Both the position numbers and the translations under genes were made by a program. 34,794 nt of DNA, from IMG/VR virus record IMGVR_UViG_3300022929_000093, positions 1 to 34,794 of that record, one strand, 5' to 3'. The notes below the pieces were generated by a model. The model was not told the DNA's origin. It saw only the letters and a list, made by a program, of their open reading frames with translations, and did no database searches. Every line of letters begins with the position of its first letter. Positions within the stretch are counted from its first letter, which is position 1. Source of the stretch: a virus. This document shows, piece by piece, positions 1-34,794 of the stretch.

Positions 1-109
1 TTGACTTTTCGTTCAATAGAGAAACTTCGTTCTTTAGGTCATCTAGAATATCTTTCGGCACGTCTTCCATTAAGTAGCCATAGTTTTTGAAGTCATAAAA
101 AGTCGGCAA
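1..109 (-). CDS. Small phage protein, unknown function, cut by the window edge
   Basis: The reading frame is open from a TTG at 109 to the left edge of the window, giving 36 residues that begin MPTFYDFKNYGYLMEDVPKD and continue with an acidic, helix-prone stretch. An AGGGAGAG Shine-Dalgarno-like sequence lies about 10 nt upstream of the TTG. An internal ATG at position 70 is the alternative start. A competing ATG at 116 in another frame stops after seven codons. The gene lies just downstream of the holin-like gene in the same direction and is probably the next cistron of the late block. I do not recognise the family. The C-terminus is outside the window, so its length is unknown. Confidence 0.45.
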   Translation of the reverse strand, partial: MPTFYDFKNYGYLMEDVPKDILDDLKNEVSLLNEKS

Positions 110-132
110 AAGTCATCTCTCCCTTTTGTTGT

Positions 133-336
133 CTATAGCTTCATGAGAAGTGAACCAGCGAGACCGATTATGACTATTGTGCTACCCATGACCATAGCCT
201 CAAGCCGCCATAAGCGTTTGTCTAAGCCGGTCAGTTTGTCTTCGACAGAAGCGTACCGGATAGCACACTCTTTCTCGTGAGCTTCAAGTTCAAGAGCGAC
301 ACGCAATTCTGGTGTGACTGATTGTTCCAAGCGCAT
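133..336 (-). CDS. Small membrane protein, XhlA/holin-like candidate
   Basis: This 67-residue protein has a charged, helical N-terminal half (about residues 8-45, likely coiled coil) and one hydrophobic segment at the C-terminus (about residues 47-66, AMVMGSTIVIIGLAGSLLM). A cytoplasmic coiled coil followed by one C-terminal membrane helix is the layout of the XhlA (haemolysin/holin-associated) family found in phage lysis cassettes. It starts 3 nt after the stop of the oxygenase gene, in the late operon. A lysis role is an inference from topology and position near the end of the late genes. No endolysin is visible next to it, and it could equally be a small virion or membrane protein. Confidence 0.6.
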   Translation of the reverse strand: MRLEQSVTPELRVALELEAHEKECAIRYASVEDKLTGLDKRLWRLEAMVMGSTIVIIGLAGSLLMKL

Positions 337-339
337 ATC

Positions 340-915
340 CTATTCCCATTCTGCGTGTGATAAGCCTTCAAAGTTGCCAGCACTTCCCTTAATCATGATG
401 TTGAAGGAAATACTTATGCGAGGCTGAGTATTTTGGTTTACCGGCACCCAATGTTGTAGCCATGCTGGAAACAGCAAAATGCTGTTAGGCACTACGTTGT
501 ATTGCCAGCTATCTGAATTTTGGACGTTGTACGCTTTGAGAGACGGTGCAATTGCACACCTGTTTCTTGTGTCTATAAACTCAATAGGTGAATGGTCTAC
601 ACCCTCAAACGGAGGATAGTAGACGCCACTAAGCAAAGCGTTGCTGTGAGTGTGTGGTGGGTGGTCTTCATGCTGCTTGTTTACGTTGTACCACATCGAA
701 CTGAGGTACAAATTGCAATCCCAGTTCATGTAGTCTGCATATGTTTTTGACAGCCGAAGCACTGCGTCCATAAGGGGTTTAAACTCTACCCTTAGATGAA
801 TGTTTGATTGGCTGTGCCGATGCTCTAAGTCAATATGTTCTAAAAGAGCATCAGCGTTTTCAAGTAGGTCGTTCTCCCGCAAAATAGTGGTCGGGAAAAG
901 TGCGTCAATCATCAT
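340..915 (-). CDS. 2OG-Fe(II) oxygenase-like protein
   Basis: The 191-residue protein resembles the putative 2-oxoglutarate/Fe(II) oxygenases of the TIGR02466 type that recur in marine phages. The double-stranded beta-helix core runs from about residue 70 to 175. A histidine cluster (H85, H88, H90) precedes SNALLSGVYY. A distal H155 follows the strand SILLFPAWLQ, and R166 is placed to bind 2-oxoglutarate. Which residues bind iron is inferred from the family pattern. It starts with tandem ATGs and overlaps the upstream small protein by 4 nt (ATGA), so the two are probably translationally coupled. Its position among tail-fibre genes suggests it may modify a virion or host component, but the substrate is unknown. 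Confidence 0.75.
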   Translation of the reverse strand: MMIDALFPTTILRENDLLENADALLEHIDLEHRHSQSNIHLRVEFKPLMDAVLRLSKTYADYMNWDCNLYLSSMWYNVNKQHEDHPPHTHSNALLSGVYYPPFEGVDHSPIEFIDTRNRCAIAPSLKAYNVQNSDSWQYNVVPNSILLFPAWLQHWVPVNQNTQPRISISFNIMIKGSAGNFEGLSHAEWE

Positions 916-1277
916 CCAGAATAAGCCTCCCAGTTTTGAATGGCTTCATTCCAAACGTAATTTGTTGAAGTGTCTGTCGGCTTAGTAACAGGAGCCACCC
1001 AAGCAACGGATGAAGCATCCCATAACCAAGACGGAAAGGGTTTTAGAGGCTTAAAAATGTCAAGGTCAGGATCATAAGACCCACCTATGACAGCGTAAGA
1101 GCCTCTAAAAGAGCCGTTGTAACTTGTTTGCTTCCATGTTCCAGCGAACAAACCGTTTAAGAAAGCAATGCCAACTGCTTCACTTTCATTGCCATCACTG
1201 TCAAGTAACTCTGAGTTTTCAACTTTGATAACGTCAAGCACTGTATTGTTTTCGTCTAGTTTTGCAAAATGTGCCAT
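912..1277 (-). CDS. Small conserved marine-phage protein next to the tail fibre
   Basis: The 121-residue protein begins MAHFAKLDENNTVLDVIKV and contains NESEAVGIAF, WKQTSYNGSFRGSYA and a late Trp-rich segment with PFPSWLWD and YVWNEAIQNWE. I recognise this pattern from small proteins encoded near tail fibres in cyanophages and other marine phages, where the function is not established. It has no signal peptide or membrane segment. It lies 10 nt downstream of the large tail fibre gene and overlaps the oxygenase start by 4 nt. This fits a virion-associated or fibre-accessory protein, but that role is inferred from context only. Confidence 0.7.
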   Translation of the reverse strand: MAHFAKLDENNTVLDVIKVENSELLDSDGNESEAVGIAFLNGLFAGTWKQTSYNGSFRGSYAVIGGSYDPDLDIFKPLKPFPSWLWDASSVAWVAPVTKPTDTSTNYVWNEAIQNWEAYSG

Positions 1278-1287
1278 ATTTGTTCCT

Positions 1288-4200
1288 CTATATTGTCACT
1301 GAACCGGCACCAGTGAATGAGTAGATGTAATACGACCCAGACTGCGTAACGGATGGACTTCCGGAGGTCGAAGCCGCTTGTTGGCCTACACGAATAATGG
1401 CTCTTCCAGAGCCGCCATTTCCGGCATTGGTGTTAGCGTCTGCTCCACCAGCACCACCACCGTAGCCAGAAGGTGCGCTGCTTTTCCATGACGCTCCATT
1501 AGTTCCCGGTGTTGAGTAAGGGTCAGCACCACCACCGCCAAAATATTGACTGAGATAGGCATCTTGAGTTGCTGGGCCACCAAAGTTACTTCCGGCATTA
1601 CCAGCAGAACCAGCACCAGCACCACCAGCGGCTGCACCAGATGTCGCTGCACCACTGTAATCAGCGTTGCTTCCACCGGCTGGTGAGGAATGAGGGTCTC
1701 CGTTACCGCCTGTTGCCGATAAGGAAATTGGTCCGCCAGAAATAGTTGTAGTGCCACCAGTGCCACCAGTTGAGGTTCCGGCTGCGCTACCACCTCCGCC
1801 AATAGACACAGAAATTGTTGTTCCGGGGGTCATTTTGGCAGCACTGCTTGTTTGTCGTACTGTACCACCAGCACCACCGCCCCCATAGTAAGCACCCGGC
1901 AAGCCTCGTGAGCCACCCCCGCCACCACCAGCGGCAAAGGCATCAACAAACACAGGAACCGACAACTCAGAGGTTTCATACCAATCTGTGCCGTCATAAA
2001 CCTTTATGACTTCGTCTGCTGTGTTGTAATATGCGTCTCCAGCAGATGGGCTAGACGGATTGGTGGTTGCGAGTGCGTATGTAACGCCAGAGGATGCTGG
2101 AAGGTTAGTTAGCCCAGAGCCATCGCCTGTGACTGCCGTTGCAGCTAATGTTCCGGTGACTGTTACGCCAGACGATGAGGTTTCTAGTTTCTTTGCCCCA
2201 TTATGGTAAAGGTCAACTGCACCGGTGGAGTAGGTTCTTATCAAATCAGAGTTAGATGCGTTTCTAAGGTAGAAATTACCGTTTGAACTGAAAAGCAAAT
2301 CGTGGCCTGAGGCTTGAAACTGGGTAGTGCCACCTGCGGTAGCAGAAATCGTACAGCCGCCGTTTGTAGTTCCGATCTTTAGGGACGTGTTGTTATACAA
2401 TTGTAAAGCATTGGCTGATCTGTCCCAAAGCATATCATATCCAGTAGTCGCACCTTTGAAAATAACATCGCCACCGTTACCCTGACTGCTACTAAAATTT
2501 ATGTCACCAAGAATGTGGATGGGTGATGTATTACCACTCTGAATGTAGTTTACGCCACCCGAGTGTCTGATTTGTAGGTCGTTACTATTTCCCCAATAAG
2601 AGTACAAGCCATCGCCGCGAGATACGTTACCTGTGAACGCACCGCCAGCCAGAGGCATTTTGGTACTATCAGCTTGGGCTGGAAGGTTAGTTAAGTTTGC
2701 ACCTGATATGGCTGGAAGGGTCGCTGGGAAACGTGCGTCAGGCAGTGTTCCAGAGGTCAAGTCAGATGCAGAAGTCGTTGCTGTGACTGTCTCAGTTGCT
2801 GTTGCTAGGCCAGTAACGTGACCGTAAGTGTCGAGCGTTATGTCTTGGATGTAAGTCCGACCAGAGTTGTTACTGCTAGCTTGGCTGGATGTGTCGCTGT
2901 GGCTGAATGTTGTGCCAGATAGGTTCAAGCCTGAACCAGCAGAATAGGTCGTGTCTGTGTCTGTAACTGTCGTTGCAATAGTGCCGTTCGCAGCAATAGT
3001 GATGCCTGTTCCAGCGGTCAAGCTGGCTACTACATTAGCCGTATCTGTAACATCAGCACTAGCCTCGATACCGTCTAACTTCGCGCCGTCAGCGCCTACA
3101 TCTCTACCGTCAAAACTTTGACCGGATGCAAAACTAATATTGCCAGTCATCGTTCCACCAGCAAGTGGTAGCTTGGTTGCAATGCTGTTTGTAACTGTAG
3201 TGCTAAAGTTAGCATCATCACCAAGAGCCGCAGCTAGTTCGTTTAGAGTATTAAGTGCAGCAGGTGAACTATCGACCAAGTTAGATACGGCTGTGTCGGT
3301 ATAGCTTGTGTAGTACGAGCCTTGCTGACCATCGAGCAAGTCAGCATCCAAACCTGACCCAGAGCCATCGACTGTCTTTACAGCAACAAGTATTTCACTA
3401 GCTGTTTGGTCAGCCGTAGCAGAGGTTTCGATACCGTTAAGTTTTGTCTGAAGAGCATCTGTGAAGGCATTGGTATTGCTGTTATTTTCGTAAGCAGCTT
3501 TGATTTCAGCGTTGCTTTGGTCTGCTGTTGCACTGGCCTCAATTGCGTTAAGCTTAGATTTGTCAGAGGCTGACATAAGACCAGCCGCACTTGTCGTTGC
3601 TGCTGAGTAAGTTGTGTTTGTGTCTGTGCTTGAAACCGTAAGTGTATTGTTCGCCGTATTGTAAGCAACGCTTGATGCACCTGACCCAGCGAATGTCAGT
3701 GTATTGGTCGAAGCAATGTTCTCTGAATTTGAGCCATCTGAGACAGTCCAACCTGTGTACCCTGCTGGAAGCCCAGTCAATAAGCTACCGTTAACTGCTG
3801 GAAGCCTTCCTGAACCATCGAGGACGATTGCATTGCCAGCACTTGTTCCCGTGTTCAAAACGGCTGCTGTACCCAGCCCAAGATTACTGCGAGCACTGGA
3901 TACACTTGATACGTCAGAAAGATTGTTGCTGTTGATCAAAGCTCCACCAGCTGAAGCATAGGCTGCAACCCAGCTTGAGCCATCGTAGACTTTCATCAAG
4001 CTGTTTGTGTCATCCCAAAACAATGCGCCTGTCAGAAGAGCATTGCCGTCATTGTCTGTCGTTGGATTTCCACCACTGGTGTTCTTTGAGCCTAAATATC
4101 TGTCGTCAAATTGGTCATAGCTTGAAGCCGCTTGATTTGCGCTGCTTGCCGCGCTAACCGCGCTGGCGGCTGCATTGGTTTGGCTGTTTGACGCTGCTGA

Positions 4201-5751
4201 AGCGGAGTTAGCCGCATTAGTCGCCTGAGTGCTTGCTGTAGATGCACTGGTGGCTGCGTTGCTTGCTTGGGTCGATGCTGTTGAAGCACTGTTTGAGGCG
4301 TTGGTTGCACTTGTAGCTGCTGCTGTTTCTGAGGCTGCAGCTGCTGTTTCGGAAGCTGCAGCTGCTGCTGCATCACTTGCAACACCTGACTCACTTGCAG
4401 CAGCGTTGCTTGCGCTTGTAGAAGCTGCCGAAGCTGAATTACTAGCGTTTGTTGCGCTTGTTGCCGCTGAAGAGGCTGAATTAGATGCATTAGTAGCTTG
4501 AGTGCTGGCTGTTGAAGCACTTGTGGCTGCATTTGTTTCAGAAGTTGCAGCATTGCTTGCGCTGGTTGATGCTGCTGAAGCTGAGTTAGACGCATTAGTT
4601 GCTGATGTTGCTCCAGCTGTTGCGCTATTTGCTGCTGCTGTGGCTGAATTACTGGCGTTGGTCTCTGCAGTTTCAGCATTAGTCTCAGCAGTTTCTGCAG
4701 CGGTTTTTGCGGTATTAGCACTGGATGCACTGGTTGAAGCAGATGTAGCACTATTTGAGGCGTTAGTCGCCTGAGTGCTTGCTGTTGAAGCGCTTGTGGC
4801 TGCATTGGTTTCAGACGTAGCTGCATTAGTTTCGCTTGTAGAAGCTGCCGAAGCTGAATTAGAGGCATTAGTTGCTGAAGTTGCGCTGGCTGTTGCGCTG
4901 TTTGCCGCCGCTGTAGCTGAGTTAGCTGCATTTGTTTCAGCAGTTTCAGCGTTAGTTTCCGCTGTTTCTGCTGCTGTTTTTGCATTGGTTGCTGCAGTAG
5001 CTGATGCAGCTGATGCAGTGACATCCAGACCAGTTTGCACACGGTCAGCAGCAGTTTGTGCAGCATCTGAAGCAATAGAAGAAGCAGAATTGGCTGCTGC
5101 GGTGGCTGATGATGCGCTAGCATTTTGGCTAACCAACGCGGCTGCTGCTGATGTAGACGCAGCATTTTGACTTGATGTCGCTGAAGTAGCCGAAGCTGCT
5201 GATGCAGTAACATCCTGTCCGGTCTGAACACGGTCTGCTGCTGTTGCTATTTTGTCGGCTGCAACTTGTGCCGCATCTGTTGCCACTTGCGAAGCGTCAC
5301 TTGCGGCTGCGTTTTCACTGACCAAAGCTGCTGCTGCTGAAGCTGCGGCTGCTGTTCGATCAGAGCCTGTCTGTACCCTGTCGGCAGCTGTCTGAGTAGC
5401 GTCTGTAGAAACTTGTGCTGCATCGCTTGCTGCGGCAGCGGCTGAATTGCTTGCCGCTGTCCGGTCTAAGCCTGTTTGGACACGGTCGGCAGCGGTTGCC
5501 GCTGCATCGGATGCCGTGCCAGCACTAGAAGCAGCTGACGCTGCGGCAGCGTTCTCGCTGACCAAAGCGGCTGCGGCAGAAACTGCGGCTGCGTTCTTAC
5601 TTGCAAGTGCCGATGCCGCTGACGCAGCGCTATTGGTTTCTGAAGTAGCCGAATTAGTGGCAGAAGTTGCTGCTGCATCGACTGATGCTTGAATTGTGTC
5701 TTGGACTTCAGCAGTCGCACCTGTTGAGCCAAAAAAGCTAGTTTTTGCCAT
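1288..5751 (-). CDS. Large repeat-rich tail fibre with glycine-rich tip
   Basis: This 1487-residue protein has three visible parts. Residues about 20-545 are an Ala/Ser/Thr/Asn shaft in seven-residue units, like phage tail repeats. The middle (about 546-1250) has typical fibre motifs such as LFWDDTNSLMKVYDGSSWV, LPLAGGTMTGNISF, LDADLLDGQQGSYY and GDGSGLTNLP. The C-terminus (about 1285-1487) is a Gly-rich domain with GGGGGGSRGLPG and GGGSGRAIIRVG-like segments. Such Gly-rich tips occur in phage adhesins and bind host receptors. It is probably the trimeric host-recognition fibre. The start at 5751 has only a weak AGGA upstream. It follows the head-tail adaptor gene by 19 nt. The DNA is strongly biased by Ala and Gly codons, which creates long antisense open frames. 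Confidence 0.85.
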   Translation of the reverse strand: MAKTSFFGSTGATAEVQDTIQASVDAAATSATNSATSETNSAASAASALASKNAAAVSAAAALVSENAAAASAASSAGTASDAAATAADRVQTGLDRTAASNSAAAAASDAAQVSTDATQTAADRVQTGSDRTAAAASAAAALVSENAAASDASQVATDAAQVAADKIATAADRVQTGQDVTASAASATSATSSQNAASTSAAAALVSQNASASSATAAANSASSIASDAAQTAADRVQTGLDVTASAASATAATNAKTAAETAETNAETAETNAANSATAAANSATASATSATNASNSASAASTSETNAATSETNAATSASTASTQATNASNSATSASTSASSANTAKTAAETAETNAETAETNASNSATAAANSATAGATSATNASNSASAASTSASNAATSETNAATSASTASTQATNASNSASSAATSATNASNSASAASTSASNAAASESGVASDAAAAAASETAAAASETAAATSATNASNSASTASTQASNAATSASTASTQATNAANSASAASNSQTNAAASAVSAASSANQAASSYDQFDDRYLGSKNTSGGNPTTDNDGNALLTGALFWDDTNSLMKVYDGSSWVAAYASAGGALINSNNLSDVSSVSSARSNLGLGTAAVLNTGTSAGNAIVLDGSGRLPAVNGSLLTGLPAGYTGWTVSDGSNSENIASTNTLTFAGSGASSVAYNTANNTLTVSSTDTNTTYSAATTSAAGLMSASDKSKLNAIEASATADQSNAEIKAAYENNSNTNAFTDALQTKLNGIETSATADQTASEILVAVKTVDGSGSGLDADLLDGQQGSYYTSYTDTAVSNLVDSSPAALNTLNELAAALGDDANFSTTVTNSIATKLPLAGGTMTGNISFASGQSFDGRDVGADGAKLDGIEASADVTDTANVVASLTAGTGITIAANGTIATTVTDTDTTYSAGSGLNLSGTTFSHSDTSSQASSNNSGRTYIQDITLDTYGHVTGLATATETVTATTSASDLTSGTLPDARFPATLPAISGANLTNLPAQADSTKMPLAGGAFTGNVSRGDGLYSYWGNSNDLQIRHSGGVNYIQSGNTSPIHILGDINFSSSQGNGGDVIFKGATTGYDMLWDRSANALQLYNNTSLKIGTTNGGCTISATAGGTTQFQASGHDLLFSSNGNFYLRNASNSDLIRTYSTGAVDLYHNGAKKLETSSSGVTVTGTLAATAVTGDGSGLTNLPASSGVTYALATTNPSSPSAGDAYYNTADEVIKVYDGTDWYETSELSVPVFVDAFAAGGGGGGSRGLPGAYYGGGGAGGTVRQTSSAAKMTPGTTISVSIGGGGSAAGTSTGGTGGTTTISGGPISLSATGGNGDPHSSPAGGSNADYSGAATSGAAAGGAGAGSAGNAGSNFGGPATQDAYLSQYFGGGGADPYSTPGTNGASWKSSAPSGYGGGAGGADANTNAGNGGSGRAIIRVGQQAASTSGSPSVTQSGSYYIYSFTGAGSVTI
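4162..4980 (-). repeat. Three 273-bp tandem units inside the tail fibre shaft
   Basis: Protein residues 258-348, 349-439 and 440-530 form three consecutive 91-residue units (4708-4980, 4435-4707, 4162-4434). The first two both open with KTAAETAETNAETAETNA and share SATNASNSASAAST and SASTASTQATNASNSA in register. The third is more diverged at its start. Each unit equals 13 seven-residue repeats. The fifth position of each heptad is almost always Ala and the first is Ser or Ala, giving a small-residue 3/4 spacing as in an Ala-rich coiled coil. The nucleotide copies differ at many positions, so this is not a very recent duplication. Confidence 0.8.
5014..5496 (-). repeat. Four DRVQTG modules in the tail fibre shaft
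   Basis: The segment TAADRVQTGxDxTA occurs at residues 86, 121, 170 and 233 of the fibre. The spacings are 35, 49 and 63 residues, all multiples of seven. The charged module therefore stays in one heptad register while the Ala-rich filler between copies varies in length. Confidence 0.75.
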
Positions 5752-5770
5752 CTAATTTTTCCTGATTTTT

Positions 5771-6382
5771 TTAGTAGTCTTGGTAATTGTAAGATGGCTG
5801 TATGATTTGAGTACCGCCATTGGTCTCTTGATCATCGGCCATTTCTTGAAACTCGTTCAGCATTTGGTTGTATTTGAACTCGAACAACTCACCTCGTTCG
5901 TCGAGGTAATAGTCGCTTGCAAAGGTCAACCCTGCGTAAATGATCAAGTTGGAGGCAACTTGGGTCATTGCATTTTCGTCTGTTGAGTTCACCAAAGCTG
6001 GCATCTCAGCGTAATAATATAGAACCAATGTCCCACTGCTTGGCTGGGGGTATAGAAGTAATTCTGCCCCTTGCCTGGTGTAGAACATTGGATTCCCAGA
6101 ATGGTTGCTTTCATTCAGTTCCCGGAACCGTTTCATTGGAACTCTTTGAAGTTCGTACTGATCAAAATACAAACTGATAGTTTCCAAAAAGTCTGCCGGG
6201 AGAGTGGTTGACGTTGTTGCTGTGGTTATCGTTACCGTTTGCACCTTTTCTTGCATCGGTGTTCTAAGGCTTCGCTGAATACGGGCGATACCGTCAGTTA
6301 GGAACTGCTCGGTAAGTGCAGTTGTAATATCCGATCGATTAAGCAAAGCGTCAAAATGCGTCTTTAGCTGCCCATAATTCAT
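5771..6382 (-). CDS. Head-tail adaptor, SU10/P22 gp4-like or tail tubular A-like
   Basis: The 203-residue protein has the look of the phage adaptor family that joins the portal to the tail: an N-terminal helical region with LTEQFLTDGIARIQRSLRTP, then TTLPADFLETISLYFD, ELLLYPQPSSGTLVLYYYAE, and a C-terminal helix from about residue 140 to 185. The pattern of N-terminal helices followed by LPxDFLE and YPxPxxxxxLxLxYY is what I used for the call. It lies between the capsid-proximal small genes and the tail fibre, as expected for a connector. An AGAGGA Shine-Dalgarno sequence lies 8 nt before the ATG. It could be named tail tubular protein A by analogy with T7 gp11. Confidence 0.75.
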   Translation of the reverse strand: MNYGQLKTHFDALLNRSDITTALTEQFLTDGIARIQRSLRTPMQEKVQTVTITTATTSTTLPADFLETISLYFDQYELQRVPMKRFRELNESNHSGNPMFYTRQGAELLLYPQPSSGTLVLYYYAEMPALVNSTDENAMTQVASNLIIYAGLTFASDYYLDERGELFEFKYNQMLNEFQEMADDQETNGGTQIIQPSYNYQDY

Positions 6383-6394
6383 GGTCGTATTCCT

Positions 6395-6559
6395 CTACGC
6401 TTTAGTTCGCGGCTTTTTCGCCGTCTTTGCACTCTCGCGAAATGCAGTTGCCGTTGGCGCGTTTTTCGCACCTGGGGATCGCATCCGCTCGCCCGAACCA
6501 GCAGCAATTCTTGCTCGTTTCTTATGGATGTTTTTGTACAATCCTGGTTTTCCACTCAT
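6395..6559 (-). CDS. Small basic conserved protein downstream of the capsid gene
   Basis: This 54-residue frame begins MSGKPGLYKNIHKKRARIAA and continues with GSGERMRSPGAKNAPT, ending in a lysine-rich tail. It starts immediately after the TAG of the upstream gene (no gap) and ends 12 nt before the adaptor gene. I recognise the MSGKPGLYxNIHxKRxRIxxGSGExMRxPG pattern from small proteins next to capsid or adaptor genes of marine phages, with no assigned function. The high content of Lys, Arg, Gly and Pro suggests a nucleic-acid-contacting or disordered virion protein, which is inference. Confidence 0.75.
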   Translation of the reverse strand: MSGKPGLYKNIHKKRARIAAGSGERMRSPGAKNAPTATAFRESAKTAKKPRTKA

Positions 6560-6871
6560 CTAAACCACCTTGTCTGTTGTGATGAACGCATCGAGGTTTT
6601 CTGCTCGAAGCCGACGCATCACCTCTCTGACGTCTGTATTTGGATCTGTGATGTCAAAACCATCCCTCTTCCATGCTTCAGCGACCGCGACCGGGATCGA
6701 GGCCACCTTCATGAACTCGCCTTCGCGTTGGTTCAGGCTGTTGTTTCGTTCGTCTTTCAGCGCGTCTAGGAACTTGGTTGAAATGTTTTGACTAGTCTTC
6801 ATGAATAGCCCGTCAGCATCTGCACCAAAATCAGTGGTGGAGCCGACAAGATTTATGTCTTGATCGTTCAA
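6560..6871 (-). CDS. Conserved phage protein of unknown function, TTG start
   Basis: The 103-residue protein begins MNDQDINLVGSTTDFGADAD, followed by a helical stretch and a C-terminal module with FMKVASIPVAVAEAWKRDGF and REVMRRLRAENLDAFITT. I have seen similar C-terminal modules in small proteins encoded just after the capsid gene of marine podoviruses, with no known function. The start is TTG. It is supported by a perfect AAGGAG placed 6 nt upstream (6878-6883), and no ATG lies closer than residue 24. The gene abuts the 54-residue basic protein downstream. A head-completion or decoration role is possible but unproven. Confidence 0.7.
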   Translation of the reverse strand: MNDQDINLVGSTTDFGADADGLFMKTSQNISTKFLDALKDERNNSLNQREGEFMKVASIPVAVAEAWKRDGFDITDPNTDVREVMRRLRAENLDAFITTDKVV

Positions 6872-6904
6872 GATAATCTCCTTGGATATTTAAGATTGTA
6901 GGAC

Positions 6905-6953
6905 GTGAGGGGCGGCTCGTAAGGAGAGCAAACCGAGCCGTTGCTCCCCTCAC
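6905..6953 (-). terminator. Strong hairpin just after the capsid gene, possible terminator
   Basis: GTGAGGGG (6905-6912) plus CGGCTCG (6913-6919) pairs with CGAGCCG (6934-6940) and CCCCTCAC (6946-6953), giving 15 base pairs with a 5-nt bulge and a 14-nt loop. No real U-run follows on the minus strand. It is therefore not a textbook intrinsic terminator, but it sits where T7 has its T-phi terminator, right after the capsid gene. It could also be an RNA processing or stability element. Confidence 0.6.
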
Positions 6954-6971
6954 TCCTAAAGCGTCACACTA

Positions 6972-7862
6972 TTAGGTTAGTGCGTTAATCATGCCTGAAC
7001 CTTTCTGGTTCATGTGCATCAATCCGTATTCTCCGACAACGAAATGTTTCTCGGAGTCGCCCGTCTTGGCCAACAGTGTGCGGCTGAACGGACGCAGGAC
7101 GGCTGAACGCCACATTGACGGATCAAGCAAGAACGCATGGGTCGTCATTTGATGGCGGTTAAGCACAGTTTTGTAGCTTCCGAATGGGCCAACGTAGAGG
7201 TCAATCGCTGCTGTGAGCGTCTTGTTCTCATCGTTAAATGTCCGGTTGCGACCTGAGCTTGCCGTGAAGTTTGACACAATGATTGCGTCAGCTGGCTTGA
7301 TCATGAAGATCGTTGGATCTGCACCCTCGTTGAAACATTTCTGGCCCAAGTTGAGCAGCATTGTTTCTGTCAGTGCAGCTGTACCACCGGCTTCGGTAGT
7401 AGCAGCATCGATCAGCTGGTCGCAGCTGTCCATCTCACGGGCTACAGGGCCGGAGTTGTTACCGGTGACCTGTGCGTTCGATGCACCGATCATGGCGTGT
7501 TCCAAATCTCTTTTGATTGATTTCAGCGCACGACCAAGGGCGTATGCGGTGTCTTTTGCACGTCCATAATGGCTAATTGCATCAGCCGAAGCACTCACCT
7601 GAAATGCCTCTGTCAGGATCTGAGTAGTCCCGCTATGCATTGTTGTTGGGGTCAACGCATTGATTGTTGCGTCTGCACCTTCAACCTTGGCGTTGGACGC
7701 CGGGCTGCGAAGCGCATCTGATTGGTATTGGTAAACACGGTTGTGTACCTTCTGCGATTTCATCATCGAGAAGAATGGCGTGTCAAAGGGTGTAATATCG
7801 GTAATGATGTCCGAGACATCTTCTTTTTTACCGATAGTTTCGTATGAGGTAAAGGTACTCAT
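6972..7862 (-). CDS. Major capsid protein, SU10-type HK97 fold
   Basis: The 296-residue protein matches the pattern of the SU10-like major capsid family (DUF5309). It has an N-terminal MSTFTSYETIGKKEDVSDII, then ITPFDTPFFSMM and VYQYQSDALRSPASNAKVEG. A central helix carries RALKSIKRDLEHAMI, and the end has YKTVLNRHQ, AFLLDPSMW and EYGLMHMNQKG. The family adopts the HK97 fold and forms the icosahedral shell. The length is normal and no extra Ig-like domain is present. It follows the scaffold-like gene by 30 nt with AAGGAA before the ATG. The hairpin after the gene may set capsid mRNA levels. Confidence 0.88.
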   Translation of the reverse strand: MSTFTSYETIGKKEDVSDIITDITPFDTPFFSMMKSQKVHNRVYQYQSDALRSPASNAKVEGADATINALTPTTMHSGTTQILTEAFQVSASADAISHYGRAKDTAYALGRALKSIKRDLEHAMIGASNAQVTGNNSGPVAREMDSCDQLIDAATTEAGGTAALTETMLLNLGQKCFNEGADPTIFMIKPADAIIVSNFTASSGRNRTFNDENKTLTAAIDLYVGPFGSYKTVLNRHQMTTHAFLLDPSMWRSAVLRPFSRTLLAKTGDSEKHFVVGEYGLMHMNQKGSGMINALT

Positions 7863-7892
7863 GGTATTGTATTCCTTCTTTTTTTGTTGGGA

Positions 7893-8945
7893 TTATGCTT
7901 CCCAGCGTTTCAAGAAGACATTTGCAATATCATCTATGTCATTCCCACCATTGGCGCGAAGTTGAGCCAGCTGCTTTTCTACGTCAGATTTCTTTGCGTC
8001 TGCATCGTTTTGAGGTGCTTTCTTGGAGCGAAGTACCTTTTGCTTAGCTGCTAATTTCTTTTTCTTCACTGTACTTACCTTCTTTGCTTCGTCGTATAGT
8101 CGTGCCTTGTTGATCAGTGTGATCACTGCCGGATCGACGTACTGGTTCACGTCATTTTCTGGTAAGCCTTGTGCAATCGCATAATGACGAATGTCATTGT
8201 AAAGCGCATTGCTCCAATCGGGGATTTGCTCTTGAAGAACCTTCACACATTCTACTGCCGCTTTTTTCTGCAATTCAGCTTGTTGTGCTTTCAGTCCACC
8301 GTAAAAGCTGTCTGCTTCTTCGGTAAGGAATTGTAGGTTTTGGTAGGCGTCCTGAGCTTCTTTGCGAAGCGCAGTAAAGTCTTCCGTAGACATTTCCTTG
8401 GCTGCCACAAGCATATCGACTTTCTGGTATGGTTCGTAGCGTTCTTGAGCTTGTTTAACCAGCCTATCAAAGACAACCTGGCTTTTTGATATTGCGTCTT
8501 CAGCTTCTTTGCGCCGTTCCGCAGTTTCTTGAGACTTGCGAGTAAGAGATTTATCCATCCCGTAAAGACGCTTGAGATCCTTAATTGATGTCTGGTGCGC
8601 TTTACCATCGACCATGATTTCGACTTCAGTGTCGTCAGAAATTTCAACATTACTGTCGTCATCTTCTTCATCATCTGTAGTGTCATCATCGGTATCTTGG
8701 TCAGCCTCTTCATCAGAGTCGCCTTCGGTATCTTCTTCATCATCGGTGGTTTCTTCCTCATCATTCTCCAGGTCATCGTCTGTCGTCTCTTCTAATTCAT
8801 CGTTGACTGGAGTTGCCTCTGGTGTGTCTTCAGATAGCTTTTCAGCGTCTTCCCAACGCGCCAAGATGGCGTCTTCCCAGTTACCGTCATTCAGTTCCTG
8901 GGTGTAGTCTTTCGAGGGTGTTTCTATGTTCTGGACGTCGTTCAT
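7893..8945 (-). CDS. Scaffold-like capsid assembly protein
   Basis: The 350-residue protein has a very acidic, probably disordered region at about residues 40-106 (runs such as DDEEDTEGDSDEEADQDTDD). It continues with a short folded segment (VEIMVDGKAHQTSIKDLKRLYG) and a long Lys/Glu/Gln-rich helical region, and ends with a basic C-terminal tail (KKKKLAAKQKVLRSKK). Its place directly upstream of the capsid gene and this acidic-helical-basic layout fit a phage scaffolding protein, whose basic end contacts the capsid protein. The call rests on composition and position; I see no protease motif. AAGGACC lies just before the ATG. Confidence 0.75.
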   Translation of the reverse strand: MNDVQNIETPSKDYTQELNDGNWEDAILARWEDAEKLSEDTPEATPVNDELEETTDDDLENDEEETTDDEEDTEGDSDEEADQDTDDDTTDDEEDDDSNVEISDDTEVEIMVDGKAHQTSIKDLKRLYGMDKSLTRKSQETAERRKEAEDAISKSQVVFDRLVKQAQERYEPYQKVDMLVAAKEMSTEDFTALRKEAQDAYQNLQFLTEEADSFYGGLKAQQAELQKKAAVECVKVLQEQIPDWSNALYNDIRHYAIAQGLPENDVNQYVDPAVITLINKARLYDEAKKVSTVKKKKLAAKQKVLRSKKAPQNDADAKKSDVEKQLAQLRANGGNDIDDIANVFLKRWEA

Positions 8946-8953
8946 GATGGTCC

Positions 8954-9226
8954 TTAATCCTCTTGATTGTTGTCATCGGCGTTTTCACTGGCTTCTATTT
9001 CCGTCTTAATTTGGACACGCTGTTGTAGTGTCCCGACGATATCGACTAGTGCGCGATAGTGGTGGTATGACCGCTCACGGGCTTCTGTTTCCTCTGGTTT
9101 CGAGTTAACAAAAGCCTGAAAAGCGGCATCCACAAGTTGGTTTACGGTCGAGTTGAAGGCTTCCGCAGCGAGAAGCTTTTCCGCTGCGATGCCCTGCTCG
9201 ACCAACTTCATTTGTTGGTCTTCCAT
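8954..9226 (-). CDS. Small helical protein between portal and scaffold
   Basis: The 90-residue protein is predicted to be almost all helical (MEDQQMKLVEQGIAAEKLLA, then LVDAAFQAFVNSK and HHYRALVDIVGTLQQRVQ) with an acidic C-terminal tail. I do not recognise the family. A strong AAGGAG lies before the ATG. It is 24 nt after the portal gene and 8 nt before the scaffold-like gene, so it is probably part of procapsid assembly. In many podoviruses a small protein of this size and unknown function occupies the same place. Confidence 0.6.
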   Translation of the reverse strand: MEDQQMKLVEQGIAAEKLLAAEAFNSTVNQLVDAAFQAFVNSKPEETEARERSYHHYRALVDIVGTLQQRVQIKTEIEASENADDNNQED

Positions 9227-9250
9227 CTATTTCTCCTTGGTAATGGGGTA

Positions 9251-11278
9251 TTAGCCCGTGGGACTCGCGATCCCACGAACATCAGTTGTTTGCTTTTGCA
9301 GTACATCCAATTCGGCTTCATCGATCCGTATCTTGTGGACGAGTTGAGCCTCTTTTAGATCCTGATTATCTGACTGCAGTGCATGGCTTGCTTGTGCCTT
9401 CATGCGATCGATCTCGATCTTGGCAGCTGCTAATTGTGCGTCTGTCTGGGCTTTCATTTCAGCCACAGCGACCTGACGCTCTTGTATTTCAAGCTGCTTC
9501 ATAGCCATCTGCTGTTCCATCTGTTGTTGTGGATCAGGTTGCGGCGGTGGCAGCTGGTCTGGAGGTGTTAGGAACTCTTCGACGTTCAAAATGCCTTGAT
9601 GCTCCAGAATTGTCTTGAGCATGGCATATCGCTTATCCGGGCCGTACATGGCTTGGATAGCTGGATCTTGTGCAAACAGGCCATGTATTCCGAGCATTTT
9701 CTCGGCTTCACGTTCCTGTTCGCCATAGCCTAACTTCAGTTCGACCATTACATCACGCTTGGCTTCCCATGATGATGGATTGATCTGGACATAGCTTCCA
9801 GCTAGATCAACGACCTTTTGCTGGTCTTCGTTCTCAACCACCAGTCGGTAGATTTCGTAGAATAGCGACTTAACAAACTGGGCAAAATGCCTGGCTATAA
9901 TCTTTTGCCGTTGCTGACCCATAGTCGCTAGCTGCTCGATCATTGCGCTGCTATTTTGCTTTGAGACAGCATCCTTATTGAGGCCCATGGATAAACGGCT
10001 GGTACCTGTTAAATCTTCAGCATTTTCGTCAAGCTGGTTCAGTGTCTGAAACACAAATGGGTTCAGGGGTGCTTGGGGCATTGGTAAGATGGCGTCCGGA
10101 CGTGAAACATTGACCAGGCCGCCTACTCGATTGTCGATCAACTCTTTCGGGTTTGAAAGACCACCTTTGACCACCATGTACCGGGGGTTGTTGGTAATCA
10201 TGGCGTGATCGAGGATAGAGCGAGTTAGTACAGTTCGAGCGTTCTGTGTGGCGCATAGTTTATCCGCAAAGTTGCTTCCGTAAAATGCGTGTGGGATTGG
10301 AAGTGGGACAAAGGTCACGAATGGACGCCTGTCTACCTCTTCTTTGTGAAGCAGTGCATTACCAGCTTTGATAATCTTGTGAAGCTTGGCTACGCCAGTA
10401 CCTTCAACATCCAGCATGATATAGGCTTCGTAAACCAAGATGTTTCGGACTTGGTTCTGATAACCATGAGAATTGAAACCACGGTCTTGTCCTACGCCGT
10501 CATGTCTAGCAAGGATTTCTGGATCAGTCTCAAGGGTGACATCTTCATGATCACCTATCTCATCGATCTTCGGGTTGTCCGGGAACATCAATTTGAGTTC
10601 AGTGACGGTTTTATGCGTCCTGTGGGCCACAAATTGGCTCTCTTCGAGGCTTTTACATTGAGCCTCGACGATCAACTCTTCAGCTGGCATTGGTTCAATG
10701 ACAACTTGGCTGGTATCTATGGTGATGCCAATTGTGCCGGATATCAGGCCAATAGAGTTTGTCTCGCTGTCGATCAGTTCAACATCATCTTCAGCCAGGA
10801 GCATATCCAATTCGTCCTGAGTGACGTCAGAAAACTCTTCTTCCTGTACTTCCTCAGATTGCTGCCAGAACACCTTACACGCACCCACACGGGCCATTAG
10901 ACCGTCGTGGATAACTTGTGAAAATACATTGAAGCCGTCATTTTGCCTGAACAAAATATAATCAGTGTATGCGCTGCAGACTTTGGCTGTCTCAACATCC
11001 TCTGGCCCTTGCGGGGCAAATTTGACGATCTTGTTACCGGCTGCAAAGGTTTCCAAGAGTGCCGCTTGCATTGATTGAACTGCATTATAGACATCCTGCG
11101 AGACGTATTTGCTGTTTCCATCATGTGCCGGTTTGGGCAGTTTGCCCTGGTAGTATTCAAGAACCTTTTTACGTTCCCTGGACAAATCACTGTCATAATA
11201 GCCAACCGAGGTTTTTATGTTGTCCTCGACCAACTTGACGATTTCTGTATCGCCTAGTTTTCGATAGTCTTTTTTCAT
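9251..11278 (-). CDS. Portal protein, P22-like
   Basis: This 675-residue protein resembles the large portal proteins of P22-type podoviruses. The N-terminus has a helical segment ending RKVLEYYQGKLPKP, then SKYVSQDVYNAVQSMQAALL. The middle shows RRPFVTFVPLPIPHAFYGSN and NARTVLTRSILDHAMITNNP, and then LNQLDENAEDLTGTSRLSMG, a typical portal stretch. The C-terminal 110 residues are a Gln-rich coiled coil, possibly part of the barrel. The dodecameric portal is the DNA channel and docks the terminase. It lies 4 nt after the terminase gene. The Shine-Dalgarno sequence is weak, so translation may be coupled to terL. Confidence 0.88.
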   Translation of the reverse strand: MKKDYRKLGDTEIVKLVEDNIKTSVGYYDSDLSRERKKVLEYYQGKLPKPAHDGNSKYVSQDVYNAVQSMQAALLETFAAGNKIVKFAPQGPEDVETAKVCSAYTDYILFRQNDGFNVFSQVIHDGLMARVGACKVFWQQSEEVQEEEFSDVTQDELDMLLAEDDVELIDSETNSIGLISGTIGITIDTSQVVIEPMPAEELIVEAQCKSLEESQFVAHRTHKTVTELKLMFPDNPKIDEIGDHEDVTLETDPEILARHDGVGQDRGFNSHGYQNQVRNILVYEAYIMLDVEGTGVAKLHKIIKAGNALLHKEEVDRRPFVTFVPLPIPHAFYGSNFADKLCATQNARTVLTRSILDHAMITNNPRYMVVKGGLSNPKELIDNRVGGLVNVSRPDAILPMPQAPLNPFVFQTLNQLDENAEDLTGTSRLSMGLNKDAVSKQNSSAMIEQLATMGQQRQKIIARHFAQFVKSLFYEIYRLVVENEDQQKVVDLAGSYVQINPSSWEAKRDVMVELKLGYGEQEREAEKMLGIHGLFAQDPAIQAMYGPDKRYAMLKTILEHQGILNVEEFLTPPDQLPPPQPDPQQQMEQQMAMKQLEIQERQVAVAEMKAQTDAQLAAAKIEIDRMKAQASHALQSDNQDLKEAQLVHKIRIDEAELDVLQKQTTDVRGIASPTG

Positions 11279-11282
11279 TCGG

Positions 11283-12857
11283 TTACACCATTTTTATGTA
11301 GAGTTCGTCGGGGATTTCTGTTGGCTCCCAGGCACCTTCATGGACATGATTAGCTAGAGCCAACGCCATGACCGTGTCGTCGTGACAACCAGCCTCAGCC
11401 TCCATTGCGCCACTTTCGGTCACGATGTAGGTCAGCATTTCTCGGATTGTTGTCTTGTCGTTTAATTCCATCTCACCATCACGCACGGAGGCGCGAAGCT
11501 GGTCGATGATCAAAGGCTTGGTCTTGCTGGTAGTTGTAAAGCCCAATTTGACTGTTTCCCGGTCGGTAATCTTGTCGACCTGAATTTCTGTATAGAAATT
11601 GCCATACGCCATGTCTTTACCCAGCCTTGTGCAGGTCAGGATGCCGTGCGAGTTGTTTTCAACTACGATAAAGGCTTCATTGTAGTAATTTCCTAACGCT
11701 TGGAGGATTTCGGCAAAGAAATCAGGGTGGCAATGGCCTCGCCAAGTCGCGACTTGTCTCTTTTTCGAGTCAAGTACCTGGGCGACTGAGTAGTCTCCAT
11801 TTCGGATGCCCATCGCACTATCTGCGCCAATGACATAAGTCTCTCCTGGGTTATGTGGAATGTAAGTTGTGAGTTCGCCTCGCCTGTTGTTGACGAAGTC
11901 ATCACCTTCGAGGGCCAGACGCTCTTCTACGTCCCTGGTTTCATCCAGGCACTTCATTAGCTGTTCTGGGTTAAAAACAGGGCGTCCGGTTGTAAGGAAA
12001 GCCTCAGAAGGCTCCGCCGGATATTCCTGGCGATATAAATCTATGCCGTTTTGAGCAATCTTCCGGCGTCTGAACATCAGCTGTTCATCATCAAGATCGT
12101 ATTTCTTGACCAAATCTTCTTCGTCGGGCGTCCGTTCAAACTGTTCTGGAACTGGCTCTCGGTACGTTGGGTCAGCGAACCATGGTATAAATACCGGCAC
12201 GAAGCCGTTTGTACCATCTACTGCGCCTTTCCAGAGGTCGTAGTAGATGCCTGTAACACCATTGGCCGTGCTTTCGACAAAGATTGCAGTGCCTTTGGTG
12301 TTTGGTACTGCCTGTGTCAGACCGTTCCAAATATCTTGGGCTGTGCTTTTCTGCCAAAACGCCAACTCACTCGCGTGTACATGGGTCAGGGTTTCACCCC
12401 GTCCGACACTGTCTGAGCCAGCTGTGGCCACGACAAATGAGCTATCCAAGACATCAAATGATAGTTCCCGGCGTGAACTGTATTTTGTGTGTGGCTGTAG
12501 GATTTCCGGCACGTTCTGATGGTAACGCCGGGTCATATCGAACAAGGCTCTCGTCGAGTCGCTATGATGGGTCACAATTAGTGCCTTACACGCTTCTCTT
12601 TGGGAGACTTGGTGATAGAGATAGCCGCCAACATAAGTTGATAGACCCTGTTGCCGGGCTTTAAGAATGATGACACGAACCTTGCCTTCAGTCTTCAGCT
12701 GCTTTTGAACAGCTGCATCAAGGATTTGCTGGGCTGGGTTAAGCTTCAGCTGGGAAATAGCCCCTTCCTTGGTACGGATTTTTAACGCTGCGTTAGCGTA
12801 AAAAGGAAACTCATCATATAGGCGTTTACGGACTTTCTGTAGTTTCGGGTCCATCAT
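11283..12857 (-). CDS. terL: Terminase large subunit
   Basis: The 524-residue protein is the packaging ATPase-nuclease. The Walker A variant KARQQGLST is at residues 66-74. The Walker B/catalytic Glu segment is HASELAFW (E164), and the coupling motif is VESTANG (194-200). The RNase H-like nuclease has D346 in YVIGADSAMG, a middle acid E400 in VVENNSHGI, and D493-D494 in CHDDTVMALA. Its length is typical. The start overlaps the terminase small subunit gene by 32 nt, with tandem ATGs, so translation is probably coupled. The protein drives DNA through the portal encoded next and cuts the concatemer. Confidence 0.93.
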   Translation of the reverse strand: MMDPKLQKVRKRLYDEFPFYANAALKIRTKEGAISQLKLNPAQQILDAAVQKQLKTEGKVRVIILKARQQGLSTYVGGYLYHQVSQREACKALIVTHHSDSTRALFDMTRRYHQNVPEILQPHTKYSSRRELSFDVLDSSFVVATAGSDSVGRGETLTHVHASELAFWQKSTAQDIWNGLTQAVPNTKGTAIFVESTANGVTGIYYDLWKGAVDGTNGFVPVFIPWFADPTYREPVPEQFERTPDEEDLVKKYDLDDEQLMFRRRKIAQNGIDLYRQEYPAEPSEAFLTTGRPVFNPEQLMKCLDETRDVEERLALEGDDFVNNRRGELTTYIPHNPGETYVIGADSAMGIRNGDYSVAQVLDSKKRQVATWRGHCHPDFFAEILQALGNYYNEAFIVVENNSHGILTCTRLGKDMAYGNFYTEIQVDKITDRETVKLGFTTTSKTKPLIIDQLRASVRDGEMELNDKTTIREMLTYIVTESGAMEAEAGCHDDTVMALALANHVHEGAWEPTEIPDELYIKMV

Positions 12858-13314
12858 CTACCAATAAGCTGCTTAGGAACTCTTCGGCTTTGCCGATAGT
12901 CACTTCCTGTTTGGCTGCTGGGCGGGATTTCGTAAAATCTAACACCAATCTAGCGGCTGCTAGGCGTTCCCTGGTCTCGCCAGGCACACGCATGACCTCG
13001 ACCGCAGTGGTCAAAGCCTCTTTGGCGTAGTCGTCTTGGATGTCGTATTTTTCAGTCATAATTTTCACCAGTTGTTGTGCTTCCTTTTTTGCCTCAGCCC
13101 GTAAGGGTTCGATCTGAGACTTTCTGTATCCGTCAGGTGTACCTTTTGGGCGTCCTGGGTTCTTGCGTGGTTTGGTTGACCACTGTCGTCGTAATTCACG
13201 ACCCTCAGGCGTTTCCATGAGGGTCGCGAAGTAATTTTTCTTTGGTGCTTTGTGTGGAGCCTTGCCTTGACCTTTGGTCGAGGGCGATTTGGCCCTCGCT
13301 TTACGCTGGGTCAC
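12826..13314 (-). CDS. Probable terminase small subunit
   Basis: The 162-residue protein is called from its place directly upstream of terL and its layout. A basic N-terminus (about 20% Lys) is followed by KNPGRPKGTPDGYRK (about residues 51-65), an AT-hook-like DNA-binding segment. Helical oligomerisation regions then contain YAKEALTTAVEVMRVPGETR and RLAAARLVLDFTKSRPA. The late segment resembles small terminases of several phages. The start is GTG at 13314, which overlaps the upstream stop as GTGA. AAGGAG lies about 12 nt upstream, somewhat far. It should recognise the packaging site and present DNA to TerL. Confidence 0.75.
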   Translation of the reverse strand: MTQRKARAKSPSTKGQGKAPHKAPKKNYFATLMETPEGRELRRQWSTKPRKNPGRPKGTPDGYRKSQIEPLRAEAKKEAQQLVKIMTEKYDIQDDYAKEALTTAVEVMRVPGETRERLAAARLVLDFTKSRPAAKQEVTIGKAEEFLSSLLVDDGPETTESP

Positions 13315-16300
13315 GCCGATAACGCTCCTTGTCCTAATGATAGTAAGCCTTGCTTCTCTTCTTCTTCACCTTCGGCAACCATCATGTTTGCGAGGATTGC
13401 AGCGATTACTGAAGCAAATGGCATAGACCAAAACTGCACTGGTCCACCTTTGTTGTTAAACAACTTGCGTATTAGCCGTGTGGTTTTTGGCATTACCTTC
13501 TTCGCGTAAGCTGGATCGAAAAAGTAAACAGCAAATGGATCAGCAGATAACTCTTCTGGAGTTTGCAAGTATTGAACTTCAGTTTGGTCAACAAAGGCAT
13601 CAATCCCAGAAGTGTTCAGTAAACCTTGCAGATGAGGAGGTAGATCGTTGCCTTTCCTCGCAGCGGCTTCAGGGTAAATGTCACGCACTGGAGCGTTGTT
13701 ACCCTGAGCATCAGTCAAAATGCCTGTTCTCTGCAAATTGACGATTTCCTGGAGTATTGCATCCATATCCTGGTTGCCTTCACCGGCTTGCTTCATCATC
13801 GTAGCGATTACACCACGGAAGGTGTCTTGAAAGACTACATCGGTGTATTTGATGCCACGGTATTTGAGCGTCCGGTATTGATTGATAGTCTTTGCGCTAT
13901 CTGACCTTTTGCCAGGAAGGAAATCACGCTCGACGCCATGTCCTATCTCATGCAAGGCAGCAAAAAGTGACTCAAGTGGTGTTATGTCTTCACTAGATTT
14001 CAGAACACCAATTTTACCTTTTACCGTTTTGCCTGTGTTTAGGTAATATTTGGATCGAGGGTCATCGAAGGCAACCAAAGCACCCACAGTGTCACGCATA
14101 TCCTCGCCAGTGTATCGTTCGAGATCGAACCGATCATCAGCCATGTGAATAGCGTAACCTAGTGCATCAGCCAGCTTTGCAGCTGTCTCTATGTCTCTAA
14201 TGCCGTTTTCGTATTGTGAGCCAGGCTTTCCTATCTCAAACAACGCTTCGGCTGTTGGTAGGAAATCGCGTACTTCTTCTGGTTCAGCTGGGCGTGAGCC
14301 TACTACTGGGTTGGGAACCTGGTTTTGTAGTCTTTCATTACTCGGGGCTGAGAAGTCGAAGCTGCGTTGCCTGGAGACGCTTGGGTTTGTATTCGTTTCT
14401 CCCAAAGTGCCTCTAGTCCCGCTGCGAACGCTTCCATCTTGTCCGAGGGTATTTGCCCCACTACTGATCCCGTTTCCTCGCTCTGTATCGGGGAGTGCTT
14501 CTTGGATTTGGTCATCGCTTATCCCTTTCTTGTTAGCGAGAATTATAGCTGCATCGAGGTAGTCATTATCTTCGCCTCGACCACCTTTAACACCGAGTGA
14601 TCTAAACAGTCGTTTTTCCGGATACCACATAAGTGCCTGGAAATCTGCTGTGTCGATATTATAGCCGACTCCGGCTAATAACTCAATCGCACGGGCCGTG
14701 GTTTGTCGCATTACTTCACGCTCACCACCACCAGCTGGCGTAGCTTGTAGCTTGCCTTTGATGTTCTTTGTGTGAGTGCCAGTTGTCTTGAATAACTGCG
14801 GTTTGACAGGGTTTTTGCCGTTTTCTGCCTGGTAGCGTTTGAAATATGACTGCCATTTGCTGTCTAGCATTGTGACAAAGTCGTCCATTCGCTGTGGATC
14901 GCCATATAAGCCACGACGGTTCTCACCAAGTTGCTTCATGGCTTGTTTGGCTAGCATTAACTCGACTGGGTAGTCTTTTGGGTTCTTGAAAGCCTCTTTG
15001 ACAATGCCAGAAACCTTATCACGGTTCTTCTGCATATCACTTGGCTTGCTTTCAGCAAACGGGCGTCCGACAAGTCGGTTCCACATCCGCATCCACCAGA
15101 TGTCCATTGTTAGTGGGTCATAGTTGCCACGGATATTTTGGTAGAACCCCTGCCCAATCTTTGCACCAAGCACAAAACTGCCTTTGACGACTGTGTCCAT
15201 GTTCTCGCTTACTGAAAGCTGGATTTCAGTGCCTTGGGCTTCATTAAATTGCTTTATGTACTCTTGTAGATCACGAACGGTGAAGTCAGCGTCCATAAAA
15301 TCTTGGAATGAAACATTCTGCCGGGCATTTTGATAGGCGTTGTAAAACTCAAACGCCTTGACCATGCTTTCGTTTCGCTCACCACCTTTTTTCCAGGTGG
15401 ACGCTGGCATTACGCCGTTGTCTAAGAACGACTGAAACACCTCAACAGCATTTGCAAAGTTGTCAGTAACAGCTGCACCGTTTGACGTAACAGCAAGTGC
15501 CAGGTCAAACGCAGCTTCGTTATCTGCACTGTCGAATATTCGAGGTTCGACAAGTGACAAGACAGATTTGGCTGCTTTTAGCTTTCGGTCGTACCATCCG
15601 ATAGCGTTGCTATCATCCCGTAACGCACGTTCAGCCTCAGCTGCCATCATCTTAGCTATCCGCTCGATGTTTTCCGGTGTGTATTCGAATGGGTCTGTAC
15701 GGCCAGTGGCTTTTGCCCATCGATCATGAAGATACTGCACTGCCTCATTGAGAGACTTTGCTTTGGGACCATCTGGCTGAAAACCATCAGCTGGGTAAAT
15801 GGGGAGGATAGTGACATTGATGTCATCACCAATCTCAAAGACATCAGATGGAGCCTCTAAGGCTGGTGTTGCATCAAAATCAAAGGTTCTGCTTCGTTTT
15901 ACGCTTGGTCCTTCATCACCTTCGGTATCAAGGATGCCATTACGGTAAATCCGTAACGCTGGCCTTTTGGCTTCAGCTTTTGCGGTAGCTTGTACCTGCT
16001 GCTCTTGAACACGGTCAACATATGGGCCGAGGTAAGCAGCTGCGCTAAGTTTGTCGGTTGCTTGTTCGACTGCATTATCGAGGATGATGTTTGCAGTGCG
16101 TACCGGGTCGCTGCCGAGGTTGTTCGACATATCGTCCAAGGCACTAGAAATGATATCCTTGTCTGCCTGTGACAGATCAGGATCAGTCTTAACATCCATC
16201 TTTATGCCGTTGATAATATTACGATTATCATTGATGCCTTGTAGGTAGCCTGGTGACTCGTATCCAGCTGTGCCTCTGGCAGGTGTTACACCTGGGATGT

Positions 16301-18245
16301 ATGCACCAGGCCGGGTTGAGTATTTGCCTGGATTACGCTCGACTTCACCGGCTACTGCCCTTGCTAACTCTGTAAGTCCGTCAGCGTTGGTTCCATCGGT
16401 AAGCATTTTCCGGTAGCTGGCGATTTCTGGCGCAAGCTGTGGAACTTTTTGCTCCAACACAGCAAGTACTTCTTTGACGCCTTCCCGTGTAAGGCCAGTC
16501 GCCTTAAACATCACCGCTTCCGGCGATTGCTGTTGGGCATCTGGGTCCATACCAGCTGGAGGGTTGTCCAATTCGAGGTTAAGTTGCCGTAGTTCAGCTT
16601 CACGCCGTTTTTGGGCTTCGTCCTGTTCGATATTCTGTTGACGTAATGACGGTAAGTCAGGATCGATCCTAACGCCGCCACGGCCTTGGTTGTCTCTAAC
16701 GTATTTGGCAACCCGGCTGCGCCGACCTGTCAAAGCATCGACTGCCCGGCCTGTTCCGACAGCTGCTATTTGTGCAGCTGGGATTGCTGGGTTCAATGTC
16801 GCACCAGCAGCTGTACCAATAAGTCTGGTTGGCAATTCGGCAGCTGAACGTGCGGTGTAGCCTACGTTCGAACTAAATGGAGACAGCTGGTCAGTGATAC
16901 GAGACAGGCCGCCAACGTATCCGCTGTTGTGTAATCTGGTTAGTTCATTGCTTTCGCGAAATAGGCGAAGTAACTCTTGGCCTTCTTTTGTGTCACCAAC
17001 TAGACGCTCAGTGGCGTTATATTCTTGTTGACCAACAATACTCTTGGTTTTGCTCCTGGCTTCTCGCGTACCTGCTTCAGCTTCTACTTTGTCAGCTACG
17101 ATTTCAGCTGGATCAAGACGGTCAACTTTCAAGCGTTTTTTGAGATCAGCGATCTTTTGCTTCATCTCACTTGCGATCTGGACATGAGCCAAGTCGACAG
17201 CTTGTCTTGCACCCTCAGTGGATGTTTTGTCTAAATCCTTAGTATTAAGTTTGTTTGCTTCAATGATGCCATTGAGCCGGTTTGAGAAGTCAGTTGCTGC
17301 ATCAGGATCTGTTGGTGTGTCATTAGGGCCAATCGCATTTCCTACTGCTCCAGCAGTATCTAGCGTTGCCCTTGTGCCTCCACCCATTGATGTACCAAGA
17401 ACAAAGCTGTCCGTTAGACGGTCTTGAACCTCAGTACCGGTAAAGTCACCGCCCTGGGCTGCTGTGCCTGTCATAACTGCTGCGTCTTGTGCAGTTTCAG
17501 TAGCACCCTCAACAAGCCCAGCTTTGCTTACGCGACCAGTAAATGCTTTGGCTGCATCGCCAAAACCCTTCTTGGTTAATTCTTCGGCAACTTCAGATGC
17601 TGACATTTTGGCAATTTTATCGACTGGGATAACCTTACCTGCACCGAATTTGTCTAGGAAACCGACCAATGCACCAATCGATGTGGCGATCTTTGGGTCG
17701 TATGATCCAGTTTTCTCTTCGGTATCCAGAGCAGACTCACCTGCACCCATTAGCATAGAGCCGCCAGTTACAGCTGCTCCACCGCCAAAAGTTAACCAGG
17801 CTGGTGCGCCTAGTAAGGCTGCGGCTGCGACAACTCCAGAGCCAGCAATTGCGGCTCCACCAGTTGGTGCAGTTTCGAGTAGCTTCTCACCTAAGGCAGG
17901 GAAGAATGTGCCTTTTTCGTAGTTTTCGCGGAGGCTGCCAGCGTATTGAGGCTGATAACCGCCTTGAGCAATGTCTCGGTCCTGGTTTGCAACTTGGCGT
18001 GTGCCAAATTGTTCTATGGCTTCTGATCCAACTAATCGACCACCGGCCTCGATACCCTTGCCAATCATCTTCTGCATATTATCGATGCCATATGCAAAAG
18101 CACCGTCGCGATCCTGGTTGTTGTTTGCCAAGCCTTGTGATCTGAGTTGCTTGTAGCTATTTGCCACAGTCTCAAACTCAGGTGTGCCTTGCTTGTTTTG
18201 GTTCGCAACGAGCCAATCAGCGTAGGCTGAAAGCCTATCTGCCAT
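13311..18245 (-). CDS. Very large virion protein with C-terminal HEXXH metallopeptidase-like domain
   Basis: At 1644 residues this is the largest gene. The N-terminus (1-45) is helical. Residues about 130-180 are hydrophobic and glycine-rich (AAIAGSGVVAAAALLGAPAW, then TFGGGAAVTGGSMLMGAG), which could insert in a membrane. The middle is largely helical. Around residues 1030-1070 is a conserved-looking GNYDPLTMDIWWMRMWNRLV. Near the end ALHEIGHGVE gives H1432, E1433 and H1436, and PEELSADPFAVYF offers a Glu (about 1564-1565) as a third zinc ligand. It is followed by a short hydrophobic stretch close to the C-terminus. Its size and place after two other probable internal proteins suggest an ejection or internal virion protein, comparable in role to T7 gp15/gp16 or to polyvalent proteins. 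Enzyme activity is inferred from the motif. Confidence 0.75.
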   Translation of the reverse strand: MADRLSAYADWLVANQNKQGTPEFETVANSYKQLRSQGLANNNQDRDGAFAYGIDNMQKMIGKGIEAGGRLVGSEAIEQFGTRQVANQDRDIAQGGYQPQYAGSLRENYEKGTFFPALGEKLLETAPTGGAAIAGSGVVAAAALLGAPAWLTFGGGAAVTGGSMLMGAGESALDTEEKTGSYDPKIATSIGALVGFLDKFGAGKVIPVDKIAKMSASEVAEELTKKGFGDAAKAFTGRVSKAGLVEGATETAQDAAVMTGTAAQGGDFTGTEVQDRLTDSFVLGTSMGGGTRATLDTAGAVGNAIGPNDTPTDPDAATDFSNRLNGIIEANKLNTKDLDKTSTEGARQAVDLAHVQIASEMKQKIADLKKRLKVDRLDPAEIVADKVEAEAGTREARSKTKSIVGQQEYNATERLVGDTKEGQELLRLFRESNELTRLHNSGYVGGLSRITDQLSPFSSNVGYTARSAAELPTRLIGTAAGATLNPAIPAAQIAAVGTGRAVDALTGRRSRVAKYVRDNQGRGGVRIDPDLPSLRQQNIEQDEAQKRREAELRQLNLELDNPPAGMDPDAQQQSPEAVMFKATGLTREGVKEVLAVLEQKVPQLAPEIASYRKMLTDGTNADGLTELARAVAGEVERNPGKYSTRPGAYIPGVTPARGTAGYESPGYLQGINDNRNIINGIKMDVKTDPDLSQADKDIISSALDDMSNNLGSDPVRTANIILDNAVEQATDKLSAAAYLGPYVDRVQEQQVQATAKAEAKRPALRIYRNGILDTEGDEGPSVKRSRTFDFDATPALEAPSDVFEIGDDINVTILPIYPADGFQPDGPKAKSLNEAVQYLHDRWAKATGRTDPFEYTPENIERIAKMMAAEAERALRDDSNAIGWYDRKLKAAKSVLSLVEPRIFDSADNEAAFDLALAVTSNGAAVTDNFANAVEVFQSFLDNGVMPASTWKKGGERNESMVKAFEFYNAYQNARQNVSFQDFMDADFTVRDLQEYIKQFNEAQGTEIQLSVSENMDTVVKGSFVLGAKIGQGFYQNIRGNYDPLTMDIWWMRMWNRLVGRPFAESKPSDMQKNRDKVSGIVKEAFKNPKDYPVELMLAKQAMKQLGENRRGLYGDPQRMDDFVTMLDSKWQSYFKRYQAENGKNPVKPQLFKTTGTHTKNIKGKLQATPAGGGEREVMRQTTARAIELLAGVGYNIDTADFQALMWYPEKRLFRSLGVKGGRGEDNDYLDAAIILANKKGISDDQIQEALPDTERGNGISSGANTLGQDGSVRSGTRGTLGETNTNPSVSRQRSFDFSAPSNERLQNQVPNPVVGSRPAEPEEVRDFLPTAEALFEIGKPGSQYENGIRDIETAAKLADALGYAIHMADDRFDLERYTGEDMRDTVGALVAFDDPRSKYYLNTGKTVKGKIGVLKSSEDITPLESLFAALHEIGHGVERDFLPGKRSDSAKTINQYRTLKYRGIKYTDVVFQDTFRGVIATMMKQAGEGNQDMDAILQEIVNLQRTGILTDAQGNNAPVRDIYPEAAARKGNDLPPHLQGLLNTSGIDAFVDQTEVQYLQTPEELSADPFAVYFFDPAYAKKVMPKTTRLIRKLFNNKGGPVQFWSMPFASVIAAILANMMVAEGEEEEKQGLLSLGQGALSA

Positions 18246-18268
18246 ATTATGACCTCATGATTTCGGTG

Positions 18269-19420
18269 TTAGTTGATGCCTACAATCGCGTCGGCTGCGG
18301 AAAGGTTTCCGGCTGCGGCTGGCTGGGATGAGGCAATTGGATCTTTTTTCATTGCAACCCGCATCCCATTGATCATAGCTTCTGCACCAGCTGGTGGTGA
18401 GTAAGGGTGACCACCCTCGCCGTGGATCATCGAGTTGTAGACGTATCGGAATAATTCAAGGTTGTACTTCAGCTGTTTTGGAGACTGGTCTTGGTCTAAT
18501 GAACCAAAGACAGATTGAAGGAACCTGATCTCTTTATCAGACACTTGACCCAATGCACCGCCGGTTGGCGATGCCTCACGCATTGCTTGTAGCTTATCAA
18601 AACCAGCATTAGCTTTTACACTATCGATCAGCTTCATTAAGTCAGTTGCATCTGTGCCTGGTATTTTAGATAGCAACGTGCCACCCAAACCCGCTGTGAA
18701 GTTATCAATCATAGGTAGACCACGATCGATGGCGTCATTCACCACAATTGAGCCGTAAAGGTCACCGGCATTGCCTGTTTTCTTGTCTTTGCCTTTGGCT
18801 TTTGCCTGGGCTTTTGCAACGGCCAGTTCATATTGGTTTATTGCACTGCGGTTGCTGTCTTTGACTGCGCCGTACATATCACCCATGGCACCTAGTGATG
18901 CTGTTGCGCCTAAGCCGTTTGCTGCTAAGCCAGCGAAGCCCATCCTGGAAATCATTTCGTTTGTGCCAATAGTCTGAGGTTTGAACGACATTGGCGTTTG
19001 GTCGCGTCGGTTACCGCTCGCTGGTGGTAGCGTATTCGACAAGACACCTTGTGCAGGTGTCGACTCAGATTGGTTTGATAGTATTGGCTGCGTTTTCATC
19101 GCCAGATTGTTGTTTAAAAGGTAATCCTCAATGACAGAACCGTCAGTAATAACCTGTGGGTCAACTTGACCATTAGCTGGCATCATCGGAGCAGCTGTTA
19201 TTAATCTACCGTCATTCAAGTGCTGATAGCTTGAAGGTGACATCAAAACAGGATCACCTGCTTTTGCCAAAGCACCAGAATGGTTTTTCTCAATGAAATC
19301 TAGGACGCCTGGGTTTGGTGTGGTTCTGTAATATCGGCCAGCATTTTGCGCTGTGCTGAGTAAACCACCAACCATGCGGTCGTAAATACTTTGATTAGCA
19401 GGGTTAATTGAATTGTTCAT
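18269..19420 (-). CDS. Probable internal virion/ejection protein
   Basis: The 383-residue protein has a low-complexity N-terminal half and a hydrophobic Gly/Ala segment at about residues 157-182 (MISRMGFAGLAANGLGATAS). A helical C-terminal domain carries KLQAMREASPTGGALGQVSD, followed by KEIRFLQSVFGSLDQDQSP. That last pattern recurs in structural proteins placed between tail and terminase genes in marine and other podoviruses, usually taken to be internal or ejected proteins. It sits between two similar low-complexity proteins. GAGAGGG lies close to the ATG. The function is assigned from position and composition. Confidence 0.65.
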   Translation of the reverse strand: MNNSINPANQSIYDRMVGGLLSTAQNAGRYYRTTPNPGVLDFIEKNHSGALAKAGDPVLMSPSSYQHLNDGRLITAAPMMPANGQVDPQVITDGSVIEDYLLNNNLAMKTQPILSNQSESTPAQGVLSNTLPPASGNRRDQTPMSFKPQTIGTNEMISRMGFAGLAANGLGATASLGAMGDMYGAVKDSNRSAINQYELAVAKAQAKAKGKDKKTGNAGDLYGSIVVNDAIDRGLPMIDNFTAGLGGTLLSKIPGTDATDLMKLIDSVKANAGFDKLQAMREASPTGGALGQVSDKEIRFLQSVFGSLDQDQSPKQLKYNLELFRYVYNSMIHGEGGHPYSPPAGAEAMINGMRVAMKKDPIASSQPAAAGNLSAADAIVGIN

Positions 19421-19438
19421 TTTACAACCCTCTCATAG

Positions 19439-20500
19439 TTAAATCATGCCGCCAGAATAACCGTAATTGAGTAACAGCGGATTGAAGCCACCATTAAAGC
19501 CTGGCTGGGTTGTTGCGTATGATTGGTTTGATTGGAAAGGCATTGATTGCTGTCCACCCATCCCATAACCAGCCATCCCACCACTTACAGCACCCATCGC
19601 TGGGTTAAAGTAGTTAGGAGTTGATCCTGGTGGTGACATAGGCGCACGGCCTAAGACGCCGGACATAAAATTGGAGTACTGATCAGACGCAAAGTCTCGC
19701 GCACCGTCAAAGTTGCTCCTGGTGTCGTTCATCCTTGCCTGATCATTGGACTGGAAACGATCACCTGAGCCAAGGGCCATGTTTGAGCCTGTGTTTGCCA
19801 GGTTGTATCCGTTGTTGACCAAGTTACCCATGGCATTGTTGACAGACATCAAATTACCAAATCGATTTTGGCTTTGATTTAGATAGTCGCCCATTAGGCC
19901 ACGGTTAACAGTTGACGCAGTGTCAGCATATTGTTCTGCATTGCCTCGACGCAAGATTGCCTCAGCCGTACCTGCCCGGCTGCTGTTCATGTTTCCGCTG
20001 CCAGACGCCCTGGTATTGTTACCTGTGAGTTGGACCTCGTTGAGATTTCGGTTCGCGCCGCGCATCGCTGCATCAATCAAAGGCTGATTGTTATTCAATG
20101 CGTATTGCTGAGCGTTTCCTAGTTCGTCTTGACCTGCCTGGCTGTAGAGTGCGTTCAGGTTATTCCCGTAGTTTGCACCTTGGTTCATCAAGTTTCCGCC
20201 GAGGCTGAAAGCTGAGTTACCGAAGGTCGAACGGTTGTTTAGGGCAGCGATTTGCTCTGGTGTCAGGTCAGCGAAGGTTGGACCACTGTAGTAACCAGTT
20301 TCCAAAGCATCGTTTAATGCCTTTTCACCGCCTTCGTAACCGCGTGTAATGTAAGGACGAGCGTCTGTGTAGCCGAGAGCGTTAAGTGCGTCGGAGTCTG
20401 CTTTTGCCTTGCGATCGGCTTTCGCACCCATACCACCGATCACACTGCCCATTATGGACTGAGCAATCTGTCCTCCCATTGATCCTGCCAATGAACCCAT
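19439..20500 (-). CDS. Probable internal virion protein, Asn/Gly/Gln-rich
   Basis: The 353-residue protein starts with a hydrophobic, glycine-rich helix (GSLAGSMGGQIAQSIMGSVI, residues 2-21) and then KADRKAKADSDALNALGY. A long Asn/Gly/Ala-rich helical region follows (about residues 85-275), and the C-terminus is low-complexity and rich in Gly, Ser, Gln, Asn and Pro. Proteins with this look lie next to ejection proteins in many podoviruses. The start overlaps the small GNAT-like gene by 1 nt, and GGAGATAGAATA precedes the ATG. No enzymatic motif is visible. It may form part of the channel or core delivered with the DNA. Confidence 0.65.
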   Translation of the reverse strand: MGSLAGSMGGQIAQSIMGSVIGGMGAKADRKAKADSDALNALGYTDARPYITRGYEGGEKALNDALETGYYSGPTFADLTPEQIAALNNRSTFGNSAFSLGGNLMNQGANYGNNLNALYSQAGQDELGNAQQYALNNNQPLIDAAMRGANRNLNEVQLTGNNTRASGSGNMNSSRAGTAEAILRRGNAEQYADTASTVNRGLMGDYLNQSQNRFGNLMSVNNAMGNLVNNGYNLANTGSNMALGSGDRFQSNDQARMNDTRSNFDGARDFASDQYSNFMSGVLGRAPMSPPGSTPNYFNPAMGAVSGGMAGYGMGGQQSMPFQSNQSYATTQPGFNGGFNPLLLNYGYSGGMI

Positions 20501-20802
20501 TATTCTATCTCCAAGGTGTAAACATCAATGCCATTGGGCATCTCGCTTTTGAATTGAAAGCCAAACATTCTGATGAACTTTTCTTGTTTTTTGTTGTGTC
20601 GTAAGCAGTACAAAGGCTGCTGTCGTGATTTGATTAGCCATGAAAAGTCAGCTTCAAGCTGGCGTTTGATGTCTTTTGTCCAGTTTGTGTAGATGTCGCA
20701 GTGGACGAAGGTCATTAGGCCAAGTGGCGTTTCTAATCCTTCAAAGTAAATTATGTACTGCTGTGGTCGCTCAACAACTGGGACTTTTATACCGCTACCC
20801 AT
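20500..20802 (-). CDS. Small GNAT-like protein, comparable in place to T7 gp13
   Basis: The 100-residue protein has FVHCDIYTNWTKDIKRQLEA followed by PLYCLRHNKKQEKFIRMFGF. The second part looks like the C-terminal helix and strand of a GNAT acetyltransferase, where an Asn-x3-x3-GF pattern binds and closes the fold. T7 gp13, an internal virion protein needed for assembly, belongs to a GNAT-like family (DUF2833) and lies in the same part of the genome. The match is by pattern only and the usual acetyl-CoA loop is not obvious. The start overlaps the preceding gene by 16 nt with no good Shine-Dalgarno sequence, so it is probably coupled. Confidence 0.55.
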   Translation of the reverse strand: MGSGIKVPVVERPQQYIIYFEGLETPLGLMTFVHCDIYTNWTKDIKRQLEADFSWLIKSRQQPLYCLRHNKKQEKFIRMFGFQFKSEMPNGIDVYTLEIE

Positions 20803-21059
20803 GCCGTACCGTTGTAGACGTAAAGCCCATCACCTGACCCTGGGTTCCAGGGGCTGACTGCATATCTGATCATTCCCTTCACAGGGTTTTCAGGTGGGTC
20901 ATCGTTAACTTGTGGGGCCGCCAGTGCTATGCTTGATATAGCGGTTTCAATCCGCTGCAGTTCGTCCTGGAAATATCTTCTGACGCCCTCTTCCATCACT
21001 GGGTATTGCGTTTTCTGGTATGTCTGGACAACCAGGTTTGTTTTGTCGCTTAGGGTCAT
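20787..21059 (-). CDS. Small tail-associated protein of unknown function
   Basis: The 90-residue protein begins with a helix (MTLSDKTNLVVQTYQKTQYP, then EEGVRRYFQDELQRIETAIS) and ends GSGDGLYVYNGTAWVAV. The ending YxYNGTxWV is a motif seen at the ends of phage tail and fibre proteins. The N-terminal helix with EEGVRRYFQDELQRIE resembles small structural proteins of marine phages. AGGACACGAGT precedes the ATG. It sits 9 nt after the tail-hub gene. A virion role is likely but the exact one is unknown. Confidence 0.6.
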   Translation of the reverse strand: MTLSDKTNLVVQTYQKTQYPVMEEGVRRYFQDELQRIETAISSIALAAPQVNDDPPENPVKGMIRYAVSPWNPGSGDGLYVYNGTAWVAV

Positions 21060-21068
21060 ACTCGTGTC

Positions 21069-22682
21069 CTATCTTCGCCCAGTAGACGTCACCTCGAGGT
21101 CAAAGCCGGATAGCTCGAAGTCGGCGTTACTGGGTATTGTGACGCGATATGAGAGATACCGACCGGCTGCTCGACTATCGATCTTGTGATCAGTCTTGAT
21201 ATTGAAGCTTGCGCTACTTGTGTAAGTTGGTGTGTTTGATGGTATGTCTGACCCACCAAACTCAAAATTCAAAATTGTATCAGTTGAATTAACTGTATTT
21301 GCCTGGGGGTATAGCCTGGTGCAGACAACATATTGAGATGCGCCTAATCCAGCTTCGTCTAAATCCAGGCCGGTTCTCTCAAGTAAGACGGGCTTGGTTG
21401 CCTCGGTGTCGAGAGGAAAGGCTATCTGCCCTGTGTCTGCCAGGTCGATACCGTAAAGCTTGTCCGATGTGATGCCGTCTGCGGTAAGAGTTTCACCAAC
21501 CATAAGCGTATGTTTGGCGAAGCTGTCCTCTTGACCGTAATAAGATCCACCGATCAATGCATAAGATGCTGTACTGGTGGCATAGGTGGCAACTGAGTTG
21601 ACGTTTGCAACCGTCCCTGCGCTGACATTTGGTAGGTCAGCAAAGGCCCAGACATCACGTCTATAATTATAGACAGCTGCCCTGTTACAACGGTCAGATG
21701 CAGGAAATGCGACATATGGATCACCGGATTGGTAACAAAACATTAGTTCATTTAGAGTTGGGTTATGCTGAACAAAACAGACGTCGGCTGCGGAGTTGTT
21801 TAATGAGCCAAAAATGAAATTCTTGGTTCGCTCATCGCATATCGATTGCTTCGAGTTTCCGTCGTGACGGTAGATATCGTTTGAGCCAAACACATAATGC
21901 TGGCCTTGTATCTCGACCGCACAATTTTGGTTAATAATCCCTGAGTCAGTGAAAAGCTTATCGAACCGGTGGATAAAAGTTCCACCGACAAAAGTCATGC
22001 GCCAGACTTGGTCACGGGCGTAAATGATGAAATTACTACCCAGGGTTGCACCATCTACAATTTCTGTATCAATCTGGACTAGATCGTTGAAGCCAGCGGA
22101 TTTGGTTGTGTCTGTTTCATCGAAACTATCTGGAAAAGAGTTAGCGAGGGTAAAGTTTGAGAAGCGCACCCGTGTGGGAAAGTTGTTGGCACCTTCCGTC
22201 ATATTCAAAGCAATCAGCTGATCGCCATAGCTGCGGACTGAGGCCGCCCGCCATGCACTATTCCATGTAGGTAAATCAGCGAAGCCAGAAGAAGATGGAC
22301 CTCGGTACACAGGAACTCTGTCCGGGCGATTGATATAGACTACATCAGCAAGTGACGTGCCTGTGTATGGGCGTGGGCTAGAGGTGCCGGTTATTGATCC
22401 GGACACGTCAGTTACAGTGCCTGAAGCATATTCTTTAATGTCCCAACTATCAGAGGCGATAACAATAGTATCGAAGCCCACACTAGGCACGACGCCATAG
22501 GCGAACCTCGGGCTGAAGCCAAGGCTGTCTTTGATCGTTCTAAAGATAGGCGCACGACTAATTTTTCCTTCATCTGCTCTGATGTTGATACCCACGTTAA
22601 AAGCGTTAATTGGCAAGTTGTACGGGCTGATATCAGTAACGACACCAACGGAACCAAGGTCACGGATTGGGAGAATAGCCAT
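21069..22682 (-). CDS. Tail-hub/stabilisation protein, tail tubular B or P22 gp10-like
   Basis: The 537-residue protein starts MAILPIRDLGSVGVVTDISP and continues YNLPINAFNVGINIRADEGK. The SPYNLPxNAFxxGxNIRxxxG signature is typical of the tail nozzle proteins grouped with T7 tail tubular B and P22 gp10. Beta-rich repeats follow, with segments such as WNSAWRAASVRSYGDQLIAL, QVWRMTFVGG and YVFGSNDIYRHDG, consistent with a propeller. The frame stays open upstream to 22766, but I chose the ATG at 22682. It is preceded by GGGAGAACCGTCT and leaves a 16-nt gap to the upstream gene instead of a 68-nt overlap. Confidence 0.75.
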   Translation of the reverse strand: MAILPIRDLGSVGVVTDISPYNLPINAFNVGINIRADEGKISRAPIFRTIKDSLGFSPRFAYGVVPSVGFDTIVIASDSWDIKEYASGTVTDVSGSITGTSSPRPYTGTSLADVVYINRPDRVPVYRGPSSSGFADLPTWNSAWRAASVRSYGDQLIALNMTEGANNFPTRVRFSNFTLANSFPDSFDETDTTKSAGFNDLVQIDTEIVDGATLGSNFIIYARDQVWRMTFVGGTFIHRFDKLFTDSGIINQNCAVEIQGQHYVFGSNDIYRHDGNSKQSICDERTKNFIFGSLNNSAADVCFVQHNPTLNELMFCYQSGDPYVAFPASDRCNRAAVYNYRRDVWAFADLPNVSAGTVANVNSVATYATSTASYALIGGSYYGQEDSFAKHTLMVGETLTADGITSDKLYGIDLADTGQIAFPLDTEATKPVLLERTGLDLDEAGLGASQYVVCTRLYPQANTVNSTDTILNFEFGGSDIPSNTPTYTSSASFNIKTDHKIDSRAAGRYLSYRVTIPSNADFELSGFDLEVTSTGRR

Positions 22683-22698
22683 AGACGGTTCTCCCTCT

Positions 22699-23418
22699 CT
22701 ATGTTGGTTGCGTAACGGCACTGAAGCCAGTTGGGTCGCCTTGGATAAGCGTTGAGCCTTTGTCACTGGCGTTAGGTGAGACCACTCGCCACTGATACCA
22801 ACGATGGCTGGTGCTGGGGTTATTCGTGGCGACTGTGATTATGCCGAAGTTGTACAAAGTTGACGTTTGGGTGATGCTTGTGCAGCCACCGTCACTGTCG
22901 AAGGCGATGGTGAAGAACCTAGCCCCACCGTTTGAATTGTCGTAACCACCGTTCAACTGAAGCACGACATCATTCACTGCTGTTCTAGAAGTGCCGCCAA
23001 ACAGTGTCACACTGGATGGTTGGGCATCCTCGTTCTGGTGCATAGACATATCGATGTCCTGCCCCAGATAGCCTGTCCCTGCTCTGAAGGCAGGTGAATA
23101 GACAGTGAATGGGTTATACAAAAGACTGCCTGAGTAGGCTTGAGGCGTAGCTATACTATTGGCAGAAGTAATACCGAAAGCAGTGTATGTATGTCCTGCG
23201 GAGTAGGTCATCTGCACACGGATATCGCGGGTTACTGTTGCTGTAGTTCCATAGAAATCTGAGAAAGCGATTGCGCCACTTGTTGGGATTGCTGTGTTTC
23301 CAGCCGTGACTATGCCAGCGTCACGGTAGTATTCCGATAGGGCATGGGGTGCTGTTCCACCAAACTCAGCTACAATATCGCCACTGAGGCTGATGACGCC
23401 GGATGATGTGACTGCCAT
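22699..23418 (-). CDS. Tail fibre-like protein
   Basis: The 239-residue protein begins MAVTSSGVISLSGDIVAEFG and continues GTAPHALSEYYRDAG. This SGxISLxDIxxEFGG...SLSEYYR pattern is widespread at the N-termini of phage tail fibre or appendage proteins. The segment IPTSGAIAFSDFYGTTA (about residues 43-59) is of the same type. The rest is beta-rich and ends RWYQWRVVSPNASDKGSTLI. The start overlaps the upstream stop by 1 nt (TAATG). It could form a short appendage or a second fibre next to the tail hub. Confidence 0.7.
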   Translation of the reverse strand: MAVTSSGVISLSGDIVAEFGGTAPHALSEYYRDAGIVTAGNTAIPTSGAIAFSDFYGTTATVTRDIRVQMTYSAGHTYTAFGITSANSIATPQAYSGSLLYNPFTVYSPAFRAGTGYLGQDIDMSMHQNEDAQPSSVTLFGGTSRTAVNDVVLQLNGGYDNSNGGARFFTIAFDSDGGCTSITQTSTLYNFGIITVATNNPSTSHRWYQWRVVSPNASDKGSTLIQGDPTGFSAVTQPT

Positions 23419-23930
23419 TACGGTGAGCCAAAGGCAGTGATGTCAGCGGCAGATGTGACTGCGCCAGTGCTTTGTAGCTTGAATACTGTAGTGCCGTTGT
23501 ACTTGAAGTTCAGGTCGTTATCGCCTGTATCAAGTTCAATAGTCCACTTGGATGCTCCAAAGCGGATAGCGTTGCCGTTGGTGTCTAGTTCAGCAGATAG
23601 CTGGGGTGAAGGGTCGTTGACCAGTTCAGTGCTAATTGCGTCAATTTGGGTCTGGATGGCACTTGTGACGCCACCAAGATAGCCAAACTCCGCAGGTGTG
23701 ACTGACGTTCCCGACAATACATTTAGGTTGGTTGATGTGCCTGTGAAGCCATCTAAAGCATTTAGCTCCGTATGAGTGCTTGTGACTGCTCCGGCTATCG
23801 CTGGGAACGTGGCTTTGATGGTGGACTTGGTAAGACGTAGATGATCATCTGCTTGTGCTAAAGAATCGACTGAGGTTGGGTTTGTGGCGACAAGCCCATC
23901 GATATAGGTAGCTGTTTCTAACGGTGCCAT
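23418..23930 (-). CDS. First late gene: tail fibre/adaptor-like protein
   Basis: The 170-residue protein begins MAPLETATYIDGLVATNPTS and continues VDSLAQADDHLRLTKSTIKA. The IDGLVATNPTSxDxLxxADDHLRLxKxxIKxTFP block is a very common N-terminal module of phage tail fibres that attaches to the tail. The C-terminal part (about residues 110-170) has an ELDTNGNAIRFG-like beta segment, as in fibre domains. The frame is open to 23996, but the ATG at 23930 with AAGGAATACTCATT before it matches the known module start. It is the first gene after the 750-nt gap and so the first late cistron. Confidence 0.78.
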   Translation of the reverse strand: MAPLETATYIDGLVATNPTSVDSLAQADDHLRLTKSTIKATFPAIAGAVTSTHTELNALDGFTGTSTNLNVLSGTSVTPAEFGYLGGVTSAIQTQIDAISTELVNDPSPQLSAELDTNGNAIRFGASKWTIELDTGDNDLNFKYNGTTVFKLQSTGAVTSAADITAFGSP

Positions 23931-24197
23931 AATGAGTATTCCTTGGTTTTTCGGAGGTGGACGCTGCTTTGAAAAGACAGACAACGACAACAACAACCAA
24001 CAACCTTTAGCGGATTTTTGGAATTGATTGATATTGATGGGTATAGGGGGGTCAAATCGCAGGGGATGGAACCAGAAATCTCGTCAACACCTGCTAAGTT
24101 GTTGTAATGAAACAAAGTGTCAGGTGATCGGATGCACGATCCGTTGCCCTTTTGCCCCCTTCTGTTCCAGACATTAGGACATTATGAGAAATTTATT

Positions 24198-24287
24198 GGG
24201 ATGACCTGATTAGTCTTCGTTACAAATCGGGATCGGTGACTTACGTCTACCTTCGTCATCCCTCGAACTGCGAGTCGTGGACTAATC
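24198..24287 (-). ncRNA. Candidate structured RNA, pseudoknot topology
   Basis: GGGATGAC (24198-24205) is complementary to GTCATCCC (24255-24262), and GATTAGTC (24208-24215) to GACTAATC (24280-24287). The two 8-bp helices cross, so they form a pseudoknot. Between them lies a small hairpin GGTGAC-TTAC-GTCtACC (24235-24251) with one bulged base, and another, CTCG-AACTG-CGAG (24262-24274). Transcribed from the minus strand it would be part of the late leader. The strand assignment is by context; the complement folds equally. There is no family match and no covariation evidence. Confidence 0.35.
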
Positions 24288-24535
24288 GTATCTTTGGTTA
24301 TCATCTATATTATTATTAATGATATTACTCTATGTCGCCTTATGTCCCTCATAGACCATACATAACTTCGAAATGAGTTAAGACGGGAATAACATTGATA
24401 ATGGCGTGGATATTGCTATATTAAAATCTGGATGTCGGTTGAGAGCCTGAATAAGGACGGACCCCATCTATGTTGCTAGGAGGGCGTGATAAGGGAGGCA
24501 TTATATCGACCGAGTTTCGTCACGAGTAACATTAA

Positions 24536-24581
24536 GAAGGCCAGTTCAAGCATATAGTCATATAACCGCTTGCTGGCCTTC
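24536..24581. other. Strong long hairpin in the gap
   Basis: GAAGGCCAG (24536-24544) pairs with CTGGCCTTC (24573-24581). Inside, CAAGC (24547-24551) pairs with GCTTG (24568-24572) and ATAT with ATAT around an AGTC loop. Only a 2-nt and a 4-nt bulge interrupt it. No U-run follows on the minus strand; on the plus strand CGCTCTTTTC follows. It may be a second terminator, an RNase III-type processing site or a block to antisense transcription. Confidence 0.6.
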
Positions 24582-24640
24582 GCTCTTTTCTAGCTCATAG
24601 TTACGCATGGCCTATTCGGGCGACACATCTTCTAAAGACG

Positions 24641-24676
24641 AAAAAAAGCCCACCAGCGTAGTCACTGGTAGGCTTT
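24641..24676 (-). terminator. Rho-independent terminator after thyX
   Basis: On the minus strand AAAGCCTACCAG pairs with CTGGTGGGCTTT (24645-24656 with 24665-24676), with one G-T pair and an 8-nt loop, and runs directly into TTTTTTT (24641-24647). It begins 7 nt after the thyX stop codon and closes the replication and nucleotide block. Confidence 0.9.
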
Positions 24677-24682
24677 GCTATT

Positions 24683-25312
24683 CTATGTTTGGCTTAAGGC
24701 AGGCCAGCTGACTGGGAACTTGCTCATGGCCTGTTCCTGTATCATGCGGGCAATCTCTTGCGTTTCTTCTTGGCTATGATGATCGAGGCGTTGGTTGCAC
24801 ACTCTAGCAAATGCATGGAGTGAACCAGACCACCACCATTCAGTCATCATCGTCTGAGGTAAGATCATCCGTGCTTGCTCCGGTGCTACACCTTGCTCGA
24901 TGAGCCTGGTGTAGTTTTTATGAGCTAACAGGTTTGTCTGCTCCAGGATTAGCTTCGGTGTGTTCTGGTCATCAACCTCGCCATGGCTTCCCTGCTTGCT
25001 GTTCTTCGGTCGTCCACGCCAGACAGTCGGGTTGTGGAACTCAGGTGGCTCATCGACGTAGCGACGTGACACCTCGTTCCACGACAGTCCAACCTGGTGC
25101 TTAACCAGCTGCCGGGCGACAAAGATTGGTGCTTTGATCCTGAACTGCAGGAAAGCGTGGGCAAAGGGTGACCAATGCCCATGCGTAGCAAGGTAATGAA
25201 TGAGGCGTTCATCGCTCTCATCCATCTCCATGCTTTCTTTAGCGAATGAGACACGGGCAGCGTTCACGACCGTGAGATCAGAACCAAGACTGTCGATTAG
25301 TTCAACATTCAT
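24683..25312 (-). CDS. thyX: Flavin-dependent thymidylate synthase
   Basis: ThyX makes dTMP from dUMP with FAD, NADPH and methylenetetrahydrofolate. The 209-residue protein begins MNVELIDSLGSDLTVVNAAR. It has HGHWSPFAHAFLQFRIKAPI, and the signature region RQLVKHQVGLSWNEVSRRYV (residues 67-86). A late helix has WWWSGSLHAFARVCNQRLD. The signature differs from the bacterial RHRxxSxNExSxRY form: K-H-Q stands for R-H-R and there is one extra residue before the N-E. I chose the ATG at 25312, which overlaps the upstream stop as ATGA and has GGAG 9 nt upstream, over a TTG at 25327. It is the last gene of its operon. Confidence 0.92.
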   Translation of the reverse strand: MNVELIDSLGSDLTVVNAARVSFAKESMEMDESDERLIHYLATHGHWSPFAHAFLQFRIKAPIFVARQLVKHQVGLSWNEVSRRYVDEPPEFHNPTVWRGRPKNSKQGSHGEVDDQNTPKLILEQTNLLAHKNYTRLIEQGVAPEQARMILPQTMMTEWWWSGSLHAFARVCNQRLDHHSQEETQEIARMIQEQAMSKFPVSWPALSQT

Positions 25313-25473
25313 GCTGTTTTGCTCCAAGGGCAGTCGTATGACCAGCTGTCCTCAGTGCAATCGTAAACAGCTTCGCCATTGCATTTTGAGCAAGAGTAAA
25401 AGTCAAATGCTTCTTGTGTCATGTCCTGCCCACAGCACACTGGTATTCTTTCAAACTCAGTCTCACACCCCAC
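25309..25473 (-). CDS. Small zinc-ribbon protein between reductase and thyX
   Basis: The 54-residue protein (from GTG at 25473) has IPVCCGQDM and YSCSKC, with Cys at 13, 14, 28 and 31, and further Cys at 39 and 48. C-C-G-x-x-M ... C-x2-C is a typical small zinc ribbon. The GTG start is chosen because GGAGG lies 5 nt upstream; ATGs at 25485 and 25509 are alternatives with poorer signals. It overlaps the reductase stop by 11 nt and thyX by 4 nt, so it should be co-expressed with both. It may help deoxynucleotide synthesis, for example as a detached zinc ribbon of the reductase, but this is a guess. Confidence 0.6.
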   Translation of the reverse strand: MGCETEFERIPVCCGQDMTQEAFDFYSCSKCNGEAVYDCTEDSWSYDCPWSKTA

Positions 25474-27103
25474 AGCTGCCTCCATGTCCTGTGATGTCAC
25501 AGATGTCATGCGTCTCAAGGATTTCTTCACCTTGCCTGTTCGAGGCTTCGGAGTAAGGCACTGATGTCAGTGGCTGACCACCACGGCTGCCGTCTGCGTA
25601 GCAAGTAAAGCCCCGCAGCCGGTGAGCGTATTTGGCTAACATTTGAGCAAATGGCTCAACTGTGTCCTCATTGTTCAGCTTGGTTCCCCAGGCTGGCAGG
25701 TTGATTGTCGAACTGATCGACATATCAACGTAATCCTGCACATCAGCCTGGAACTTCACCCGTCTTTCTGGGTCAGCTGCTAGGTCAATCGCACTTTCGA
25801 TTGTCTCAGGATTAGCGCCGTATCGATCGATGAGGTCCTGCGCTGCGCTATCGACAACGTATTGGTAATGCCAGCGTGTACCGCCTTTGAGGTACCTGCG
25901 CTTGTAAGCGACAGCAAAGATCGGCTCGACGCCTGTCGATGTTCCAGCCAGGATGCCTATTGAACCAGTTGGTGCAATAGCCCGATTAGCAACAGGGCGA
26001 CTGACGCTGAGAAAATCAGCAAATTCCTTCGACGCCTTGTCCGAGACAATCTTGTAGACATGTAACCACTTATGTAATTCTGGGGTGACATTGTACTTTT
26101 CTCCTCGTTGGATCAGCCATTCATGCATCCCCATCAAACCGAGGCCCAGACGACGGTTCTTTTCCCGTGTCTTTTTGATGCCTTCGTAAGGCACTTCGCC
26201 TCGGATGGTTCCGCACAGTAGGAACTTTGTCGACAATTCGACGACATCAGCGAACTCACTGATGCTTTCAATGCGTGACAGATTGATCGAGCCAAGGTTG
26301 CAGACGTCGTCTGGATCAGCCGAGGTGACCTCAGTACAGGCGTTGCGTAATGTCTCGTCGTCTTTCATGTAATTGAAGCTGAAGCCCGGCTCAGACGATT
26401 TGAGAGCCTGTTTCATGTTCTCCATGAAGACATCGCCAACTTCACCGGTTGCCCAGTAATTATGCTGCCACTCAGTATCGTAGTTGACGGAAATGTTGGT
26501 CATGTCCATCGGGGCTTTGAAGTTGAAATCAGCCTCTTTTAGCTTTGCCATGGTGGTGTCGCCCACCTGCATCTCATCCCAATTCTTCATGTTCAAGAAA
26601 TCGTGGATGTCGCCATGCTTCCAGTGAAGGCTTGCGTACATGGCGCTGCGCCGTGACCCGCCTTGCATGACATTTCGGCCAATGCCGTTAACCAGTTCCA
26701 TCATTGGTAATGGCCCAGATGCTTCACCACCGGTTCGGCTCAAACGCTTGCCTGAAGGGCGATAGATCGAGTAATCCACGCCGATACCTCCGCCAGACAT
26801 GAGAGCAGATGTGGCCTTGTTAGCCAGCGTTGCCCAGTCTTCACGGTTGTCATTCTCAGCTTTGAGCAAAAAACAATTATTGTAGTATTTTACATCCCGG
26901 CCAGCGTACCAAAGGTAACGACCACCAGGGATGAACTTCATTTCGGTCATGTAGTAGACCAGTTGATCCACCTCAGTTGTCGACATTAGCCCGTCGCAAA
27001 CTTCATGGACCAAGGTAGCAGCTAAAGATGCCCATGTTTCACATCCTTCGTGCCGGTATTTCAAATTGAAGATGTCTTCAGCGAATTTATTTCGAAACGT
27101 CAT
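25463..27103 (-). CDS. Ribonucleotide reductase, probably class II (cobalamin-dependent)
   Basis: The 546-residue protein reduces ribonucleotides to deoxyribonucleotides. Active-site residues can be read from the family pattern: N254, C256 (thiyl radical) and E258 in NACTEV, with the redox pair C77 (YYNNCFLL) and C268 (VCNLGSINLSR). The substrate-phosphate motif PTGSIGILAGTSTGVEP is near residue 365. It lacks the N-terminal ATP-cone. No beta-subunit gene is nearby, which favours the adenosylcobalamin-dependent class II, common in marine phages. The C-terminus has Cys at 535 and 544, presumably for re-reduction. It overlaps the DUF3310 gene by 4 nt (ATGA). It works with thyX and the MazG-like enzyme to supply dNTPs. 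Confidence 0.88.
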   Translation of the reverse strand: MTFRNKFAEDIFNLKYRHEGCETWASLAATLVHEVCDGLMSTTEVDQLVYYMTEMKFIPGGRYLWYAGRDVKYYNNCFLLKAENDNREDWATLANKATSALMSGGGIGVDYSIYRPSGKRLSRTGGEASGPLPMMELVNGIGRNVMQGGSRRSAMYASLHWKHGDIHDFLNMKNWDEMQVGDTTMAKLKEADFNFKAPMDMTNISVNYDTEWQHNYWATGEVGDVFMENMKQALKSSEPGFSFNYMKDDETLRNACTEVTSADPDDVCNLGSINLSRIESISEFADVVELSTKFLLCGTIRGEVPYEGIKKTREKNRRLGLGLMGMHEWLIQRGEKYNVTPELHKWLHVYKIVSDKASKEFADFLSVSRPVANRAIAPTGSIGILAGTSTGVEPIFAVAYKRRYLKGGTRWHYQYVVDSAAQDLIDRYGANPETIESAIDLAADPERRVKFQADVQDYVDMSISSTINLPAWGTKLNNEDTVEPFAQMLAKYAHRLRGFTCYADGSRGGQPLTSVPYSEASNRQGEEILETHDICDITGHGGSCGV

Positions 27104-27444
27104 TTAAGTAATTCTTCCTCCTCTGGGGGTTTACTATGTTCTGGTTTTGTTCTCATTGTGTCAATCAATCTTTCTAGGTACCAACCTGCCTTCTCAACAT
27201 CCTGTACCCCGGCTTTGTGATCACACCGCCAGTTGTATTTGATGATGTTGCCTCGGCAGAACGCAGCGAACCCTTCCGGGCCTAAAGCTGACCGAATCGC
27301 ATCGATGCATTGGATGTCCCCTTGTGTGTAATGCGGGGGGCTGTTGACCATGTCTGGTTCTTGATTTTTCTTTTTCATTTGCATCTCCTCATGCTCTCGA
27401 TTGAGCCTCATGAACTCCTCATGTCTGATGATTACGGGGTCCAT
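27100..27444 (-). CDS. DUF3310 protein (T7 gp1.7-related domain)
   Basis: The 114-residue protein has a DUF3310 core at about residues 33-97: VNSPPHYTQGDIQCIDAIRS, then FCRGNIIKYNWRCDHKAG and EKAGWYLERLI. This domain is found in many phages, and in T7 gp1.7 it is part of a nucleotide kinase. The N-terminal 32 residues are a charged helix and the C-terminal tail is acidic (PPEEEELL). It overlaps the exonuclease gene by 13 nt and the reductase by 4 nt. Placement among dNTP genes fits a nucleotide-related role, but the catalytic activity of stand-alone DUF3310 proteins is not established. Confidence 0.8.
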   Translation of the reverse strand: MDPVIIRHEEFMRLNREHEEMQMKKKNQEPDMVNSPPHYTQGDIQCIDAIRSALGPEGFAAFCRGNIIKYNWRCDHKAGVQDVEKAGWYLERLIDTMRTKPEHSKPPEEEELLK

Positions 27445-28160
27445 AGGCGCACACTTTCAATTTCTGGGTGCCATTCTGACCAACGCAGTATTCGCACCAG
27501 CCTGGCTTGCCTAATTGCGTCGTCACGGGTCATGCCAGCTTTGATGTAAGCCTGTTCGACCGCACCCCAACTTGGGCGGCTGCCCAGGATGGTTGCCGCC
27601 TTTTTCTCGCCAATGCCCGGCACGCCCTTGATCCCGTCAACGCTGTCGCCCTTGAGGCATTGCATTAAGAAATTACGATCAGCCTCAGCTTCATCTATTG
27701 TCAGAAGTTCATCTGACATTGGTCTGTAAAGTTTACCTTTAATCGTTTTCAAATCTTTATCATCACTGACGATGATGCACTTGCCCACATTTGAAGGCAT
27801 GGTGGCAAGGATGCCTAAGCAGTCGTCTGCTTCGAGCGTTGGTTTGCTAAATGTTTTGAAGTTAGCCTTTACCCAATCACACAAGGCAACGAAGCCTACT
27901 GGCTTGCGTGTACCCCGGCGATTAGACTTGTATGTTGGGTCTACTACCTTGCGAAAGTTGGCGTGTGGATCAGACAAACAAAAGACGTGTTCTTTGATGT
28001 CTAGCCGGTCTTCAATTCGTTTAACCTGCACCTCGAAGGCACGTTTGGCCTCAGCCACATCGGCGTACAAAGTCCACACATCGCCGCCCCAGTTAATTTC
28101 TGTTTCAGCTGAAATGGCTGCCTTCCAAAGCAGGATGTCGGCATCAATCAGTGAAAACAT
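27432..28160 (-). CDS. 5'-3' exonuclease, FEN/T7 gp6-like
   Basis: The 242-residue protein has the motifs of the PIN/FEN nuclease family: SLIDADILLWKAA at the N-terminus, PTYKSNRRGTRKP (a basic arch-like segment), TLEADDCLGILA, CIIVSDDKDLKTI, and the helix-hairpin-helix GDSVDGIKGVPGIGEKKAA (about residues 170-188). The conserved Asp/Glu residues bind two metal ions. It would remove RNA primers or resect duplex ends, as T7 gp6 does in replication and host DNA breakdown. The family length is about 250-300, so it is slightly short but complete. GGAGG precedes the ATG, and it overlaps the upstream small gene by 17 nt. Confidence 0.88.
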   Translation of the reverse strand: MFSLIDADILLWKAAISAETEINWGGDVWTLYADVAEAKRAFEVQVKRIEDRLDIKEHVFCLSDPHANFRKVVDPTYKSNRRGTRKPVGFVALCDWVKANFKTFSKPTLEADDCLGILATMPSNVGKCIIVSDDKDLKTIKGKLYRPMSDELLTIDEAEADRNFLMQCLKGDSVDGIKGVPGIGEKKAATILGSRPSWGAVEQAYIKAGMTRDDAIRQARLVRILRWSEWHPEIESVRLWTP

Positions 28161-28497
28161 CAGACACCTCCGACATCCATTCCAAACCAGCCTCAGTAAC
28201 CAACCACTTGTTGGTAAAATGACCTGGCTGGAGTTCGGTAGACATCAGTCCCTCACTGGCCAGCAATCCGATTTCGGTCGCAGCTGCCCGAGCAAAGTCT
28301 GACTTTGTGGTGAATGGCCGTGTACGGGCCTCTAGCAGCACCGAAAACAAAATGCCAAGCACTTCTTTTTCTTCATCACTTTTAGTGTGTATCTGCCCAT
28401 GTGAGGCCGACTGAGTATTCTGCTTCGATTGGGCATTGGATTTTGAAAGCTCGTCCCGCTTCCGTTGCCAATCGGCAAATGAGATTACCTGCGTCAT
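28144..28497 (-). CDS. Unknown protein overlapping the end of the DNA polymerase gene
   Basis: The 117-residue protein begins MTQVISFADWQRKRDELSKS, with a Gln/Ser/Asn-rich linker (about residues 20-40) and a C-terminal folded part. The folded part has EVLGILFSVLLEARTRPFTT, FARAAATEIGLLASEG and NKWLVTEAGLEWM, which looks like a small winged helix. The ATG at 28497 has AAAGGAGACCCGC in front, so I prefer it to the ATG at 28530. The first 116 nt lie inside the polymerase gene in another frame. I do not recognise the family. The fold guess is from secondary structure pattern alone. Confidence 0.65.
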   Translation of the reverse strand: MTQVISFADWQRKRDELSKSNAQSKQNTQSASHGQIHTKSDEEKEVLGILFSVLLEARTRPFTTKSDFARAAATEIGLLASEGLMSTELQPGHFTNKWLVTEAGLEWMSEVSDVFTD

Positions 28498-30151
28498 GCG
28501 GGTCTCCTTTCGTTTGAGTTTGTAATTCATCGTGGATGAAACTAAGGATTTGTGCGTCCATGCCTCGATGCTTGATTTCCTGGGTCACTAACTGGACCCA
28601 CTTTTTCGCTAAGATTGCTGATGCTGACTGGATCAACACGTTCAGCGCCGAGTGTGCGCTGCGTATTGTTAGCTGCCGACCATCGAGGCCAATCAGATGT
28701 CCACGGCTTTCAAAGGCACGTTTAATCTGGTTCTGAAGGGTTTTGAAGGCAGGATTAGCCTTGTAAAACTGATCTCGCAGTTCACGGCCAGCCTTTGCCC
28801 CTTGGCCTATTGTCTCGCCAAGCCGAGCATCCCCGGCACCGTACAAAAGAGCGTACAAAAAAGTTTTCGCACTCCCCCTGTCGATCCCCAGGCGATCAGC
28901 GTTTTCTTGGTGTACGTCGCCTTCGAGAAGCTGTTTGGCGTACTCGCCATTGTCAGGCAGGTAATGCGCTAGCACCCTCGCCTCGATCGATGACAAATCT
29001 GCACCAATCAGCTGGCACCCTTCTTCCACTGTGAACAACTCACGACATTCTTTGCCGTAGGCTGCCCTAGTGGATGGCACCTGCTGAAGATTTGGCCCAA
29101 ATGAGCTACATCGCATGGTGACAGCCCCGATCGGGTTGATGGTATGACGTAATTTGCCATCCTCATCGACCTTACGGAGCCAGGCTGCGTTGCCTTCAGC
29201 CAGCTGGCCGAGGCGCTTCTGCAGCATGAAACTACGAGCCAATGCTTGGGCTTCTGGGTATTCAAGCCCAACAAGCACCGACTCGCTTAACTTTGCGTCA
29301 CCAGCTGGTGTGTATTCAGTCGGCTGCCAGTCGTATTTCTCTTTCAAGCAGCGTTCAATGTGGTGTCTTGAATTTGGATTAAACTTGACCGGCTTCGATT
29401 TAATGATCGGCACGCCCTTCTCGTAACCCAGCTTTGCATTATTAACTTTCGGCACGAACTCGGTGTCGATTGTCCAGCTGGGAAACAAATCCTGCAGCTG
29501 CTCTTCCAGCGTTTCTTTCTCCAGCTTTAGCTGTGAGTAAAGCTGCGTGGCCTTTTCTATGTTGAACACCCACCCTGCGTTACCAATCTGGTCGCAGATT
29601 TCAGCGATCTGGTGTTCAAATGCTATTGATTTTTGATTATGGCTATCTGGGTTCAATGCCCACCATAGCTTAGCCGTTACGAGTGTATCGAGACGGCAGT
29701 AATCTTCCATTTCTTGAGACCAGGCACTCCAATCGGTTGTTTTACCAAATGAACCCTTATGGACACCTAACCGACAACCCCACGCCTCAAGGCTATGCTT
29801 ACCTCGAAGGCGCTTCGGCATTTCCGCATCGGTAAAACCTGCATTGAAATCGTCTGTGATTACGTCAGGCTTCAACATTCGGCCAAGCACAAGCGTGTCA
29901 CGCCAGATCATGTCGTCCTTGAACGCAAAATCCGGGTACAGCTTGGCTATGGCTTTACGGTCGAATGTCGTGGAATTGTGGCCTACCAGCAGGTCAGCAG
30001 TATTCATGTGACCTAAAGCCTCTTCGATCCTATCAGGGCCGTATGATGTGACCTGATCTAGGTTGTCTAGATTGCGAATGGCTATTGTGTGGCAGGTGGT
30101 TAAGTCGGGTAGTAGATTGTCTGTCTCAATGTCAAAGGCGAAGCGCCTCAA
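28382..30151 (-). CDS. DNA polymerase, family A with 3'-5' exonuclease
   Basis: The 589-residue replicative polymerase has exonuclease motifs FDIETDNL (D7, E9), HNSTTFDRKAI and YCRLDTLVT (D155). The polymerase domain has motif A LIGADLSSIEARVLAHYL (D385, E390), motif B R425-x3-K429-x3-Y433-x3-Y437 (RGSAKTFLYALLYGAG) and motif C HDE (540-542). The residue corresponding to E. coli F762 is Tyr, as in T7. It is shorter than T7 gp5 (704 residues). The start is TTG at 30151, overlapping the MazG-like stop as TTGA. It is chosen because the first exonuclease motif begins at residue 6 and no ATG follows before residue 49. No DnaJ-like insert is present. Confidence 0.93.
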   Translation of the reverse strand: MRRFAFDIETDNLLPDLTTCHTIAIRNLDNLDQVTSYGPDRIEEALGHMNTADLLVGHNSTTFDRKAIAKLYPDFAFKDDMIWRDTLVLGRMLKPDVITDDFNAGFTDAEMPKRLRGKHSLEAWGCRLGVHKGSFGKTTDWSAWSQEMEDYCRLDTLVTAKLWWALNPDSHNQKSIAFEHQIAEICDQIGNAGWVFNIEKATQLYSQLKLEKETLEEQLQDLFPSWTIDTEFVPKVNNAKLGYEKGVPIIKSKPVKFNPNSRHHIERCLKEKYDWQPTEYTPAGDAKLSESVLVGLEYPEAQALARSFMLQKRLGQLAEGNAAWLRKVDEDGKLRHTINPIGAVTMRCSSFGPNLQQVPSTRAAYGKECRELFTVEEGCQLIGADLSSIEARVLAHYLPDNGEYAKQLLEGDVHQENADRLGIDRGSAKTFLYALLYGAGDARLGETIGQGAKAGRELRDQFYKANPAFKTLQNQIKRAFESRGHLIGLDGRQLTIRSAHSALNVLIQSASAILAKKWVQLVTQEIKHRGMDAQILSFIHDELQTQTKGDPHDAGNLICRLATEAGRAFKIQCPIEAEYSVGLTWADTH

Positions 30152-30570
30152 CGGTAATCACCAGATCCCGTTAAGGTCCCATTTTCTTTGCGCCGCCTGA
30201 GTTTTTCAAGGTTTAATTCAGCAACTTCCGACAGGCTAAAGCCAATGTCATTGCAGAAGTTTGCCAAGTACCAAAGAACATCTCCGGCCTCTAAAACCAA
30301 GCTAGACCGCATGTCTTCGGTCATGTATTGGTCATCGATCTGCACGTCGTGATCAGCTGGCATCCCGCTATCACGGATCAGCTTTTTGACCTGATTTGCT
30401 AGCTCACCAGCCTCCCCACACAGACCCAAGGTTGGGTAAGAAATGCCATTGTAAAACGCAAAATCAGCAGCTTCCTCTTGGTACTCATCCAGGCCGAAGT
30501 CATGAAATTCAAAAATCTCATCAACCTCACCGGTTTCTGCCTCAGGCAGTTGCTCAATCAGTTCACGCAT
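30148..30570 (-). CDS. MazG-like nucleotide pyrophosphohydrolase
   Basis: The 140-residue protein is an all-alpha NTP pyrophosphatase of the MazG type. The metal-binding pattern is CGEAGELANQVKK (E53, E56) and LVLEAGDVLWYLAN (E94, D97). The N-terminal 25 residues are acidic and variable. MazG proteins hydrolyse NTPs or dNTPs, and marine phages often carry one, with proposed roles in lowering ppGpp or recycling nucleotides; which applies here cannot be read from the sequence. It starts with TAATG overlap to the upstream gene and ends in a TTGA overlap with the DNA polymerase, so it is expressed with replication. Confidence 0.85.
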   Translation of the reverse strand: MRELIEQLPEAETGEVDEIFEFHDFGLDEYQEEAADFAFYNGISYPTLGLCGEAGELANQVKKLIRDSGMPADHDVQIDDQYMTEDMRSSLVLEAGDVLWYLANFCNDIGFSLSEVAELNLEKLRRRKENGTLTGSGDYR

Positions 30571-30941
30571 TAAGACTGGCCTCCATTGGTCGACAACATT
30601 CTTGTTTTGAAAAATCCGTCATGTCTTGGGTTCTCAGCGTGGAACAGCCGTGCGTAGTAAGCCGCATGGTTATTGTTCACTTTGTAGCCATCCTCATCTG
30701 GACCATTACGCAGCATGGTGTGCCAGCGCACCATCTCAAGTATGGTTTGTATCCCGTAATGACTTTTGCCTGCCGCAATCGCTTTGTAAGCGTAAAGTTC
30801 AATCAGGTCGTAGACTTCAGGGTTTTCTGCGTGAAACTCACGCCATTTTGCTTCGTATTTGTTAAGCGGTGGTCTGTTATCATTGTCTGCACTAAATGAC
30901 CGATGGTCATCTAAATCAAATTCAAGTTGTTCATTGAGCAT
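30570..30941 (-). CDS. Conserved phage protein of unknown function
   Basis: The 123-residue protein starts MLNEQLEFDLDDHRSFSADN. The core is YEAKWREFHAENPEVYDLIE, then AIAAGKSHYGIQTILEMVRW, YKVNNNHAAYYARLFHAENP and DGFFKTRML. I recognise this core from phage and prophage proteins without known function; NNN-x-AAYYARLF is its most distinctive part. The frame is open to 31043, but the ATG at 30941 (or 30944) is preceded by AAAAGGAGAGCG and overlaps the primase-helicase stop by only 11-14 nt. The protein is rich in aromatic and His residues and probably all-helical. A role in replication or recombination is suggested only by neighbours. Confidence 0.7.
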   Translation of the reverse strand: MLNEQLEFDLDDHRSFSADNDNRPPLNKYEAKWREFHAENPEVYDLIELYAYKAIAAGKSHYGIQTILEMVRWHTMLRNGPDEDGYKVNNNHAAYYARLFHAENPRHDGFFKTRMLSTNGGQS

Positions 30942-32616
30942 CATCGCTCTCCTTTTCTGTTTGTTCTTCATCGAAACTCGCGACCGCTGCTTCAAGCAGA
31001 CGGCCAGTTTCACGGTTGTATTGAAGTGTTCCGGCATCACCAATTTGACCTGAGAAACGGTTCTTCAACACCCGCAGCAAACGAATGTCGGAGTCTGGAT
31101 CATCAGGGTCTTTCTGGATGCCTATGCAGCTGTCAGACAGCTGTGCTAGGGCGTGTGAGCCACGAAGCTGTGAAAGTTCCACCGCTGCGCCGGACTCATG
31201 CCCTCGCCCACCTGGGCGGGTCAAATGCGAGACCATGATCATGCCTATGTCCTCAGCCTGGACTAGTGTCCTGAAAGCCGTAGCTGCGCGATCGAGCATC
31301 CGGCGTTCATCGCCTTCAGCCCCGCTCACTAGGATGCTGACGTGATCAAGTATGACCCAATCGACATCCAATGCCCGGCTCATGTACTCGATGCGCTGGC
31401 AAATGACGTCAATGTCATTGGTGCCAAAACTATCGTAAAGAACGCAGGGATTGTCTTTGAACAGGTCATCAAACCCATCAAGCACCTCTTCATCTGTCGC
31501 CTGGCTTCTGTCAATGAGCAGGTTCTTGTTAAGATGAACGCCCACTAAGCCAAGCAAAGTGCGCTTCGGTGCCTCTTCCAATGAAATCAGACCGACTTTC
31601 TGGCCGGACATCATTAGATGATGGGCTATCTCTTTAGTGAATGTTGTTTTGCCAGTGCCGCTACCGGCAGCTAGACAAATCAATTCACGCTTTCTCATTC
31701 CTAACAGCATCTCGTTCAAAACGCTGTAGGGCCAGCTTATCGCACTGGCAGTCTCGTCAACGCTAATTACGTTTCGGTAATCCTGCGCCGACTTGATGCC
31801 GTCAGGGCGAAATTCCTTCGCCTGGAAAATGGCATCGGTGTATTCCTTAGATTTGCCCTGAGTAAGACAATCATTGACGTCTTTACAAGGCAGGTAAGCA
31901 ATCTTGGCTTTACCAGTGGGCAACGCCTCAGCCACAGCCAAAGCGGCCTTTTGCCCAGCCTCATCCATGTCAAAAGCAATCACCACACTGGAAAAACCAT
32001 TGATCCAGTCCCAGTTTTGCTTGATGCATTTGACTGCACCAGCTGCGCCATGACTGATCGAGGCAACTGGAAAACGTCCTTGATTCATTACTGAACCAGC
32101 AAGACAGCAGAGTTCACCCTCGGTCAAAACCAGCATTTTACCGCTGGACCAAAGGTGCGAACCAAAGATGGTAGCCTCCTTATGATTACCAACAGTGATG
32201 AACTGTTTGTCTTTGGTCCGCAGCTTCTGGGAAATGGGCTTTCCGTTCTTATCACGGTATGTGGCGATGTGAACTTCTTGCCCATTGTAGCTACCAATCA
32301 GGTAGCCAAACTTCTTGGCTATGGCCTCAGTTATGCCTCTAGCGGGGATCGCTTTTGCGACGCCCTTGAGTAGGCTTTTTTGCTGGGCTTGGCCTTGGTC
32401 CTGTACCGGCTTCGATCCGTTGTCATTTGCCGGGCTACTGGGTTCTTCACCCTCACTGTAGGTGTTACAGGAGAAACAGAACGTATGTCCGTCATCGAAA
32501 ACTCCATTTGCATCTGATGACCCACAAGCGTCGCAGCTAGTGTGCATCACAAATGTGGAGTCGTTATTGTTGTTATTATTGCTGGCGGCTATCCGCATCT
32601 GGCCCTCCTGTGTCAT
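30931..32616 (-). CDS. DNA primase-helicase, T7 gp4-like
   Basis: The 561-residue protein primes and unwinds at the fork. The zinc-binding domain has Cys at 28, 31, 47 and 50 (C-x2-C-x15-C-x2-C), the same spacing as T7 gp4. TOPRIM motifs are VLTEGELCCLAG (E166) and VVIAFDMDEAG (D216, D218). The RecA-like helicase has Walker A AGSGTGKTT (317-325), a catalytic Glu in LISLEEAP, Walker B WVILDHVSIL (D424), VSHLTRP (H464) and an Arg-finger candidate in KNRFSG. An odd NNNNNN run precedes the zinc domain. AAGGAG lies just before the ATG, which follows the endonuclease gene by 1 nt. Confidence 0.93.
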   Translation of the reverse strand: MTQEGQMRIAASNNNNNNDSTFVMHTSCDACGSSDANGVFDDGHTFCFSCNTYSEGEEPSSPANDNGSKPVQDQGQAQQKSLLKGVAKAIPARGITEAIAKKFGYLIGSYNGQEVHIATYRDKNGKPISQKLRTKDKQFITVGNHKEATIFGSHLWSSGKMLVLTEGELCCLAGSVMNQGRFPVASISHGAAGAVKCIKQNWDWINGFSSVVIAFDMDEAGQKAALAVAEALPTGKAKIAYLPCKDVNDCLTQGKSKEYTDAIFQAKEFRPDGIKSAQDYRNVISVDETASAISWPYSVLNEMLLGMRKRELICLAAGSGTGKTTFTKEIAHHLMMSGQKVGLISLEEAPKRTLLGLVGVHLNKNLLIDRSQATDEEVLDGFDDLFKDNPCVLYDSFGTNDIDVICQRIEYMSRALDVDWVILDHVSILVSGAEGDERRMLDRAATAFRTLVQAEDIGMIMVSHLTRPGGRGHESGAAVELSQLRGSHALAQLSDSCIGIQKDPDDPDSDIRLLRVLKNRFSGQIGDAGTLQYNRETGRLLEAAVASFDEEQTEKESDDAQ

Positions 32617-32617
32617 G

Positions 32618-33043
32618 TCACTCCTTCCCTTCGGTTAGCCATTCGTCTGGAATGGTTTTGTTTGCGTATTGAAACCCGTGTTTTTCGCACCACATGGCGA
32701 GTGTCGTCGGGCTGTTTTTGTAAAGACGGGAGTTCATGTTCGAGAAGACGAACCTGATGTCGAGATCAGGCCGCTGCTGACGGATCAGCAGGTGTTTTTG
32801 CCGGTCATCAACCAAAAATCTGCCTTTGGTCTCGATGTAGATCGATTTCCCGTCCTTGCCGGGTATGCGGAAGTCAGGGCAGTAGGAACTTTCCCTAGAT
32901 GGCCAGGTGTAACGAATTTTGTCTTCTTCGTATGAAACCGGAATACCGGCATCTGCTATCTGTTTGGAAATTTTCTCTTCAAGCCCGCTCCTGTACCCGT
33001 GTGCAATTCCACGGGCTAAATCAGAAATTGTACTGCACCTCAT
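32618..33043 (-). CDS. Endonuclease I (Holliday junction resolvase), T7 gp3-like
   Basis: The 141-residue protein resolves branched DNA before packaging and can degrade host DNA. T7 endonuclease I uses E20, D55, E65 and K67; the matching segments here are SGLEEKISKQIA (Glu), YCPDFRIPG (Asp) and IYIETKG (Glu and Lys). The length is close to T7 gp3 (149). The frame is open to 33082, but ATG 33043 (MRCSTISDLARGIAHGYRSG) is favoured because it gives the family length and a 23-nt overlap with the SSB gene. The Shine-Dalgarno sequence is poor, so it may be coupled to SSB translation. Confidence 0.88.
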   Translation of the reverse strand: MRCSTISDLARGIAHGYRSGLEEKISKQIADAGIPVSYEEDKIRYTWPSRESSYCPDFRIPGKDGKSIYIETKGRFLVDDRQKHLLIRQQRPDLDIRFVFSNMNSRLYKNSPTTLAMWCEKHGFQYANKTIPDEWLTEGKE

Positions 33044-33551
33044 CACCGTCACCTGATGGCTCACGGTTATCATTAGCAGCAACGAAGCCGTTTTCTTCAG
33101 CTTCGAACAGCATCTGCTTGGCAGGTGCTAGCTCAATGACTTGAACACCTGACAGCTGAAGGCTCAGGCCCTTGTTTGGCCCGTTTTCGTAGCAGTACAT
33201 GCCACCGGCTAGCTTCAATTTAGAACCGCCGAAAACCTCCGGCTCTTGTCCTTCTGGGATCAAAGCGCCAGTTGAGTCCACCCACTTAGGTGGAAATTTT
33301 GAGGACGCTGTAAAAACAGCCTCGCCTGTCTCTTCATCAATCTTGAACGGCATCCGGGCATCTGTCGCCTTGGCACCGAAATGGTCCTTTGCCGCTTCCT
33401 TGATTTGGTTCATCAAGTCTTTGGCTTCTGCAACGGGTATTCTGATGTTGCACTTGTACTTACCGTTGCTGTCGTAATGCGTGTCTGCAGTATTCAACCA
33501 CGGGTATTGAGCCAATCCTTTCGGGCTGGTCCACAAATTCTTTTTTGCCAT
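33021..33551 (-). CDS. Single-stranded DNA-binding protein, T7 gp2.5-like
   Basis: The 176-residue protein begins MAKKNLWTSPKGLAQYPWLN and includes KYKCNIRIPVAEAKDLMNQI and SKLKLAGGMYCYENGPNKGL, which follow the OB-fold pattern of gp2.5-like phage SSBs. The C-terminal tail has Asp/Glu (DNREPSGDGDEVQYNF) and ends in Phe, as in T7 gp2.5, whose terminal Phe contacts the polymerase and primase-helicase. The acidic tail here is shorter. It lies directly after the 52-residue gene and overlaps endonuclease I by 23 nt, in the same order as T7 (gp2.5 before gp3). Confidence 0.88.
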   Translation of the reverse strand: MAKKNLWTSPKGLAQYPWLNTADTHYDSNGKYKCNIRIPVAEAKDLMNQIKEAAKDHFGAKATDARMPFKIDEETGEAVFTASSKFPPKWVDSTGALIPEGQEPEVFGGSKLKLAGGMYCYENGPNKGLSLQLSGVQVIELAPAKQMLFEAEENGFVAANDNREPSGDGDEVQYNF

Positions 33552-33554
33552 GAA

Positions 33555-33713
33555 TTATTCTCCTTCATGTTGTTTGTTAAAAGTTACCGGCTCGTCAAAC
33601 TCTTCCAGCGACAAGCCAAGCTGGTCTGCTTCCGCAAGTACATCGAGCGGAATGGGGTCGCCCCGCTGACGGTAAATTACCGCCAAGCCGAGCAGTCGTT
33701 CTCTTGGGTCCAT
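33555..33713 (-). CDS. Small conserved phage protein after the RNA polymerase
   Basis: The 52-residue protein begins MDPRERLLGLAVIYRQRGDP and continues IPLDVLAEADQLGLSLEEFD. I have seen the LAxxYRQRGDPIPLDVLAEAxxLGLSLxxF pattern in small genes next to replication modules of marine podoviruses; its function is unknown. The ATG at 33713 with AAGGA 8 nt upstream is preferred to the frame start at 33785, which would begin upstream of the terminator hairpin. It is the first gene after that terminator and the leader of the replication operon. Confidence 0.7.
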   Translation of the reverse strand: MDPRERLLGLAVIYRQRGDPIPLDVLAEADQLGLSLEEFDEPVTFNKQHEGE

Positions 33714-33744
33714 TAAAATTCCTTCTGTAATTGGCTCCAGATAA

Positions 33745-33767
33745 CAAAAAAGCGGCACTTGGCCGCT
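33745..33767 (-). terminator. Rho-independent terminator after the RNA polymerase gene
   Basis: On the minus strand AGCGGC (33762-33767) and GCCGCT (33751-33756) form a 6-bp stem with a 5-nt loop, followed by TTTTTT (33746-33751). It lies 56 nt after the polymerase stop and 32 nt before the next ATG. Complete termination here would require a promoter in very little space, so partial read-through is likely. Confidence 0.8.
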
Positions 33768-33822
33768 CTCTTGTTCTAAGGCCATGCATAACTTTGCACG
33801 GCTGTATCTGGGGTATTTTCAA

Positions 33823-34794
33823 TCAACAGAAGTTGTAGTCACTCGCCATCACGCCCTCTAAATCGAGGTTACCTTTGGGTGGGATTTCAGGCAGGTCAGC
33901 ATTGTCAGGATCGTCTAGTTGCTCACGCACTTGGTCCAGGACATCCTGGTACAGGCAGTAGTCGTCAAAGAAATCAACAAATGCACGTCTGATTGCCCAG
34001 GACATCGTGAAGGCGCTGCCAATGCTCGTTGAAAAGCTATCGTGAACGCACATCATGTTTGTAATGCCCCTTTCCTTACACAGCAGTACAGCCTTGGTCA
34101 GAATGGCAGCATCGGTGCAATGCGTAATGTTTGCGCTAATTGCGTTCATGCTTTTCAGCCTGTTGACCTCGCCCTGCCCCACCGATGTTTGGATTGTTGT
34201 GTTTTTTCGGTGCTTCAACTCTTGATTGTAGAGTGTTACACGTTGGCTCGAACGCCTCATCTTTCGGTAGTATTGGTGCATCGGGAAGCCAGTCTTGGCG
34301 ACAAACTTGAAATGCTTGCCCTCAGCAGCCAGCGCCGCCGCACAGGCTTGGTAGAAATCCATGCCAGCAGCGACCGAAGTCACCACATTACGGATTGCCC
34401 GTTCATGCACGTTACCAAGGTAGATGGATGCTTCAAATCCACGATCATCACCGTATGGGTGTTCCTTGATTAGCCCCCGGCGTAAATCCTTGGTGTATTC
34501 TGACATCCAATCTTCACGCAGCTGGTTAGCAAAACCAAACTGTTCAGACCCGTAAGAGTGAGTCATGCCCGCCCTTTTTATCGTCGAACGGGTGTAGTCC
34601 GGGTTGGCAAGGGTAATTTGGATTGTCCTGATCTTGCCGTCACGCTTTGATTTTGCCTTAAAGGCATCCTCATCATCGTCATCGGTTATCGGATCTTCTG
34701 CCTGTTGGGCCAGGTAAATTTCCAAATCTTCAGCCATCAAGCGTTTCGCTTCAATCAGGCACTCACCGTAAAAATCCTGCGGCTTTTTGTTTGG
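33823..34794 (-). CDS. T7-type single-subunit RNA polymerase, C-terminal part (5' end outside window)
   Basis: The open frame runs off the right edge and covers about 323 residues. The segments correspond to T7 RNA polymerase: KKPQDFYGECL at the edge (T7 has DKPQDIYG), motif B RSTIKRAGMTHSYGSEQFGF (matching the T7 R627/K631/Y639 region), and motif C MCVHDSFSTSIG (T7 H811-D812). The end is EIPPKGNLDLEGVMASDYNF followed by Cys; T7 ends similarly in FAFA. The N-terminal domain and motif A, including the first catalytic Asp, are outside the window. Such a polymerase transcribes middle and late phage genes from its own promoters. An acidic run (ITDDDDEDAF) sits where T7 has a variable insert. Confidence 0.93.
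   Translation of the reverse strand, partial: PNKKPQDFYGECLIEAKRLMAEDLEIYLAQQAEDPITDDDDEDAFKAKSKRDGKIRTIQITLANPDYTRSTIKRAGMTHSYGSEQFGFANQLREDWMSEYTKDLRRGLIKEHPYGDDRGFEASIYLGNVHERAIRNVVTSVAAGMDFYQACAAALAAEGKHFKFVAKTGFPMHQYYRKMRRSSQRVTLYNQELKHRKNTTIQTSVGQGEVNRLKSMNAISANITHCTDAAILTKAVLLCKERGITNMMCVHDSFSTSIGSAFTMSWAIRRAFVDFFDDYCLYQDVLDQVREQLDDPDNADLPEIPPKGNLDLEGVMASDYNFC

Follow-up and report, generated by a model that had tools for sequence, protein, structure and literature searches.

A conserved non-coding DNA element between the replication and late genes of uncultured marine podoviruses, a candidate packaging site also carried by bacterial chromosomal islands

The window analysed here is a contig of 34,794 nt from an uncultured podovirus (IMG/VR record IMGVR_UViG_3300022929_000093), and all of its recognised genes are on the minus strand. 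Its right end is the C-terminal part of a T7-like RNA polymerase, inside whose gene the contig stops; the closest polymerase listed among named phages is 35% identical to it. The polymerase is followed by the replication side, including SSB, primase-helicase, MazG, DNA polymerase, exonuclease, ribonucleotide reductase and thyX, and then by a gap. The late side beyond the gap encodes tail, ejection, terminase, SU10-type portal, scaffold, SU10-type capsid and fibre proteins. A terminator-like stem with a T run lies directly behind thyX (24645-24676, minus strand). A 9-bp inverted repeat, GAAGGCCAG/CTGGCCTTC, with a T-rich tract is found on the plus strand at 24536-24581, and the gap has no recognised gene on that strand. 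The features of the gap and its two flanking genes are listed in Table 1.

Table 1. Features in and around the gap between thyX and the first tail gene (window coordinates).
Feature	Position	Strand	Basis or remark
thyX, last gene of the replication block	24683..25255	(-)	precedes the 686-nt early/late gap
10-bp phased direct repeats, CTTAGG-type words, 5' of the element	24233..24362	(-)	weak in the window, strong in relatives
Crossing helices	24198..24287	no strand	straddle the 5' edge of the conserved element; unconserved in relatives
Whole conserved non-coding element, ~255 bp (TCCCGATTT block to end of GTT run)	~23979..24232	(-)	alignment of relatives, 84 loci
TCCCGATTT block, 5' edge of the element	24224..24232	(-)	invariant in the nearest relatives
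Conserved block GGTCATCCCAATAAATTTC, including the 3' arm of helix 1	24188..24206	(-)	alignment of relatives
TAATGTC motif, two copies	24170..24184	(-)	alignment of relatives
Covarying inverted repeat CGGATNNNNNATCCG, fixed half-site spacing	24129..24143	(-)	covariation
ATTACAACAACTTAGC block (family form GATATCAAnGACTTAGC)	24093..24108	(-)	alignment of relatives
3' core of ~95-100 bp common to chromosomal islands, GGTTCCATC..CCCCCC..TTCCAAAAATCCGCTAAAGG(GTTGTT)n	23979..24073	(-)	80 phage and 21 bacterial copies
Nearly invariant TAAAG at the core centre	24005..24009	(-)	alignments
(GTT)n run, conserved	23980..24004	(-)	alignment; pattern scan with the run matches at least 120 viral contigs
First structural gene downstream of the gap, tail protein (MAPLETATYIDG..)	23418..23933	(-)	PHROG 6465/5795 tail

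A first-pass annotation of the gap proposed an RNA pseudoknot at 24198-24287. Its description of the letters holds. Two perfect 8-bp inverted repeats are present, GGGATGAC (24198-24205) with GTCATCCC (24255-24262) as helix 1 and GATTAGTC (24208-24215) with GACTAATC (24280-24287) as helix 2; they do cross each other when the positions are rechecked, and the bulged TTAC hairpin appears in the MFE fold. A crossing 8-bp pair arises in 17 of 2000 dinucleotide shuffles of the 686-nt gap (0.85%). The pair is the only one of its kind in the 34.8-kb window, and its rarity is modest, because ~0.4 such pairs are expected over the whole window at the shuffle rate. The stability is ordinary, with folding of 24180-24300 giving z = -0.32 on the plus strand and -1.19 on the minus strand against shuffles. 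As every recognised gene is encoded on the minus strand, the relevant transcript would be the reverse complement of the strand first read. Conservation of the helices was not found either: among eight relatives ~50% of cells pair, against a shuffled mean of 49%, when the window's own perfect pairs are removed and the cells counted lie outside the window. Helices that pair at chance level outside the window do not form a conserved structure, and with ordinary stability as well, a conserved RNA pseudoknot of these two helices was rejected.

On the minus strand, a conserved block (24188..24206) includes the 3' arm of helix 1 (24198-24205). Family-wide, this block has a weak excess of complementarity with the stretch immediately upstream of it (t = -3.3, n = 51), which is only suggestive, ~190 segment pairs having been screened behind this value. 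The excess is not at the positions of the two 8-bp helices.

The expectation that the early/late gap has a function of its own stood in part, in that a conserved non-coding element exists there, but mostly outside 24198-24287. Comparison of the gap with IMG/VR relatives by blastn reveals a patchwork of conserved blocks immediately before the tail gene, running from 24232 to 23979 on the minus strand. A profile model of 172 positions (R1), built from 40 relatives with the window left out, matches the held-out window over 23979-24150 at 105 bits (E about 1e-30, R1 E-values being rough). A pattern for the 3' end of the element with 27 fixed bases matches at least 120 viral contigs in IMG/VR and only two contigs in 85,000 bacterial genomes; a looser second pattern run on IMG/VR returned mostly chance-like matches. 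One strong R1 copy is present in 14 of 17 viral records searched whole, while one of the others has a marginal match (E 0.006) and two have no match. Most of 82 representatives have the tail gene with a MALETGTYI start as the following gene, in the same orientation; in some others another gene intervenes. The blocks of the core keep their register throughout 80 copies from phages and 21 from bacteria, and dyad symmetry around TAAAG is weak in the core alignments. No significant blastn match for the element was obtained in 50,697 named phages, and a search of the literature on marine late promoters or novel phage RNA motifs returned nothing relevant.

Covariation is found in the inverted repeat at 24129-24143, where 82.1% of cells are paired against 64.9 +/- 1.7 in shuffled alignments, and the covariation score is 0.459 against at most 0.182 when the repeat is slid. 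The mismatches in this repeat have no G-U preference (GT+TG 20, AC+CA 18), and 83 of the 84 sequences keep one and the same distance between the half-sites, as a DNA palindrome would. Alignment-wide covariation and own-versus-swapped duplex energies revealed no other helix of comparable strength. The direct repeats upstream have a 10-nt period, with lag-10 identity up to 0.377 against a background of 0.25 (z 3.5 in the window and 10.8 in the relative L096) and 24-fold enrichment of CTTAGG. One spacer between blocks clusters at about 22/33/44 nt. Helical phasing of the other block intervals is borderline or absent, and one group (21 vs 26-27) contradicts it. The lack of G-U preference and the 10-bp phasing of the repeats fit dsDNA better than RNA; together with the spacer clustering they point to a dsDNA element, though some spacers misfit.

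An element that worked as a structured RNA, such as a leader or regulator in the late transcript, would be transcribed within the late leader, and it would account for the conserved blocks with variable spacers, the one covarying hairpin and, by eye, a hairpin near the Shine-Dalgarno sequence in some relatives. We consider it improbable. A single helix is supported, G-T and A-C mismatches are equally common in it, and no Rfam family matches the element even at E up to 10, the lone match being a tRNA gene elsewhere in L108. In addition, what bacterial islands keep is the 3' core alone, and its surroundings there, after integrase genes or tRNAs, are quite different. The pseudoknot proposal is thus unsupported, given ordinary stability, unconserved helices, the lack of an Rfam match and the dsDNA-like character of the part that is conserved. 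As to the roles that had been listed for it (riboregulator, processing signal, replication element), a leader or regulatory RNA is as improbable as just stated, and a replication element is a live rival that is taken up below.

A complete relative of the phage is present in a bacterial chromosome (G080:C1) as a 39.9-kb prophage. Its ends are a 50-bp repeat (384647 and 424515), one copy of which is inside tRNA-Lys, and a tyrosine recombinase (integrase) gene at 423468-424478 adjoins one end. The element is in the middle of this prophage, 21.8 and 18.1 kb from the ends, between the thyX-side genes and the tail gene, and therefore serves something other than integration. Its place resembles that of cos in lambda. 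The reading of the element as attP was rejected, as the prophage is bounded by the tRNA-Lys repeats. A tyrosine recombinase is encoded in 16 of 20 phage records with the element, and where both were located the integrase is far from it (about 12.6 kb in G005 and G016). In the window the contig ends inside the polymerase gene, so that an integrase would not show there. From the recombinase genes and the prophage, the phages carrying the element look temperate.

Copies of the element are also found in bacterial chromosomes. R1 copies occur in 33 of 151 relatives of the genome G001 (E up to 1e-6), with up to 11 per genome, and in one of 148 genomes of an unrelated bacterial group; the host-type group is described only by kinship to a proteobacterial MAG. 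Weak R1 matches at L454-L456 are in a genome (G177) of an unrelated bacterial group. The island copies keep the 3' core (GGTnCCAT, CCCCC, TTTCAAAA, GnTAAAG and the GTT run) in the phage register and with the same block spacing; the 5' half of the element and the phased repeats are absent from them. In seven of the twenty best loci (L398/L404, L400, L402, L405, L409, L413 and L417) the copy is directly or within ~600 bp behind an integrase gene, and other copies lie beside tRNA-Pro, -Met or -Leu (L416, L418, L420, L432 and L437). Integrase-bearing islands at specific chromosomal sites do, then, hold a copy of the phage site.

Some islands carry two core copies, the second being preceded in L420 and L417 by an integrase gene fragment. 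Fragments of the tRNA-Leu 3' end at 265, 5370 and 12164 in L427 suggest tandem islands bordered by the tRNA core, borders having been worked out for few islands overall. The islands are small, and their cargo includes, for example, DUF1501/DUF1800, an enoyl-CoA hydratase-like gene, HAD hydrolase and glutaredoxin; several of these genes are presumably what we call them, the names having been assigned by reading of the sequence. No known packaging or capsid-hijack gene was found in the islands examined. Two loci of G120 (L425 and L426) are tandem arrays in which the core occurs four to five times, along with 600-bp segments that recur and with metabolic cargo, in an integron-like layout. In L401 (G151, 1501-1859) part of an SU10-type portal gene comes immediately after a core copy; this locus may be what remains of a prophage, or it may be a satellite.

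These arrangements raise the alternative that the element is an att or cassette site of a tyrosine recombinase at which islands and phages swap cargo, much as integron cassettes do. Copies immediately 3' of integrase genes that flank cargo in direct repeat, with integrase 3' fragments included, are in its favour, as are the tandem arrays in G120, and integron attI/attC sites are likewise arrays of ~100-bp sites with cargo genes between them, beside a tyrosine recombinase. However, the core is without the RYYYAAC/GTTRRRY boxes in the alignments, and the integron R' box GTTRRRY is unmatched, with a conserved GnTAAAG instead. The same site is single in the phages, far from the integrase and with no cassette between two copies, and in the G080 prophage it lies between, not at, the tRNA-Lys repeats. 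The island borders in L427 look like tRNA-Leu 3' fragments, not like the element. A recombination site is therefore doubtful, and we give it a low probability.

A site that is present once per phage genome, away from the integrase, and is kept by integrase-bearing islands is most simply explained by a phage function on which the islands also draw. Of such functions packaging is the best known, and the best reading is that it would be the one borrowed here. We put at roughly 0.45 the probability that the element is a cis-acting phage dsDNA site, most likely the packaging start, which is also carried by islands that may be satellites. As would suit a packaging site, the element is non-coding, occurs once per phage genome and is internal in the prophage. 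It would be a dsDNA site of temperate marine podoviruses with a T7-like RNA polymerase, an SU10-type portal and capsid, and a tyrosine integrase elsewhere in the genome. The terminase would recognise the element as the start of DNA packaging, the 10-bp phased repeats being a possible binding array for the small terminase, and the islands, as putative phage satellites, would keep the core in order to be packaged by the phage. The candidate gene for the small terminase is the one before TerL (12826-13314), for which no family match was found. Against the packaging reading stand the lack of known packaging or capsid-hijack genes in the islands examined, the weak dyad around TAAAG and the ~10 kb between the site and the terminase genes.

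Contig ends were considered as traces of packaging. Thirteen contigs have an end in the 600 nt on the upstream side of the core, against 5.2 expected; this excess is weak, because the repeat zone itself breaks assemblies, and the ends are scattered over 51-569 nt. In three phage contigs (G005, G009 and G016) the two ends overlap, which suggests that they were assembled as circles and broken away from the element; this argues against a unique cos end. Unique cos ends were not seen among the contig ends.

The live rival to packaging is a phage replication origin, in which the phased repeats would bind an initiator, the (GTT)n run and AT-rich blocks would open or prime, and the phage replisome would copy the islands. 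This is possible and distinctly less probable than packaging. The 10-bp repeats are iteron-like, and no obvious replication gene was found in the islands examined, which would suit islands copied by a phage. Moreover, coding-strand GC skew flips at the element (window 24000-25500), with a skew drop in 22 of 23 loci tested; at silent sites the skew steps there from about -0.06 in the replication genes to about -0.3 in the late genes, with all genes on one strand. However, the step could reflect the codons favoured by highly expressed late genes, no initiator gene was identified, and the island copies are without the phased repeats that an initiator would bind.

A further possibility, that the element is merely a promoter region at which the phage RNA polymerase starts late transcription, is very unlikely. 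The unique large gap before the late operon and CTATAG-like words among the repeats agree with it, but it leaves island copies without late genes unexplained, and the element is too long and too elaborate for the promoter of a single-subunit polymerase. The RNA, att-site and pure promoter readings all explain less than packaging or an origin.

Packaging sites borrowed by satellites are known from several systems. The cos SaPIs, EcCICFT073 and P4 (with P2 cos) carry the cos of the helper (PMC6092414, PMC5052747), and EcCICFT073, which has two cos sites, carries the helper cosN without the helper's cosB (PMC6092414). The islands described here are similar to satellites with helper cos or pac in that a short non-coding phage site is copied into integrase-bearing islands, with part of it kept and sometimes with two copies. 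The likeness is one of layout, with no sequence kinship seen and with the function inferred. The phage also differs in having a T7-like RNA polymerase and SU10-type structural genes, and in that the site is ~10 kb from the terminase genes. The islands here also recall PICMI, VEIMEs and tycheposons, marine integrative islands that are likewise small, hold few genes and encode a tyrosine recombinase (PMC10803314); VEIMEs and tycheposons are likened to them by description, not by sequence. PICMI integrate at fis in Vibrionaceae, and no cos or pac site was found there (PMC10803314), whereas the islands here occupy several different tRNA sites in a separate group of bacteria and contain the phage core.

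The element may thus be an undescribed packaging (or replication) signal that a large lineage of uncultured temperate marine podoviruses shares with a widespread family of islands carrying metabolic cargo. In that case helper and satellite would be matched by sequence alone, and the phages would spread the cargo through the signal; we regard this wider picture as tentative, somewhat short of even odds. The locus also illustrates that a DNA element can show itself first by an edge that looks like an RNA pseudoknot. If the wider picture is true, a packaging or replication signal would be added for a phage group in which no cultured member was found, and there would be a sequence handle on which islands of the ocean move with which uncultured phages, a link that is otherwise hard to make without culture.
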